In this document: piece after piece, positions 1 through 64,000 of the stretch
Layout: each line of letters starts with the position of its first letter
How positions within the stretch are numbered: position 1 is the stretch's first letter
Source: Bacteroidota bacterium
Lineage (GTDB): Bacteria > Bacteroidota > Bacteroidia > Bacteroidales > UBA4417
Direction: 5' to 3'
DNA length: 64,000 nucleotides
Assembly (NCBI GenBank): GCA_013376995.1
Contig: JACAAZ010000010.1
Span: 1-64,000 of the forward strand
Notes under the pieces: generated by a model
What the model was told of the DNA's origin: nothing
The model's input: only the letters and a program-made list of their open reading frames with translations
Databases searched by the model: none
Position numbers and translations under genes: made by a program

Positions 1-1
1 T

Positions 2-3000
2 GTCGCTCTTACCAGCCAGGCAACCATCACCATCAATCTTACCAATGTAAATGAAGCTCCGGTTATTGCTAACCAGACATTTACGGTTGCTGAAAACTCA
101 GTCAACGGAACTTCTGTAGGAACAGTAGTCGCCTCAGATCCGGATGCCGGCCAGATTCTCACCTATTCCATCTTCTCTGGTAATACCAGCGGGGCATTTG
201 CAATAAATACCACAACTGGAGTGCTGACTGTGGCGAACTCAGCAGTGCTTGATTTTGAGACCAATCCAACTTTTACCCTGGTTGTCAAGGTTCAGGATAA
301 TGGAACTGTCGCTCTTACCAGCCAGGCAACCATCACCATCAATCTTACCAATGTAAATGAAGCTCCGGTTATTGCTAACCAGACATTTACGGTTGCTGAA
401 AACTCAGTCAACGGAACTTCTGTTGGAACAGTAGTCGCCTCAGATCCGGATGCCGGACAGACATTACTGTTCTCCATAATTGCCGGTAACGTTGATAACG
501 CATTTACCATCAATGGCCTATCAGGTGCATTGACAGTTGCAAACTCCAATGCATTGGATTTCAGCGTTAATCCTGTATTTACAATAGAAATCAGGGTCAA
601 GGATAATGGATATGGGAACCTTTATACGGATGCGTGGGTAACTGTAAATATTTTGCAGGCTTCCAACCAAAATCCCGTTATTTCAAACCAGGCATTTTTG
701 ACCGATGAAAATTCAATAGCTGGAAGCAGCGTGGGCTTTGTTATCGCCAGCGATCCAGATCCCGGCCAAACATTATCATACTCTATTCTTTCAGGAAACA
801 ACGATGGAGCATTCAGCATCGATGCAAGTACAGGGGAATTAACAGTCGCCAACTCCTCCGCCCTTAATTTCGAAGTTAATCCTACTTTTTCTCTGACTGT
901 TAAAGTAGAGGATAATGCTACAATTTCACTATCAAACCAGGCCATTATTACGATTGTCCTAATGGATATTAACGAAACACCGGTAATAGTTAACCAGGAG
1001 TTCAGTATTGCTGAAAATGCGCCTTATGGAACTGTAATAGGCACAGTATCAGCTTCGGATCCTGATGAAGGACAACAGCTTACTTATTCCATTTTGATGG
1101 GAAATACAAACAACGCATTCGCCATCCAGCCTGCAACAGGCGAATTGAGCGTGATCAACAGCAATATGCTTGATTTTGAAACTAACAATACATTCACACT
1201 AATAGTCAATGTTAGTGACAATGGAGCCGATAGTTTAAGCAGCCAGGCTGGTGTTATCATCCACATTACCGACCTTAACGAGTCTCCGGTAATAACTAAC
1301 CAAACTTTCCAGGTTAACGAAAATGCCTCGAATGGAACTAACGTTGGAACAGTTGTAGCAACAGACCCTGATGCCGGCCAGTCCTTGAGTTTCAGCATAG
1401 AGTCAGGTAATACAGATAATGCCTTTTCTATTGATCAAAACACAGGTACACTGAGCGTAAATAATTCCAATGCTCTGAACTATCTAGTTAATCCTTCATT
1501 TGTTCTTATTGTTAGGGCTACTGATAATGGTACTGGAAACCTTTTTGCAGACGCTGAAGTAAGCATTGTAGTTTTACAATCTCTCAATCAACAGCCAATA
1601 ATTACTGATCAATCATTTACTATAACAGAAAATGAAGTAAATGGAACATCAATAGGTATTGTAGAAGCATCTGATCCCGATCCCGGCCAAAGTCTTACTT
1701 ATAGTATCCTGTCAGGAAATACCGGATCTGCATTTGAAATAAATCCAACTACTGGAGAACTGACAGTTTCAAACTCATCTCAACTTGACTTTGAGTCACA
1801 TCCGGTCTTCCACCTGGAAATAGAAGTTCAGGACAATGGAACCGGTAATCTCAGCAACCAGGCTGTGATACAGGTCAACTTACTCGATGTAAATGAATAT
1901 CCAATGATCAGTGAGCAACTTTTCAGCGTGGAAGAAAACTCTGCTGCAGGAACATTGGTTGGTACGGTGCAGGCTTCTGACCCTGATCAGGGCCAACATT
2001 TAACATATTCCATTCTTGCAGGAAACACGTTTGATGCTTTTTCCATCGATTCAAATACCGGTTCAATAACTATAGTTAATTCCCAGGCCATTGATTTCGA
2101 ACTGATCCCGTCGTTCGAACTAGTTGTGCAGGTAAAAGATGATGGACAAGGACAGTTGAGCAATTTCGCTTCAATAACTATTCAGGTGATCAACCTGAAT
2201 GAACCTCCCGCCATTTTCGACAAAGTTTATTATGTAGAAGAAAACTCGCCAACTGGCACTTATGTCGGGAATATCATGGCTGTAGATCCAGATCAGGGGC
2301 AAACAATTACTTATTCTATTGTATCAGGGAACCTGGGGAATGCCTTTGTCATCAATTCACATACAGGTGATATTCGAGTTGCCAATTCAGCAATGCTTGA
2401 TTATGAGACTCATCCAACTTTCAACATGATAGTTCAGGCACAGGATGATGGCCCCGGCACTCTCAGCGCCAGAGCCAAAGTGACTATCTCTTTATTAAAT
2501 GTCAATGAAACACCTTTCTTTGCAGACCAGGCATTCGATTTATCAAGTGATTCTCCAATGGGCGCATTTGTAGGAAAACTTTACGCCGCAGACCCAGATA
2601 GTGGCCAAAGGTTAAGTTATGCTATTACATCAGGAAATGGCGGGTCCTATTTCAGCATAAATCCTTCAAGGGGTATTCTAACACTTGCCGATACTGGTAT
2701 CTTGAACCAACCAGGACCTATATCTGTCTCCTTCACTGTAACAGTTACAGATAATGGAAATCCAGGCCTCTCAACTACAGCTGAAATTACAGTTCATGTT
2801 TCAGAAGGGACTATGTCAAAGATCGTTTACATTGATCCGGAAAATAGTGATGATAAGCTTGAGAATGGCACAGAACAGCATCCATTTAATTCATGGTTTG
2901 ATTTTACATTCACTGATGGGTATACATATCTTCAAAAGCGTGGCACTATTGCTTCAAATAGCAACAGCATCATTATTGACCATCGCAAGAACATCACCAT

Positions 3001-4399
3001 AGATGCTTATGGAAGTGGCCATATTCCTGTAATTTATACCTCTCTACCTGTTTCTATGCTTGATTTATATTATAGTGAGAACAGTATAGTCAGGAATGTT
3101 GAATTTACTTCAGATGGAAGTGCAAAATCATGTATAAGTTTGCTTGACAATGATTCTACCTCCAGGTCAGTGATAGACCAATGTCACCTGCAGGGTGCTT
3201 TGATTGGAATCAATGCCACTTTACCAGGAGCAGCTCTTGACTTAAGCAGCACTACCATAGATAACATGTTGCTGGATGGCATTTTTGCTACTGAGTTCAG
3301 CAGGATATCAGTGAATAACTGCAGTATAAGTAACATAAATCAAGGATGGAGTTCCAATCCTGTTTCCCAGGCAAATTGCATAGGTCTCATCTCGGAGAAC
3401 GGTATTGTCGAAATTAGCCATAACATTCTTGATCATTCTTCGACCGGGAATGGATCTTGCGTCACCATGATCGGAAAAGGAATTCATGGAACCATCACTC
3501 AAAATACGATAACAGGATCTGGCCTGGATGATAATAATGGAATAAGAATTAATTCGCAAACAGGCGAGGTATTGATTTCCTATAATTCTGTAGGACGTTG
3601 TCAAACAGGTATCAATGCTGTGGTCCGGAGAAGTTCTATATATTATAACCTCTTCAAAAATAATAATACAGCACTTGATATTCAAAAGAACAGTTCGGCA
3701 GTCATCAGCAATAATACATTTGTAGGTTCATCAGAATACTCTGTAAGAAGCCGTGCAAATTCCTCGGCAAGTTCAATTAACAACATCTTTTACCAGAATA
3801 CCGTTGGATCAAAGGTTTACAATTTCGAAGGCTCATTCGTATCAGACTACAACCTTTATAACATTGAAACCCCTGAATTCCTGAATGGTACAAGTCAACT
3901 TTCAATCTGGAAAGCTTCAACCAGCCAGGATTCGAATTCCGTGGTAGGCGATCCGGTATTTGCCAACTACGACGGTGGTGATTTCCGTTTACTTGAAGGT
4001 TCCAAGGCTATTAACAAAGGTTTGAATAACGGGCAGATAGTCGATTTCTATGGGAATGCGGTACCTCGTTTCGGCACAGCAGATATAGGATTTTATGAAT
4101 CGGATATTAACCCGGATGATTTACAAAAACCTGTAAACCCGCAGGACAGCACAATGGATATAGCAGTTACCGTTTATCCAAACCCGACCTCTGATAAAGT
4201 TTTCATTGATATGGAAAACCTGAATGAAAGGCCGGCAACTATCATGATTGTAGATGAAATAGGAAATACGATACTATCAACTCACAATGATGGGGAGAAA
4301 ACCGTGATGATAGACTTTATGAACAGGAGCAAAGGCACTTATTTTGCCGTAGTTTCCTGTGATCAAATGACGATTACAAAGAAAATCATTGTCTTGTAA
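2..4399 (+). CDS. Giant secreted cadherin-repeat protein with T9SS sorting domain (5' end outside window)
   Basis: The frame is open from base 2, so the gene starts upstream and only about 1,465 C-terminal residues are visible. Nine complete ~102-residue cadherin-like modules (47-2800) share the pattern P-V-I-x-N-Q-x-F, ENSxxGT, ASDPDxGQ, TGxLTVANS and a VNE linker. A region of about 400 residues (about 2810-4020), rich in short N/S/I strands, resembles a right-handed parallel beta-helix. The last ~80 residues begin with VYPNPTSDKVFI and end KKIIVL, the pattern of the T9SS type A C-terminal domain, which directs export across the outer membrane and surface attachment. The acidic DPD and DNG motifs suggest calcium binding. 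The likely role is a surface adhesin or matrix protein. The ligand is unknown. A terminator follows at 4423. Confidence 0.9.
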   Translation, partial: VALTSQATITINLTNVNEAPVIANQTFTVAENSVNGTSVGTVVASDPDAGQILTYSIFSGNTSGAFAINTTTGVLTVANSAVLDFETNPTFTLVVKVQDNGTVALTSQATITINLTNVNEAPVIANQTFTVAENSVNGTSVGTVVASDPDAGQTLLFSIIAGNVDNAFTINGLSGALTVANSNALDFSVNPVFTIEIRVKDNGYGNLYTDAWVTVNILQASNQNPVISNQAFLTDENSIAGSSVGFVIASDPDPGQTLSYSILSGNNDGAFSIDASTGELTVANSSALNFEVNPTFSLTVKVEDNATISLSNQAIITIVLMDINETPVIVNQEFSIAENAPYGTVIGTVSASDPDEGQQLTYSILMGNTNNAFAIQPATGELSVINSNMLDFETNNTFTLIVNVSDNGADSLSSQAGVIIHITDLNESPVITNQTFQVNENASNGTNVGTVVATDPDAGQSLSFSIESGNTDNAFSIDQNTGTLSVNNSNALNYLVNPSFVLIVRATDNGTGNLFADAEVSIVVLQSLNQQPIITDQSFTITENEVNGTSIGIVEASDPDPGQSLTYSILSGNTGSAFEINPTTGELTVSNSSQLDFESHPVFHLEIEVQDNGTGNLSNQAVIQVNLLDVNEYPMISEQLFSVEENSAAGTLVGTVQASDPDQGQHLTYSILAGNTFDAFSIDSNTGSITIVNSQAIDFELIPSFELVVQVKDDGQGQLSNFASITIQVINLNEPPAIFDKVYYVEENSPTGTYVGNIMAVDPDQGQTITYSIVSGNLGNAFVINSHTGDIRVANSAMLDYETHPTFNMIVQAQDDGPGTLSARAKVTISLLNVNETPFFADQAFDLSSDSPMGAFVGKLYAADPDSGQRLSYAITSGNGGSYFSINPSRGILTLADTGILNQPGPISVSFTVTVTDNGNPGLSTTAEITVHVSEGTMSKIVYIDPENSDDKLENGTEQHPFNSWFDFTFTDGYTYLQKRGTIASNSNSIIIDHRKNITIDAYGSGHIPVIYTSLPVSMLDLYYSENSIVRNVEFTSDGSAKSCISLLDNDSTSRSVIDQCHLQGALIGINATLPGAALDLSSTTIDNMLLDGIFATEFSRISVNNCSISNINQGWSSNPVSQANCIGLISENGIVEISHNILDHSSTGNGSCVTMIGKGIHGTITQNTITGSGLDDNNGIRINSQTGEVLISYNSVGRCQTGINAVVRRSSIYYNLFKNNNTALDIQKNSSAVISNNTFVGSSEYSVRSRANSSASSINNIFYQNTVGSKVYNFEGSFVSDYNLYNIETPEFLNGTSQLSIWKASTSQDSNSVVGDPVFANYDGGDFRLLEGSKAINKGLNNGQIVDFYGNAVPRFGTADIGFYESDINPDDLQKPVNPQDSTMDIAVTVYPNPTSDKVFIDMENLNERPATIMIVDEIGNTILSTHNDGEKTVMIDFMNRSKGTYFAVVSCDQMTITKKIIVL
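47..2800 (+). repeat. Array of nine cadherin-like modules of 306/309 bp
   Basis: Module boundaries, set at the VNE-type linker, fall at 47, 353, 659, 968, 1274, 1580, 1889, 2195 and 2501. Lengths are 306, 306, 309, 306, 306, 309, 306 and 306 bp, with a final module of about 300 bp. The tail of one more module occupies 2-46. The first halves of modules 1 and 2, with the preceding tails, are almost identical at the DNA level. Modules 2-4 and 5-7 form two copies of a larger three-module unit. Confidence 0.9.
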
Positions 4400-4422
4400 T
4401 TTTTTATCAAATCATCACATCG

Positions 4423-4449
4423 ACAAGCCGTCAACTTTTGATGGCTTGT
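4423..4449 (+). terminator. Probable terminator of the cadherin-repeat gene
   Basis: An 11-bp stem (ACAAGCCGTCA pairing with TGATGGCTTGT, one G-U pair) closes a 5-nt loop 24 nt after the stop codon. A modest T run (GTTTT) follows a few bases later. It separates the adhesin gene from the polysaccharide locus. Confidence 0.7.
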
Positions 4450-5030
4450 TGCGTTTTAATAAGGGCTTATTTTGAGGAAAAGAGATAATCCCAAATTCGG
4501 AATACAGCCCAATATTGTCCCAATTTGGCAACATTACTAAAAATGTAAAATTTATGCAGATTATTTATACTTTTGATCATGAAGTAAATAAACATCTTGG
4601 CACTATCTTAGTTACTGACTTTAGAGGAATTTATAATTCGTATGATTGAAAAGAGTTTCTTTCTGTTGAATGTACGATCACCCATAACTAGACTGTTAAA
4701 TTGAAGCTGGATTATCAGTTAGATAATCCATAGTCTTATTTTGTTGACCCTTAATTTCCAACAAGTAAGGAATCTATTCTCTGCAAGACTCACCAGGTCA
4801 TATTTGTTTAAACATGTGACTGAAAGGGCGAAGCTGTGAAATTTGGAAAAATAACCAAAAATATTAGCCCCTGCTACTTGGCATATTGTATGAGGAGCAG
4901 CCTACGACATGAATTCAAGTTTTAGCAGATAATTAAAGAGAAATTCTACTAAAAGCCTACTTATTCAATTAAAAACCCTGGAATAAATTTGAGCATATTA
5001 AATGCTTACAGCTAACTGAAAATATTTATC
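4450..5030 (+). other. Non-coding leader upstream of the polysaccharide locus
   Basis: No convincing gene lies in these 580 bases. Visible elements are a sequence TACTTTTG at 4568-4575, which fits the Bacteroidetes -7 consensus TAnnTTTG but has no clear TTG partner at -33, and a perfect 9-bp-arm palindrome at 4708-4730. The promoter of the downstream operon should be here. The length leaves room for a regulated leader, but no NusG-like UpxY antiterminator gene, as found at Bacteroides capsule loci, is seen in the window. Confidence 0.5.
4708..4730. promoter_or_regulatory. Perfect inverted repeat, operator-like
   Basis: TGGATTATC and GATAATCCA flank a 5-base spacer (AGTTA). No T run follows, so this is not an ordinary terminator. 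It lies about 300 bases before the first gene of the polysaccharide locus. It could be a binding site for a dimeric regulator or an RNA hairpin in a leader transcript. Confidence 0.4.
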
Positions 5031-5837
5031 ATGAGAATCCATTTAAAAAAAACTGCTTTTTGGCTTCTGCTATCTGTTTCAATGATTCTGTATTCTTGTG
5101 TTTCTCAAAAAAACCTGGAATATTTACAGGATTCAAATACAACAATCAGAGAATTTAAAGAAGCTGATGTCTCAGATTACAAACTGCGACCTAATGATGA
5201 GTTGTATATCCAGATCTCAAGCCAGGATGAAGCAGCTGCAAACGTTTTCTCTGCGACCATGTCGCAATCAACGATGGGTATTGGTGGCATGCAACCTTAC
5301 GGTGCATCATTGGCTGCATACTCCATCGACAGGAATGGATATTTATTATTACCCCTGATTGGCAATCTGATGGTAAAAGACAAAACTACTTCTCAAGTAA
5401 GCTCAATGTTGACAGATTCATTGAAAAGTGTTCTTAACCAACCAAATGTTGTTGTCAAATTAGTGAACCGGTATGTAACGGTTTTGGGAGAAGTGCGCAT
5501 TCCCGGGCATGTACCTTATGCTCAGGAAAAATTTACAATTTTTGAAGCACTCGGGTTAGCCGGAGATTTCAGCCCACTTGCAAACCGGAATGAAGTTATA
5601 CTGGTAAGAAATGAAGAAGGAAAAAACATAAGAGTAACCCTGAATCTTTCCAAATCAGATATCCTGGCTTCTGAGTATTATTACCTTAGGCCTAATGACC
5701 TTGTGTATGTTAAACCGCTAAAGAAAAAAATGATGCGAATGCGGGATCCTCTAACCAATAATTTATTATCCAGCATTTCATTGGTCTTTTCCTTGGTATC
5801 AACAGCATTGTTAATTTACACAGTAGTTAAAAAATAA
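5031..5837 (+). CDS. wza: Wza-like outer-membrane polysaccharide export lipoprotein
   Basis: This 268-residue protein starts with a lipoprotein signal peptide whose lipobox is LYSC, with the lipid-modified cysteine at residue 23. A Poly_export-type domain follows (RPNDELYIQIS; later YSIDRNGYLLLPLIG), then an SLBB-like segment (VTVLGEVRIPGHVPY; YLRPNDLVYVKP). A hydrophobic segment close to the C-terminus (about 246-265) fits the amphipathic or transmembrane helix by which Wza-type octamers cross the outer membrane. The family forms the outer-membrane exit pore for Wzy-dependent or ABC-dependent polysaccharides. It is the first gene of the locus and lies 17 bases before the Wzc-like gene. Length is usual for short Bacteroidetes members. 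Confidence 0.93.
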   Translation: MRIHLKKTAFWLLLSVSMILYSCVSQKNLEYLQDSNTTIREFKEADVSDYKLRPNDELYIQISSQDEAAANVFSATMSQSTMGIGGMQPYGASLAAYSIDRNGYLLLPLIGNLMVKDKTTSQVSSMLTDSLKSVLNQPNVVVKLVNRYVTVLGEVRIPGHVPYAQEKFTIFEALGLAGDFSPLANRNEVILVRNEEGKNIRVTLNLSKSDILASEYYYLRPNDLVYVKPLKKKMMRMRDPLTNNLLSSISLVFSLVSTALLIYTVVKK

Positions 5838-5854
5838 TTCAATTTCAGGCAAAA

Positions 5855-8209
5855 ATGTCTACACAACCCAATTTACAATTACAACAAGACAATGACTTTA
5901 AGAAGATAGCGGAGCTAGTGCTCAGGAACTATATTTTCTTTCTTTCGAGCCTAATATTAGCATTGGGCCTTGCTTTTGTATTGAATATCTCTACAGTTCC
6001 AGTTTATCAAATAACGTCAAGTGTTTTAATCAAAGAGGATTCCAAACAAGGTGGTGGCGGTATGAATGATTTTTTGAACAGTAGCTTGTTTGGTAAAAAT
6101 CAGAACTTCGAAAATGAATTATGGACCCTTCAGTCAACACCTGTTATTGAGCAAACAATCAAGAACCTTGATCTCTCTGTAAGCTATTTTCGGAAAGAGC
6201 GGTTCATGGAAATTGATGCATATAAGGAGGTTCCTTTCAAAGTTCTCTATTCTAAAGATCATTTACAGCCGCTGAATGTCAGATTTAATGTCACATTCCA
6301 GTCACCCAATAAATTTACTCTTGAATCCCAGGGTGAAAACATACCTCTATACATTTATAGCAAGAACGAATATGTGCGGCATAAGGATAACTGGGCTTTT
6401 CAATGGAATGGTACCATCGGTAAACTGATTGAGACAAAAGATCTCTCCTTCATGATTGAACTGGATAGCACCATAGATTTTAGCAGGGAGAATTATTCGA
6501 AATTCAGTTTTGAATTTATTGATGAGAACTCTCTCATTGGTGTATATAAAAATAAATTCTCATTCAATATAATAGACAAAAAGGCGACTGTCATTGAGAT
6601 TAGTGCTTTGTCAGAGTCTACTCAAAAGGGAATAGACCTCGTTAATGAACTCATGAATGTTTATTCAACGGAAAATCTTAACCGCAAAAATCATATTGCC
6701 AGTATAACCATTGACTATATTGAAAAACAACTTGGTGAAATTTCAGACTCATTAAATCTCACTGAAGAAAATCTTCAGCGTTTCCGCTCAAGCAATCAAC
6801 TTCTTGACGTAGCTCAACAGGCAACCGGGATAACAAATCAGTATCGTGATCTGCAAAATCAATTAGCAGAAATTGTTTCCAAGAAACGATATTATGATTA
6901 TGTTTCAGATTATATAACTAAAAATGATGATTTCTCTAATATGATTCCTACAGCATCTATGGGAATCAATGACCCGATCTTGAATAACCTGATGCTTGAA
7001 TTAACTACGGCACAGGCTCAACATTCAAATTTATTGGAAAATAAGCAGGAGAAAAATCCTCTAGTCAAAAAATTGGAGATTCAGATAGCCAACATCCGAA
7101 AAACCATCATTGAAAATATTTCTGCAGTACGTCAAACTACAAATATTTCGATCGATGAGTTGAATAAACGTATAAATAAAATCGCGGGCCAAATCAGTAA
7201 TCTTCCTAAAACCCAGAGGGAACTTGGTGGTATTGAACGTAAGTATCGCTTGAATGATGCTATTTACAACTATTTACTTGAAAAACGTGCGGAAGCCAAA
7301 ATCACGAAAGCATCCAATTTGCCGGATGATGTGATTCTTGAACCAGCCATGACTACAGGTAAAATATCGCCAAACACCAAAAAGAATTATATTCTTGCGT
7401 TTATCCTTGGGTTAGGAATTCCATTCGGCTTTTTCATTTTGAAAAGCACTTTAAATGATAAACTTGTAGCTACTGACAACATCGAACAACTTACTGATGT
7501 TCCGGTAGCAGGCAAAATCATTCACAATACCAAGAAAACCAGGAATGTAATGTTCGAATTCCCAAAATCATCAATAGCTGAGTCATTCCGGGCGCTTCGA
7601 ACTAATCTCGAATTTTATTTAAAAGGTGGAAATGCTCGAAAAGTAATACTCGTAACCTCATGTATTGAAGGAGAAGGGAAATCGTTTAATGCCTTGAATA
7701 TCGCAATGAGTTACGCGCAGTTGGGTCGAAAAACCATATTACTTGATTGCGACTTGAGGAAAGTAACCAGTTACTTTAATCAAGAGAATGAACTTATCGA
7801 TGGTATCAGTTCCTATCTAATCGAAAAGAGCTCACTTAATAAAATAATCATGCATTCCCCGCATGATAAACTGGATTATATCAATTCCGGTCCGGTGCCT
7901 CCAAACCCTTCAGAATTACTGGCACTTGATCGAACAAAGGAACTGATATTCGAACTCAGGGATCAATATGATTATATCATTATTGATACTCCTCCATTAG
8001 CCCAGGTTACTGATGGATATCTGCTGATAGATTATGCCGACATTAAAGTAATTGTTGCCCGATACAATTATTCCAAGAAAAAGATTTGTTCGCTTATATT
8101 GAGGGACCTGAAGAAAAAGAAAATTGAAAATATTTGTATTGTATTGAATGACAATCGCATAAACATGGAACAATATGGATATGGGTATGGGTACAATAAG
8201 AATCAGTAA
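5855..8209 (+). CDS. wzc: Wzc-like polysaccharide co-polymerase / tyrosine autokinase
   Basis: The 784-residue inner-membrane protein has the Wzc layout. A Wzz domain with a first membrane helix (about 28-48) leads into a long periplasmic region with coiled-coil segments (about 285-480). A second membrane helix lies at about 513-532, followed by a cytoplasmic BY-kinase domain. Walker A is GEGKS at 606-610, Walker A' is ILLDCDLR near 629-636, and Walker B is IIIDTPP near 709-715. The last residues contain YGYGYGY, a tyrosine cluster of the type that is autophosphorylated. The family controls chain length and couples synthesis to the Wza pore. No cognate tyrosine phosphatase (Wzb) is seen in the window. 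Confidence 0.95.
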   Translation: MSTQPNLQLQQDNDFKKIAELVLRNYIFFLSSLILALGLAFVLNISTVPVYQITSSVLIKEDSKQGGGGMNDFLNSSLFGKNQNFENELWTLQSTPVIEQTIKNLDLSVSYFRKERFMEIDAYKEVPFKVLYSKDHLQPLNVRFNVTFQSPNKFTLESQGENIPLYIYSKNEYVRHKDNWAFQWNGTIGKLIETKDLSFMIELDSTIDFSRENYSKFSFEFIDENSLIGVYKNKFSFNIIDKKATVIEISALSESTQKGIDLVNELMNVYSTENLNRKNHIASITIDYIEKQLGEISDSLNLTEENLQRFRSSNQLLDVAQQATGITNQYRDLQNQLAEIVSKKRYYDYVSDYITKNDDFSNMIPTASMGINDPILNNLMLELTTAQAQHSNLLENKQEKNPLVKKLEIQIANIRKTIIENISAVRQTTNISIDELNKRINKIAGQISNLPKTQRELGGIERKYRLNDAIYNYLLEKRAEAKITKASNLPDDVILEPAMTTGKISPNTKKNYILAFILGLGIPFGFFILKSTLNDKLVATDNIEQLTDVPVAGKIIHNTKKTRNVMFEFPKSSIAESFRALRTNLEFYLKGGNARKVILVTSCIEGEGKSFNALNIAMSYAQLGRKTILLDCDLRKVTSYFNQENELIDGISSYLIEKSSLNKIIMHSPHDKLDYINSGPVPPNPSELLALDRTKELIFELRDQYDYIIIDTPPLAQVTDGYLLIDYADIKVIVARYNYSKKKICSLILRDLKKKKIENICIVLNDNRINMEQYGYGYGYNKNQ

Positions 8210-8238
8210 ACTAAAAATTAATTCCTGACATTAAATTA

Positions 8239-9618
8239 ATGGCAAATCTAAGATCAGCAGTTATTGATCTGTTCAAAAAATATTTCACCCAAGGGCATGA
8301 GAGAAGTGTTAAAGCTAAGAAAAACATATTCTTTTCCTTCTTCATTAAGGGGATTAGTATAGCAATCAGCCTGGTACTTGTACCATTGACTATCAACTAC
8401 GTCAATCCTACCAGGTATGGTATATGGCTGACACTTAGCTCAATTGTTGGATGGTTTAGTTTTTTTGATATTGGATTAACCCAGGGATTGCGCAACAAGT
8501 TCGCAGAAGCAAAAGCCAAGGGAGATTATGAGACTGCGCAGGTATACGTAAGCACCACATACGCTGTGCTTACTATTATCTTTATTCTTGTGTGGTTAAT
8601 CTTTCTGGTGGTGAATCAATTTCTTGACTGGTCTAAAATATTGAATATTTCACCTAGCATGAGACCAGAAGTTACAATTTTGGCTGTGATGATATTTACC
8701 TATTTCTGTATAAATTTTGTTCTCAGAATAATCACAACATTAATTGTAGCCGACCAGCAACCTGCAAAATCAACACTTATAGATGTTTTAGGGCAGGTCC
8801 TAACCCTGCTGTTGATCTTTATTTTAGTAAAAACAACAAAAGGCTCGCTTACCTTATTGGGGATAGTTTTATGTGTCTCACCCATAATAACCATTACTGT
8901 TGCCAATATAATATTCTTTAAAAGAGAGTTTGCACGATTTCGCCCCATGATCTCTAAGATCAAGTTTAAGTATGCAAAAGATCTTTTCAATTTAGGTGTT
9001 ATCTTTTTCGTAATCCAGGTTACCTCGATTATACAGTATCAGACAGCCAATATTATCATTGCACAGAATTACGGAGTAAAGGAGGTTACCTCATACAATA
9101 TTGTCTACAAGTATTTTGGAGTATTATTGATGGTAAGTACAATCTTTCTGGCACCTTTCTGGTCGGCATCCACAGAAGCATATTTCAAAGACGAAATCCA
9201 ATGGATTAAAAATGGAATTAAGAAATACAACCAGTTAAATATTGTACTCGTACTTGGAAGTATTATTATGCTTGCACTATCAGGAATTGTATATCGTCTC
9301 TGGCTTGGCAAAGGGACTGTGGATATTGGATTTACCCTTTCATTCTGGGGATTTGTCTATTTTAACGTAATAATATTCGGATCAAAATATGTTTATTTTC
9401 TGAATGGAATCAATGCTTTGAGAATACAGTTCATATCCAGTCTTATAAGCCCATTCCTTTATGTAGCTGTCGCCCTGATATTGATTAAGTTCTACCATCT
9501 TGGGATGTATTCTATTTTTATTGCTTCCATAATCGCTAATGTTAATGCAATAGTATTAGCACCAATTCAGTATTATCAAATAATAAACAGGAATAAAAAG
9601 GGAATCTGGATACGATGA
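8239..9618 (+). CDS. wzx: Wzx-like polysaccharide flippase (MOP superfamily)
   Basis: This 459-residue protein is mostly hydrophobic, with about 12-14 predicted membrane helices. Its N-terminal part (KGISIAISLVLVPL, then NPTRYGIWLTLSSIVGWFSFFDIGLTQGLRNK) is typical of Wzx/RfbX flippases, which move undecaprenyl-diphosphate-linked repeat units across the inner membrane. It follows the Wzc-like gene by 29 bases and precedes a Wzy-like polymerase, the expected order in a Wzy-dependent locus. The 244 bases after it hold no gene I can support. Confidence 0.9.
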   Translation: MANLRSAVIDLFKKYFTQGHERSVKAKKNIFFSFFIKGISIAISLVLVPLTINYVNPTRYGIWLTLSSIVGWFSFFDIGLTQGLRNKFAEAKAKGDYETAQVYVSTTYAVLTIIFILVWLIFLVVNQFLDWSKILNISPSMRPEVTILAVMIFTYFCINFVLRIITTLIVADQQPAKSTLIDVLGQVLTLLLIFILVKTTKGSLTLLGIVLCVSPIITITVANIIFFKREFARFRPMISKIKFKYAKDLFNLGVIFFVIQVTSIIQYQTANIIIAQNYGVKEVTSYNIVYKYFGVLLMVSTIFLAPFWSASTEAYFKDEIQWIKNGIKKYNQLNIVLVLGSIIMLALSGIVYRLWLGKGTVDIGFTLSFWGFVYFNVIIFGSKYVYFLNGINALRIQFISSLISPFLYVAVALILIKFYHLGMYSIFIASIIANVNAIVLAPIQYYQIINRNKKGIWIR

Positions 9619-9862
9619 CTTTGACAAGTTGGCTGAAAGCGGCAGATAATACTGAATTGAGTGATATTTTGGATAGCCGTTCAGGTTGTTTGCAGCAACT
9701 CTAAAAGCGCAGTGGATTTATCTCAATTTGTCCATAACTCCATTATTCATTAGATATAATAATCATCTCCTTTTCTGCATTTTCAGAATAGCAGATAGTT
9801 GGAGAGGATATGAACTCATATTGGGCAACAGGAAATAGCCATCAAGAGAATTAATCATTTAC

Positions 9863-11134
9863 ATGACTGAAGATCAGGAAGAAATAAATGAAATCACCTC
9901 GCTAACCGAGCCAAATAAAGCAATTCATTATTTCTGGTTAGGCTTTATCATTACCACGGTGAACTATACGCTGATGGTATGTTATAGCACGCCCAACAAA
10001 ACATTCATCTATTTCCAGATCCTTGGAATTCTGATCTTAGTCTCAGCTTCATTAAAACTCGTTAAATTCAATATCAAGAATAAGTACCTGAAAACCGTAT
10101 TTATTCTTTACCTGATTTGGGCAGCTATAACCGTATTAAGAGGCTTTAGCATGAACAAGGATTACCTTATGATTTTTCTTGTAAACGCATATTCCGGCAT
10201 ATTTCTTTACCTGGCACCATTGATTCTTCTAATTCCGTTGAACTTGATTTACATCAAGAAATTGTTTAACACCATTATTGTAATCAATATCATATACTTA
10301 CTTTGTTCCCTGTTTTTTATCGGGCAACTCCTGGGTTCTGACAGCGAATCAGGGCAACAGATCCTTGAAAATTTAGCCAGGTTTCTAAGCATACCCTGTG
10401 GATTTATCTTACTGCTAAATTCATATCAGTCAAAAGGCCGAAATATAATACCTCTCATAACGCTTTTATTGACATTGCTTTTTGCCGTTGCCAGGGCAAG
10501 AAGAGGATTACTTTTCGTCACATTGAACATTGGCGTTTTTTCATTCCTTTTCTACTACTATGCTAATAAAGGAAATCTTCTAAAGAGGTTTCTTCCTTTA
10601 GCGCTATTGCCATTTTTCCTTGTATATGCATCAAAGTTTGTTGAAACCAATAAAACTAATTTTTTAGGGAATCTCTACGACCGGTTGGATGAAGATACCA
10701 GGTCAGGTGTTGTGGAGTGTTACCTGCTGGATATGGGAAGCAATGATTGGTTAATAGGAAGAGGAATTAATGGTGAGTACTTTTGTCCGCTTTTCCCTGA
10801 TAGCAATACCGATTACAGGGATTCTATTGAAAATGATTTTCTTCAAATCATTTTAAAGGGCGGAATTGTCAGTCTCGGCATCCTGCTTCTCATTGGTATT
10901 CCGGCAGCCATCAAAGGACTGTTTTTTTCGAACAACTTACTTTCAAAGGCAGCGGGTCTTTGGATCATATTCTGGATAGTAAACATGTACCCTACCACAG
11001 TGACTGCCTTTTCATTGAATTACCTTATAGTCTGGATGTGCTTTGGTATTTGCTTCTCACCTGAAATCAGGAGGATGCCGGATGATACAATCAAGGATTT
11101 TCTACAGAATTACAGCACAAAACTATTAGTCTGA
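9863..11134 (+). CDS. Wzy-like O-antigen polymerase / ligase family membrane protein
   Basis: The 423-residue protein has about ten to twelve membrane helices. An arginine-rich segment (VARARRGLLF, about residue 210) is followed by a polar loop near residues 275-335 containing RLDEDTRSG and LIGRGINGEYF, a layout seen in O-antigen ligase/polymerase (Wzy_C-type) proteins. Wzy joins repeat units on the outer face of the inner membrane. These proteins are poorly conserved, so the call rests on hydrophobicity pattern and position after Wzx. The alternative is a WaaL-type ligase. The ATG at 9863 is the first in-frame start after a 244-base gap. Confidence 0.8.
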   Translation: MTEDQEEINEITSLTEPNKAIHYFWLGFIITTVNYTLMVCYSTPNKTFIYFQILGILILVSASLKLVKFNIKNKYLKTVFILYLIWAAITVLRGFSMNKDYLMIFLVNAYSGIFLYLAPLILLIPLNLIYIKKLFNTIIVINIIYLLCSLFFIGQLLGSDSESGQQILENLARFLSIPCGFILLLNSYQSKGRNIIPLITLLLTLLFAVARARRGLLFVTLNIGVFSFLFYYYANKGNLLKRFLPLALLPFFLVYASKFVETNKTNFLGNLYDRLDEDTRSGVVECYLLDMGSNDWLIGRGINGEYFCPLFPDSNTDYRDSIENDFLQIILKGGIVSLGILLLIGIPAAIKGLFFSNNLLSKAAGLWIIFWIVNMYPTTVTAFSLNYLIVWMCFGICFSPEIRRMPDDTIKDFLQNYSTKLLV

Positions 11135-11223
11135 CATAACTCTTCTTTAAAAAGACATTTGAATTCCCAAATGCAAACATCTATTACAGGATTTCTAAAA
11201 TCCAGTGCACTAAACCCTGCAAT

Positions 11224-12501
11224 ATGAAAATACTCTGGTTCACCAATACACCCTCCCTTGGAGCAATTCATCTGAATGCCAAAGGAATCGGAGGCGGTTG
11301 GATTGAATCATTGGAGGCAGAAATAGTAAAATCCCCGGAAATTGAGTTAGGTATAGTATTCAAATTTCCAAATACTTCTGTTAAAGAGTTCATCGATGGA
11401 AAAACAACCTATTTCCCTGTTAACAATAAGCCTGCTAAAGGCAAGTTCAGGAAGATGTTTGACCGCTTGTCTCACAGAATCGTTAACGAAGAATATATCC
11501 CGGAATATCTGCGAATAATCCAACAATTCAACCCTGATATTATTCATATTTTCGGAACAGAGAGTGATTTTGGCTTGATCAATTACAAGATTTCAATTCC
11601 CTGTATTATTCATATCCAGGGAAACTTAAATGTAATCTCTCACAAATGGTATAGCGGCATTTCCCTGTTTTCACTCCTCCGGTATTCAAAAAAAACAATG
11701 TTACTGAGGGGATATGGACTAATCCACGACTACATTGTATGCAGGAAAGAAGCTGAAAGGGAAAGGATAATATACAAAGCTTGCAGGTATTTTATGGGGA
11801 GAACTGACTGGGACAGAAGAATAGCGTTGGTGCTTTCACCAGGTTCCAGCTATTATCATTGCGACGAACTCATACAAATGCCATTTCATTTGAGTAAATG
11901 GAGCTTTAATACTTCGAAAGAGTATACTATCTTTTCGACAATCAGGAGCAACATATACAAGGGACTTGAAACCATTTTTGAGTCAATGGAACTTATAAAT
12001 CAAAATTTCCCTGCCCAGATTATTCGGTGGAAAATAGCCGGGATTAAACCAGAAGATGAGATAGCCAATATTCTTGAACGGAAGAATAAAAAAAGATTTT
12101 CCGATATAAATATTCAGTTCCTGGGATCACTGCAGACTGACGAACTAATTTCAGAATTGCAGCTTGCCAATCTCTTTGTTCATCCTACTCATGCTGACAA
12201 TAGCCCCAATAGCCTATGTGAGGCTATGTTACTTGGTATGCCGGTTATATCAACTTATGCTGGAGGTATACCAAGCCTGATAGATGATAAGTTTGAAGGA
12301 TTATTAATCCAGGATGGAGACCCATTTGCTCTGGCAGGTGCCATTATGGAATTAATTAATGACACAGAATATGCAATCAAGCTGGGCGCCAATGCAAGAA
12401 CAAGAGCAAGGAAAAGGCACAATCCTGAAGCGATTACCAATACTGTACGGAGCATTTATCAGGCTATAGTAATTCAAGAGAATACTGGAAACGTCAATTA
12501 G
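11224..12501 (+). CDS. GT4-family glycosyltransferase
   Basis: The 425-residue protein is a GT-B-fold transferase. Its N-terminus MKILWFTNTPS begins the acceptor-side Rossmann domain. The donor-binding half carries NSLCEAMLLGMPVIS around residues 328-342, with the conserved glutamate near 333. The first position of the usual EX7E pair is aspartate rather than glutamate (HADNSPNSLCEA), a variant found in one GT4 subgroup. It would add a sugar from a nucleotide donor to the lipid-linked repeat unit at the cytoplasmic membrane. Donor and linkage cannot be read from the sequence. The neighbouring acetyltransferase starts 116 bases later. Confidence 0.9.
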   Translation: MKILWFTNTPSLGAIHLNAKGIGGGWIESLEAEIVKSPEIELGIVFKFPNTSVKEFIDGKTTYFPVNNKPAKGKFRKMFDRLSHRIVNEEYIPEYLRIIQQFNPDIIHIFGTESDFGLINYKISIPCIIHIQGNLNVISHKWYSGISLFSLLRYSKKTMLLRGYGLIHDYIVCRKEAERERIIYKACRYFMGRTDWDRRIALVLSPGSSYYHCDELIQMPFHLSKWSFNTSKEYTIFSTIRSNIYKGLETIFESMELINQNFPAQIIRWKIAGIKPEDEIANILERKNKKRFSDINIQFLGSLQTDELISELQLANLFVHPTHADNSPNSLCEAMLLGMPVISTYAGGIPSLIDDKFEGLLIQDGDPFALAGAIMELINDTEYAIKLGANARTRARKRHNPEAITNTVRSIYQAIVIQENTGNVN

Positions 12502-12617
12502 CCGTCAACCGATTTGAATGAGACAGGTTCATCACTTCAACAAATACAATAGCCTGTCATGTTAGATTCTGTCTGGAATATGAATTTAAAAAAGCATCTA
12601 TATTAACATCAGTTGAT

Positions 12618-13244
12618 ATGTTCGGAAGCTTAAAATATCGGTTCAATCAACTCACGGAGGACCACGGCAGCTGGTGGACAAATAAGTACCATCATTTGAA
12701 GATGAAGGTATTCCGCGCCTATTCTGGTTTTTTTGCAAATATACAATGCACTGTCAAAGGAATTAAACTCGGACATGGAACTGAATTCTATGGCCAACCA
12801 TTCTTCCATCGGTATCCACATTCAAATATAATGTTTGGTGACAATTGTACAATTCGATCCGACCAAACTTCAAATCAGATAGGTGTGAATCACAAATGCA
12901 TCCTTTCGACTCATAAAAAGGGGGCCATACTCAGGATAGGCAATAATTGTGGTCTAAGTGGTGTAAGTATAGGAGCAGCAATGGAAATCAGCATAGGCAA
13001 TAATGTTTTGTTTGGAGCAAATGTAATTGTCACCGATTGGGATTGGCATGAGGACAGAATTGATTCTCAACCGGCTCCGGTCATTATACACGACAATGTT
13101 TGGATTGGAGTAAACAGCACAGTACTTAAAGGTGTAACCATAGGAGAAAATAGCATTATAGGGGCAAACAGCCTGGTAGTAAAAGATATCCCTGCTAATG
13201 TTATTGCAGGAGGAAATCCTTGTAAGGTCCTCAGAACCAAATAA
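12618..13244 (+). CDS. Hexapeptide-repeat O- or N-acetyltransferase (WbbJ/NodL-like)
   Basis: The 208-residue protein contains left-handed beta-helix hexapeptide repeats from about residue 95 to the end (IGNNCGLSGVSIGAAMEISIG, IHDNVWIGVNSTVLKGVTIG, NSIIGANSLVV). It closes with AGGNPCKVLR, the C-terminal signature of maltose/galactoside-type acetyltransferases. A WDWHE stretch near 138-142 supplies the likely catalytic histidine. It probably acetylates a sugar of the polysaccharide with acetyl-CoA. It is followed after 6 bases by a GT4 gene, so the two are likely co-translated. Confidence 0.87.
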   Translation: MFGSLKYRFNQLTEDHGSWWTNKYHHLKMKVFRAYSGFFANIQCTVKGIKLGHGTEFYGQPFFHRYPHSNIMFGDNCTIRSDQTSNQIGVNHKCILSTHKKGAILRIGNNCGLSGVSIGAAMEISIGNNVLFGANVIVTDWDWHEDRIDSQPAPVIIHDNVWIGVNSTVLKGVTIGENSIIGANSLVVKDIPANVIAGGNPCKVLRTK

Positions 13245-13250
13245 AAGTTA

Positions 13251-14420
13251 ATGAGTATTATCATTTTTGGCGATCTATTTACTTTTCCGGATGGTAATGC
13301 TGCTACTAACAGGGTATATACCTATGCCAGGGGATTTGCTGAAAACGCTGAAACAACTCATGTAATCTGTTTTCGCAATGATTTTGGAGTATTATCATCA
13401 GGCGATAATGACGGGATTTCCTTTTATCATCCATTCAGCCAAAAAAGCAGAAGCAACTATCTACTAGTCAGGAGATGGCAAAAATTCGAAAAATTTATTC
13501 AGACCTATCGTATTCTTAAAAGTATCTCAAAAATTGAAAAAATTGAAGCGATTAATATCTGGACTAACCTCCACACAACATTGCTTTTTGGTTGGTTCTT
13601 AAGCCGGATTTTTCGTGCCCGCTTGATATTCGAATGCAGTGAACATCCTTTAAATACCTTTCATAATCATACTATCAACAGGCGGATCGGATTGTTAAAG
13701 TTCAAAATAGAATCTGGTTTATGCGACGGCGTATTATGTATATCGAAATATCTAATGGATTTCTATTCAACAAATGGAGTTGCGGATCATAAGCTATTAT
13801 TAGTTCCCAGTACTGTTGAACCAGCCAGGTTCGCAAGGAAGCCTGAAAGTCCATTAAACTATAAGTACATAGGATATTTTGGCTCTCTATCGTTTGAAAG
13901 GGATAATGTTGACAATCTGTTGAAAGCATTTGCATTAATCAAAGATAAACACCCTGAAATCCGCCTTGTTCTTGGCGGTTTTTGCAATCAAACTGAAAAG
14001 GCTCAAATTGATGAGTTGATTTCACTGCTGGGAATCAGTGAAAAAACGGCAGTGATTCAATACCTAAGCCGGAAAGAGATTGTTCAGTATATCGTTCATG
14101 CAGAAATCCTTGTAATGGTTCGAAGCAACAATATTGAATCCAATGCATCTTATCCTTCAAAACTAACTGAGTACATTGCTGCCGGTGTTCCGGTTATTTC
14201 AGTAAATACAGGTGAGATTTCCAATTATCTTAAGGATGGTGTCGATATTTTGCTGGTGGAGCCTGAAAATCATGAAGCACTCGCATCAAAAATTGAGTTT
14301 GTAATTGACAATTATGCTGATGCACTTGAAATTGCAGTAAAAGGACAGCAATTGACCAAAACTGTTTTCAACTACAGTTTCCAGGCCAAAAGAATGATTG
14401 ATTTTATTAATCACTTGTAG
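13251..14420 (+). CDS. GT4-family glycosyltransferase
   Basis: The 389-residue GT-B protein has its donor-site motif at about residues 299-318 (YPSKLTEYIAAGVPVIS), with the conserved glutamate near 307. The upstream glutamate of the EX7E pair is absent: alanine stands there. This is common in the subgroup with the PSKLTEY pattern. The N-terminal half has the short FGDLFTFPDGNAATNR motif expected near the acceptor/donor cleft. It lies between the acetyltransferase (6 bases upstream) and a GT2 gene (8 bases downstream), so all three are very probably one translational unit. Specific sugar unknown. Confidence 0.88.
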   Translation: MSIIIFGDLFTFPDGNAATNRVYTYARGFAENAETTHVICFRNDFGVLSSGDNDGISFYHPFSQKSRSNYLLVRRWQKFEKFIQTYRILKSISKIEKIEAINIWTNLHTTLLFGWFLSRIFRARLIFECSEHPLNTFHNHTINRRIGLLKFKIESGLCDGVLCISKYLMDFYSTNGVADHKLLLVPSTVEPARFARKPESPLNYKYIGYFGSLSFERDNVDNLLKAFALIKDKHPEIRLVLGGFCNQTEKAQIDELISLLGISEKTAVIQYLSRKEIVQYIVHAEILVMVRSNNIESNASYPSKLTEYIAAGVPVISVNTGEISNYLKDGVDILLVEPENHEALASKIEFVIDNYADALEIAVKGQQLTKTVFNYSFQAKRMIDFINHL

Positions 14421-14428
14421 TTCCTGGT

Positions 14429-15337
14429 ATGTCAGAATCCACTCCTTTGGTGACTGTAATCATGGCAACCTATAACAGGGCTGGAACCATAGAACGCGCA
14501 GTTGAAAGCGTTTTAAATCAAACATATACAAATCTTGAGCTGCTTATCATAGATGATGGATCAATGGATAATACGCTTCAAATACTGAGAAAATATACCG
14601 ATAGCCGGATCCGCATCATTAAACACGAGCACAACCAGGGTGTTACAGCTGCCAAAAATACAGGCTTAAGAAACTTAAAAGGAGAATGGTTTACAACCTT
14701 TGATTCCGACGATGAAATGATGCCGGCAGCTATCGAGACGATGCTGGCAGTCACACATACAGTTAATCCCGGAATCAGTGTTGTTCAATGCAATACTTTT
14801 AATCATGCCTCTCAATCCCTATCAGGAACAGGATTGGAGAAAGATGGATATATCGATTCGGATATCATTGCTTCTAAATGTAAGGGTGATTTCTGGGGCC
14901 TCCTGAAATCAAGCCTGCTCAATGGGAATCTCTTCAATGAGTATCTCTCGGGGTATGAAAGCACCTTGTGGTTTAAGCTTTATTCAAAAGCAACTATCTT
15001 TTACATTCATAAGCCACTCAGCATTATCTATACAGAAGGGTCTGATCGAGTATCTGTTAAGAAATTCAATTTGGAGAGAGAAATAAGGCATTATAAAAAC
15101 CTTATTATCGAGACGACATACCTGGAAGTGATTAAGAAAAATAAACCATGGGAATTTAATGTTATTTCCAGGAATGGAGTGCTGTTAATGCTCGCATCAG
15201 GAAATAAGCCAATAGCAATGCAGTATTACGAAATGCTTAATAATTCCGATCGCAAGCTTTTGATTAAAACAGCCATGCAAATACCAATGCTTGCCCGGCT
15301 GTATGTTTATTACAGGAAGTTTAAAACACTTCGATAA
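14429..15337 (+). CDS. GT2-family glycosyltransferase
   Basis: The 302-residue protein has the classical GT-A/GT2 N-terminus: PLVTVIMATYNRAGTIERA, then VLNQTYTNLELLIIDDGS with the nucleotide-binding Asp pair, and FDSDDE near residues 91-96 as the DxD-type metal motif. The C-terminal third is less typical and would set acceptor choice. There are no membrane helices. It transfers a sugar from a nucleotide donor to the growing repeat unit. A 124-base gap follows, with no gene. Confidence 0.92.
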   Translation: MSESTPLVTVIMATYNRAGTIERAVESVLNQTYTNLELLIIDDGSMDNTLQILRKYTDSRIRIIKHEHNQGVTAAKNTGLRNLKGEWFTTFDSDDEMMPAAIETMLAVTHTVNPGISVVQCNTFNHASQSLSGTGLEKDGYIDSDIIASKCKGDFWGLLKSSLLNGNLFNEYLSGYESTLWFKLYSKATIFYIHKPLSIIYTEGSDRVSVKKFNLEREIRHYKNLIIETTYLEVIKKNKPWEFNVISRNGVLLMLASGNKPIAMQYYEMLNNSDRKLLIKTAMQIPMLARLYVYYRKFKTLR

Positions 15338-15461
15338 GTTCATTGGTTGTAATAAATCCGGGCCATTTATAAATCTCTCCCAAGAATCATTGAATCCACC
15401 TGAATAAGGATACTGAAAGGGAGATTGACCATGGTCCTGCACTGATTACCGATCTGAAAGC

Positions 15462-16433
15462 ATGGAATTTATTCTAACGATAGATACTGAAGCCGATAAC
15501 CAATGGGATCATGGGAGAGACCTCTCTCTTGAGAATATTAAGTATATCCCAAGATTCCAGGAATTATGCGACAAATATCAAATCCGTCCGACCTACCTGG
15601 TTACTTCAGAGGTTTGTTTGGATGAATATTCCAGGAGTATTTTCAGATCATACCTACAAAATCATCGCTGTGAAATTGGTGCACACCTGCATTCCTGGAC
15701 CACAGGCCCTTTCAGGGACGAGAACGGATTAAGGTTCAACGATAAGCAGCATGCCTTTGCGTATGAATTACCTGCAGAACTGTTAAATGAAAAGATTGCA
15801 ACATTAACTTCCCAGATTAAGGATGGTTTTGGAGTGCAAGCTGTTTCATTCCGATCAGGCAGGTATGGATTCAATAAAGAAGTTGCTAAAATACTTGTGG
15901 ACCATTCATACACGATAGATTCTTCGGTAACTCCATTTGTAAGTTGGACAACACACAAAGGAATTTCCGGTTTAGCAGGAGGACCGGATTTCATGGATGC
16001 ATCACCAAAGCCTTATAAATATTCGTTTGAGAATGGTATACTGAATGAATTGCCCATTACAATTTTACCTACAGCATACCCATTTTCAGTCAACCATGCA
16101 CTGGCCAGGAAATATATAAGGAATGTACAGTCAAATATTATTCTAAAACTATTAAAAAAACTGGTATTTGGAATTCAGCCACGATGGCTGAGGCCTTATA
16201 CCAGGGTAAAATTGGCCCAATTCGAATCACTTATCAAACAAGCATCTTCATTGGAATTGCCCTATCTGGTAATGATGTTCCACTCAAGCGAGCTGATGCC
16301 AGGAGGATCTGCCAATTTTCCTGATGAGTCATCTATTGATTACCTGTATAAGCTTCTTGAAGAACTCTTTATAAGATTGGCTCAACTAAATATACCTTCG
16401 TCTACTCTATCAGAAGCAGGGCTAAAACTATAA
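15462..16433 (+). CDS. Polysaccharide deacetylase-like protein (NodB/CE4 fold, WalW-like)
   Basis: The 323-residue protein shows CE4 motifs in order. LTIDTEAD is near the N-terminus (motif 1 acidic residues). EIGAHLHSW lies near residues 70-78, where HxH stands in place of the usual HxxxH. SFRSGRYGFNKEV is near 129-141 (arginine motif), and MMFHSSELMPG is near 274-284 (late histidine). CE4 enzymes remove N- or O-acetyl groups from polysaccharides using a metal. No signal peptide is visible, which argues for action on a cytoplasmic lipid-linked intermediate or for another esterase role. A GT4 gene starts two bases after its stop codon. Confidence 0.82.
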   Translation: MEFILTIDTEADNQWDHGRDLSLENIKYIPRFQELCDKYQIRPTYLVTSEVCLDEYSRSIFRSYLQNHRCEIGAHLHSWTTGPFRDENGLRFNDKQHAFAYELPAELLNEKIATLTSQIKDGFGVQAVSFRSGRYGFNKEVAKILVDHSYTIDSSVTPFVSWTTHKGISGLAGGPDFMDASPKPYKYSFENGILNELPITILPTAYPFSVNHALARKYIRNVQSNIILKLLKKLVFGIQPRWLRPYTRVKLAQFESLIKQASSLELPYLVMMFHSSELMPGGSANFPDESSIDYLYKLLEELFIRLAQLNIPSSTLSEAGLKL

Positions 16434-16434
16434 A

Positions 16435-17550
16435 ATGAAAATTTGTTTCTGGGGAGACATATCAGGTGCATTAAAAGGCAAGACTACCGGCGGGGGAGAA
16501 CTCCAGGTTGCATTGCTTGCAAAAGCACTGGCACTTAACGGAAATGAAGTATTCATTGTCGATCCATTTACGAAAGAAGGGTTTACAACTTCCGAAGGAG
16601 TGACTGTAATCACAGTACCCGGGTGGAATGATGGAATCCGGGGTATACGACTGTTTAAACACCGAATACCGGCTTTATCAACTGCCCTAAAATCTGTAAA
16701 AGCTGATTTCTATTACGTACGAATGAGGTCCTACTTCAATTACCTGTCCTACAAAGCAGCTAAGAAGGTTGGAGCCCGGTTCATCATGGCAATTGCTTCA
16801 GACCTTGATTTATTAGGGTTCTCATTAAAATTCAGGTATTCGTACAAGCCGCATTTCAATCTATATAAACTTCTTGCAGTTCAAATTCCCAGCGATGTCA
16901 TATTCTCGTTTCTCGCCAGGAGGGCTGACATCCTGCTACGGCAACATCGCGGGCAAACTATAGATCACCTGAGGTTAAAGGGAAAGACAGCTATCTTTCC
17001 GAACGTGATTGAAACCTTTACCCCCATTATACAAGTAAAAGACAAACAGGATTACTTTGTTTTTGCCGGAACTATAAATATGCTGAAAGGAGCTGACAAA
17101 CTCCTCGAACTATTGGGCAAACTTGAAAAGAAATGCAAGCTGATCATTATCGGGCAGGCAAGGGATTCAAAATCACAGGAAATTTATACATCGCTGGCGA
17201 AATTTGAAAATGTAACCCTTAAAGGCAGGTTGCCACATTCGGAGACCCGTGAATTAATTGCTGGTTCAAAAGCACTGATCAGCACATCCTATTTTGAAGG
17301 GTTCCCCAATGTTTTCCTCGAAGCATGGGCTAGCGGTGTTCCTGTCATTTCGCTAAATGTGAATCCGGGAGGAATTATTCAGGAAAATCAGCTTGGGATC
17401 TTCTGTAACGGAAGCCTTGAAAGCATGCAGAAATCAATGGAAGAATTTGACCCGGCATCTTTTGATGAAGCCAGGATCATGTCCTATGTGAACGAGAATC
17501 ATGATTTTGGTCAAATGGGGAAAAGGTTTATGAAAATTATCAATTTCTGA
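16435..17550 (+). CDS. GT4-family glycosyltransferase
   Basis: The 371-residue GT-B protein has an intact EX7E pair (E288 and E296, approximately) in SYFEGFPNVFLEAWASGVPVIS. It also has a glycine-rich N-terminal donor/acceptor motif (KTTGGGELQVALLAKALA). It starts one base after the stop region of the deacetylase, so translation is probably coupled. It lies 11 bases before the first asparagine-synthase-like gene. The pairing of this GT with an amidotransferase and deacetylase is reminiscent of exosortase-type exopolysaccharide loci, but no exosortase is seen here. Sugar specificity is unknown. Confidence 0.9.
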   Translation: MKICFWGDISGALKGKTTGGGELQVALLAKALALNGNEVFIVDPFTKEGFTTSEGVTVITVPGWNDGIRGIRLFKHRIPALSTALKSVKADFYYVRMRSYFNYLSYKAAKKVGARFIMAIASDLDLLGFSLKFRYSYKPHFNLYKLLAVQIPSDVIFSFLARRADILLRQHRGQTIDHLRLKGKTAIFPNVIETFTPIIQVKDKQDYFVFAGTINMLKGADKLLELLGKLEKKCKLIIIGQARDSKSQEIYTSLAKFENVTLKGRLPHSETRELIAGSKALISTSYFEGFPNVFLEAWASGVPVISLNVNPGGIIQENQLGIFCNGSLESMQKSMEEFDPASFDEARIMSYVNENHDFGQMGKRFMKIINF

Positions 17551-17561
17551 ACAGTGATTAT

Positions 17562-19439
17562 ATGTGTGGAATAACAGGCATAGTATATTTTGATAAGGAT
17601 AGAGTTGTTGAGCCTTCAGAACTGAAGCATATGACTGATGTCATTGTCCATCGGGGGCCTGATGATGAAGGATTTTTCATTGATAATAATATTGGGTTAG
17701 GATTCAGGAGATTAAGCATAATCGACCTAAATACAGGCCATCAGCCACTTTCGAACCATGATGGCTCACTACAGATTGTATTTAACGGAGAGATTTATAA
17801 TTACCAGGAAGAGCGGGACTCACTGTTACGAAAAGGCTATAATTTCAGGACTGCTACAGATACCGAGGTAATCCTGCACCTTTACGCCGAATATGGCGAA
17901 AAATGCCTTGAACATCTCAGGGGCATGTTTGCATTCGCCATCTGGGATAAAAACCGGAATAAACTGTTTTGTGCCAGGGATCGATTTGGAATCAAGCCAT
18001 TTCATTATTACCATGATAAAGAGAAGTTCATTTTCAGCTCAGAACTCAAGTCCATCAACAATTATCATGGTTTGGACAAAACTTTATCGCCGGAAGCATT
18101 GGATTCCTACTTTGCTTTTGGATATATCACCAGCAACCTGTCTATTTATAAAAATATCCACAAACTCGAAGCCGGGAATTTCCTTGTGATCAACCTTGAA
18201 CAGAAAGGTTCTATAGAAATAAAGCCTTACTGGGACCTCTCATTTAATCCTGATTTCTCCAAAACTGAGAAGCAGTGGGCGGAAGAAATTGATTCTGCCC
18301 TGAATGAAAGTGTTAAACTTCATATGATTTCTGATGTGCCGTTGGGTGCTTTTTTGAGTGGAGGGATTGATTCAAGTTCTGTTGTTGCTTTGATGACCAA
18401 AAATTCAGTTGCACCCATCAAAACCTTCTCCATCGGTTTTAAGGAGCAGGAATTTGATGAACTGGTTTTTGCAAGGGAAATAGCTCAAAAGTATCATTGT
18501 GAGCATCATGAGCAAATATTGGAGCCGGAATCGATTTCACTTCTGCCAATGATGGTTGGAGCTTATGACGAGCCATTTTCCGATTCCTCTGCAATCCCCA
18601 CCTATTATGTGTCGAAACTTGCACGGCAGTTTGTCACAGTAGCTCTTTCAGGGGATGGCGGGGATGAACTATTTGCAGGCTATAACACCTATCTTTCATT
18701 TAAACGCTTGTTTGAGCACCCGCTAAATTTCGATTCGCCCCTGATGAGTAAAATGTTGTGGGGTACCGCACATAAGCTTCTGAACCAGCGGGCCAAAGGA
18801 AAATATTCTTCTTTCTTCCTTTCTAAGGATAAAAACTCATTGGGAGCATATTCATATTTGTGGTCGATTGAAGAAAGGAAAAAACTGATCCTTCCCCATT
18901 TGCAGGATATCCGGAGCGATATTGCATCCGAGGAATTTAAAGTGGGTATCTTGAAGCGGGGATATTCTGACGACTTTATTACCAGGATGCAGGCATTGGA
19001 TCTTAAGACTTATATGGTTGACAGTGTTTTAACCAAAGTTGACAGAGTAAGCATGTTAAACTCACTGGAAGTCAGGGTTCCAATACTCGACCACAAGTTT
19101 GCTGAATTAACTTTCCGCATCCCTCCTCACCTTAAATTGAACGGATTTAACCAAAAATACATTTTTAAAAAATCCATGTCGAAATACCTTCCGGACAGTA
19201 TCCTGAAGCATCCAAAGCAAGGATTTGGAATTCCCCTTTCTCATTGGTTCAAGGAAGATCTGAACACTTATATCAAGGACATTTTGTTATCAAATGATGC
19301 AAATTATACGCAATATCTGGATTCTACTGAAGTGAGGAAATTGGTCAGGAGAAATGATATTGGAAAAGGAGATCAATCAAATAGAATCTGGTCACTATTG
19401 TTTTTTGAAGAATGGCTAAAACAGAACCCAAGAAGATAA
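17562..19439 (+). CDS. asnB: Asparagine synthase-like glutamine amidotransferase, copy 1
   Basis: The 625-residue protein begins MCGITGI, so after Met removal Cys2 is the N-terminal nucleophile of a class II glutamine amidotransferase domain. HRGPDDEG and VFNGEIYNYQE are typical of that domain. The synthetase half has the ATP pyrophosphatase loop SGGIDSS at 266-272 and a late LEVRVPILDHK segment. Length and layout are those of full AsnB. In biosynthesis of asparagine it would amidate aspartate. Inside a polysaccharide locus, homologues (for example WbpS in Pseudomonas O-antigen loci) are proposed to amidate uronic acids or attach amino groups. It overlaps the next GT gene by 28 bases. Confidence 0.92.
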   Translation: MCGITGIVYFDKDRVVEPSELKHMTDVIVHRGPDDEGFFIDNNIGLGFRRLSIIDLNTGHQPLSNHDGSLQIVFNGEIYNYQEERDSLLRKGYNFRTATDTEVILHLYAEYGEKCLEHLRGMFAFAIWDKNRNKLFCARDRFGIKPFHYYHDKEKFIFSSELKSINNYHGLDKTLSPEALDSYFAFGYITSNLSIYKNIHKLEAGNFLVINLEQKGSIEIKPYWDLSFNPDFSKTEKQWAEEIDSALNESVKLHMISDVPLGAFLSGGIDSSSVVALMTKNSVAPIKTFSIGFKEQEFDELVFAREIAQKYHCEHHEQILEPESISLLPMMVGAYDEPFSDSSAIPTYYVSKLARQFVTVALSGDGGDELFAGYNTYLSFKRLFEHPLNFDSPLMSKMLWGTAHKLLNQRAKGKYSSFFLSKDKNSLGAYSYLWSIEERKKLILPHLQDIRSDIASEEFKVGILKRGYSDDFITRMQALDLKTYMVDSVLTKVDRVSMLNSLEVRVPILDHKFAELTFRIPPHLKLNGFNQKYIFKKSMSKYLPDSILKHPKQGFGIPLSHWFKEDLNTYIKDILLSNDANYTQYLDSTEVRKLVRRNDIGKGDQSNRIWSLLFFEEWLKQNPRR

Positions 19440-20518
19440 AGATCCTGTTCTTTATTGACAGCTTACGCTCGGGTGGGAAAGAAAGGAGATTAACAGAACT
19501 CCTGAAGGTCCTGGCTCTTGAGAAGAATATTGAATCGGAATTAGCTGTAATGAGCAATGAAATCCACTACAAGGAAATCATTGAACTGGGTATTAAGATT
19601 CATTACCTTGTAAGAAATCCCAAATGGGACCCCGGGATATTTTTTTCCTTTCATAAGATTTGCAAAGAATTCAAACCGGATATTGTTCATTGCTGGGACA
19701 GCATGACTGCCATCTATGCAATTCCCGCCTGCAGGTTGCTCAAAATCCGTTTTGTAAACGGAATGATCATCGTAGCACCTCACAAACTGAGTTTTTTCAG
19801 TAAGCAAAAGCAACGTGCTCTTATCACTTTTCCATTTTCAGATGTAATCGTCAGCAATTCGCATGCAGGCCTTGCAACGTATGGCGCTCCTGCTGATAAA
19901 AGTGTTTGCATTCACAATGGCTTCAATTTCGACAGGATCAATTCAATCAATCACAAAGACATTATCCTTAAGGAGTTAAATACAGGATCCAAGCTTTTAG
20001 TGGGAATGGTAGCATCTTTTTCCGTTAAGAAGGATTACAAAACTTATTTTGCCGCTGCCAGGCTGATCCTCAGCAAAAGGAAAGATGTGGTATTCCTTGC
20101 AATAGGCAGCAGCACGGATTCACAGGATGCTAAAGCACATATACCCGACGACCTTAGTTCAAATTTCAGGTTACTTGGCAAACGTGATAATGTAGAATCC
20201 TATGTCAATGTTATGGACATCTGTGTATTATCAACCTTTACTGAAGGAATCTCCAATTCCATCCTTGAATATATGGCGCTTGGAAAGCCCGTAATTGCAA
20301 CCTCAGGCGGTGGGACTGTAGAAATTGTACAGGACAAGGTTACTGGTTTTTTAGTTCCGGAATCTGACCCCGAGGCTCTTGCATCTGGGATCGAACAATT
20401 AATGAATGACCCGAAGTTGAGAGAAAATATGGGAACAGCTGGAAAAACCAGGGTTGAAGAAGAATTCTCTATTCATAAAATGGCTGAGCGTTTCTTAACC
20501 ATATACAAAGCTGAATAA
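19412..20518 (+). CDS. GT4-family glycosyltransferase
   Basis: The 368-residue GT-B protein has an N-terminal SLRSGGKERRLTEL motif, the GGxER pattern of GT4 enzymes. The EX7E pair is intact (E277 and E285, approximately) in STFTEGISNSILEYMALGKPVI. The ATG at 19412 lies inside the end of the asnB-like gene. A later start would remove part of the first beta strand (KIKILFFIDSL), so the 28-base overlap is probably real and suggests translational coupling. Specific reaction unknown. Confidence 0.9.
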   Translation: MAKTEPKKIKILFFIDSLRSGGKERRLTELLKVLALEKNIESELAVMSNEIHYKEIIELGIKIHYLVRNPKWDPGIFFSFHKICKEFKPDIVHCWDSMTAIYAIPACRLLKIRFVNGMIIVAPHKLSFFSKQKQRALITFPFSDVIVSNSHAGLATYGAPADKSVCIHNGFNFDRINSINHKDIILKELNTGSKLLVGMVASFSVKKDYKTYFAAARLILSKRKDVVFLAIGSSTDSQDAKAHIPDDLSSNFRLLGKRDNVESYVNVMDICVLSTFTEGISNSILEYMALGKPVIATSGGGTVEIVQDKVTGFLVPESDPEALASGIEQLMNDPKLRENMGTAGKTRVEEEFSIHKMAERFLTIYKAE

Positions 20519-20526
20519 TCACACTC

Positions 20527-21567
20527 GTGAAAAAAGTACTGGTAATCACAGAAGATATTTCGAAACCTATTGATGAGGGTGTCAAGAAGTTCTCTTTTTA
20601 TCTTGTTAAGTTCTTTGATTCATCTCCAGGTGAAGCGCTTATATTTTCCAGGACAACAAACGAAGATGTCACTGAGATTCACTCTCTTCCCGGAAACAGA
20701 CTGTTTTTTTCGTTTTCATTTTTTTCAAAGATCTCTAAGTTCCGACCCGAAGCATTGGTTTATGTGCCCGCATCCTCTTCCACTATGATGAGCTTTATCC
20801 GGCTTGCAATAATAACCTCTGTTAGCAGGGTCAGATTCAGTATCATGATTAGCGTGCAGGAACGGAGACATAGTTCATTAGCGAAGAGGATCATCAGATT
20901 GTTAAAGCCAGACCAGTTGGTTGTCCTATCGCGGAAAGAAGCGGATTATTATGAGAAACTGGGGATGAATTGTATTGCAAGTCCTGTAGGAGTAAATACA
21001 GACAAGTTTTTTGAAGTATCAACCGAACAACAAATTGCTATCCGAAAGAAGCTTCAATTGCCCCTGGAATCAAAAATTGCGTTACACGTTGGTCACATAA
21101 AAAGAGGCAGGAACCTTGAGTTGTTGAAAGGTTTGTTAGAAATAGGCTACCAGGTGGTTGTCATCGTCAGTACACGCTTTGAATCAGATAATGAACTGAA
21201 AACCGAGCTTGAAAACGCCGGTTACAGATTTATAACTGACTATATTGAAAGTATTCAGGAATATTACCAGGCCTGTGATATATATGTATTCCCGGTTGAA
21301 TCCGCCACGAATGCAATGGAATTCCCTGCCTCAGTGCTGGAGGCCATGTCATGCAACAAACCTGTTCTGACAACTCATTTTGGAGGTATTGATAGTTTCC
21401 TTTTTGAAACCAACTGGTTTAAATATTTCGATTCGGAAAAAGAGCTGCTTGATAAAGCGGCAATTTTTGAAAAGCATCCTAAATGTGAGAATCGACAATT
21501 GATACTTGAACAGTTTTCATGGAATGGCGTTTACAAGAATCTGTTCATAAAGAATAAGCTGATATGA
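20527..21567 (+). CDS. GT4-like glycosyltransferase (GTG start)
   Basis: The 346-residue protein starts at GTG. No suitable ATG exists near the first beta strand (KKVLVITEDIS). The C-terminal half has the GT4 donor domain: ALHVGHIKRGRNLELLKGL, then EFPASVLEAMSCNKPVLTTHFGG. The spacing between the two glutamates there is one residue shorter than the standard EX7E. The N-terminal half is divergent. The stop codon overlaps the start of the kinase-like gene in an ATGA arrangement, a strong sign of coupled translation. Sugar specificity unknown. Confidence 0.85.
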   Translation: MKKVLVITEDISKPIDEGVKKFSFYLVKFFDSSPGEALIFSRTTNEDVTEIHSLPGNRLFFSFSFFSKISKFRPEALVYVPASSSTMMSFIRLAIITSVSRVRFSIMISVQERRHSSLAKRIIRLLKPDQLVVLSRKEADYYEKLGMNCIASPVGVNTDKFFEVSTEQQIAIRKKLQLPLESKIALHVGHIKRGRNLELLKGLLEIGYQVVVIVSTRFESDNELKTELENAGYRFITDYIESIQEYYQACDIYVFPVESATNAMEFPASVLEAMSCNKPVLTTHFGGIDSFLFETNWFKYFDSEKELLDKAAIFEKHPKCENRQLILEQFSWNGVYKNLFIKNKLI

Positions 21568-22214
21568 TAATTTATTTGACGGGGATTGATGGAGCAGGTA
21601 AATCAACCATTATGCAAAGCATGGTTGAGCAAATATTTCCAAATGAAGAGATTGTTACAATATGGGCCCGATACCGCCCCAGGATGGTTAAAATGTTAAT
21701 TTCCCGTTTTAAGAAAAAATATATTTCCGAGGATAATAACGGGCAGGCAGTCAATCAACAGGAATACTCCGACTGGCATTTATTCAAGAAGAAAATTACA
21801 GGTTGGAAAGTAATTTCCAGAACTATTTTCCTGCTCCAGTCTGTCGATTACCTTGCACAACTTATGAAAGTAAGGAAGATTATCAATCAGAATAAGGGTA
21901 AAACGATCATTATCGACCGGTATACACTTGATTTCATAGTAGATCAAACCATCAATCATGGGAACATTGAGAACCACTTTGTCACTCGTATATTCCTTAA
22001 GAAATTATACGAGCTGGACCGTATATTCCTGATCACGGTAAATGAAACTGTTGCTTTCGAAAGGAAAAACGACATCCCTTCAATTGAGTACCTGCGCGAA
22101 AGGAGTATGCTTTATACCCATTATATGCATAAATTACCCAATGGTGTGATCATCGACAACAATAAGAATATTGATGAGGCGCTGAACAAAATCAAGTCTT
22201 ATTGTGTCATATAA
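21564..22214 (+). CDS. Thymidylate-kinase-like P-loop kinase
   Basis: The 216-residue protein opens with a P-loop (GIDGAGKST, residues 7-15). It has IIIDRYTLDF near residues 113-122, matching the DRY/DRF motif of thymidylate kinases, and an arginine-rich lid-like stretch (AFERKNDIPS) near 168-177. These are the marks of the dTMP-kinase-like family. In a polysaccharide locus it is unlikely to be the housekeeping Tmk. Relatives annotated as thymidylate kinase occur in glycan loci with unknown substrates. It overlaps the upstream GT by 4 bases and is followed after 12 bases by a phosphodiesterase-like gene, so kinase and phosphodiesterase may act on the same compound (inference). Confidence 0.82.
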   Translation: MIIYLTGIDGAGKSTIMQSMVEQIFPNEEIVTIWARYRPRMVKMLISRFKKKYISEDNNGQAVNQQEYSDWHLFKKKITGWKVISRTIFLLQSVDYLAQLMKVRKIINQNKGKTIIIDRYTLDFIVDQTINHGNIENHFVTRIFLKKLYELDRIFLITVNETVAFERKNDIPSIEYLRERSMLYTHYMHKLPNGVIIDNNKNIDEALNKIKSYCVI

Positions 22215-22226
22215 CGAAAACAAAGC

Positions 22227-23639
22227 ATGAAGATTCATCTAATTGGTATTGATGGCCTCGAAACCAGCATTATCGATCATTATATAAAAGACTTACCTAA
22301 TTTCAGGAGGATCAGGGAGAAAGGCTCATTACTTAAAGCCAATTCCGTGTACCCTGCTGACTCAGTCCCAGCCTGGCTTACCATATATACAGGGTTGAAT
22401 CCCTCCGTTCATGGAATTATCCGCGGGAAGGATTATGTGGAGAGTGTTGAAGATTTTGAAAAAAGGAACAATTTCCAGCTTGCCGGAAGTACTTTCTGGG
22501 ATAAGCTTGGCAAAGATGGCATGAAGTGCCTTATTCTAAATCCCTACCTGGCTTACCCTGTCTGGCCGGTCAACGGGATCATGATAGCAGGTCCGGCTTT
22601 CGTGGAAGGATCGACTGACACATACCCCAAAAATCTTCCCTGCGATGCAAGGGTTTATGGTGGTTATAAACCCATCGGACGTATGAGCCAACTGGAAGCA
22701 AATATGGAAGATGCTATTTCAGATACTGAAGCCTTATGGAAAGAATATGAATTACATAATGCTTCCGGCGACTTCAACCTTTCATTTGTCCTTTTCACTA
22801 CACTGGATCGGATTCAGCATTACACCTGGCGCTTTTATGACAAGCAGGATCCCCTGTATGAAGAGAATGCTGTCCTTTCGGCTTTTATACCCAGGATGCT
22901 GAAGTTTTTCGATGAGAAATTGGGCAAATTGATGGATCAAATGGGTGAGGATGATCACCTTGTTATGATAAGCGATCATGGATTTGGACCCAGGCCATAC
23001 AAACTGATTAATTTCAACGAACTCTTGAGGCAGAAAGGATTTCTGAAACTGAAGGAAGGAGCATCCAATATGGATGTGAAGTTCAAACAGAAACTCAGGA
23101 ATGTAACGATAAAAACTTTATCGAAATTGAAGATCCTTGATCTCGTTTCATTGGTTTTGAGGAACTTCAGCTATTTCAAAAAATACAAGAAGTCGGATTT
23201 CATCATTGACAAGGTGAATTCCAAATGTTATATCGATGAAAACTTCAGCGGCAAAAAGCCGTATTGCGGTTTCAACTTTGGCGAACAGGTCAAAAACAGT
23301 TCCGCCGAAGTGAAGGCTGCCGTTCTTGAAGAAATCCGGGAGCTCATGATGAACACACCTGAAATCCCGACACCCAGGTGGATCAAATTCAATTACGAGG
23401 TATATGAAGGAAAATACCACGACAGGTACCCTGACATCTGTATGGAATTACCCAAAGAATATGGGGTTGAGTTTGACCTGTTCAACGATATTATTACAGA
23501 AAGTGTTACCCATTATAAGATTTCAGGTGGCCACTATGACGCCGGGACTTTTGGCTATTATTCCAGGAATGGAAACAAGCCGGATATCAAGTCATTGGAT
23601 AATTTCCACAACTTTATATTATCGCTTGCCGGTCGTTGA
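22227..23639 (+). CDS. Alkaline-phosphatase-superfamily phosphodiesterase / nucleotide pyrophosphatase-like protein
   Basis: The 470-residue protein has the metal-binding and nucleophile pattern of the type I phosphodiesterase/nucleotide pyrophosphatase family: D9 in LIGIDGLE, a Ser/Thr nucleophile candidate at S46 in PADSVPAWLTIYTG, DRIQHYTW near residue 193, and DHGFG at 250-254. A late GGHYDAGTFG near 437 gives the C-terminal metal-site histidine. No signal peptide is visible, so it probably acts in the cytoplasm, on a nucleotide-sugar, lipid-linked phosphate or phosphodiester. The combination with the kinase immediately upstream is the notable context. Confidence 0.85.
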   Translation: MKIHLIGIDGLETSIIDHYIKDLPNFRRIREKGSLLKANSVYPADSVPAWLTIYTGLNPSVHGIIRGKDYVESVEDFEKRNNFQLAGSTFWDKLGKDGMKCLILNPYLAYPVWPVNGIMIAGPAFVEGSTDTYPKNLPCDARVYGGYKPIGRMSQLEANMEDAISDTEALWKEYELHNASGDFNLSFVLFTTLDRIQHYTWRFYDKQDPLYEENAVLSAFIPRMLKFFDEKLGKLMDQMGEDDHLVMISDHGFGPRPYKLINFNELLRQKGFLKLKEGASNMDVKFKQKLRNVTIKTLSKLKILDLVSLVLRNFSYFKKYKKSDFIIDKVNSKCYIDENFSGKKPYCGFNFGEQVKNSSAEVKAAVLEEIRELMMNTPEIPTPRWIKFNYEVYEGKYHDRYPDICMELPKEYGVEFDLFNDIITESVTHYKISGGHYDAGTFGYYSRNGNKPDIKSLDNFHNFILSLAGR

Positions 23640-23657
23640 CCGAGCTGAGCCCAAGAA

Positions 23658-24887
23658 ATGAAAATCCTTCTGATCAACAGCTATCATTACAGAAAGGGCG
23701 GAGCTGATGCTGTGTACTTCAATACTGCCAACCTTTTAAGACAGAATGGGCATGAAGTGTACTTCTATAGCACGGTTAGTGATCAGAACCTCCCGGCTAA
23801 TGAAGAATCGTATTTCGCTCCTTATTTGGACTTCAGGAAAATGCAGTTCAAGGAGAAACTATCTAACTGGAAATCATTCATTTATAACCGCCAGGCCCAC
23901 GACCAGTTGCTGGATTTTCTGGAAACAGTGAAACCAGATGTTGCACATATACATCTTTTCCTGGGATCTCTTTCATCTTCGATCCTCCAGGCATTAAAAA
24001 GGATGAAGATCCCCATTGTACATTCAGTGCATGATTACAGGCTTATTTGCCCTGCCTACCTGTTCCTGGATGGCAGGAACCATGTTTGTGAGCGCTGTAA
24101 AGATGACAAGTTTTATAATTGTGTTATCCACCGTTGTTCAGGAAAAAGTTATGCCCAAAGTACAATACTGGCCCTGGATGCCTACTACAGGAAGTATTAT
24201 TTGAACCCTGTAGAATATATCGACAAATTCATCTTCGTCAGCCAGTTCATTTGTAACAAGCACACCCTCTATGATGTAGAGATGAGTGATAAGTCTGAAA
24301 TTCTTTACAATTATTGTCCTGACATAGGAACTTTGGTTCCTGAATCCAGAAAAGGTGATTACTTTTTATACTTTGGACGATTATCAAGAGAGAAGGGTAT
24401 TGCAACTTTAGTAAAAGCTGCAGCAAAGGCCAATGTTAAACTTAAAATTGCGGGAACAGGCCCGTGGAAGAAAACTATTGCATCAAAGAAATACCCCGAT
24501 ATTGAATTCCTGGGGTATAAGTCAGGCGATGAATTGTGGTCTCTGATCAGGAATGCATCGTTTGTGGTAATTCCGTCTCAATGGTATGAGAACAATCCTC
24601 TAACACTCATTGAGTCATATGCTTGTGGCAAACCTGTCATTGGAGCCAGGATTGGTGGAATTCCGGAAATTGTGATCGAAGGTAAAACGGGGTTTCTGTT
24701 TAAACCGGGAAGTTCATCACAATTATCCGGTTTATTGAAAAGATGCCAGGAAATGAGTACCGAAGAATACCAGATGATGCACGAAAATGCAACTGCATTT
24801 GGCATACGAAATTTCAATCCGGAAGATTACTATAAAAGACTGTTGTGGATATATGAATCATTAGTTAAAAAAGACAGATACGCATGA
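23658..24887 (+). CDS. GT4-family glycosyltransferase with cysteine cluster
   Basis: The 409-residue GT-B protein has the N-terminal motif YHYRKGGADAV and an intact EX7E pair (about E310 and E318) in WYENNPLTLIESYACGKPVIG. Between the two domains, residues ~131-165 carry five cysteines (LICPA, CERCK, YNCVI, HRCSG) next to HDYRLICP, suggesting a structural metal site or disulfides. A similar cysteine motif is found in a subset of GT4 enzymes from polysaccharide loci. The sugar is unknown. A 112-base gap with a palindrome follows before the next gene. Confidence 0.9.
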   Translation: MKILLINSYHYRKGGADAVYFNTANLLRQNGHEVYFYSTVSDQNLPANEESYFAPYLDFRKMQFKEKLSNWKSFIYNRQAHDQLLDFLETVKPDVAHIHLFLGSLSSSILQALKRMKIPIVHSVHDYRLICPAYLFLDGRNHVCERCKDDKFYNCVIHRCSGKSYAQSTILALDAYYRKYYLNPVEYIDKFIFVSQFICNKHTLYDVEMSDKSEILYNYCPDIGTLVPESRKGDYFLYFGRLSREKGIATLVKAAAKANVKLKIAGTGPWKKTIASKKYPDIEFLGYKSGDELWSLIRNASFVVIPSQWYENNPLTLIESYACGKPVIGARIGGIPEIVIEGKTGFLFKPGSSSQLSGLLKRCQEMSTEEYQMMHENATAFGIRNFNPEDYYKRLLWIYESLVKKDRYA

Positions 24888-24949
24888 AATTGCAAGGATG
24901 GGTTTTAACACCGACTAAAATGTTAATATTTCAAATCATGCATATTCCA

Positions 24950-24965
24950 TCCCGATAAATCGGGA
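24950..24965. repeat. Short perfect palindrome, REP-like
   Basis: TCCCGA and TCGGGA flank a 4-base TAAA spacer in the 112-base gap between a GT4 gene and the RmlD-like gene. No T run follows. I noticed only this copy in the window. It may be an RNA hairpin or a copy of a dispersed intergenic palindrome. Confidence 0.45.
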
Positions 24966-24999
24966 CATGTACTGACTATTATAAACCAATTACTGACTG

Positions 25000-25905
25000 A
25001 TGAAAAAGAAAATATATATAGCCGGTTGCGGGGGCATGCTTGGCGAAGCTTTTTACAAGCATTTCAATGAAGAGTATGACCTAAAATGCAGTGACATCGA
25101 TGTAAATGATTCATGGCTCAGCTACCTGGATTTCAGGCAGTTTGAGGCATATTCAAAAGATGTCAGCGATTTCAGGCCCGACTATCTGTTTCACCTGGGT
25201 GCGTATACTGATCTTGAGTTTTGTGAGATGAATGTTGAGGACACCTACAACACCAATACAATTGCCGTTGAGAATGCCGTGTATATTGCTAATTCCCTCA
25301 ATATTCCGATCCTGTACATCAGTACAGCCGGGATTTTTGACGGGAAGAAGGAATTCTACGATGACTGGGATCAGCCAAACCCTTTGGGTCATTATGCCAG
25401 GGCAAAGTATGCGGGTGAAAGGTTCGTAGTTGAAAATGCGAAAACCTATCTCATATGCAGGGCAGGATGGATGATGGGTTCCGGCCCGCGCAAGGATAAG
25501 AAATTCGTTCAAAAGATCATGAAGCAGTTGAAAGAAGGGAAAAAGGAATTATTCATCGTAGATGATAAAGATGGCACGCCTACCTATACCCATGATTTCG
25601 CACAAAACGTAAAACTATTGCTTCAGAAAGAATACTGGGGATTGTACAACCTGGTTTGCGGCGGGCAGACCAGCAGACTGGAAGTTACCCTGGAAATGAT
25701 TAAAATCCTCGGGTTTCAGGATAAAATAAAGATACACCCCGTTCCCTCATCTCATTTTAAGGATGTTTATTTTGCTGAGCGGCCTTTATGTGAAAGACTG
25801 ATCAATGCCAAGCTGAATATCCGCAAACTGAACATTATGCGTGATTGGAAGGTGGCTTTGAAGGAATACCTCGATAATTACTATTCAGGATATTTAGATT
25901 CATAG
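25000..25905 (+). CDS. RmlD-like sugar-nucleotide reductase (short-chain dehydrogenase family)
   Basis: The 301-residue protein has the RmlD (dTDP-4-dehydrorhamnose reductase) layout: GCGGMLGEAF as the NAD(P)-binding glycine motif at residues 9-18, FHLGAYTDLEFCE near 64-76, STAGIFDG near 107-114, and the catalytic Y132/K136 pair in YARAK. It probably reduces a 4-keto nucleotide sugar. RmlA, RmlB and RmlC are not present in the window, so the true substrate might be another 4-keto-6-deoxy sugar. The next gene starts one base after its stop codon. Confidence 0.85.
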   Translation: MKKKIYIAGCGGMLGEAFYKHFNEEYDLKCSDIDVNDSWLSYLDFRQFEAYSKDVSDFRPDYLFHLGAYTDLEFCEMNVEDTYNTNTIAVENAVYIANSLNIPILYISTAGIFDGKKEFYDDWDQPNPLGHYARAKYAGERFVVENAKTYLICRAGWMMGSGPRKDKKFVQKIMKQLKEGKKELFIVDDKDGTPTYTHDFAQNVKLLLQKEYWGLYNLVCGGQTSRLEVTLEMIKILGFQDKIKIHPVPSSHFKDVYFAERPLCERLINAKLNIRKLNIMRDWKVALKEYLDNYYSGYLDS

Positions 25906-25906
25906 A

Positions 25907-27022
25907 ATGCAGGCCAAACTCAGGATAGCAGCTTTTGGATTCAGGTCAATTCCCATGAGGGAAGGCTGTGCCGGTGCCGATAAGTTTGCTATGGAGTTGT
26001 TTCCCAGGCTCGTCCAGAGAGGACACCAGGTTATTGGCTATAACCGCCTCTACCCGGGGCAGGATTCAATAGCTGAATCATATGGAGGAGTGCAGTTAAG
26101 ATCATTCAGAACCATTCAGGCAAAAGGATTTGACACCTTACTTCACTCCTTGAAATGCACTTTCCACATCATTTTTTTCAACACCGCCAAAATTGTTCAT
26201 ATCCAGAATGGAGGCAACAGCATTTGGGCGTTTTTTCTCAGGATTGCCGGGAAAAAAGTATTTATAAGCCAGGACGGCATAGATTGGAACAGGGATAAGT
26301 GGTCGTGGTATGCTAAAGCCTACTTGAGGTTTTCAGCTCATTTAACATCTGTATTGCCTAACCAGGTAATATTTGATAATATCTTTGCCCGAGATTTATT
26401 CAAGACCCGCTATAATAAAACCTTTGAATTTATCCCATTTGGAAGTGATGTGCCTGACTTCCCGGATAAAGAAGAAATATTTACAAAACTTGGAATACAA
26501 AAGGGGGAATACTTCCTTTTCATAGGCCGGTTTATCCCAGATAAAGGGCTGCATTACCTGATCCCTGAATTTGAAAAATTAGATACTAAAAAGAAGCTTG
26601 TCCTGGTAGGCGGTTCTCCGAATCCCTCCAGCTATGAAACGAAACTATTGTCGACAAAAGACCCAAGGATTGTATTTGCCGGATTTGTATATGGAGATGA
26701 TTCGCTGCGCCTGATCAAGAATGCCTACTGTTATGTTCAACCTTCTGATGTGGAAGGCCTTTCACCAGTAATCCTGAATGTTATGGGCCTTGGGACACCG
26801 ATCATTTGTAGTGATATAAGGGAAAACATTTATGCTGTAGCTGATACGGCTACTCTTTTTAAGAGATCAGACAGAGATTCATTGAAAAACGCACTTGAAT
26901 ATGTGCTCGATTCAAAGAAAATAATCCAGGAAAAAGCAATAAAAGCCAAAGAACGAGCCTTATCATCATTCAGTTGGGATTTTGTTACGCGGGAGCATGA
27001 AAGGGTTTTCATGAACACTTAG
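25907..27022 (+). CDS. GT4-like glycosyltransferase (DUF1972-like N-terminus)
   Basis: The 371-residue GT-B protein starts with IAAFGFRSIPMREGCAGADK, resembling the DUF1972-type N-terminus (GxRGIPxxYGG) of rhamnosyltransferase-like enzymes. In the donor domain the sequence DVEGLSPVILNVMGLGTPII keeps the first glutamate of EX7E but has asparagine in place of the second. This could lower activity or alter donor choice. It starts one base after the RmlD-like stop codon, and the two may form a deoxysugar-synthesis and transfer pair (inference). Confidence 0.85.
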   Translation: MQAKLRIAAFGFRSIPMREGCAGADKFAMELFPRLVQRGHQVIGYNRLYPGQDSIAESYGGVQLRSFRTIQAKGFDTLLHSLKCTFHIIFFNTAKIVHIQNGGNSIWAFFLRIAGKKVFISQDGIDWNRDKWSWYAKAYLRFSAHLTSVLPNQVIFDNIFARDLFKTRYNKTFEFIPFGSDVPDFPDKEEIFTKLGIQKGEYFLFIGRFIPDKGLHYLIPEFEKLDTKKKLVLVGGSPNPSSYETKLLSTKDPRIVFAGFVYGDDSLRLIKNAYCYVQPSDVEGLSPVILNVMGLGTPIICSDIRENIYAVADTATLFKRSDRDSLKNALEYVLDSKKIIQEKAIKAKERALSSFSWDFVTREHERVFMNT

Positions 27023-27104
27023 AACAAAGTAGTGTTTAAGATACCAGCATTACAGGAAAAGATCATTTATTAGGATTGTGGAGATAGCAATAAATTGAGA
27101 TTAG

Positions 27105-28400
27105 ATGAAAAATATCAAATTACCTAAGAATCCATTTCTTCTCTTTTTACCATTCTTAGTGCCATTTGTATTATATGTGATATACTATCCTACAGATGGT
27201 GTATCAGCTGACCAGGGCAGGTATATGGGATTTGCCCATAACCTGGTAAATGGTTTCTACTCTCCTCCTGCACCAGATATTGACCTCACAAACGGACCCG
27301 GGTATCCCTTGTTTCTTGCTCCCTTTGTAGGTATGAATTTTCCGCTCATCACCCTTACGCTGATGAATGCTTTATTCTATTACCTATCCATAGTTTTCCT
27401 GTTCAAATCCCTCTTATTTGTTGTCAACGATAAGTTTGCTAGGTTTTTTAGCCTGTTCTGGGCTCTGTATTATATGGGATACCAGAGTATTCCATTCATC
27501 CATACGGAAACCTTTACTTACCTTTTGGTTTCTCTATCCATATTTACTACGTTGAAGGCCTTCGATGCTGAAAAGGGGAAGCAGGAATGGAAATACCTGG
27601 TACTTTCAGGCCTGTTAATCGGCTATCTCGCCCTCACCAAAATGATCTTTGGTTATGTGCTGTTTGTGCTACTGCTTGGTTATGCATTAATCTGGCTCTT
27701 CAGATTAAAAAGTGTTTCCAGCAGGAAGATAACCCTGATCATCAGTTTTTCTCTCATTACAACACTCCCATACCTGTTCTATACCTATCATCTAACAGGA
27801 AGACTCTATTACTGGGGAATGGGTAATGATGCACTCTACTGGATGAGTTCGCCCTATCATGATGAATATGGTGACTGGAAAAAAGATCTTGAAATGAATC
27901 CTGATATTGCCAGTAATTACAATATCCAGGGCTCAGATAGTATTCTAAAATTACATCACCAGAAAGATTTCGAACTTCTCAAAAACTTAAAGGGCATAGA
28001 AAGGGATGATGAATTTAAACGTCTGGCTATCAATAATATAAAGGCATACCCTCTACATTATGCAGAGAACATCGTCTATAATGCCGGCCGATTAGTTTTC
28101 CAGTACCCCTTTTCCCATGCAGTCCAGAGGCCCAAGATCCTGCTTGTATTTCCGATCAATGGCATTCTTTTCACCCTGATCTTATTCTGCATCTTCCCAA
28201 CTTTATTCAATTGGAAGAAAATACCTGCGCCCGTTCGTTTTTTGTTGCTCATTGTAATCATTTATCTTGGTGGAAGCCTGATGGTTTCTACCTATGCCAG
28301 GATGTTTACGATCATTGTACCCGTGTTACTACTTTGGATTGCTTTTATACTTCAACATTCAATCTCTGTGCACCTGAAATTCGGGGACCGGGATGACTGA
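27105..28400 (+). CDS. GT39/PMT-like (ArnT-type) integral-membrane glycosyltransferase
   Basis: The 431-residue protein has about ten membrane helices. After the first helix, the external loop contains YPTDGVSADQGRYMGFA, where the Asp/Asp-Gln element fits the catalytic loop of PMT/ArnT-type polyprenyl-phosphate-sugar transferases. LTNGPGYPLFLAPF follows. Such enzymes transfer a sugar from a polyprenyl phosphate carrier on the periplasmic face. A polyprenyl-phosphate glycosyltransferase that could supply the donor is encoded at 41299. A Wzy-type polymerase is a less likely alternative. Confidence 0.75.
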   Translation: MKNIKLPKNPFLLFLPFLVPFVLYVIYYPTDGVSADQGRYMGFAHNLVNGFYSPPAPDIDLTNGPGYPLFLAPFVGMNFPLITLTLMNALFYYLSIVFLFKSLLFVVNDKFARFFSLFWALYYMGYQSIPFIHTETFTYLLVSLSIFTTLKAFDAEKGKQEWKYLVLSGLLIGYLALTKMIFGYVLFVLLLGYALIWLFRLKSVSSRKITLIISFSLITTLPYLFYTYHLTGRLYYWGMGNDALYWMSSPYHDEYGDWKKDLEMNPDIASNYNIQGSDSILKLHHQKDFELLKNLKGIERDDEFKRLAINNIKAYPLHYAENIVYNAGRLVFQYPFSHAVQRPKILLVFPINGILFTLILFCIFPTLFNWKKIPAPVRFLLLIVIIYLGGSLMVSTYARMFTIIVPVLLLWIAFILQHSISVHLKFGDRDD

Positions 28401-28471
28401 AAACATTGCTGTGCTGTATTCATTATTTTTTTAGTTAAACATGTTGTTTCTAATTTCTATTTTTTATTAAG

Positions 28472-29773
28472 ATGAGCAGAAGGTTGAACGTTTTGATAGT
28501 AGCTCATGAACTGTCGCCTTACCAGGGTTCGGAATGTGCCGAAGGCTGGAACCTTGTTACGCGCCTGGCTAAATATCATGATATTACTGTATTGTATGCA
28601 AGCAAAAGCCAATATGGCAACAACAACTATGAAGAAGCAATCAATACCTATTTCTCGAAAGAAGCTCCTATTTCAGGTTTAACGCTAATTCCTGTTGGAA
28701 GGCCTTCCCTGACCAGGTTTATTGCTTCCCTTAACTCAGTATTCGAAAAACTTGGACCGATTGGCTTGCCCTTACTTTATTTTCTTGGATATAATATCTG
28801 GCAGAAGGCAGCGTACCGACTGGGAAGAAAACTTAACCGGCAGACTCCTTTTGATGTCATTCACCAATTAACACAGATCTCATTCAGGGAACCTGGATAT
28901 CTATGGAAAACCGGCATTCCTTTTGTCTGGGGACCCACCGGTGGCACCGCTTCATTGCCCGGCTCCTATTTCAGGATGGTCTCAACACAATTCAAGTTCT
29001 TGGAAATCATCCGCTCTGTATCAAATTATATTCAATTCAACTTTGTCAGAAGAGTGGTTAGGGCCAATAAGAAAGCTGCACTGATCTACACTTTTTCACC
29101 TGAGGACCAGGAAATTTTCAGCAAAAGAGCCGGTGGGAAGGTCAAGCTTTTGTTGGATGCAGGCACGTATTCAACCAGGACAAAGACAATTACTGATAAA
29201 AACCCGAATGAAAAACTGAAAGGCATTTGGTGTGGACAACTTACCGAAAGGAAAGCCCCGGTCATCTTACTTGAAGCTCTTTCCCTTGATCCTGGCATCT
29301 GCGATAAGATCGATTTCAAAATCATTGGTAGTGGCCCTCTAAGGATGTCGCTGATGAAAAAAGCCAATGAACTTAAGCTCAAGAATATTGAATGGATCGA
29401 GAGAGTTAGCCACGAAGAGATATTTGAATTAATGGGGAAAGCGGACCTGTTTGTTCATACAAGCCTCAGGGAAGCAACTTCGAATGTGATTCCCGAAGCC
29501 CTGTCAATGGGCCTCCCGGTAATATGTCATGATGCCAATGGTATGAGTATAGCTGTTAATGAAGAATGTGGAATAAAAATTCCGTTAAAATCCCCTGAAA
29601 ACAGCATCAAAGGTTTTTATGAAGCAATTACCAGGCTAATATCTGACCGCAGTTTGCTTAATAAGCTAAAACAAGGAACATCAAAGCGTTCTGTAGAAAT
29701 CAGCTGGGATGTTATGGCGGAATCCATTGCCAAAGATTACCTTGATGTTGTCTCAGAAAAAACAATACAATAG
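28472..29773 (+). CDS. GT4-family glycosyltransferase
   Basis: The 433-residue GT-B protein begins LNVLIVAHELSPYQGSECAEGWN, and the donor domain has TSLREATSNVIPEALSMGLPVIC with an intact EX7E pair (second glutamate near residue 343). Residues around 150-160 (FVWGPTGGTASLPGS) fit the interdomain region. It lies 71 bases after the PMT-like gene and 29 bases before the second amidotransferase gene. Sugar unknown. Confidence 0.9.
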   Translation: MSRRLNVLIVAHELSPYQGSECAEGWNLVTRLAKYHDITVLYASKSQYGNNNYEEAINTYFSKEAPISGLTLIPVGRPSLTRFIASLNSVFEKLGPIGLPLLYFLGYNIWQKAAYRLGRKLNRQTPFDVIHQLTQISFREPGYLWKTGIPFVWGPTGGTASLPGSYFRMVSTQFKFLEIIRSVSNYIQFNFVRRVVRANKKAALIYTFSPEDQEIFSKRAGGKVKLLLDAGTYSTRTKTITDKNPNEKLKGIWCGQLTERKAPVILLEALSLDPGICDKIDFKIIGSGPLRMSLMKKANELKLKNIEWIERVSHEEIFELMGKADLFVHTSLREATSNVIPEALSMGLPVICHDANGMSIAVNEECGIKIPLKSPENSIKGFYEAITRLISDRSLLNKLKQGTSKRSVEISWDVMAESIAKDYLDVVSEKTIQ

Positions 29774-29802
29774 CACTGTTACAGAATTAATAGCATAACC
29801 TT

Positions 29803-31683
29803 ATGTGTGGTTTCGTTGGAATAATAAATAAAAACGGGGATACTATTGAAAGCGCAGTTCTTGATAGAATGGCTTTGTCAATCCATCATCGGGGACCAGA
29901 TGAGGAAGGTGTTCTCATAGAAGGGCCTATCGGTTTCTTCCATAAAAGGCTTTCTATCATTGACCTTTCAACCGGGAAACAACCGATGGATTTTGGCCCG
30001 TTTACCATTGTTTTTAACGGTGAGATCTATAATTATGTTGAACTGCGAAATGAACTGAAAGCAAAAGGCCATGAATTCATAACGACTTCAGATACAGAGG
30101 TTATTCTGCACCTTTACCAGGAATATGGCAAGGACTTCGTTAACCAGCTGAATGGCATGTTTGCCTTTATTATTCTCGACAGGCGTGAGAATACATTGTT
30201 TATTGCCAGGGATCATTTCGGCATTAAACCCTTGTATTGGTTCCAGGATGATCATAAGATCCTTTTCGGATCGGAAATCAAGGCAATCCTGGCCCATCCT
30301 GAAGTAACAGCTGCTGTTCACGCGGAAAACCTATACGAATACCTCACTTTCCAGTTTGTAATGGGTGAAGGAACGATGTTCCAGAATATTTTCAAGGTAA
30401 AACCCGGCTATCATGTTTCCATTAACATGGATTCCTGGGAAATCAGTGAGACCCAATACTGGAGCCCGAATTTTAAACTCGATAAGTTCCATACCGAAGA
30501 ATATTTCCTCGTTGAACTGAGAAAAATATTGGAAGAAACAGTTTCGCAACAGTTGCGTTCTGATGTACCGGTCGGCACTTATCTAAGCGGAGGCCTGGAT
30601 TCTTCCCTTGTTACCATACTTGCCTCCAAGTTCCTTGATAACCCTCTAAAGTCGTTCAGCGGAGCATTTAATGAAGGGCCAGAATTCAATGAGCTTGCTT
30701 ATGCCCGCATTGCAGCCAAAGAAGCTCATTCTGAATTGTTTGAAGTTTTCCCGACAGAACAGGAATTCATCGACCTTCTTCCTATGCTCATTTATCACCT
30801 GGATGAACCGGTAGCAGGCCCTGGATTATTCCCCCAGTACATAGTATCCAGGCTTGCCAGTAAGCATGTAAAGGTGATCCTTGGCGGACAGGGAGGTGAC
30901 GAGATTTTTGGCGGATATGCCCGTTACCTGGTGGCATACCTTGAACAAGCTATCAAGGGAGCGGTTTTTGAATCGAATGAAGAGGGTGAACACATAGTAT
31001 CTTTGAAATCCATCCTGCCAAACCTGCCGACATTAAGGCAGTATGTCCCTATGATGAAGACCTTTTGGAGTGATGGCACCTTTGAACCAATGGACAGGAG
31101 GTATTACAGCCTGATAAACCGGATGGGATCCCTTGAAGGATTTTTTGAGCCTGAATTCATCAACCAACGCGATGACGAGCTCATTTTCAATAAGTTTTCA
31201 GGATATTTCAACCATTCCGACACGAAAAGTTACTTCAACAAAATGACCCATTTCGATATGTTTGGTAGTTTGCCTGGCCTGCTTCAGGTTGAAGACAGGG
31301 TTAGCATGGCTGTTTCTATCGAATCGAGGGTACCGCTTCTCGACAGGCGCATAGTTGACCTCATCTCACGAATGCCTGCAGGAATGAAATTCAAGGGTGG
31401 TGAAATGAAATACCTGCTTAAAAAGACCATCCGTGACCTAATCCCTGAACCGATTATGAAACGGAAGGATAAAATGGGATTCCCTGTTCCCCTTCATATA
31501 TGGTCGAAGAACAAGGCCCACGATTTCATTATGGATACATTGTTATCGAAAGCAGCAAGAGAAAGGAATATCATCAATACAAAGTATATAGAAAAGCTCA
31601 TAAACTCTGAACAACCTTTTAGCCGTGGCTTATGGGGGCTTCTATCTCTCGAATTATGGTTTAACCAATTTATAGACAAATAA
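29803..31683 (+). CDS. asnB: Asparagine synthase-like glutamine amidotransferase, copy 2
   Basis: The 626-residue protein has the same layout as the copy at 17562: N-terminal MCGFVGI with Cys2, HRGPDEEG, VFNGEIYNYVE, the ATP pyrophosphatase loop SGGLDSS at 262-268, and IESRVPLLDRR late in the synthetase half. The two copies are clearly diverged (for example QGGDEIFGG here, DGGDELFAG there), so they are not a fresh duplication. The next gene, a nucleotide-sugar dehydrogenase, starts 8 bases downstream. That position supports amidation of a uronic acid rather than asparagine supply, by analogy with uronamide-containing O-antigens (inference). Confidence 0.9.
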   Translation: MCGFVGIINKNGDTIESAVLDRMALSIHHRGPDEEGVLIEGPIGFFHKRLSIIDLSTGKQPMDFGPFTIVFNGEIYNYVELRNELKAKGHEFITTSDTEVILHLYQEYGKDFVNQLNGMFAFIILDRRENTLFIARDHFGIKPLYWFQDDHKILFGSEIKAILAHPEVTAAVHAENLYEYLTFQFVMGEGTMFQNIFKVKPGYHVSINMDSWEISETQYWSPNFKLDKFHTEEYFLVELRKILEETVSQQLRSDVPVGTYLSGGLDSSLVTILASKFLDNPLKSFSGAFNEGPEFNELAYARIAAKEAHSELFEVFPTEQEFIDLLPMLIYHLDEPVAGPGLFPQYIVSRLASKHVKVILGGQGGDEIFGGYARYLVAYLEQAIKGAVFESNEEGEHIVSLKSILPNLPTLRQYVPMMKTFWSDGTFEPMDRRYYSLINRMGSLEGFFEPEFINQRDDELIFNKFSGYFNHSDTKSYFNKMTHFDMFGSLPGLLQVEDRVSMAVSIESRVPLLDRRIVDLISRMPAGMKFKGGEMKYLLKKTIRDLIPEPIMKRKDKMGFPVPLHIWSKNKAHDFIMDTLLSKAARERNIINTKYIEKLINSEQPFSRGLWGLLSLELWFNQFIDK

Positions 31684-31691
31684 ATAATCAA

Positions 31692-33413
31692 ATGGAACAA
31701 ATGAACATGCCTATCAAGGCTGAAAACTGGAAAATTGAAAAAATCGGAGTTATAGGTCCCGGTATTGTTGGAATGCCTATGGCAAGTATGCTGGCTAATG
31801 CAAGAATCCGGATTGGAACCGATACCCCTGCAAAAGTATTGGTAGTGCAAAGGGATTCAAGGAATTCGGGATGGAAAGTTGACTGTATCAACAGTGGTAA
31901 ATCCGTTATCGGGGGTATAGAACCTGAATTGGATGATATTACCCGCGAAGGTGTTAAAGCCGGGATCCTTTCCGCAACCTCCGACTTCTCCAACCTGTCA
32001 GATGCCGATGTAGTGCTTGTATCAGTCCAGACTGATAAAAAGGGATTTGAACCGGATTACGGCCCGCTCTTCGGAGCCCTTGAAAAACTAGGTGAAGCGC
32101 TGTCGAAGAAACCAGCCGGGAAAATTCCCCTTGTGGTTTTTGAATCCACCCTTGCACCTACCACCATGGATACCTTAATCCGCGCCCATTTTATGAAATA
32201 TGGCCTGCAGGAAGGCAAGGATATCCTTTTGGGAAATAGCCCTAACCGTGTTATGCCCGGCCGCCTGGTTGAACGTATCCGTAAGTCAGATAAACTGGCC
32301 GGTGGTCTTCACCCGGAAACACCCAAACTAATTGCGAAACTTTATAAGAATATCGTCATCGATGGGGAGGTTTACCAAACCAACAGCCTTACAGCTGAGA
32401 TCGTAAAGACCCTGGAAAATGCTTACAGGGATGTCAGGATAGCCTTTTCGACCGAGATAGTCAGGTATTGCGATGAGCATAATATCGATTTTTACAAGGT
32501 GAGGGATAAGGTAAACGCCAAGATGGCTCAGACCGATAACGCGACTGTTGATCCCAATGCAGTTCCAAGTGGTGGTATCCTGATCCCGATGCTGGGAGTT
32601 GGTGGCCATTGCCTTCCAAAAGATGGAATTCTCCTCTGGTGGCGCAATATTGAGACCGGAACAGATACTTCCAACAGCCTGATCCTGAATTCACGCCTGA
32701 TCAACGATGAATCCCCTGTGTTCACTTTCAAACAAGCGGAAAAGCAATTCGGAAGTATGAAAGGCAAGAAGATCGCATTGCTTGGTGTGGCTTACAGGTT
32801 CAATTCGGAAGATACCCGTAACTCCCCAACCCTTACCCTTGCCAATTACCTCAGGGACAACGGCTACAATTACCTGATGCATGATCCATATGTAAAAGGT
32901 GATGACCAGAACCTGGAAAAATACAACCAGCAGGGAAGCTACGAACGTGATCTTAATTTAGTCCTTAAAGATGCCGATTACATTTTCCTATGCCAATCGC
33001 ATAAGGAATATATGGACCAGGTTGAACTTATTGTTTCAGCAAGCAAATCATTGAAAGGTGTTGTCGATGCCAGCAATATCTATAAAGCATCCTACTTTGA
33101 AGCTAAGGGAATTCCTTATACCGGTATAGGCCGCGGCAAGAACGAGCCTTCAGATGAGTTTGTTTCTTTCGTGCTGAAGAGTTTCCAGTCTATGGAAAAC
33201 GGCCTTGGCATGGAACTTCAGAACCTCATTAATTTCTACAATGCGAATTATGCATTTGATGAATACAACAAGGTGAAGTTCAGCGAAGTACAACGCCTTG
33301 CCAAGACCTGTTCAACTGGATGCGAGATTGCTGATGCTATTCCGGTGACTGATGTTCCTGTTTTCCAGGGATTTTCGGCTAAGCTTTCTGAAACAGCCTC
33401 CAGGATTCGCTAA
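31692..33413 (+). CDS. UDP-glucose/GDP-mannose dehydrogenase family protein with long C-terminus
   Basis: The 573-residue protein has the family's NAD site near the N-terminus (GVIGPGIVGMPMA), the central helix TAEIVKTLENAYRDVRIAF with the catalytic Lys and Asn, and the active-site cysteine at C307 in GVGGHCLPKDG. The UDP-binding domain (GKKIALLGVAYRFNSEDTRNSP) follows near residues 357-380. The family oxidises a nucleotide sugar's C6 to a uronic acid in two NAD steps. Usual length is about 430 residues. Here about 100 extra residues (from ~465) follow the expected end, and the N-terminal domain is also enlarged (ARIRIGTDTPAKVLVV). Substrate cannot be assigned. Confidence 0.88.
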   Translation: MEQMNMPIKAENWKIEKIGVIGPGIVGMPMASMLANARIRIGTDTPAKVLVVQRDSRNSGWKVDCINSGKSVIGGIEPELDDITREGVKAGILSATSDFSNLSDADVVLVSVQTDKKGFEPDYGPLFGALEKLGEALSKKPAGKIPLVVFESTLAPTTMDTLIRAHFMKYGLQEGKDILLGNSPNRVMPGRLVERIRKSDKLAGGLHPETPKLIAKLYKNIVIDGEVYQTNSLTAEIVKTLENAYRDVRIAFSTEIVRYCDEHNIDFYKVRDKVNAKMAQTDNATVDPNAVPSGGILIPMLGVGGHCLPKDGILLWWRNIETGTDTSNSLILNSRLINDESPVFTFKQAEKQFGSMKGKKIALLGVAYRFNSEDTRNSPTLTLANYLRDNGYNYLMHDPYVKGDDQNLEKYNQQGSYERDLNLVLKDADYIFLCQSHKEYMDQVELIVSASKSLKGVVDASNIYKASYFEAKGIPYTGIGRGKNEPSDEFVSFVLKSFQSMENGLGMELQNLINFYNANYAFDEYNKVKFSEVQRLAKTCSTGCEIADAIPVTDVPVFQGFSAKLSETASRIR

Positions 33414-33442
33414 TTCAAAATTTTCAAACTAATATTGAATTC

Positions 33443-34768
33443 ATGATCACTGAACAAAGATCCTGGGGAATAATAGGAGGCGGTATCCTGGGCATGACCC
33501 TGGCATTACGGCTTCAGCAGGCCGGGCAGAAGGTAACGATCTTCGAATCGGCTGATAAACCAGGTGGGCTTACCAGTTCCTGGCAAATGGATGGCATAAC
33601 CTGGGACCGTTTCTACCATGTGATCCTGATGTCGGATCTCAATACCCGCAAAATCCTGCATGAAATAGGGCTGGATGAGCAGATGAACTGGGTGGAAACC
33701 CGCACGGGGTTCTATTCAGGAGGGAAACTGTATTCCATGTCAAACCTTATTGAGTTCTTCAAATTTCCTCCAATAAACCTGATTGACAAGTTCAGATTAG
33801 GTGTTACCATTTTCATGGCTTCCAAGATAAAAAACTGGCATCGCCTTGAGAATATCCTGGTTGCAGATTGGCTGACACGCTGGTCGGGGAAAAGGGTTTT
33901 TGAAAAGATCTGGCTTCCCCTGCTGAAAGCCAAGCTGGGAGAAAACTATAAAAATACCTCCGCGGCTTTTATCTGGTCAACCATACAACGCATGTATGCT
34001 GCCCGGAAGAGTGGACTTAAAAAGGAGATGTTTGGATATGTTACCGGTGGTTATGAAGTGATTAATGAGCGATTCGCTCAATACCTCATTGAAAAAGGAG
34101 TGGAATTCAAGTTGGGGTCGGGCATTGGCAAAGTTGATGCCAGCTCAGATGCTACTATCGTTGTGGAAACAACTGCCGGTGAAAAATTCAAATTCGACCA
34201 GGTAATCTCCACCCTTTCTCCATCACAATCTGTTAATCTTGCCAGCAACCTCACAGCTGCAGAGAAGGAGAAACACCGCAATGTCAGGTACCTGGGAGTT
34301 ATATGTCCATCTGTAATCCTCAGCAAGCCTATTTCTCCCTATTATGTGACGAATATCACGGATACCGGAACACCCTTTACCGGGATCATCGAAATGACAG
34401 CCCTCATCGACAAGGAAAAGGAGATGAAAGGGAATAACCTTGTTTACCTTCCAAAATATGTAAACCCTGATGACCCCTTATTTGAAAGCAGCGAAGCAGA
34501 AATTCGCAAAATATTCCTGGGCTCACTGCTTAAAATGTACCCTGAATTAAGTGAGAAGGATGTGTTGTTTTTCGGAGTTGCCAAGGCCAGGATCGTATTC
34601 GCGCTTCCCACCCTAGGATATTCACGAAGCCTACCTGGCATCAGCACTTCCATGCAGAATTTCCATATTGTCAACTCTGCACAGATCATCAACGGCACCC
34701 TGAATGTGAATGAAACCATACTGGTGGCTGAATCCAAACTTAAACAGATCCTTGATGAGCAAAAATAG
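33443..34768 (+). CDS. FAD-dependent amine-oxidase-fold oxidoreductase
   Basis: The 441-residue protein starts with an FAD dinucleotide motif (GIIGGGILGMTLALRLQ) followed by IFESADKPGGLTSSW, the pattern of protoporphyrinogen-oxidase/phytoene-desaturase/UDP-galactopyranose-mutase-like flavoproteins. VTGGYEVINERFAQYL near residue 200 fits the GG-containing second FAD segment. Homologues in glycan loci have no agreed substrate, so I assign none. The next gene, a deacetylase, overlaps it by 14 bases, suggesting that the two act in the same step or modify the same sugar. Confidence 0.82.
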   Translation: MITEQRSWGIIGGGILGMTLALRLQQAGQKVTIFESADKPGGLTSSWQMDGITWDRFYHVILMSDLNTRKILHEIGLDEQMNWVETRTGFYSGGKLYSMSNLIEFFKFPPINLIDKFRLGVTIFMASKIKNWHRLENILVADWLTRWSGKRVFEKIWLPLLKAKLGENYKNTSAAFIWSTIQRMYAARKSGLKKEMFGYVTGGYEVINERFAQYLIEKGVEFKLGSGIGKVDASSDATIVVETTAGEKFKFDQVISTLSPSQSVNLASNLTAAEKEKHRNVRYLGVICPSVILSKPISPYYVTNITDTGTPFTGIIEMTALIDKEKEMKGNNLVYLPKYVNPDDPLFESSEAEIRKIFLGSLLKMYPELSEKDVLFFGVAKARIVFALPTLGYSRSLPGISTSMQNFHIVNSAQIINGTLNVNETILVAESKLKQILDEQK

Positions 34769-35726
34769 CAAACCCATTGCCGGGATATCCCTGGACCTTG
34801 ACAACCAATGGTCCTATATGAAAATCCATGGAGATGAAGGCTGGGATAAGTATCCTTCCTATTTCGACATCTTTGTCCCTCATATTCTGAATGTGCTCGA
34901 CAAACTTGATCTGAAAATTACATTTTTCATCGTTGGTAAGGATACCGAATCGGAATCGAACAGGAAATACCTTAAGATGATTACAGATCGGGGCCATGAG
35001 GTAGGAAACCATTCCTATCACCATGAATCATGGCTTCAAACTTACAGTCCTGAAAAGATTGAAAAAGAGATCCGTGAAGCAGAAGAAGCCATTGAACTGG
35101 CTACCGGGAAGAAGACTACAGGATTCAGGGGGCCTGGTTTCAGTTGGAGCATCGACCTTCTAAAGGTTCTGGAAAAAAGAGGATATCGTTATGATGCCTC
35201 TACCCTACCCACTTACCTGGGGCCGCTAGCCAGGATGTACTATTTCTGGAAGTCAGATCTAAGCAAGGAAGAAAAACGGGCGAGAAAAGAGCTCTTCGGA
35301 AAATTCAGCGAAGGTTACAGGAAACTGAAGCCTTACAATTGGGACCTCGGCGATAACCGTAAACTACTGGAAATCCCGGTAACTACTATGCCCCTGTTCA
35401 AATTCCCCTTTCACCTGAGTTACCTTATTTACCTGGGGAACATTTCACCTTTCCTGATGCGGTTATATCTGAACACTGCCATCATGCTATGCAAACTAAC
35501 CTCCACTCCTATCAGTTTCCTTTTGCACCCTCTCGACCTTATAGGTGGCGACCAGGTAACAGAACTTGCTTTCTTCCCGGGAATGAATGTAAGCAGTGAT
35601 CAGAAAGTGAAGGTATTCGTGCAGGTAATTGAAACGCTGAAGCGCCATTACAATATGAGATCAATGGATGTATTCCAGAAAGAACTGAAACAGCGCAAAC
35701 TCAAGCTAAAACAACCCGTAAAATAA
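34755..35726 (+). CDS. Polysaccharide deacetylase-like protein (NodB/CE4 fold)
   Basis: An open frame extends upstream to 34710, but I place the start at the ATG at 34755 (MSKNSKPIAGISLDLD). This leaves a 14-base overlap with the flavoprotein gene and a normal N-terminus of 323 residues. CE4 motifs in order are SLDLDNQW (motif 1), GNHSYHHESW (motif 2, HSxxH), GFRGPGFSW (motif 3) and FLLHPLD (late histidine). Central residues ~220-255 are hydrophobic. No signal peptide is visible. It probably removes an acetyl group from a lipid-linked sugar or a precursor. Together with the acetyltransferase it could set the N-acetylation pattern of the polymer. Confidence 0.85.
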   Translation: MSKNSKPIAGISLDLDNQWSYMKIHGDEGWDKYPSYFDIFVPHILNVLDKLDLKITFFIVGKDTESESNRKYLKMITDRGHEVGNHSYHHESWLQTYSPEKIEKEIREAEEAIELATGKKTTGFRGPGFSWSIDLLKVLEKRGYRYDASTLPTYLGPLARMYYFWKSDLSKEEKRARKELFGKFSEGYRKLKPYNWDLGDNRKLLEIPVTTMPLFKFPFHLSYLIYLGNISPFLMRLYLNTAIMLCKLTSTPISFLLHPLDLIGGDQVTELAFFPGMNVSSDQKVKVFVQVIETLKRHYNMRSMDVFQKELKQRKLKLKQPVK

Positions 35727-35782
35727 GAATGCCGGATCTGCTTTTTTAATGATCTGCAAAGGAGAATTCAGTTATACATGAA

Positions 35783-37147
35783 ATGTCAGCTAAAGGATTG
35801 ATCAGTCATATTCTAGATTACAGGAAGCTCATTTCAGCTTTCCTTGCTACGTTGCTGTTTCTTGCATTCCTGTATTATGTCCATATTCCGAAGAACCTTC
35901 TTTATAGCGTACTGCTGGTTCTCTTATGCTTTGCATTGTATCTCGGTTCTAAACAAAAGAACAATCTCCTGGTACTTGGCGTGTTGGGAGGTGTAAGCCT
36001 TGTAGTGGTGCTTTTTCAACTCTGGCAAGCATGGTCGACATTTTTCGTAATCAATGAATGGGATTTCCTGGCATTGTACACTTATGGCAAGGCCGGAGCC
36101 GATGGACTAGCATTTTATGATCCTGCCAGTTTCACGCATTTTATGGAGACCATCCCTGTAAACATGCAGTTAAGCCAGGATTTCTACGATTCTGTCATCA
36201 AAGTTGGATGCGATTATCCACCCACCTCCATGCTATTATTCGCCCCGCTGGGTTCACTAGAAGTTCATACAGCACTGGTTGTATGGCGATTATTTATTAT
36301 ACTGGCCTTACTAGCTGACATTTACCTGGTTTATAAAATTTTCGATACGCATGAGAACAGGTGGTTTCGCCTTCTCATTGTAGTAATCCTGGTTTTTGTG
36401 CTTCCGAGTACCAATATGACGCTTAACCTTTGCCAGACAAACTTTTTCGTTTTGTTTTTCATCCTGCTTGCCTATCGGGACAAGGACAACTGGAAGGCGG
36501 GTATGTTCCTGGCACTTGCAGTGGTTTTTAAACCAGTAGCGGCAGTAGTTAGCCTGTATTTCTTTGTGAACCGGAAATGGAAACCAATCACTTCCTTCAT
36601 TCTGACAGGTTTAGCACTCTGCCTCTTGTCCATCTTATTCTTTGGTTGGAGTAATTTCATCACCTTCTTTACCTCTCCACCAACATCAAGAATTCCTCTG
36701 ACAAATTACTATGCCATTACGTTCAACCAGTCACTTTATGCAATCTTATACAGGTTAAGCCTGCATGATGGAATGGCATTATTATCACAAAACCTGAGCA
36801 TGATAGTCCTTTTTTCTTCAGCGGTACTGACTGCCACAGCTTGCTTAGGCTCAGTGCGACTTTCAAGAATAAACAGCAATGCAGCATTCCTGATTTTTTT
36901 ACCCCTTGCCCTTCTCATTTACCCGCTTTTTTGGATACACTATGCAGTGATCCTCTTACCCTTGCTTTTTGAAATAATCAGCTATAAAAACAAGACCGCT
37001 TTGAGTTATTTTCTGGTCATATTCCTGCTAGTCATAAACAGCATTTTTACAGCTTGCTTGCTGCTGTTGGCATTGCTGGTCTTTTTCTCATTCAGGAAAC
37101 AGTCAGTTTTTGGGCCGATTGATATCAAATTCCTTCACTTTCGCTGA
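35783..37147 (+). CDS. GT87-like (DUF2029) integral-membrane glycosyltransferase, copy 1
   Basis: The 454-residue protein has about ten to twelve membrane helices. The first periplasmic loop contains WDFLALYTYGKAGADGLAFYDP, and a later loop has GCDYPPTSMLLFAPLG. NLCQTNFFVLFFILLAYRDKDN and the VFKPVAAV segment complete the DUF2029/GT87 pattern. Members use polyprenyl-phosphate-linked sugars (mannose or arabinose in known actinobacterial cases) on the outer face of the membrane. A closely related gene follows at 37379. It probably adds a side-chain sugar after flipping (inference). Confidence 0.82.
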   Translation: MSAKGLISHILDYRKLISAFLATLLFLAFLYYVHIPKNLLYSVLLVLLCFALYLGSKQKNNLLVLGVLGGVSLVVVLFQLWQAWSTFFVINEWDFLALYTYGKAGADGLAFYDPASFTHFMETIPVNMQLSQDFYDSVIKVGCDYPPTSMLLFAPLGSLEVHTALVVWRLFIILALLADIYLVYKIFDTHENRWFRLLIVVILVFVLPSTNMTLNLCQTNFFVLFFILLAYRDKDNWKAGMFLALAVVFKPVAAVVSLYFFVNRKWKPITSFILTGLALCLLSILFFGWSNFITFFTSPPTSRIPLTNYYAITFNQSLYAILYRLSLHDGMALLSQNLSMIVLFSSAVLTATACLGSVRLSRINSNAAFLIFLPLALLIYPLFWIHYAVILLPLLFEIISYKNKTALSYFLVIFLLVINSIFTACLLLLALLVFFSFRKQSVFGPIDIKFLHFR

Positions 37148-37378
37148 AAATCAGCTTAGCCTTTCCCATCTCAATTTTATACTGGAAATTCTGAGCCTTT
37201 ATTCCTAAATCTTTGTTCTCAAATAGTTGCTCGCTCTTTTAATCTCAGGATTTAGAGATTAAAGGAATTTTCAAAAAGTCTCGATAATTTTGACATCCAA
37301 AAAGCACTTGAGGTTAGATTGTTCTATCAGCCTTTGTTAAGTTAACTACCGGCAGGATTTCTATTGTATTCTTTTATT

Positions 37379-38743
37379 ATGAACCACTCTTTTTCTATAC
37401 TTAAACCTTTATTCGACCGGAAAGTAATTCTGAGTTTTATTCTGACCAGCACTTTTCTTACCTGTCTTTACCTGCTTAACTTTAACAATGATCTGACATT
37501 CCTGGTGTTGATGATTGTGTTTTGCTCTTCTTTGTTTCTCTACAGAAGCGGGAAACAGGAAAAAACCGTATTGGGAATACTTGCTGGTATTTCTGCAGGA
37601 ATGGCAGGGTATTATCTTTTTGTGTGCTGGCAGCTTTTCTTCTCAATCCTGGAATGGGATTTCCTTGCATTTTATGTTTACGGGAAAGCCGGTGCGGAAG
37701 GACTTCAATTCTACAACCCTGAAAGTTTTACCAACATATTGGCTGCAATTCACCTCCCATTTGAAGTAAGCAAGGATTTCGCCGACTCAATCATCAAAGT
37801 TGGGGTAAGCTATCCACCCACTACCATGTTGATGCTTGCGCCGTTTGGTTTCCTGGATCTTTATACTGCGAATATTCTGTGGAGAACTTTTATCATCAGT
37901 TTCCTGGTTCTGGACATCCTTCTTATTTATAGAATATTTCTTGCAAAAGAATCAAGGCTAATACATCTGCTTATCATTATGACCCTCATATTGATCTTCA
38001 GGGGCTCCCTAAAAACGGTTTATCTTTCGCAGACGGTATTCCTGATGCTTTTCTGCATATTGCTAATCTACCGAGATCCTGATAATTGGAAATCAGGTAT
38101 ATACCTGGCAATAGCAGTCATGATAAAACCAATAGCAATTGTTTGGGGACTTTATTACCTGGTCAACAGGAGGTTCAAGCCTTTTTACTCATTTGTCATA
38201 AGCGGAGTTGTTCTTGTAGCGCTTACTATCTTCTTTTTTGGCATAAACAACTTTGTAACCTATTTCACCTCCAACCCTACGTTACGAATACCGGCTTTTG
38301 TCTATAATGATAACTTCAATCAATCCCTGAATGCAGTTTTTGGGCGTTTTGTCAGCCATTATAATATATCATTTTTAACAGTGAATAAAGAAATCATTAT
38401 CGCCGGGATATCAATATTCCTCATAGGTATTACCTGCATTGCTTCATTCAGGCTGGCAAAGCAAGATAAAAGGAATGCCTTTATGATCTTTGTTCCTCTT
38501 TCCCTCCTGGTCTATCCTGGTTGCCTTGTTAACTACACACCCATGCTGCTTCCCATCTTCTTCTGCCTGCTTCATTCGAAAGAAAAGATATGCCTTCCGC
38601 TGGCAACTGCCTTCTTATTGATTGCAGGGTTCAGCACTTTTACCGGGAACCTGGCAATACTCATTGTTTTAGTTGCTTTTTCCTTTTTGAATTTAAAGAT
38701 TTTTACGGCCACCCCTTCGATGGAAAGGGTTTCCAATTCTTAA
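37379..38743 (+). CDS. GT87-like (DUF2029) integral-membrane glycosyltransferase, copy 2
   Basis: This is a paralogue of the preceding gene with the same order of motifs: WDFLAFYVYGKAGAEGLQFYNP, SYPPTTMLMLAPFG, SQTVFLMLFCILLIYRDPDN, and MIKPIAIVWG. The frame opens with a TTG at 37364, but the ATG at 37379 (MNHSFSILKP) is the more likely start, giving 454 residues. A 231-base gap separates it from copy 1 and contains TAATTTTG at 37285-37292, which fits the -7 consensus weakly. The two copies probably transfer different sugars or act at different acceptor positions. Confidence 0.82.
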   Translation: MNHSFSILKPLFDRKVILSFILTSTFLTCLYLLNFNNDLTFLVLMIVFCSSLFLYRSGKQEKTVLGILAGISAGMAGYYLFVCWQLFFSILEWDFLAFYVYGKAGAEGLQFYNPESFTNILAAIHLPFEVSKDFADSIIKVGVSYPPTTMLMLAPFGFLDLYTANILWRTFIISFLVLDILLIYRIFLAKESRLIHLLIIMTLILIFRGSLKTVYLSQTVFLMLFCILLIYRDPDNWKSGIYLAIAVMIKPIAIVWGLYYLVNRRFKPFYSFVISGVVLVALTIFFFGINNFVTYFTSNPTLRIPAFVYNDNFNQSLNAVFGRFVSHYNISFLTVNKEIIIAGISIFLIGITCIASFRLAKQDKRNAFMIFVPLSLLVYPGCLVNYTPMLLPIFFCLLHSKEKICLPLATAFLLIAGFSTFTGNLAILIVLVAFSFLNLKIFTATPSMERVSNS

Positions 38744-38807
38744 ATTTGTAGCGTTTCCTTCATTCATTTGATCTGATCCAATTCATTCATTGCTAAATAC
38801 TTATTTC

Positions 38808-39224
38808 GTGAAAGGCATTGAGAAGATTAAGCTTATTGAGTTGCCAACGATTCCTGATTTACGTGGAAATCTTTCTATCGTCGAGGAAATGGATGAAATC
38901 CCATTCAAAATTGAAAGGGTTTACTGGATTTACGATGTGCCCGGTGGACAGGTTCGAGGTGGCCATGCATTCAGGAAACAGCAGGAAATGATCATTGCCT
39001 TGTCCGGAAGTTTTGATGTTTTTGTTGATGATGGCACAACTCAAAAAACTTTTTCGCTGAACCGGTCATATTACGGGCTATATATTCCAGCTGGCTTGTG
39101 GAGGCAGATGCAAAACTTTTCGACAAATTCACTGGCAATGGTGTTGAGTTCCACACATTATTATGTCGAAGACTATATCAGGGATTACAATGAGTTCGTC
39201 ACCTTAAGCATGAACCATGAATGA
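38808..39224 (+). CDS. FdtA-like sugar 3,4-ketoisomerase (cupin), copy 1 with altered active site
   Basis: A cupin of 138 residues if the GTG at 38808 is used (a TTG at 38790 would add six residues). It matches the FdtA/QdtA fold: RGNLSIVE, YDVPGGQVRGGHA, FDVFVDDG, YYGLYIPAGLWRQM. The family isomerises dTDP-4-keto-6-deoxyglucose at C3/C4. Known members have two conserved histidines in RGxHAH. Here H53 is present but the second position is phenylalanine (GGHAFRK), so catalysis may be weak or altered. The gene overlaps copy 2 by 8 bases. Confidence 0.82.
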   Translation: MKGIEKIKLIELPTIPDLRGNLSIVEEMDEIPFKIERVYWIYDVPGGQVRGGHAFRKQQEMIIALSGSFDVFVDDGTTQKTFSLNRSYYGLYIPAGLWRQMQNFSTNSLAMVLSSTHYYVEDYIRDYNEFVTLSMNHE

Positions 39225-39651
39225 TTCCAGTATTTTCGATTGCGTTATACTTCCCCTGAGCAAAATACATAACAGGGCCGGGAATATTACCATTATTGAA
39301 GGCGATCGCAATATTCCCTTTGAGATCAAACGAATTTATTACCTGTATGATATCCCAGGAGGAGCATCAAGGGGTGGGCATGCACATAAAGATCTGTATC
39401 AGCTTGTAGTTGCAGCAAGCGGTGCATTTGATGTCTTGCTTGATGACGGAAGGAATAAAAAGGTCGTAACACTGAACAGACCTGATTACGGCCTCATGAT
39501 CGTTCCAGGTATCTGGAGGGAATTGATGGAGTTTTCGTCAGGAGCTATATGCCTGGTTCTTGCTTCCAATCTTTATTCAGAATCTGATTACTTAAGAAAT
39601 TATGATGAATTCAGAAGCTATAAGACCTCCAATGATCCATCCGCTGGCTGA
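39217..39651 (+). CDS. fdtA: FdtA-like dTDP-4-keto-6-deoxyglucose 3,4-ketoisomerase (cupin), copy 2
   Basis: The 144-residue cupin is a paralogue of the preceding gene. It keeps both expected histidines (H55 and H57 in RGGHAHKD) as well as [26 protein letters not shown] and [13 protein letters not shown]. It should convert dTDP-4-keto-6-deoxyglucose to the 3-keto isomer, the substrate of an FdtB/QdtB aminotransferase such as the one at 40177. FdtA (galacto product) and QdtA (gluco product) cannot be told apart by eye. It overlaps the FdtC-like gene by 20 bases if that gene starts at 39632. Confidence 0.87.
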
Positions 39652-40180
39652 TGTTCAATCAGTCCGGATTGGCAGTGACACTAAGATCTGGCAGTTTTCA
39701 GTGGTATTGAAAGATGCGGTGATTGGTGAGAACTGTAACATCAACTGTCATGTTTTTGTTGAAAACGATGTTGTGATAGGCAATAATGTGACTATTAAGG
39801 CCGGTGTTTACATCTGGGATGGGATACGGATAGAAGACCAGGTATTTGTCGGGCCCAACGTAACATTTACAAATGATAAAACACCGCGTTCAAAGCAATA
39901 TCCTGATTTATTTCAACATACGGTTATCCGCCATAATGCAAGTATTGGTGCAGGATCAATCGTTCTGGGAGGAACTGAGATCGGAGAATATGCGCTGATA
40001 GGGGCTGGATCCCTGGTAAACAGGGATGTACCTGCAAGGGCAATGGTTCTGGGGAACCCTGCGAGGAGAGTTGGCTGGGTTAATAAGAACGGAACCCGAA
40101 TGATAACAGATGGTGATTTCTTTGTTGACGATGAAGGTAATAAGTGGAAAGTTACAGACAATACACTGATCCAATTATGA
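39632..40180 (+). CDS. fdtC: FdtC-like dTDP-3-amino-3,6-dideoxyhexose N-acetyltransferase
   Basis: The open frame begins at 39602, but the ATG at 39632 ([10 protein letters not shown]) matches the usual N-terminus of this family and reduces overlap with the upstream gene from 50 to 20 bases. The 182-residue protein is a left-handed beta-helix acyltransferase with hexapeptide turns ([48 protein letters not shown]). [13 protein letters not shown] is a diagnostic FdtC/WxcM/QdtC-type loop, and GNPARRVGW follows. It uses acetyl-CoA to acetylate the 3-amino group. Its stop codon overlaps the aminotransferase ATG (ATGA). Confidence 0.9.
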
Positions 40181-41283
40181 GAATTCCTTTTCTGAATCTT
40201 GCTCCCATGCATTCGGCAATCAAACCTGAGGTTCAGCAGACCTTTGAACAGGTTTATGATAGTAACTGGTTTATTCTTGGCGAACAACTTCAGGAGTTTG
40301 AGAAGGCTTATTCCCAGTTCTGTGAAACTACACATACCATTGGTGTAAGCAACGGACTGGATGCACTTACACTTTCTTTGCGGGCACTTGGGATTGGGCC
40401 AGGAGATGAGGTTATTGTCCCATCAAACACTTTTATTGCAACATTGCTGGCAGTAACTTATGCAGGCGCCACTCCTGTTCCTGTAGAACCGGATTTCAGA
40501 ACCTATAACCTTGATCCTAACAGGATTACTTCCGCTATCACCCCGAATACGAAAGCTATTATTCCGGTACACTTATATGGCCAGGCATGTAAAATGGACA
40601 TGATAACAGATCTTGCAACGCAAAATGGATTGCAGGTTGTTGAAGATAATGCCCAGTCGCATGGAGCTTCCTACAAGGCAAAACCAACAGGTAGCTGGGG
40701 TGTACTGAACGGAACCAGCTTTTATCCTGGGAAAAACCTTGGTGCCCTGGGCGATGGAGGAGCTATAACCACTGACAACCCTGAACTTGCAAGAAAAATA
40801 ACCATGCTGCGCAATTATGGGTCGGAGAGAAAGTATTACAATGAAATTCAGGGCTTTAACATGAGGCTTGATGAACTTCAGGCAGCTATACTAAGAGTTA
40901 AACTTGGGCATATTAAATACTGGATCCATCAACGCCAGGATATTGCCAAAATCTATGGGCAGGAACTCAAGGGTGTTGGCGACCTGGTACTCCCTTATGT
41001 AATTCCGGATGCTACGCATGTTTACCACTTGTATGTCGTTCGTACGGAATACCGCGACGAACTTAAGGATTACCTTGAAAAGCAGGATGTCGAGACCATG
41101 ATCCACTATCCTGTCCCTCCTCATCTACAGCGGGCATATACTTCCCTGAATTACCGGAAAGGAGATTTCCCGATAGCTGAGAAGATCTCCAAAACATGCC
41201 TTAGCCTTCCTATATGGCCCGGGATGAATTCCCAGGAAATTGAAAAAGTAGTTACTGCTATACGCGATTTTTTCAGGAACTAA
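40177..41283 (+). CDS. fdtB: DegT/DnrJ/EryC1/StrS aminotransferase (FdtB/QdtB-like)
   Basis: A GTG start further upstream (40144) is possible, but the ATG at 40177 overlaps the FdtC-like stop codon in an ATGA arrangement and gives the normal N-terminus [10 protein letters not shown]. The 368-residue PLP enzyme has the sugar-aminotransferase marks: [34 protein letters not shown], and [17 protein letters not shown] with the PLP lysine at K186. It transfers an amino group from glutamate to the 3-keto sugar. With the adjacent FdtA and FdtC genes it forms a complete cassette for dTDP-3-acetamido-3,6-dideoxyhexose from the 4-keto intermediate. Confidence 0.92.
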
Positions 41284-41298
41284 CCCTCATAAAAAAGT

Positions 41299-42225
41299 AT
41301 GCCCAAACTGACCTATATCATTCCCTGTTATTTCAATGAACAGAATATTCCTCTTACTAAAAAGGAATTGATAGAAAACGAAAAACGTTTTCCTTCTGAT
41401 GTGAGTTTTGAATATGTAATGATAGACGATGGATCAGGGGATAACACGCTGGCGGAACTTATAAAATTTAAAGAAGAGAATCCTGAAAAAGTTAAAATTA
41501 TTAAGCTTTCTGGAAATTTTGGCTCCTATAATGCAATCCTGGCAGGTATGAACTATTCAACAGGAGATTGCAACGTGATCCTTGCTGCAGACCTGCAGGA
41601 TCCACCTGACCTGATCCCGAAAATGTATGAATACTGGTTAAAGGGATTGAAATTGGTGATTGCCAACAGGCAGGAACGGGAAGAATCGTTTTTTCAGCGG
41701 GTCTTCTCCAATACTTTCCATTTCCTAATAAAGAAACTAGCCTTAAAGAATGTACCCAAAGGAGGTTTTGACCTTGTGCTGTTCGACCGGCAACTGAAAG
41801 ATGAGGTTGTAAAGATCAATGAAAAGAATACCAACCAGATCTACCTGCTGGCATGGCTGAAATACGATTATGTAAACATTCCGTATACCCGCAAAAGAAG
41901 AGAAGTTGGGAAATCCAGATGGACAGTTAGCAAAAAGATCAAACTGTTTGTCGATTCATTTGTCTCATTTTCCTTCTTCCCTATCCGGCTAATAAGTGTT
42001 GTTGGGCTTGTTTTGGGTTTCCTTTCATTTCTCTACGGGCTATTTGTGATCTATGCCAAGGTAACAGGATTGGTTCCGGTGCAGGGCTGGACAGCAATTA
42101 TGGTAGTTTTATTGCTGGTTTCATCATTCCAGATGATTGCACTTGGAATCATAGGTGAATATGTTTGGAGAGCAATGGATGCCGCAAGAAACAGGCCCAA
42201 TTTCATTATCGAAAAAGTTTACTGA
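41299..42225 (+). CDS. GtrB/DPM1-like polyprenyl-phosphate glycosyltransferase (GT2)
   Basis: The 308-residue protein has a GT-A catalytic domain: IPCYFNEQNIPLT, VMIDDGSGDNT, LSGNFGSYNAILAGM, ADLQDPP (the DxD-like motif near residues 96-102), and KRREVGKSRW. Two C-terminal membrane helices (about 231-255 and 266-288) place it in the ArnC/GtrB group, which make polyprenyl-phosphate sugars. It is a good candidate to supply the donor used by the GT87-like and PMT-like enzymes of this locus (inference). A rho-independent terminator 140 bases downstream ends the main operon. Confidence 0.88.
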   Translation: MPKLTYIIPCYFNEQNIPLTKKELIENEKRFPSDVSFEYVMIDDGSGDNTLAELIKFKEENPEKVKIIKLSGNFGSYNAILAGMNYSTGDCNVILAADLQDPPDLIPKMYEYWLKGLKLVIANRQEREESFFQRVFSNTFHFLIKKLALKNVPKGGFDLVLFDRQLKDEVVKINEKNTNQIYLLAWLKYDYVNIPYTRKRREVGKSRWTVSKKIKLFVDSFVSFSFFPIRLISVVGLVLGFLSFLYGLFVIYAKVTGLVPVQGWTAIMVVLLLVSSFQMIALGIIGEYVWRAMDAARNRPNFIIEKVY

Positions 42226-42367
42226 AAATTCAGACTTAATGAATTAAGATCAGCCTTGCTAACAAGTAATATCAAAAGATTCAGATTCTTAATGAGGTGA
42301 CTCATTAAACTTATCTTATTGCTTGATAGTATTTTACATTATAATATCTTGACGAAAAGAATTAACT

Positions 42368-42390
42368 GAGCCTTAGGGCTCTTTTTTTTT
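42368..42390 (+). terminator. Rho-independent terminator of the main polysaccharide operon
   Basis: GAGCC and GGCTC form a 5-bp stem around TTAG, followed at once by nine T residues. It is the clearest terminator inside the polysaccharide region and sits 142 bases after the polyprenyl-phosphate GT gene. Confidence 0.85.
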
Positions 42391-42754
42391 GCCTGTCATC
42401 ACGGCTGAATTGCCCGGAAGCGCAATACCGAACAATATCCATGAAAGAATGTTTGAAATACCTGAATTCTGCCTTAACTAAAAGATTTCTATTTGAATAC
42501 CCATTTGTTCGATGGATTGTTAGTGAAAGCCAGGAAAATTCAGAACCTGGATTCCCAGAATTTTAACTGGGAATTTAATGAGTATCGATACTCTCAACCG
42601 AATATTGGGTTCTGTAATGATTCAGTATTCCTGCATACAGTTATACAAACATTAAGATTAATTCCAACCGATTTCACTTACATTAATGTTCAATAAGGGC
42701 CTCATCTTCATCTATACTGCTACCCTTCCGGATGTTCAAACCTATTTGTTTGTG

Positions 42755-42762
42755 TATATTTG
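42755..42762 (+). promoter_or_regulatory. Possible promoter -7 element for the methyltransferase/GT2 pair
   Basis: TATATTTG matches the Bacteroidetes -7 consensus TAnnTTTG exactly. About 17-18 bases upstream is GTTC, a poor match to the -33 TTG. It lies 156 bases before the methyltransferase start and after a terminator, so a promoter is expected in this gap. Confidence 0.35.
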
Positions 42763-42917
42763 CATTACTATTAACCTTGCATCCGGTTCAGTCAGACCGT
42801 ATAAATATTCTTCATCGGTTAATAATGCAAGATGATTGATTGGCCATAAGTTGATTTCCTATTAAGAGATTAGACTTTTTTAGTCTTACCTTATAACTGA
42901 ATAAAATAATTCTCCGA

Positions 42918-43559
42918 ATGAAAATGATTATTCCTGATAAGAGCCTATTGAACAAGACTGGTGAAGTCGATTATTTTGACTGGAACTATAAATTTCCGAT
43001 CAAGCATATCCAATTATACCGTTTCAGGAGGATCCTGGAAATGATGGGGAAAGATCATTATCCCACGCTATTGGAAGCAGGAACAGGAAGCGGGATATTC
43101 CTTCCTGAGCTTTCGCAGCATTGTGACAAGCTTTATGCCTGCGACATTCACTCGAATTTCGATCACATGCATGAGTTATTGAAAACATATAACGTAAAGG
43201 ATTATTCGCTCAGCACTCAAAGTATTGAAAAGACCACTTATCCTGATAAATCCTTTGATGCAGTTATTGCAGTGAGCGTACTTGAATTTGTAAAGGATAT
43301 TCCTGCAGCTATCAAGGAACTGAAGCGAATCATGAAGCCGGATGGTGTTTTCATAACTATATGCCCTATGAAGAGCCGTTTCCTTGATTTTTTCGTGTCA
43401 CTTTACTCCAGCAAAAAACCTGAAGAAGAATTTGGCGAATCCCGGACTTTCGTTGGTAGTGTGCTTGAACAGAATTTTACCGTTGTGAAAAAAGGTTATA
43501 TGGTGCCTTTGATTGGCAGGTTATTCCCGGTATATACACATTATAAATTGAAAAAATAG
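42918..43559 (+). CDS. Class I SAM-dependent methyltransferase
   Basis: The 213-residue protein has methyltransferase motif I (LLEAGTGSGIF, about residues 51-61), an acidic strand end (YACDIHSN), and the later VIAVSVLEFVKDIPAAIKELKRIMKPDG segment, typical of the Methyltransf_11/UbiE-like group. The last part (VKKGYMVPLIGRLFPVYTHYKLKK) is hydrophobic and basic and might contact membrane. Its substrate is unknown. A GT2 gene starts 4 bases later, so the two may act on one lipid or glycan. Polyprenyl or sugar methylation are possibilities without direct support. Confidence 0.85.
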   Translation: MKMIIPDKSLLNKTGEVDYFDWNYKFPIKHIQLYRFRRILEMMGKDHYPTLLEAGTGSGIFLPELSQHCDKLYACDIHSNFDHMHELLKTYNVKDYSLSTQSIEKTTYPDKSFDAVIAVSVLEFVKDIPAAIKELKRIMKPDGVFITICPMKSRFLDFFVSLYSSKKPEEEFGESRTFVGSVLEQNFTVVKKGYMVPLIGRLFPVYTHYKLKK

Positions 43560-43563
43560 CATT

Positions 43564-44610
43564 ATGAACCCTGGAGAAAAAGCATTTATCACCCTTGTAC
43601 TTCCATGTTATAACGAGGAAGCCATTCTCAATCAGCACATTGATGTAGTTCTCCAATACCTTGAAAGTAAAAGCTTCAAGTATAAATGGGAGATCCTGAT
43701 CATTAATGATGGCAGCAAGGATAAAACGGGGGTTATCGCTGATGAAATTGAGAAAAAACATCTTAATGTCCGTGTTATTCATCACCCTACTAACCTGAAC
43801 CTTGGAAATGCTTTACAGACAGGTTTTCATAATGCCAAGGGAGATATTATTGTCATCCTTGACATTGACCTCAGCTACTCCGTTGATCATATTGAATTAA
43901 TGGTTGATAAGATGCTGGAGACCTCATGCGACATAGTTGTTGCATCTCCTTATATGAAAGGCGGGCAGGTAACTGCTGTTCCATTTACGAGAAAAATAAT
44001 GAGCAAATGGGTGAATAAACTGATGTCGGTTGCCTCTCAGGAAAAGCATTACACTTTTACTGGTATGGTTAGGGCATACAAGAGAGACTTCATCCGGTTT
44101 GTGAACCTTAAGACCACGGATTATGAGATTAATCCTGAAATCATGAATAAGGCCATGATACTCAGGGCCAGAATTGTGGAGGTTCCCGCTCACCTGGATT
44201 GGACCGAACAAAATAAACATGCAGGAAAGAGGACTTCGAGCATGCGCATTATCCGGGGATTTTTCTCAGGGCTTATGTCTGCATTTATCTTCCGCCCCTA
44301 TTTCTTTTTTGTTACTCTTGGAGCAATCCTGATGTTTCTCTCTTTGTATCAATTAATCTGGTTACTTTCAGACACCTTGTCTTCACTTGCAGTTATACAG
44401 AGCCAGGCAGTACACATCGATTACCCATTTTCCTACAGCCTTGCACTTCAATTTAAAAAGAACCCTCAAACATTTCTGGTTGGAGGAATTACGTTTATTG
44501 CTGCAATCCAATTTCTTAGCCTTGGTTTTCTCTCACTTCAAAGTAAGCGCTACTTTGATGAATTGTTCCATCTTGGGACATCGCTTAAAAAGAATACCCA
44601 GGATAAATAG
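43564..44610 (+). CDS. GT2 glycosyltransferase with C-terminal membrane helices
   Basis: The 348-residue protein has the DPM1-like GT-A core: TLVLPCYNEEAIL, EILIINDGSKDKT, NLNLGNALQTGFHNAKGD, and ILDIDLSYS, which holds a D-x-D motif near residues 99-101. KYHYTFTGMVRAYKRD-type residues follow as the acceptor loop. Two or more C-terminal hydrophobic segments (about 242-266 and 300-325) anchor it in the inner membrane. It may make a polyprenyl-phosphate sugar or a glycolipid. It forms a two-gene unit with the methyltransferase. Confidence 0.87.
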   Translation: MNPGEKAFITLVLPCYNEEAILNQHIDVVLQYLESKSFKYKWEILIINDGSKDKTGVIADEIEKKHLNVRVIHHPTNLNLGNALQTGFHNAKGDIIVILDIDLSYSVDHIELMVDKMLETSCDIVVASPYMKGGQVTAVPFTRKIMSKWVNKLMSVASQEKHYTFTGMVRAYKRDFIRFVNLKTTDYEINPEIMNKAMILRARIVEVPAHLDWTEQNKHAGKRTSSMRIIRGFFSGLMSAFIFRPYFFFVTLGAILMFLSLYQLIWLLSDTLSSLAVIQSQAVHIDYPFSYSLALQFKKNPQTFLVGGITFIAAIQFLSLGFLSLQSKRYFDELFHLGTSLKKNTQDK

Positions 44611-44640
44611 AAGGCCTGCTTCTCAGTAATTTCCTAAATG

Positions 44641-44669
44641 CAGCGTCGATACAGGATTACAGGACGCTG
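44641..44669 (+). terminator. Possible hairpin terminator after the GT2 gene
   Basis: CAGCGTC and GACGCTG can pair as a 7-bp stem with a 15-base loop 30 bases after the stop codon. No T run follows directly, so termination is uncertain. Confidence 0.35.
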
Positions 44670-44730
44670 TAGTTCGTATTTACTTTCTAATTTCCTACTA
44701 TCCGGGCAAAAATGTTCAGGACCAACTTTC

Positions 44731-44759
44731 CCCAAAATGGACACTGCTCCCATTTTGGG
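44731..44759. promoter_or_regulatory. Perfect 10-bp-arm inverted repeat, operator-like
   Basis: CCCAAAATGG and CCATTTTGGG flank a 9-base spacer. No T run follows. The repeat lies about 230 bases before the giant adhesin gene. A related motif (TGTCCCAATTTGG) occurs at 4516-4528 in the leader of the polysaccharide locus. Confidence 0.4.
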
Positions 44760-44984
44760 CCAATACAGAGTACACCCTCCCTATAGTCTCAGTTCAAATA
44801 CCTGATAATCTTATTATTGTGATTAATGGCAGAATTATTGTTATCAATGGACGTCAAAAAAAACATATATTTTAGGCTAGGACCCTATTACATTTATTAC
44901 CCTGAGTACATGAACCTTAGATAGCATACATCTGTTATGTGAGTTCCATTTTGATAGTAGCATGAACGAACAACCTATATAAAC

Positions 44985-47900
44985 ATGAAAATAAAATACT
45001 CCTTCACTTCCAAGGCTCTGAAAAGCTTGATGATAATTACATTCAACTTGCTATTATTCAGCAATTTATCAGCTCAAGGCTGGTATGATGCAAATTGGTT
45101 TTATCGTCGTCCTGTTTCTGTATCAAATTCCGGATCTGGTATCTTAACTGATTACCAGGTTAAAATTACGCTGCCTGGTTCTTTTGATTTTGGTAACACC
45201 AATGCAAATGGCAGCGATATTCGTGTTACAACCTCTGACGGAACATCAGAAATACCTTTCTGGATTGAGACCTGGAATGCCGGGTCCGGAGCAACAATTT
45301 GGGCCAAAGTACCAAGTATTCCAATTTCAGGAACAACTATCTACATATACTATGGCAATCCTTCCGCTATAAGTCTTAGCGATGGACATTCCACTTTCCG
45401 ATTTTATGATGATTTTGAAACTCCAAATCCTTCGGCTGGCACAGGATGGTCTCAAAAAGCCAATTTACCAACAAACATCGCTGACCAAACTGCGGCTTCT
45501 TATAACGGCAAAATATATTCCATAGGGGGCTATGGTAATGGACCTACTGATTCAAAGAACAAGAATTATGAATATGATCCAACTGCTGATACATGGACTG
45601 AGAAAGCACCAATGCCGACTCATCGCTGGGGAATGATTGCTGTCGAATTTAATGGTAAAATATTTGTTTTTGGAGGATCTTATGGTAACTGGGATACCAC
45701 CAATGTTTATAAGAACGAAGTATACGATCCTGCAACCAATACATGGGATATCAGTAAAGCTAATATTCCAGCTGGATTAGGCGGTCACGGGATTATGGGC
45801 CTTAAATATGGCAACAAAATACATTTGTTCCGAATGGGTTACCATTATGAATATGACCCGCTCACAGACACTTATACTCAAAAGTCTGGTTTACCTACGC
45901 CCAGGGTGTGGGGAACTTGTGCTACAGTAAATAACAAAATTTATATCATAGGTGGAGATAAGACAACCAGCACCACTCGCGTAAATGAAGCTTATGATCC
46001 TTCTACTGACAGTTGGCAAACTAAAAGTAGCATCCCATTGTCTGCACTTGGATTCACCAGGGAAAATCCGGTTATCAATGGAAAAATTTACGCTGCATTT
46101 GGCTGGAATTACTATGCATTTTTTTCTACTAATTATTGTTACGACCCAGCAACCGACATATGGGAACCAAAAAGTGATGCAACGCATAAAAGAGACGGAG
46201 CTGGATGTAGTGTTGTCAATAACAAACTATATGTTTTTGGCGGGCGTGCGGATGTTAGTGGTCCCTTTGGTTTAAACTACAATGAAGTGTATGACCCTGC
46301 CAGTGACATTTCGCCATTGGCTCTGAATTCCTGGGCAATCACTGGTACAGGTAGCGTATCCACAAGCATTGCTGCCAAGTGTAATGGGAATTACGGCATG
46401 ATCATTCAACAACCTGACAATGTTGCTGTTGGCCAATCTGCAAGGACAGTTGATGGTTTTGGAGCTACTTATGCATTAGATTTTAACTGGAATATGACTG
46501 ATGCCTATAACATTGGTTTTGAAAGACCAACAGGCGCTATTTCTCTTACAGAAACTGACTTGGATGGTTCACTATATTTCTATAATAACTCATCAAATAC
46601 TCCTGTCATTGAGTGGTGGCGTTCTGGATATACCCATTTGCAAAATAGTTCCTGGAACACCTGGCATAAAGTGACAGTCATTCGTAATGGAACCAATAGC
46701 AAGGTCAATTTTGATAATAATTCATATTCTTCTCTGACAAGCCTTACAGGTGGATCTGGCCGAATTACCTTCGGCTTGTTTTGGGCAGCCAAACAATATT
46801 TTGACGATATCCGGGTAAGGAAATGGGAGGGTTTTGACCCAACCACTACATTGGGAAATGAACAACACCTTACTCCTCCTGCTGCACCATTATTGGTGTC
46901 ACCCGCAAACGGAGCATTGGGCGTACCTTCTACACCTACATTTGTTTGGGATGCCTCACCTACTGCAACCTCCTATCATTTACAGATTTCTACCACCTCC
47001 AATTTCCAGTTTGTATTTGATGTTCCTGGTCTGACTAACACTTCCATCGCCATTGATGGCTTTGTCCCAGGAAGCACCTATTTCTGGAGGGTCAGTGCCA
47101 TTAACGACAGGGGACAAGGGAACTGGTCAAGCATTTGGCACTTTACAACCTGTGCCAATCCACCTACTATTTATGCCGGGCCTGACCAGACAGCATGTTC
47201 CAATGCGACTGAAATTGCAATGTCAGGGTTTGCTTTCACAAATGCTTCCGGCGCCAGCTGGTCAGGAGGAACAGGAACCTGGAATGGTGACACCTATTCA
47301 CCTTCAGCCGAAGACGTAGCAGCAGGTTATATTACCCTTACTTATTCAACGAATACTGCTTCACCCTGCGGAGATGTAAGCGATGATATGATTGTAACTT
47401 TCATCCCTGCTCCAACAGTTAGCTGGCCAGTTACTTTGCCGGCACAGTGCATTTCATCACATAGTTTTGCTTTAACAGGCGGTTCACCGCTTGATGGAAG
47501 TTACTCAGGCCCTGGTGTAACCGGAACTAATTTTGACGCTTCAGTGGCCGGGGAAGGAACGCACACCCTTACCTATACCTACACTGATCCGTTGACTTTA
47601 TGCTCTGCTTCTGCTACGGCTAATATATTCGTTAATGCATTAACACCCGTAGCCGCAGGATCCTATTCAGCTGTTTGTGTAAATGCCGCCAATATCAGCC
47701 TTGCAGGTTCCCCTTCAGGCGGTATTTGGACAGGAAACGGGGTATCCGGTGACCAATTGAATGGTTATGTATTCCATCCTTCCTCAGGTTCCCAGCTTTT
47801 AACATATACCTATACCGATGGCAATTCCTGTGCTAATACAGACCAGGTTACTGTCAATGTTAATCAACTTCCCGTAATATCGACAGGTTCATACGGCCCT

Positions 47901-50900
47901 GTTTGTGCTGGCGCATCAAACATCAACCTCATTGGATCTCCAACAGGTGGAACATGGACCGGAACAGGAGTAAGCGGAGACCTTGGGAATGGTTTTGTCT
48001 TTAGTCCATCTGCCGGCAGCCAAACTTTAACCTACACTTATACAGATGGCAATACTTGCTCTAATTCAGGCCAGGTTACAGTAACTGTAAATAATCTTCC
48101 CACTGTATCAACTGGCGCTTACGGGCCATTCTGTGAGAATGCTGCTGATGTTAACCTCACCGGATCGCCTGCAGGAGGTATTTGGACAGGAACCGGCGTT
48201 TCCGGCAATCAGCTTTCCGGATACATGTTTGATCCTTCAGTTGGTACTCAAACCCTAACATATTCTTACACTGATAATAATTCGTGTTTAAATTCCCAGC
48301 AGGTGAATATTGTTGTTCATCCTCTTGCAAACATTACTCCTGGCACTTATGGACCATTCTGTGTTGATGCCGCTGATGTGCACCTTGTCGGTTCACCGGT
48401 TGGCGGGACATGGACTGGAAATGGTGTATCCGGGGAACTTTTATCAGGATTCGTTTTCGATCCATCAGCCGGTACACAGACTTTAACTTATACGGTAACA
48501 GATGGTAATTCCTGTTCAAATTCAGGGCAGACAACAATAATAGTACATCAACTGCCGGCAGTTTCAGCAGGCTCTTATGGTTCCGCATGCATCGATGCAG
48601 CTGACGTTAACCTGGCAGGTACACCAGCAGGCGGCATTTGGTCAGGAAACGGCGTTTCGGGCTCTCAGCTGACAGGATATGTATTTGATCCATCCGTTGG
48701 CACCCAGACACTGACTTATACGATTACAGATGTTAATTCCTGTTCCAATTCAGATATTACGACTATAACTGTCAACCAACTTCCTGAAGTAGTAGCCGGA
48801 AACTATGGACCAGCCTGTATCAATTCCTCAGAAATCGCACTTGCAGGTACCCCGGGCGGTGGTACATGGACTGGTATTGGTGTTTCAGGAAACCTCCAGT
48901 CCGGATTCGTATTCAGCCCTTCAGCCGGCACACAAACTCTTACATATTCATATACAGGTGTTAACAGTTGTTCTAATAGCAATCAGACACTGGTTACTGT
49001 AAACCAACTACCAGTTGTATCTGCAGGCACCTATGCCCCTGTTTGCATTAATGCGGCTCATATTAACCTTGCAGGTACACCTGCAGGCGGAGTATGGACA
49101 GGAACTGGAGTTTCCGGAAACCAACTAAACGGTTATGTATTTGCTCCTTCAGTTGGAAGCCAAACCCTAACTTATACATTTACAGATGCAAACAGCTGTT
49201 CAAATAGCAGTCAGGCCACAATTACGGTTCATGAACTTCCGGTAGTTTCTGCGGGAACCTATGGGCCAGCTTGTATTGAATCTGCGGATATACCTCTTGT
49301 TGGTTCACCTGCCGGTGGCATTTGGACAGGAACTGGAGTTTCAGGCAGTGTACAAACCGGCTTCGTATTTGACCCAACAGCCGGTACACAAACCATTACC
49401 TATACTTACACAGATGGAAACCTTTGTTCCAATTCAGCTCAAACCCAGGTTGATGTAATCAATCTTCCCTCTGTCGTAGCAGGCTATTATGAACCAGTTT
49501 GTGTAAATGCGCTGGATAAAGATCTTCTGGGAACACCTGCAGGCGGGGTATGGACAGGAATCGGTGTGAGTGGTAACCAACAAAACGGCTATGTTTTTGA
49601 CCCTTCAGTTGGGACACAAACGCTTACCTATACTTACTCTCTAGGTAATACATGCAATACAACTGACCAGACTACGATTATCGTTCATGAACTGCCCCTG
49701 GTATCAGGAGGAAGTTATGGACCGGCATGCATTGATGGAGCTGATATCCATCTTGCCGGTACTCCGGCAGGTGGAGCATGGCATGGAACCGGAGTTTCCG
49801 GGAATGAAATTACAGGATATGTTTTCGATCCTTCTGTCGGAACGCAAAACCTAACATATTCCTATACAGATGGTAACAGCTGTGTGAATTCTGACCAGGT
49901 CACAATAAATGTGAACACATTGCCTCTCACTTCAGCAGGCACCTACGGCCCTGTATGTTCCAATGCAAATGATATTGCATTGCATGGCACACCTGCAGGC
50001 GGAGTTTGGAGCGGCACCGGTGTTAGTGGAAATCAACAGCAAGGTTTCGTATTTGACCCTTCTGTTGGAACTCAAACCCTTACGTACTCTTACACTGATG
50101 GTAATACCTGCGTTAATTCTGCCCAGGTTTCAATTACAGTTTACAATTTGCCCCAGGTTTCTGCCGGATCATATGGCCCTGCATGTATTGATGCTGCTGA
50201 CATAGCATTGGCTGGCTCACCTGCAGGCGGAACATGGACCGGAACAGGAGTTACAGGTACTCAGCAGGCCGGCTTCGTTTTCGATCCATCAGCAGGAACT
50301 CAAACCCTTACTTACAGTTACTCAGACGGAAACTCCTGCGCTAATTCAAGCCAGGTTACAATAACTGTTCATGACTTACCCGTAGTTACGGCTGGATCAT
50401 ATGCAGCCGTATGTGAAAATTCTGCTGATGTTGTTCTTGCTGGAACTCCTGCCGGTGGCGTTTGGACTGGAAACGGAGTTTCAGGCAGCCAACTTTCAGG
50501 ATATGTTTTTGATCCTTCTGTTGGAACTCAAAGCCTAACATATTCCTACACAGATGGAAACACTTGCGCTAGCTCTGACCATGTAACTATAAATGTCAAC
50601 ACAATACCATCAGTTAATGCCGGGACATATGCAGCAGTATGTGCAAACGCTGCCGATATCGTATTGGCAGGTACGCCTCCAGGAGGATTGTGGTCAGGCA
50701 CTGGAGTGAGTGGCAATCAGTTGAATGGTTTCGTATTTGATCCGTCGGTAGGTACTCAAACCATACATTATGCATATACCAATTTATCCGGATGTGTAAA
50801 CTCAGCATCGGTTACAATTACCATTTATCCCTTACCGACAGTATCTGCAGGAAATTATGCAGCTGTCCCTGAAGGATCAGGGCCAATAACTTTAACTGGC

Positions 50901-51638
50901 ACACCGGCAGGTGGTGTTTTCAGCGGAGTTGGTGTAAGTAATAGCCAATTTAATCCTGTTGTTGCGGGTTTGGGTAATCACACCATCACCTATACCTACC
51001 AGAATGAGAATGGATGCACTAATTCAGCAACCACGGATATAATAGTTTATGGTGGAACTAAAACTCTTAACCTGAAACTATTCCTCGAAGGATTATATGC
51101 AGGCAATGAAACCATGGATGAATCACACGGCCTTTCAGGACCACAATTCGGCGTTGGAATTGCTGACCAGGTAACCATTGAATTACATGATTCAAATTTG
51201 CCTTTCAGCACTATGTACACCTATGCTAATGTCAACCTGCCAGTAAATGGGCAGCTATCGATTAGTGGTATTCCCGGCTATGTAACAGGATCTTATTATA
51301 TTGTGGTTAAAAACCGCAATAGTGTGGAAACATGGAGTAGTGTTCCCGTAGTATTTGGTGCGATTTCAACCATATCTTATGATTTCTCCAGTTCACAATC
51401 CAAAGCTTACGGCTTAAACCTTCGTCAGGAAGGTACCGTCTGGCTCATATATGCCGGAGACGTAAACCAGGATGGAATCGTAGATGGATCTGATATGGCA
51501 GAGGTTGACAATCTCAGCACATCCATAGCACACGGTTATAACCCGGAGGATGTAAATGGAGATGGCATTGTTGATGGTTCTGATATGGCGATCATTGACA
51601 ATAATTCAACCAGCATTATCCAGGCAAAGAGACCATAA
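44985..51638 (+). CDS. Giant secreted DUF2341-kelch-repeat protein with dockerin-like C-terminus
   Basis: The 2217-residue protein has a signal peptide (cleavage probably after LSAQ, residue 31). A DUF2341-like domain follows (about 32-135; WYDANWFYRRPVSV, SDIRVTTSDG, IPFWIE, TIYIYYGNPSA). Six kelch-like repeats span about 150-445 (YDPATNTW, GKIFVFGG patterns). Next come a concanavalin-like part (about 446-630) and an FN3-like domain (about 635-720; SYHLQIS, YFWRVSA). After two Ig/PKD-like modules there are fourteen 76-residue repeats and one degenerate unit (891-2023). The C-terminus is a YYIVVKNRNSVETWS segment plus two calcium-loop motifs, DVNQDGIVDGSDM and DVNGDGIVDGSDM. No T9SS type A YPNP tail is seen. 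The likely role is surface or matrix adhesion. Confidence 0.92.
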   Translation: MKIKYSFTSKALKSLMIITFNLLLFSNLSAQGWYDANWFYRRPVSVSNSGSGILTDYQVKITLPGSFDFGNTNANGSDIRVTTSDGTSEIPFWIETWNAGSGATIWAKVPSIPISGTTIYIYYGNPSAISLSDGHSTFRFYDDFETPNPSAGTGWSQKANLPTNIADQTAASYNGKIYSIGGYGNGPTDSKNKNYEYDPTADTWTEKAPMPTHRWGMIAVEFNGKIFVFGGSYGNWDTTNVYKNEVYDPATNTWDISKANIPAGLGGHGIMGLKYGNKIHLFRMGYHYEYDPLTDTYTQKSGLPTPRVWGTCATVNNKIYIIGGDKTTSTTRVNEAYDPSTDSWQTKSSIPLSALGFTRENPVINGKIYAAFGWNYYAFFSTNYCYDPATDIWEPKSDATHKRDGAGCSVVNNKLYVFGGRADVSGPFGLNYNEVYDPASDISPLALNSWAITGTGSVSTSIAAKCNGNYGMIIQQPDNVAVGQSARTVDGFGATYALDFNWNMTDAYNIGFERPTGAISLTETDLDGSLYFYNNSSNTPVIEWWRSGYTHLQNSSWNTWHKVTVIRNGTNSKVNFDNNSYSSLTSLTGGSGRITFGLFWAAKQYFDDIRVRKWEGFDPTTTLGNEQHLTPPAAPLLVSPANGALGVPSTPTFVWDASPTATSYHLQISTTSNFQFVFDVPGLTNTSIAIDGFVPGSTYFWRVSAINDRGQGNWSSIWHFTTCANPPTIYAGPDQTACSNATEIAMSGFAFTNASGASWSGGTGTWNGDTYSPSAEDVAAGYITLTYSTNTASPCGDVSDDMIVTFIPAPTVSWPVTLPAQCISSHSFALTGGSPLDGSYSGPGVTGTNFDASVAGEGTHTLTYTYTDPLTLCSASATANIFVNALTPVAAGSYSAVCVNAANISLAGSPSGGIWTGNGVSGDQLNGYVFHPSSGSQLLTYTYTDGNSCANTDQVTVNVNQLPVISTGSYGPVCAGASNINLIGSPTGGTWTGTGVSGDLGNGFVFSPSAGSQTLTYTYTDGNTCSNSGQVTVTVNNLPTVSTGAYGPFCENAADVNLTGSPAGGIWTGTGVSGNQLSGYMFDPSVGTQTLTYSYTDNNSCLNSQQVNIVVHPLANITPGTYGPFCVDAADVHLVGSPVGGTWTGNGVSGELLSGFVFDPSAGTQTLTYTVTDGNSCSNSGQTTIIVHQLPAVSAGSYGSACIDAADVNLAGTPAGGIWSGNGVSGSQLTGYVFDPSVGTQTLTYTITDVNSCSNSDITTITVNQLPEVVAGNYGPACINSSEIALAGTPGGGTWTGIGVSGNLQSGFVFSPSAGTQTLTYSYTGVNSCSNSNQTLVTVNQLPVVSAGTYAPVCINAAHINLAGTPAGGVWTGTGVSGNQLNGYVFAPSVGSQTLTYTFTDANSCSNSSQATITVHELPVVSAGTYGPACIESADIPLVGSPAGGIWTGTGVSGSVQTGFVFDPTAGTQTITYTYTDGNLCSNSAQTQVDVINLPSVVAGYYEPVCVNALDKDLLGTPAGGVWTGIGVSGNQQNGYVFDPSVGTQTLTYTYSLGNTCNTTDQTTIIVHELPLVSGGSYGPACIDGADIHLAGTPAGGAWHGTGVSGNEITGYVFDPSVGTQNLTYSYTDGNSCVNSDQVTINVNTLPLTSAGTYGPVCSNANDIALHGTPAGGVWSGTGVSGNQQQGFVFDPSVGTQTLTYSYTDGNTCVNSAQVSITVYNLPQVSAGSYGPACIDAADIALAGSPAGGTWTGTGVTGTQQAGFVFDPSAGTQTLTYSYSDGNSCANSSQVTITVHDLPVVTAGSYAAVCENSADVVLAGTPAGGVWTGNGVSGSQLSGYVFDPSVGTQSLTYSYTDGNTCASSDHVTINVNTIPSVNAGTYAAVCANAADIVLAGTPPGGLWSGTGVSGNQLNGFVFDPSVGTQTIHYAYTNLSGCVNSASVTITIYPLPTVSAGNYAAVPEGSGPITLTGTPAGGVFSGVGVSNSQFNPVVAGLGNHTITYTYQNENGCTNSATTDIIVYGGTKTLNLKLFLEGLYAGNETMDESHGLSGPQFGVGIADQVTIELHDSNLPFSTMYTYANVNLPVNGQLSISGIPGYVTGSYYIVVKNRNSVETWSSVPVVFGAISTISYDFSSSQSKAYGLNLRQEGTVWLIYAGDVNQDGIVDGSDMAEVDNLSTSIAHGYNPEDVNGDGIVDGSDMAIIDNNSTSIIQAKRP
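47655..51053 (+). repeat. Fourteen exact 228-bp tandem repeats plus one degenerate unit
   Basis: Units start at 47655 and every 228 bases thereafter to 50847 (14 x 228 = 3192 bases). I checked the phase at the first six unit starts and at the fifteenth. Each 76-residue unit reads roughly AGxYGPxC..AxDIxLxGxPAGGxWTGxGVSGxQ..GYVFDPSVGTQTLTYxYTDGNSCxNSxQVTI, with two cysteines. The fifteenth unit (from 50847) lost its first cysteine and is shorter. Confidence 0.92.
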
Positions 51639-51657
51639 CCCCGGTAATCAAATTTAT

Positions 51658-51710
51658 AAGCCCGGGGAATCTTCGTACATTTTTTAACGAAGATTCCCCG
51701 GGCTTTTTTT
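51658..51710 (+). terminator. Strong rho-independent terminator of the giant repeat-protein gene
   Basis: A perfect 19-bp stem (arms 51658-51676 and 51687-51705, starting AAGCCCGGGG) closes a 10-base loop and runs into seven T residues. It begins 20 bases after the stop codon. The pseudogene start lies only 3 bases after its T run. Confidence 0.93.
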
Positions 51711-51712
51711 GT

Positions 51713-52211
51713 ATGAAATCATGTTTAATAAAAATAATAGACATCAAAAAGCTATCCCTGTTTTATATCATATTTATTAAGATTACTTTATGTCACGCGC
51801 AGGAGAAAGAAAAAAGAGCTTTTATTGGACTTAATATCGGCCCATCCTATCCCGTTGCAAATATTACAATCACTTCTGCTTCAAACAAATATGCCGGGTT
51901 CGCATAACCAGGCTATTCTGATAGTTTAATAAACTTTGGATACAGACCTTACTTCGGATAACAAGGCCGGAGAATATTCCATTGATATCCCAATCATTTT
52001 CGATGGAGATTACTGGCAAACAACTGCTGAATCAAATGGCTGGTCATTTTTGCCAAGGCCTCATGTTGACGGCACACACACCGGGAGTGCTTTTGTGTTT
52101 GTTGATTTTGTATTCCCCTCTGTCGGAAGTGAATCGGATGACTGGCTTTATTTCGGGTCAGTTTTCCTCTACCCAGATGTCACTAGTACATATAGAAGAT
52201 CAACGATCTGA
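51713..52211 (+). pseudogene. Decayed outer-membrane-barrel-like gene fragment
   Basis: From the ATG at 51713 the frame gives a signal peptide ending CHAQ and then EKRAFIGLNIGPSYPVANI, the usual start of a small Bacteroidetes outer-membrane beta-barrel protein. It meets an in-frame TAA at 51905-51907. The same frame then continues with PGYSDSLINFGYRPYFG to a second stop. Downstream, a different frame is open to 52211 (GEYSIDIPIIFDGDYWQ ... GSESDDWLYFGSVFLYP). Such a break with readable coding sequence on both sides points to nonsense and frameshift decay. The start lies right behind a terminator, and no promoter is visible. It converges with dctA. Confidence 0.6.
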
Positions 52212-52229
52212 CCGGAATGGATTGGTGAT

Positions 52230-53474
52230 TCAGTGAATCTCTTTTGCTGCTACATCCAAATCTATCTCCTTTTCCCATTTGGCAATCACCAGCGTGGCCA
52301 CAGAATTGCCTATCAGGTTTGTTATAGCGCGTGCTTCACTCATGAACCTATCGATGCCCAGGATCAATGCCAATGCTGCAACAGGGATATTCCCCACAGT
52401 CGGCAACAAGGCTGCAAGCGTTATGAAACCACTGCCCGTTACTCCTGCTGCACCTTTAGAAACCAGCAGCAATACCAGCAACATGGTTATCTGGTTCGAC
52501 AACGGAAGGTAAGTGTTTGTAGCCTGGGCAAGGAAAACTGCAGCCATGGTAAGGTAAATGGAAGTCCCATCCAGGTTAAAGGAATAGCCGGTTGGAATAA
52601 CCAAGCCCACAACGGAGTCGGAACATCCACCTTTCTTAAGCCTGGCCATCAGGCTGGGCAAGGCTGCTTCGGATGACGAAGTCCCCAGAACAATAAGGAT
52701 CTCCTCCTTAATGAAGTTCAAAAGTCGAAATAAATTGAAACCAAAGAGCTTCATTACTCCGCCCAGGACAATAAGGATGAAAAGAATACAAGTGATATAA
52801 AAGGAAATCATAAGCTGGCCCAGGGAAGCCAGCGAGCCCACTCCATATTTCCCAATAGTAAAGGCCATTGCACCGAAAGCCCCAATTGGCGCTACACGCA
52901 TGATGATATTGATAACTGCAAAAAGGCCGGATTCCAGTGATTTCAAACCTTTGAGAACGGGGCCTGCCTTTTCACCAATTTTTGAAAGGGCAACCCCAAA
53001 AAGAATTGAAAACAGCAAGATCTGAAGCAGGTCGCCATTGGAAAGGGCATTGATAATATTGTCAGGTATAATGTGAAGGATAAAATCAACAACATTAGTT
53101 GCCTTGCCCTGGGTAACATACGATGCCACAGCCTTTGCATCCAAAGTTGAGGGGTCGATGTTCATTCCGGCTCCGGGCTTCAGGATATTAATTACAGCTA
53201 GTCCAATGATTAGCGCCAGCGTAGTGATTACCTCGAAATATACAATCGCCTTAACCCCTACCCTGCCAACCTTTTTCACATTCTGCATCCCGGCAATTCC
53301 ATTTACCACGGTACAAAATATCACCGGGGCAATCATCATTTTTACCAGCTTGATAAAACCATCCCCCAGGGGTTTCATGGTCACAGCAAATGCCGGATAA
53401 AATGAGCCGAGGAGTATTCCAATAATAATGGCTGTGATTACCTGGGCATAAAGACTTTTATAGAGCTTGCGCAT
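52230..53474 (-). CDS. dctA: DctA-type C4-dicarboxylate:cation symporter
   Basis: The 414-residue membrane protein belongs to the DAACS family. It has [20 protein letters not shown] near the N-terminus, [10 protein letters not shown] as the serine-rich hairpin, and [20 protein letters not shown], the DctA version of the substrate-binding unwound segment (glutamate carriers have NMDGT). [11 protein letters not shown] and [13 protein letters not shown] follow. It imports succinate, fumarate or malate with a cation. The sequence appears, from memory, very close to enterobacterial DctA throughout. It is transcribed alone on the - strand and converges with the pseudogene. No DcuS/DcuR-type regulator is near. 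Confidence 0.93.
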
Positions 53475-53625
53475 CAGAATGGATGGTTATTGGCCAAGAA
53501 GCAGGCTAAACCTCTCAACCGATTGGCAGGAAGAAAATTACTATTGAATCAAGAAAAACTGAACAGGGATTGGCAAAAGATATCAACTAATTGAATGTTA
53601 ATTACTTTGATTTGCATTAGCATAC

Positions 53626-53648
53626 AAAAAAGTCCACAAGTTGTGGAC
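53626..53648 (-). terminator. Terminator of the small secreted-protein gene
   Basis: On the - strand, GTCCAC and GTGGAC pair around a 5-base loop and are followed by six T residues. The hairpin lies 32 bases after the stop codon of the gene at 53680. Confidence 0.75.
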
Positions 53649-53679
53649 GAATTAGATTGCCGGTTATATTTCGGTAAAA

Positions 53680-54237
53680 TCAATTGATAGAATATTTCAA
53701 TAGCATTTTCTTGCTTGAATTAAATGCATCCTTACTGCCATAGATCGGTATTCCAATTTTGATAGATCCTATGATGATTCCCAATGTTCCACCGAGAATG
53801 CCCAATCCAACGCCTCGAATTCCAGCCTTTTCTTTTGCTGTTGCCTTAAGAAAATAAGCTGCCGGATCATCACCGGATGCAAAACCAGAAAGTATACCAA
53901 TTGTTGCCCCAACTGCAGCACCAATCAGAAAACCCCTGGAGATGCGCTGACTGCTCCTTATCTGAATAAAACTTATATTGTTGCAGGCGAAACTTTGTGT
54001 TACATAGGAACCCCTCATGTAATCCTTAGGCAGGAAAGAACTTGAACAGATCAATGCAGAATCACAAACCTGGTAAATCACGCCCAGGTAGGATTTCTCG
54101 GACGGGTTTGTAGAGGTTATCCAGGCCTTGTTAATGGAATGCTTCGGAAGTATCTTCTGGCTGAGGGTTGTCTGAGCCAGTGCCGGATTCGCCAGCAATA
54201 TGCAAAAAACAGCAATTCTAAAAACAGGATTTCGCAT
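53680..54237 (-). CDS. Small secreted protein with glycine-zipper-like membrane segments, function unknown
   Basis: I start this gene at the ATG whose first base is 54237 (MRNPVFRIAVF). An upstream TTG at 54261 would add eight residues before a normal signal peptide. The 185-residue product has a signal peptide ending ALAQ, a middle part with several cysteines (VCDSALICSSS, FACNN), then two Gly/Ala-rich hydrophobic segments (GFLIGAAVGATIGILSGFA and GVGLGILGGTLGIIIGS). These resemble glycine-zipper helices. I do not recognise the family. It is a single gene, bounded by its own terminator and separated from the ABC operon by 207 bases. Confidence 0.75.
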   Translation of the reverse strand: MRNPVFRIAVFCILLANPALAQTTLSQKILPKHSINKAWITSTNPSEKSYLGVIYQVCDSALICSSSFLPKDYMRGSYVTQSFACNNISFIQIRSSQRISRGFLIGAAVGATIGILSGFASGDDPAAYFLKATAKEKAGIRGVGLGILGGTLGIIIGSIKIGIPIYGSKDAFNSSKKMLLKYSIN

Positions 54238-54334
54238 GATAAAACAGCTTAGCAAAAACAATATAAGGTGCAGTCTGTAAATTAAGCCGAATAATAAGAA
54301 GTAATGAAAATTTTTCCTGGATGATTGTATATAA

Positions 54335-54342
54335 CAAATATA
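54335..54342 (-). promoter_or_regulatory. Possible -7 promoter element for the small secreted-protein gene
   Basis: On the - strand TATATTTG matches TAnnTTTG about 100 bases before the start codon. No TTG lies at the expected -33 distance, so the call is weak. Confidence 0.3.
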
Positions 54343-54444
54343 AGCAACTTAAGCAGGAATTGTGCTGCCTCATTTAGCAAAATGGGGGCCTCATAATTGG
54401 ATTGATTCACAAGACAGATTTCTCTATTGCATCATTCCATGAAA

Positions 54445-56805
54445 TCATTCATGCTTGATAGCCTCCACAGGGTTGCGGGTTGCTGCAAGCCAGCTTTGCC
54501 ACAAGGTTGCAATCAGTGCAACCAGGAGGGTTAATAAGCCGCTGAGGAAGAAATACCCCAACCCGGTATGAATTCGGTTTGCATAGCCTTTGAGCCATTG
54601 GTTCATCACATAATCACTTGCCAGGAAAGCTGAGAACATGGCTATGGCCACCAGAATGAATGTCTCCTTCATTAACCTGAGGATGATTAATCCTACTGAA
54701 CTGCCAAGCACCTTCCGGATGCCGATCTCCCTGGTTCTGCGCGCAACATTGATGATGGTGAGGGCCAGGAGGCCAATAAGGCTGATAAGTATCACTTGGA
54801 AAGTTCCCAGGGAAACCATTTTAAGCAGGCGATTTTCAGACTGAAATTTCAGGTTATAAATATCAGACAATTGAAATGAATGCATCACATAAGACGGGTC
54901 ATACCTGCGGATAACCTCATTCACCTGTATCTGCTGCCCGTGGTTAAGTTGCTGCCTTCCCCGAATATAAATTACTCCGAATCCATCCCTGTAATTCGTA
55001 ATCGATAACGGTTGAATCTCAGCACCCGGGTTAGAGAGGTAATAAAAATCCTTTACCACTCCTACCAGGTTCAGTCGCTTATCGTTGTAATCAAGGGCTA
55101 TGGGTAAAGAACCCGGTTTAATGGCCAGCCCAAGCATCTTTACAGCAGATTCATTCAGGATCAAAGCAGTATGGTCATTCTCAGAGTCATTGAAAAACCG
55201 GCCTTCAATTAACCGGAATTTCATGGTTTCGCAAAAACCCGGCTTTACCCTGTATTCGTTAATGCCTTTGAATGATTTCTCTGAACTTTCAACTGTCTTA
55301 ATAAGCTCGCCACTGCAACCTCCTCCCATGGCATGATCGCTGAACCCGGCTGATTCGACAAACGGAAGCTTTTCCAGTTCGGATTTCAGGCTTTCATATT
55401 TAGGACCAATGTCATAACTGAGCCCGTCAAAACCAGTAACATTCTGAACAGAAAACCCTGGTGGAATATCCTTAAGATAATTTAACTGGGCTATAATAAT
55501 CACCACAGAACTGATAAAGAAAGATGCAATAAGGAACTGTACTAGGATAGTCAGGGAGGATAAACTGAGTTTTCTTCTGGCTTGAACAACTCTTCCCCGC
55601 AAGCCTAATACAAGGTTCATCCTGGATAGATAAAGCACTGGATAGCCTGCTGAAACCAGGAATATGATAAGCATTATGCAGGCCATCAGGAATAGCCCCT
55701 GGCCAGAGAAGAGATCTGATAACTCTACTTTTGATCGCATCAGAGATGCGAAAGCAGGTAATGCCAGGTAGGTAACAATCCCTGCCAGTATTATGGCCAA
55801 AAGAAAGATTACAGCAGTTTCAAGGATAAAAAGTGATGCGATTGAATATTTCTGTGCTCCAAACATTTTCCGGGTGGCAATTTCTGCCAGCCGCTTTTCA
55901 CCCTGGATCATTAGGAGATTGATAAAAGAAACCAGGGCGATAATCAGTATAAAACCTGCAATCAGAATAACTATGATGAGCTGGTTAAGATTCCCGACAC
56001 CATTCACCGAGTCGTTGGTCTTTGAATGAAGATAGATACGGGTTAATGGTTCAACACCGGATTCAACCCTTGAATTGGTATACTCCGCCCATTTTGCCAT
56101 GACTTTATTATTAGCTGCGGATATCTTGACTTCCGCCCTGGAATGGTCGGCACCCGGACCCAGGAGGTAATAGGTAAAAAATTCAAGCCCGCCGAAACTT
56201 TCAGGTTTAATGGTTTGCATGGAAGCAAGTACATCAAATGCAAAATGGCTGTTCCGGGGAAGATCCTGTATCACACCGGTTACTGTCAATTGTTCCTTAT
56301 CCATCGTGATTACTTCACCGATACAGTTCAGCCGGTTGAAGATCTTCTTTGCCGTTGAAGCTGAAACAACAGCTTGCTTTTCTCCTGCCATTGCTTCTGA
56401 TGGGTTCCCATACAAAAGGTCCAGTCCAAAAACCCTGAAGAACTCTTTATCCACAATAAGCAGTTGTAATCCGTCAAATTTCTTCTCCCCGGATTCAACC
56501 TTCACTTTCCAGCCCCTGTAAATCTGCGTGGAAGCTTCCACCTCGGGCACACTTGCCGGAACCTGGGTATAAGCCTCCCTTAGCCCAATAGAATAATAAG
56601 TAGTGGATGTATTATCCGTGACCTTATTATAAAGTCTTACAACCCTGTCAGCTGTGGCAAAATGCTTATCATAACCAAACTCATACCTGGCCAAAGCCAG
56701 GGTAAGGAGCAGGCTGCTGAAGGCTAATCCAAGCCCGGTTATGTTGACAAACAGGAATAAAGGATTCCGGCGAAGAAGGCGCAGGACAAATACCAATTGA
56801 TTCAT
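54445..56805 (-). CDS. FtsX/MacB-like ABC transporter permease, copy 1
   Basis: The 786-residue protein is a large Bacteroidetes-type FtsX permease. An N-terminal helix (FLFVNITGLGLAFSSLLLTLAL) is followed by a MacB-type periplasmic domain (to about residue 265) and a middle block of three to four helices (about 270-400). A second periplasmic domain precedes a C-terminal three-helix block. REIGIRKVLGSSVGLI and ATRNPVEAI at the end are typical FtsX motifs. It should work with the ATPase at 61607 and the adaptor at 62405. It is the last gene of the operon. Confidence 0.9.
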   Translation of the reverse strand: MNQLVFVLRLLRRNPLFLFVNITGLGLAFSSLLLTLALARYEFGYDKHFATADRVVRLYNKVTDNTSTTYYSIGLREAYTQVPASVPEVEASTQIYRGWKVKVESGEKKFDGLQLLIVDKEFFRVFGLDLLYGNPSEAMAGEKQAVVSASTAKKIFNRLNCIGEVITMDKEQLTVTGVIQDLPRNSHFAFDVLASMQTIKPESFGGLEFFTYYLLGPGADHSRAEVKISAANNKVMAKWAEYTNSRVESGVEPLTRIYLHSKTNDSVNGVGNLNQLIIVILIAGFILIIALVSFINLLMIQGEKRLAEIATRKMFGAQKYSIASLFILETAVIFLLAIILAGIVTYLALPAFASLMRSKVELSDLFSGQGLFLMACIMLIIFLVSAGYPVLYLSRMNLVLGLRGRVVQARRKLSLSSLTILVQFLIASFFISSVVIIIAQLNYLKDIPPGFSVQNVTGFDGLSYDIGPKYESLKSELEKLPFVESAGFSDHAMGGGCSGELIKTVESSEKSFKGINEYRVKPGFCETMKFRLIEGRFFNDSENDHTALILNESAVKMLGLAIKPGSLPIALDYNDKRLNLVGVVKDFYYLSNPGAEIQPLSITNYRDGFGVIYIRGRQQLNHGQQIQVNEVIRRYDPSYVMHSFQLSDIYNLKFQSENRLLKMVSLGTFQVILISLIGLLALTIINVARRTREIGIRKVLGSSVGLIILRLMKETFILVAIAMFSAFLASDYVMNQWLKGYANRIHTGLGYFFLSGLLTLLVALIATLWQSWLAATRNPVEAIKHE

Positions 56806-56924
56806 GGTTGCTGGAAGTTTGCTTTAATTTCTGCCAAGGGCTTTGTATAATATTTCATGGACATGTTCAATCTAGTTCTATTGTTGAATCCAGATATTTC
56901 ATCCCAAAATCAAAACAGGCTCTA

Positions 56925-59261
56925 CTATTCATAACGCAGGGAATCAACCGGGTTACGGGTAGCTGTCCTCCAGCTTTGCATGCATACCGTGAATATTACC
57001 GTTACAAAAACGATAACTCCTGCCAGTACAAACAGCACCCAGCTTATATCAGCTTTGTAAGCGAAATTGTCGAGCCATTTATGAATGAAGTAATAGGAAA
57101 CCGGGGCTGCCAAAACAAAAGCTGCCATGAGCCAGCCGAGGAATTCCCTGTTCAACGCAAACAATATCCCGAAAACGGAAGCACCATTCACCTTGCGGAT
57201 CCCGATCTCCTTCGTACGGTTCAGGCTTAGCTGGAAACTCTGGCCCAAAATGCCCATAAAGGTCAGCACCAGGGCTATGAACGCAACGATTCCCAGGTTA
57301 TGACCCAGTTGCTCATCCCTCTGGTACATGGAATTGAAATGTTCATCGTAAAAGGTAAAATCTATGGGCTCGTCCGGTATCAGGGATTTCCAAACTTTTT
57401 CCAACTGTTTCATCTTTTGTCCTGTTTCCCCGGGTTCCAGGCGTATAGTAACCTGGATAGCGTTATATTCTGTTCTTAAATTCCTGGAAATAAGGCAGAC
57501 CGGTTCTATTTTTGAATGCAGGGATTCCACATGAAAATCCTTTACAACACCAACAATAGCATAGCCTCCTTCTTTCCCGTTATGAAAGCATTGACCTGTG
57601 AAATCAGTCCTTCCATATTGCCTCATAGCTTCCTCATTTACAATACAGGAATTATCAATATCCCCTTCCTGGAACCAGTGCCCGGATTTCATTTGAACTC
57701 CCATCGTTTTCAGGAAATCATTATCCACTGAGAGTGTTTTAAGCATGATTTGATGGTTGTTTACAAATTCACCCATTGTCATAAAGATGTCGCCTGGCAC
57801 TCCTGAACTCATACATATATCCTTGCAGAATGAAAGCTGTTCCAGTTGCTGTTTCATAGCATCGATACCCTTGAATTTGTAAGGAAGATTGAGCCTCATC
57901 AGATTCTCCTTTTGAAACCCAAGGTTGGCATTCCTGGTGTAGCTTATCTGACGGTTTAAGGAAAGCACAACCGTGATAAGGATAATGGATGCTGAGAACT
58001 GAACGAGTGTCAGGATCCTGCTGCCTATTTGCTTGCCGGAATTATGCTGGAGAGCCCCCAGGAAACTACGCTTCCTGAAACGGGAAAGGATGACAACAGG
58101 AGCTATGCAGGTAACCAGTATGCTGAGGATGACAATAGCAGCTATGATGGCAGCCAGTAAGGGGTTGAGCAGCGTGCTCATTCCAAACTGCTTCCCGAAC
58201 AGCTGGTTCGTTGCCGGCATGAAAGCTGCAACAAGGAAAAGGGAAAATACCAGGGATAACAGGATGCTTACAGTAACTTCTACCAGGGAATAAGTGACCA
58301 ATTGACCGTATGAGGCCCCGTTTATCTTCTTGATTCCTATTTCCCTGAGCTTTGAATACTGCATGGAGAAATAGAAGTTCAGGAAATTGATGATGGACAG
58401 GATCAAAACAACTAAACCAATGCTAATGAATATATCTAGCATCGAAGGATTCCCAATGGTTAAACAGCTTCCGTTCATTGGCACTCCCAGATAGATATCC
58501 TCCAGTCGCTGCAATCCAAAAACCCCGATTTCGGGATGATTTTGCCTTAAAACCCTGTTCATGGTTACTTGCATAACCTGAAGATTTGTCCCCTTCCGGA
58601 GTAAAAGAAAATGGTTGGAGGGGTTCATGCAGATGCCATTGTTGCATACCTGCGACATCCGGATCTTCACATTGGCAATATTGAGGAAGAGCTTCGCCTG
58701 GATACTTGAATTCGCGGGAAAATCCTCTACAACTGCCGACACCGTTACATTAAACTCCTGCATCAGAAGCAGGGATTTACCTAATGGATTTTCTCCCGGG
58801 AACAGAACATCAGCCAGGGAACGGGTAAGGACTGCAGAGTTAAGGTCAGTTATCGGGTTTTTAGCTGTTTGCTGAAGTACCTTCAACGGGAAAAGTTTGA
58901 AAAAATCGTTCGAAGTAATGATCAGTCCCTGGAATTTCGTAAATGAATAATCGGATTTGATCTTGACATCCCAGCCATTCTCAATCTCGGCAGGACAGGC
59001 AAGCTCAACACCCGGGAATTTCTCTTTGAAACTCTCGCTGAGAACACAGTCCAGGTTAGCATCCTTATTTTTATAGTCGATCACCCTTACAATCCGCTTA
59101 TAGTCCGGGTAACAATGATCTACAGTAAATTCACTGTAAACATACATGGCTATCAGGATGCTCACTGCAAATCCAACAGAAAACCCGAGTATACTCAGTA
59201 TACTGTATAATTTATTTCGCCCTAATGACCTGAATGTAAGCTTTATATTATGACTGTTCAT
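56925..59261 (-). CDS. FtsX/MacB-like ABC transporter permease, copy 2
   Basis: The 778-residue permease has the same two-FtsX-domain layout: SILGFSVGFAVSILIAMYVY in the first helix, LREIGIKKINGASYGQLV before the middle helices, KEIGIRKVNGASVFGIL before the last block, and ATRNPVDSLRYE at the C-terminus. Sequence between the helices has diverged from the neighbours, so the three permeases probably handle different substrates or form mixed complexes. It lies 119 bases upstream of copy 1 in transcription order and 15 bases downstream of copy 3. Confidence 0.9.
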   Translation of the reverse strand: MNSHNIKLTFRSLGRNKLYSILSILGFSVGFAVSILIAMYVYSEFTVDHCYPDYKRIVRVIDYKNKDANLDCVLSESFKEKFPGVELACPAEIENGWDVKIKSDYSFTKFQGLIITSNDFFKLFPLKVLQQTAKNPITDLNSAVLTRSLADVLFPGENPLGKSLLLMQEFNVTVSAVVEDFPANSSIQAKLFLNIANVKIRMSQVCNNGICMNPSNHFLLLRKGTNLQVMQVTMNRVLRQNHPEIGVFGLQRLEDIYLGVPMNGSCLTIGNPSMLDIFISIGLVVLILSIINFLNFYFSMQYSKLREIGIKKINGASYGQLVTYSLVEVTVSILLSLVFSLFLVAAFMPATNQLFGKQFGMSTLLNPLLAAIIAAIVILSILVTCIAPVVILSRFRKRSFLGALQHNSGKQIGSRILTLVQFSASIILITVVLSLNRQISYTRNANLGFQKENLMRLNLPYKFKGIDAMKQQLEQLSFCKDICMSSGVPGDIFMTMGEFVNNHQIMLKTLSVDNDFLKTMGVQMKSGHWFQEGDIDNSCIVNEEAMRQYGRTDFTGQCFHNGKEGGYAIVGVVKDFHVESLHSKIEPVCLISRNLRTEYNAIQVTIRLEPGETGQKMKQLEKVWKSLIPDEPIDFTFYDEHFNSMYQRDEQLGHNLGIVAFIALVLTFMGILGQSFQLSLNRTKEIGIRKVNGASVFGILFALNREFLGWLMAAFVLAAPVSYYFIHKWLDNFAYKADISWVLFVLAGVIVFVTVIFTVCMQSWRTATRNPVDSLRYE

Positions 59262-59276
59262 TTTCTGGGATTCTAA

Positions 59277-61595
59277 TTATTCATACCTGAGAACTTCCAC
59301 AGGATTTCTTGACGCTGCTCTCCAGCTTTGCCATCCAACGGTCATCAGGGCAATGAAGCAAGCCGCCAGGCCCGCAAGTGCAAAAATCCACCAGTTCAGG
59401 CCGGTCTTTCCTGCAAAACCCTCCAGCCAGCGATGCATGGCATACCATGCTACCGGGACTGCAAATACAAATGACAGCAATACCCACTTCAGGTAATCCC
59501 TGTTAAGCAAGATCAGAATGGCTGAATCGCCTGCCCCACTGATCTTTCGTATGCCAATCTCCTTGTTTTTCTGCTGGATATAATACAATGACATGGCAAA
59601 CAGTCCCATAACTGACATAATGATGGCAAGCAAAGTAAAACTGGCGATCAGCCTGGAAGAGTTTTCCTCTTTCTTATACCAGCTGTGAATAGTCTGGTCA
59701 AAGAATTTGATATCAGGTTCAATACCATCCGTAAATTGCCTGTGAACCTCACGAATATGCGCAAGTGTTTGAGGCAGATTGGTTCCTGATAATTTAACCA
59801 GCACTGACCAGGCTTCCGACTTCCGGTATAACCGCCATATCACCACCGGCCTGACTTTCTGATGAAGGCTGTTAATGAGGTAATCATCCACAACTCCCAG
59901 GAGAGGCACTGAGCCGTTAGCCCAGCGTGTAGAAACAGATTTCCTGCTCAGTCCTGACTCCCTGATCGCGGTTTCATTCATCAGGATGCCATTTCTGGCC
60001 ATTGCTGCACCTGTAGGAGTAATGTGCAGCTTCATTATCCGGTAAAAGGCTGAATCAACGGCAAAGGTTTGGTAACTGACTACCTTGCCTTCTCCGATGT
60101 TTAGTGTATTGTTGTTACCACCATCCATCGGGCTGCCCTGGACAAAGGAAACCTCCTGTATAGCAGGGTCCTTCTTCAGTTCGTTGATAAAGGGTTCAAC
60201 GCGGCTGCTATCTGTTATATAATTATCGAAATAGGCAATATTCTCCTTTTGGAAACCCACATCATAATTTACCAGGAAGCGGGTTTGTTTCACAATAACC
60301 ATGGTGCAGATAAGTAAAACCAGGGCTATAAAATACTGTATGGAGATGAGCACTTTTGAATAGACCAACTTGCTCTTTCTCCTGAAAGTTCCTTTTACAA
60401 TATCGATAGGTGAAAAACGGGTAATTACAAGGGCTGGTGCCAGGCCGGCAATAATTCCGAGAAGCATAATGAACACAAATCCTGCAGCCATCAACGGGAA
60501 GGATAAGTGATCTGCCAGCATCAGTTTAGTCTCGAGGAGCTGGTTAGCAAAGGGTTCAATCAGGAACGAAAGGAAGATCGCAATCCCGAAGGAAACAAGG
60601 CAAAGTAAGATTGACTCGCTGACAAACTGCAGCAGGAGTGCTGACCTGGAACTCCCGGCCAGTTTCTTTAATGCCGCCTCCTTAGCCCTGAAACCTGCCT
60701 GTGCAATGGAAAGGTTCACGTAATTAAGCAGGGCAATTAAAAGTACAAACAGGATGATGAAAAAGAGTATCCTTATAAATGTCAGGCTGTTGGACCTGCT
60801 CCCTCCATGACCGGAAACAGGTATAAAATAGGCCTTTTCAAGTGGAATAAAATCAAGCGTTTTAGTAATACCGTTCTTATACATCCAGTAATCCTGCTTA
60901 AAGAATTTCAGGATTTCCGGCGCTTTTGCAGCAAGATCAGTCCCGGGCTTTTCAAGAAAATACAGGTTAAACGAACTGTTATCATAAGTAGTAAGCAACT
61001 CAGGATAATTCCAGAATCTGGCAAGCATATTGAAATTGATGATTGCATCGCAGGGCTCTATCTGGGTATTGGTAAAGTCCTCAACCACTCCTGTAACAGT
61101 AAGGTGCCATTTCCCATCCACGATTATCTCCCTGCCTTTTGCCGGCTTATTGCCGAAGAGCCGGGTAGCATAATGCCTGGATAAGACAACAGAGCCTATA
61201 TCATCGAGCACCGAGGAGGGATCACCTTCAACAAGCCTGAAAGAGAACACAGTGAAAAAGGAAGAATCAACAAGCAGGAAAGTAGTATTTCGCTTTATTC
61301 CACCCGGAGTGGAGGTAATCAGGGATTGTTTATCCAGGCGGGTATAATTCTCGATCTCCGGGTATTTCTCCATGAGTACTGAACCCACTTTTGGAGCAAA
61401 GGAGGACTCATTATGGATGCGGAAGATCCTGTCTTTTTTTTGCTGAAAAGCATCTACCGACAACTCATTTTGAAGGTATACACCCAACAATATGACATAG
61501 GTCAGCGCAATAGAGAAACTGAATAAGGTAATGATTGTAAAAAGCTTGTTTTTACTTAGGTAATGAATAAAAAGCTTAAGATCCTTCAATCTCAT
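59277..61595 (-). CDS. FtsX/MacB-like ABC transporter permease, copy 3
   Basis: The 772-residue permease starts MRLKDLKLFIHYLSKNKLFT. Its first helix is IITLFSFSIALTYVILLGVYL. The middle block begins after FRAKEAALKKLAGSSRSALL, and the last block after KEIGIRKISGAGDSAILIL. It ends ASRNPVEVLRYE. It is the first permease after the ATPase gene (11 bases apart), so it is the most likely direct partner. Family members export lipoproteins, peptides or antibiotics, or act as mechanotransmission devices. Substrate unknown. Confidence 0.9.
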   Translation of the reverse strand: MRLKDLKLFIHYLSKNKLFTIITLFSFSIALTYVILLGVYLQNELSVDAFQQKKDRIFRIHNESSFAPKVGSVLMEKYPEIENYTRLDKQSLITSTPGGIKRNTTFLLVDSSFFTVFSFRLVEGDPSSVLDDIGSVVLSRHYATRLFGNKPAKGREIIVDGKWHLTVTGVVEDFTNTQIEPCDAIINFNMLARFWNYPELLTTYDNSSFNLYFLEKPGTDLAAKAPEILKFFKQDYWMYKNGITKTLDFIPLEKAYFIPVSGHGGSRSNSLTFIRILFFIILFVLLIALLNYVNLSIAQAGFRAKEAALKKLAGSSRSALLLQFVSESILLCLVSFGIAIFLSFLIEPFANQLLETKLMLADHLSFPLMAAGFVFIMLLGIIAGLAPALVITRFSPIDIVKGTFRRKSKLVYSKVLISIQYFIALVLLICTMVIVKQTRFLVNYDVGFQKENIAYFDNYITDSSRVEPFINELKKDPAIQEVSFVQGSPMDGGNNNTLNIGEGKVVSYQTFAVDSAFYRIMKLHITPTGAAMARNGILMNETAIRESGLSRKSVSTRWANGSVPLLGVVDDYLINSLHQKVRPVVIWRLYRKSEAWSVLVKLSGTNLPQTLAHIREVHRQFTDGIEPDIKFFDQTIHSWYKKEENSSRLIASFTLLAIIMSVMGLFAMSLYYIQQKNKEIGIRKISGAGDSAILILLNRDYLKWVLLSFVFAVPVAWYAMHRWLEGFAGKTGLNWWIFALAGLAACFIALMTVGWQSWRAASRNPVEVLRYE

Positions 61596-61606
61596 GGGTC
61601 TTTCAG

Positions 61607-62305
61607 TTAAAGGGTATATTCTCCAACTTTTGCATTGTGATTTTCGGTCACAACCTGGCCGTCAAACAGGTTAATGATTCGGTGGGCAAAGCCAGCATCA
61701 TGCTTTGAGTGTGTTACCATGACGATGGTTGTACCTCCCCTGTTCAATTCAGTGAGTAGGTTCATCACTTCTATGCCGTTTTTGGAATCGAGGTTACCGG
61801 TTGGCTCATCGGCCAGCACAAGCTTTGGATTTGCAACTACAGCACGGGCAATGGCCACACGCTGCTGCTGTCCGCCTGACAATTGCTGGGGGAAATGCTT
61901 AGCCCTGTGTCCCATCTGCATTCGGTCAAGCACTTCGTTTACCAGGGTTTTCCGCTCAGTACTCTTCATGTTCAGGTAGATAAGCGGCAACTCAACATTT
62001 TCACGAACATTAAGCTCATCAATCAGGTTAAAACTCTGGAATACAAAGCCGATATTACCTTTCCTCAGCTTTGTCCGCTGGCTTTCCCGCAGGTGCCCGA
62101 CTTCCTGCCCGTCAAAATAGTATTTTCCACCGCTTGGATTATCCAACAGGCCGATAATATTGAGGAGGGTAGATTTGCCACAACCGGATGGGCCCATAAT
62201 GGCAACAAAATCCCCTTTATTTATCACCAGGTCCACGTTCAGCAAAGCGCTGGTTTCAATTTCCTCGGTACGGAATACTCTTGATAATTGCTCAGTTTTG
62301 ATCAT
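61607..62305 (-). CDS. LolD/MacB-type ABC transporter ATP-binding protein
   Basis: The 232-residue ATPase has Walker A GPSGCGKST (38-46), a Q-loop (FVFQSFNLIDEL), the signature LSGGQQQRVAIARA near 141-154, Walker B LVLADEPTGNLD near 161-172, and the switch histidine in VMVTHSKHDAG. The FNLIDEL and EPTGNLDS patterns are those of the MacB/LolD group that powers FtsX-type permeases. It lies between adaptor (100 bases upstream) and three permeases, and is the only ATPase visible in the operon. Confidence 0.95.
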   Translation of the reverse strand: MIKTEQLSRVFRTEEIETSALLNVDLVINKGDFVAIMGPSGCGKSTLLNIIGLLDNPSGGKYYFDGQEVGHLRESQRTKLRKGNIGFVFQSFNLIDELNVRENVELPLIYLNMKSTERKTLVNEVLDRMQMGHRAKHFPQQLSGGQQQRVAIARAVVANPKLVLADEPTGNLDSKNGIEVMNLLTELNRGGTTIVMVTHSKHDAGFAHRIINLFDGQVVTENHNAKVGEYTL

Positions 62306-62404
62306 AGTTTGAAAAATTTATGCGTATTCTGAATATTGATTTTGATTCTTTGATTTTACACTGTGGGAAATAACTGACCGAACTAATTTCCGGCCTCCAC
62401 AGGA

Positions 62405-63655
62405 TTACTTAAGTACCAGTCTCTCATTGTCCCCGAAAAGCTCATATCCTGAGGTTATAACCTGGTCACCTGGTTTTAACCCTTCCAGTACTTCGAAATA
62501 CAACGGGTTCTTGCTCCCAATCCGGATGTTCCGTTTTACAGCAGTCTGCCCGGATTTATCAAGTACGTATATCCATTGGCCACCGGTGCTCTGGTAGAAA
62601 GCTCCCTGCGGAAGCAACACAGCCTCTGTAGGTTCACCCAATTGTAATTTGATATGATAGGATTGCCCGGTCCGGATATTTTCAGGTAAGTTTCCAGTAA
62701 AAACCAGGTCAATTTTAAACTGTCCCTGCCTTACCTCCGGATAAACCTTATGAACCCGCAGGCTGAATTCCTTATCCTGCCTGTCAAGCGTGCCGGTAAG
62801 GCCCGGGTTTACCCTGTCGATGTAATGCTCATCCATTAAAGCCTGCACTTTGTATCCCGAAAGCACATTGATTTGTCCTAAACGAGTTCCCTGGCCAAGC
62901 TGCTGGCCAATTTCCGCATTCAGCATACCAAGTTGTCCATCCACGGGAGCCTTTACCAACAGGTTATCCAGGCGCTCCTGGACATACATCAGGGCTTTGC
63001 GCATCTTAACCATATCCGATTCCAGTTGGGCAATATCCTTCACTTTAATGAGGGAATCACTTTCAGCTTTCTGCTTGTTGATCTCAAGCAATTCCTTCTG
63101 GTACATATAATCTTCCTCTGCCTGCTGGTATTCTTCTTTTGATATCAGCTTATTTTCATAGAGTTTCTTGTCCTGCTCGAATTTCCTTCCCGATTTGGAG
63201 AGCTGAAGTTTATTGTCCAGTAAGTTTCGCTTGCTCTGGATCCGGTCCACCTCAAAATTAATGCGTGCTGTTCGCAGGTAATTCTCTTTTTCGGCAAGGC
63301 TGGTCTCGGAGATGAGGATGGTCTGGTATAATTCGCGGTTCTCGAGTTTCAGGATCACATCTCCTTTTTTAACCATTTCACCCTCTTCTATATACCGTTC
63401 AACAACCCTTCCACCTTCAAGCGCATCCAGGTAAATAGTAGAGATGGGCTCAACCTGCCCTATAACGGTGATATAGTCGTCGAATTGACCCCTGGTGATT
63501 GTTTCGATGGTTACCTTATCTTTTTCTACATTCAGAGTAGAACTCCGGTTCTGTAAAAACATAAATAAAATCAGGGCCAGGATTACTACCCCTCCGGCGA
63601 TATAGGGAAAATGCTTTTTTTTAATTCCTTTCTTTTTTTCAATGATTCGGTCCAT
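62405..63655 (-). CDS. HlyD/MacA-like periplasmic adaptor protein
   Basis: The 416-residue protein has one N-terminal membrane helix (YIAGGVVILALILFMFLQN, about 18-36). A lipoyl-like half follows (TVIGQVEPISTIYLDALEGGRV, GDVILKLENRELYQ), then a long coiled-coil hairpin (about 115-225), the second lipoyl half (LLVKAPVDGQLG), and beta-barrel and membrane-proximal domains to the end (VLLPQGAFYQSTGG, LKPGDQVITSGYELFG). It would link the inner-membrane permease with a TolC-type outer-membrane channel. The gene is 60 bases downstream of the TolC-like fragment. Confidence 0.93.
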   Translation of the reverse strand: MDRIIEKKKGIKKKHFPYIAGGVVILALILFMFLQNRSSTLNVEKDKVTIETITRGQFDDYITVIGQVEPISTIYLDALEGGRVVERYIEEGEMVKKGDVILKLENRELYQTILISETSLAEKENYLRTARINFEVDRIQSKRNLLDNKLQLSKSGRKFEQDKKLYENKLISKEEYQQAEEDYMYQKELLEINKQKAESDSLIKVKDIAQLESDMVKMRKALMYVQERLDNLLVKAPVDGQLGMLNAEIGQQLGQGTRLGQINVLSGYKVQALMDEHYIDRVNPGLTGTLDRQDKEFSLRVHKVYPEVRQGQFKIDLVFTGNLPENIRTGQSYHIKLQLGEPTEAVLLPQGAFYQSTGGQWIYVLDKSGQTAVKRNIRIGSKNPLYFEVLEGLKPGDQVITSGYELFGDNERLVLK

Positions 63656-63715
63656 GCGGCAGTATGTTTGATTCCAGTTTGAAAGTAATCTTGTATTGAG
63701 GAGATTTGTATTCTA

Positions 63716-64000
63716 TCACCAGGCAGTCTTTCCTTCATAGATATCCAGGGTCTTCTTCTTAAGCTTAAATTGTAGCTGTGTCCTAAGGATTTCAGCTTCT
63801 GCAGATGCCGACCTGTTGCGTGCATCTGTCAGCTCCAGCAGGTTGCCTGTTCCCTGTTCCCATTTCTTCTCAGCAAGTTCCAGGTTAAGGGCTGTTGATT
63901 TCTCCTGCTCAACTGAGGCTCTGTATTCATCAACTGCTGAACGTAGGGAAAGACAGACATTCTCAATTTCTGCACGAAATACCTGTTTTTTCATATCATT
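63716..64000 (-). CDS. TolC-family outer-membrane efflux protein (C-terminal fragment; 5' end outside window)
   Basis: The frame is open to the window edge, so only the last ~95 residues are seen. They are a long helix with EIENVCLSLRSAVDEYRAS and LAEKKWEQGTGNLLELTDARN, the pattern of the OEP repeat of TolC-like channels (NL-type turn followed by a helix), and end EGKTAW. The protein would form the outer-membrane exit duct of the exporter. It is the first visible gene of the - strand operon. Confidence 0.85.
   Translation of the reverse strand, partial: NDMKKQVFRAEIENVCLSLRSAVDEYRASVEQEKSTALNLELAEKKWEQGTGNLLELTDARNRSASAEAEILRTQLQFKLKKKTLDIYEGKTAW

Follow-up and report, generated by a model that had tools for sequence, protein, structure and literature searches.

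Why would a surface-polysaccharide locus encode two overlapping proteins of the FdtA ketoisomerase family when one of them lacks a histidine of the active-site motif? The pair lies in a 64,000-nt stretch of a Bacteroidota bacterium genome (assembly GCA_013376995.1, contig JACAAZ010000010.1, positions 1 to 64,000, forward strand), here called the window. Copy 1 (38808..39224, + strand) begins with GTG, with an in-frame TTG upstream at position 38790, and carries the motif RGGHAFRK. Copy 2 (39217..39651, + strand) begins with ATG and carries RGGHAHKD. The reading frames share 8 bases (39217..39224), and coupled translation of the two is plausible. Both proteins easily clear the 23-bit Pfam gathering threshold for PF05523 (copy 1, 172.1 bits, E 6e-51; copy 2, 171.5 bits, E 9.5e-51), and an NCBIfam search matched neither to any model. 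They share 44% identity across 122 residues, and the 5.05-Mb genome contains no other PF05523 match.

Residues of both copies are given in FdtA numbering. The TTC codon of copy 1 (38970..38972) places a Phe at the position of His51 in FdtA (PDB 2pa7) and in two mutant structures identified by their PDB titles, 2pae (H49N) and 2pak (H51N). The His-Ala-His codons of copy 2 (39379..39387) correspond to His49 and His51. Copy 1 retains the equivalent of Arg15, within a DxRG motif (codon 38862..38864), and copy 2 has Ala there (codon 39277..39279). An earlier note had described an overlapping FdtA-like pair with HAF in copy 1 and HAH in copy 2, and the coordinates, the family match and the alignment to FdtA all agree with it. 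Copy 2 thus has the histidine pair of a catalytic ketoisomerase and is presumed to be the 3,4-ketoisomerase subunit; copy 1 lacks that pair and is a candidate pseudo-ketoisomerase partner.

Two genes on the same strand follow: a hexapeptide acyltransferase (39602..40180, + strand, with ATG 39632 as probable start), QdtC/FdtC-like by context, and a DegT/DnrJ/EryC1/StrS sugar aminotransferase (40144..41283, + strand), QdtB/FdtB-like by context. No NCBIfam model matched either above its cut-off. The window contains a surface-polysaccharide cluster with glycosyltransferases, an RmlD-like protein, a UDP-sugar dehydrogenase and asparagine-synthase-like proteins; RmlA and RmlB, the makers of the expected substrate, are encoded elsewhere in the genome. 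Just before the pair are two adjacent multi-pass membrane proteins (35783-37147 and 37364-38743) that look alike by eye, unaligned; the second belongs to GT87 (PF09594) and is perhaps a tandem duplicate of the first. Further on, 44985-51638 encodes a secreted-looking protein of 2217 residues whose translation shows a long run of similar GGxWTGxGVSG repeats and a C-terminal end with a calcium-binding-like D-x-N-x-D-G.

A close known relative is FdtA of Aneurinibacillus thermoaerophilus (PDB 2PA7), a dTDP-4-keto-6-deoxyglucose 3,4-ketoisomerase that shares its Pfam family and fold with both copies and its RGxHAH motif with copy 2. Like the pair here, it acts before a sugar aminotransferase. A review describes a dimer formed by exchange of beta-strands 2 and 3 and a site built from His49, His51 and His95, in which mutagenesis demonstrated the importance of His49 and His51 and His51 possibly shuttles protons (PMC2943079). 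In FdtA, which is inverting and has His95, two identical chains form two equal sites, whereas the window encodes two different chains, both with Arg at 95, of which copy 1 is without His51.

Surveys at several taxonomic depths place the pair in a wider setting. Within the window's genus (family group), PF05523 occurs in 6 of 16 genomes, always as pairs with HAF or HAY before HAH, and two of these six are fused into one reading frame. Family matches are present in 99 of 295 genomes of the order and 139 of 392 of the phylum. The matches fetched came from 80 regions (order and genus searches) and 39 distinct regions (phylum search), with most low-scoring members left out. The 121 loci analysed yielded 92 adjacent pairs. 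Residues 49 and 51 of copy 1 in these pairs are HF in 45, HY in 42, VY in two, and LH, HL and HK in one each; copy 2 is HH in 92/92. The same loci hold 34 single copies, HH in 31. Two of the three exceptions (L076 and L178) are copy-1-type proteins with an HH partner farther off in the locus, and the third (L117) is HL.

When the genome collection was scanned with an alignment of copies 1 alone, at least 585 relatives turned up among at least 594 stretches. In each of the best 80 of these, an HH copy 2 lies downstream in the same orientation, within 1 kb in 78 cases and fused in nine. The two samples gave 170 pairs (92 plus 78), a repeat (L191, of L153) having been dropped earlier; removal of three near-duplicates (L234, L229 and L258) left 167 non-redundant pairs. 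Named hosts include Bacteroides, Prevotella, Xylanibacter, Petrimonas, Salinimicrobium, Pedobacter and Cecembia. Seven contigs among the best 80 of the at least 585 relatives (L193, L194, L198, L201, L203, L207 and L242) are named as Planctomycetota, Deltaproteobacteria, Verrucomicrobia, Spirochaetales, Ignavibacteriales, Riflebacteria or Eubacteriales, reflecting either transfer or mis-binning. At L212, L264, L076 and L178 the copies are non-adjacent and both types are still present; the distance between their starts is 1.3-2.5 kb, except in L076, where they lie about 6 kb apart on opposite strands.

Given these surveys, the change at His51 is phylum-wide and is accompanied by copy 2 in the loci examined. 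The earlier note had proposed looking for the His-to-Phe change in other genomes and would have abandoned its idea had the change been unique to this one. Copy 1 lacks His51 in 166 of the 167 pairs, with Phe in 90 and Tyr in 73, which rules out chance, and pairs across the phylum rule out a change private to this genome. The "loss" of the histidine from copy 1 is an ancient condition of the whole lineage and did not arise in this genome.

The two copies show a reciprocal loss of active-site residues. Residue 51 in copy 1 is F in 90 pairs, Y in 73, L in two, and H and K in one each, and in copy 2 it is H in all 167. His49 is kept in 164/167 copies 1 and 167/167 copies 2; the complete histidine pair is found in 0/167 copies 1 (0/92 and 0/78 in the separate samples) versus 167/167 copies 2. 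Position 15 shows the opposite pattern, with R in 166 copies 1 (S in the other) and A 55, K 52, E 16, S 14, N 11, R 5 and others in copies 2. Its neighbor at position 13 is D in 164/167 copies 1 and mostly N or S in copies 2 (D in 14). Additional differences distinguish the copies at position 36 (W in 164 copies 1, Y in 165 copies 2), position 56 (E in 167 copies 1; Q in 162 and E in 5 copies 2) and position 103 (N in 167 copies 1, G in 164 copies 2). Position 95 is R in every copy 1, and R 122, A 35, S 6, N 2, G 1 and F 1 in copies 2. The full reciprocal pattern, with Arg15 but not His51 in copy 1 and the reverse in copy 2, occurs in 160 of the 167 pairs.

Stand-alone family members generally combine what the pair divides: Arg15 is present in 25/30 and His51 in 29/30 (Fisher P 6e-22 and 2e-32, values that ignore kinship). 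In a plasmid collection, 31 records matched; in all 7 loci read from them, DxRG and HAH occur in one chain, six of the loci being from alphaproteobacteria and one from Prevotella. Positions that are tight in copy 1 and relaxed in copy 2 are 9, 13, 15, 20, 22 and 26, near the N-terminus, and also 66, 84, 85, 88, 90, 98 and 99. The converse set includes 47, 51, 54, 70, 71, 91-93, 108-110, 116, 121 and 123, and also 12, 23 and 45. This trend fits a split into a strand half and a barrel half, though not cleanly. An analysis of inter-protein coevolution, too shallow with its 52 effective sequences to be decisive, ranked copy-1 position 105 with copy-2 position 61 at the top, scoring 9.0 versus a best of 7.1 in five shuffles.

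We propose, with a probability of roughly 0.7, that copies 1 and 2 form an obligate strand-exchanged heterodimer in which copy 2 is catalytic while copy 1 acts in the manner of a prozyme and possibly donates Arg15 to the site of copy 2. Sequences directly show the reciprocal residues, the joint presence of both copies in the examined loci, the grouping of copies 1 on one branch and the natural fusions (see below); the dimer itself would be the physical arrangement that these observations reflect. With its complete histidine pair, copy 2 most likely converts dTDP-4-keto-6-deoxyglucose to dTDP-3-keto-6-deoxyglucose, which the products of the next genes would aminate and acylate to a Qui3N-type sugar. 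Copy 1, with Phe or Tyr in place of the proton-shuttle histidine, would be non-catalytic. Because Arg15 and its DxRG motif are kept in copy 1 and lost in copy 2, copy 1 probably supplies this arginine to the copy 2 site, so that in each dimer one site would work and the other would be dead. If Arg15 does reach the partner pocket, the residue pattern would be that of a homodimer with two composite sites turned into a heterodimer with a single one, copy 2 forming the barrel half and copy 1 the strand half of the working site.

A composite site of this kind has a precedent in RmlC-type dimers, where, in the accessible parts of one account, TDP is held by residues of both protomers, some of them from exchanged strands (R25, F28 and E30, as read from the spacing of the text; PMC9095892). 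RmlC/StrM-type dTDP-sugar epimerases are likewise strand-exchanged dimers, formed by the same chain twice, unlike the pair here. A profile alignment of the FdtA family with the two RmlC proteins of this genome gave no match (E 0.34), and equating the DxRG motifs of the two families has no profile support, the likeness being by inspection.

Natural fusions provide a view of how the two chains may be arranged. Single-chain fusions account for 19 of the 167 pairs, each with copy 1 followed by copy 2, and 126 of the 148 unfused pairs overlap by a nearest-ATG rule. AlphaFold2 models were made for the fusions L250 and L270 from an input alignment of nine fusions. Both predict two well-ordered domains joined by a low-confidence linker (L250, mean pLDDT 85.7, pTM 0.85; L270, mean pLDDT 82.9, pTM 0.83). 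Since pTM is high despite the low-confidence linker, the halves appear to be placed confidently against each other in these models. Fitting the copy-1 half of the L250 model gives 1.4 angstrom over 134 residues with QdtA and 1.7 angstrom over 133 with FdtA; the copy-2 half gives 1.2 angstrom over 131 with WlaRB. Predicted strands span residues 4-7, 17-23 and 33-38, with Arg15 just before exchanged strand 2. StrM matches the fusion model at Z 10.1.

Among solved structures, the top relatives of both copies are WlaRB, HCAN_0198 and FdtA, and WlaRB is the best for copy 2. Searching by sequence found 12 distinct solved sequences, which bear the names or titles FdtA, QdtA, WlaRA, WlaRB, FdtD/WxcM-like or HCAN_0198, and none is described as a pair. 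Together, fusions and models argue for a mixed dimer rather than an FdtA-type homodimer. The suggestion in the earlier note that copy 1 might be an inactive partner in a heterodimer has thus gained ground through the histidine conservation, the 80/80 co-occurrence in the best 80 relatives, the 19 fusions and the two confident models.

Variation in copy 2 also bears on where the working site lies. Copies 2 divide into an R-type with Arg95 (122/167), in which Tyr35 and Leu54 are present in 122/122 and Leu97 in 106, and an A-type with another residue at 95 (45/167), in which Phe35 is found in 44, Cys54 in 40 and Glu97 in 35. The window copy 2 is R-type. Copy 1 has no association with the copy-2 subtype at positions 9, 13, 15, 18, 20, 22, 33, 35, 36, 46, 49, 51, 56 and 95. 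Other copy 1 positions are weakly associated, the highest being position 113 with 0.12 bits versus 0.79 for copy 2 position 35, kinship being ignored in these values. Because site residues 35, 54, 95 and 97 vary in concert in copy 2, this chain appears to hold the working site. Tyr35, which we take to be the proposed catalytic acid, is replaced by Phe in A-type copies 2, and the A-type may make a different product from the R-type.

How else might the pair be explained? Tandem duplication is common and the review cited above describes FdtA as a homodimer (PMC2943079), so the pair might be an ordinary duplicate forming separate homodimers, with copy 1 drifting or in an unrelated role. This is scarcely credible, given the age of the copy 1 lineage, its invariant residues and low dN/dS, the constant linkage in the loci examined and the fusions. 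In the set of 92 pairs, copies 1 have a median identity of 56% to one another and copies 2 one of 54%, against 41% between types; the own-genome value of 42% is close to the last, and the pairs are therefore not recent duplicates. An unrooted tree of 96 rows, built by a quick method with columns 49 and 51 masked and L212 and L264 left out, places 31 copies 1 and two separated copies 1 on one branch (SH-aLRT 97) with no HH row inside. Among the 30 of 42 sequence comparisons listed, eight gave a resolved dS for copy 1; in the three of these with dS below 1, dN/dS is about 0.04-0.07 (dN 0.025 with dS 0.41, 0.036 with 0.912 and 0.071 with 0.956), from which copy 1 appears to be maintained, not decaying. 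The old lineage, the low dN/dS and the fusions likewise led us to reject an artefact or gene decay of copy 1.

Two further explanations give copy 1 a pocket of its own. In one, copy 1 is an enzyme with altered chemistry, such as epimerisation, acting on the same nucleotide sugar in series with copy 2. Its pocket does keep His49, Arg95, Arg33, Arg46 and usually Tyr35, with an aromatic residue at 51, and the constancy of Arg95, His49, Trp36, Glu56 and Asn103 exceeds what a scaffold needs. However, Phe and Tyr replace each other at position 51 (90 to 73) whichever subtype copy 2 belongs to, which means that the site does not need a tyrosine hydroxyl, and His49 too is missing in three of 167; Glu56 and Arg95 could, as a guess, form a structural salt bridge that fills the pocket. 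We consider this explanation unlikely. The new stereochemistry that the earlier note had offered for copy 1 as an isomerase or epimerase found no support, in view of this interchange and of position 95, the known determinant of stereochemistry, which varies in copy 2 and not in copy 1. In the other, which we hold to be very unlikely, a non-catalytic copy 1 binds the dTDP-sugar and regulates it or passes it on to the aminotransferase, giving the copy 2 site no residue. Retention of most pocket residues besides His51 is compatible with such a role, as is the finding that 116 of 152 testable pairs have a match to an aminotransferase or an acyltransferase no more than 2.6 kb downstream, but such a role leaves unexplained why copy 2 has lost the Arg15 and Asp13 that copy 1 keeps.

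Several considerations temper the heterodimer proposal itself. The copy 1 site may not be simply dead, because it keeps His49 in 164/167 and Arg95 in 167/167 and has its own near-invariant Glu56, Asn103 and Trp36. Moreover, Arg15 is dispensable in the family, since QdtA has Tyr there and 5/30 stand-alone copies lack it; copy 2 might therefore act without copy 1. Also against the proposal count the scatter of copies 2 in the tree, the relaxed copy-2 positions beyond the N-terminus, the shallow coevolution signal, the failed profile match to RmlC and the aminotransferases, which do not sort cleanly by copy-2 subtype.

What the pair makes can be approached through position 95. QdtA (PDB 4O9E and 4ZU5) and WlaRB (PDB 5TPU, titled TDP-quinovose 3,4-ketoisomerase) have Arg95 as in copy 2; their PDB titles name no second chain type, and position 15 of QdtA is Tyr (its Tyr17). 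PDB 4zu7 is titled QdtA Y17R/R97H, which, as QdtA numbering is that of FdtA plus 2, corresponds to positions 15 and 95; that study, by its title, reportedly concerns product stereochemistry. According to the review that describes FdtA, enzymes retaining the configuration at C-4 have Arg in place of His95 (PMC2943079). The window copy 2 has Arg, not His, at 95, as in QdtA-type retaining enzymes, and a retaining, gluco product is therefore more likely than Fuc3N. By analogy to this rule and to the PDB title of WlaRB, the Qui3N route is thus the more likely one for the window pair. The names FdtB and FdtC (Fuc3N) that the earlier note gave to the downstream genes are consequently doubtful, because Arg95 points to a retaining, quinovose-type reaction.

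The aminotransferases of 109 of the 167 pairs follow the copy-2 subtype loosely: their tree requires 21 subtype changes versus about 26.6 when shuffled, a weak clustering with no clean split. Distances in 109 pairs are modestly correlated between copy 1 and copy 2 (0.51), copy 1 and the aminotransferase (0.48) and copy 2 and the aminotransferase (0.32).

Copies 2 do not form one branch. Of the 31 in the tree, 27 group with four HH singles (support 90) and four lie among other singles; the history of copy 2 is therefore less clean than that of copy 1, and copy 2 and stand-alone enzymes may have interconverted more than once. As a tentative extension of the heterodimer proposal, which we rate at somewhat less than an even chance, a Bacteroidota homodimer with two composite sites was split by complementary loss into one working site, built from the copy 2 histidines and Arg15 of copy 1, and one sealed site, and the nearly fixed dead partner then freed the live chain to switch subtype. 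The subtypes switched would be Tyr35/Leu54/Arg95/Leu97 and Phe35/Cys54/Ala95/Glu97, perhaps with different sugar products.

Prozymes offer a parallel for a conserved, dead-looking paralogue that co-occurs with a live one, as found here. In trypanosome AdoMetDC, a dead paralogue activates the live one in a heterodimer, according to the accessible parts of PMC6221367. That protein and pathway are unrelated and eukaryotic, and its heterodimer is reported, whereas for the pair here we infer one. Among the papers listed in searches of a mostly open-access literature, none describes a 3,4-ketoisomerase that is paired or heterodimeric, and the accessible parts of PMC3765361, PMC7725333, PMC7949155 and PMC6487966 contain nothing on such a pair.

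If the heterodimer proposal is true, the deoxyamino-sugar step of Bacteroidota surface glycans would need two genes, not one, and copy 2 expressed alone may look inactive or unstable. The annotated relatives listed among the plasmid matches bear generic names, such as FdtA/QdtA family cupin or WxcM-like protein, and this naming would at present hide the two-subunit nature of the enzyme. The pairs and fusions may then provide many natural replicates of the passage from a homodimer to an obligate heterodimer by reciprocal active-site loss.
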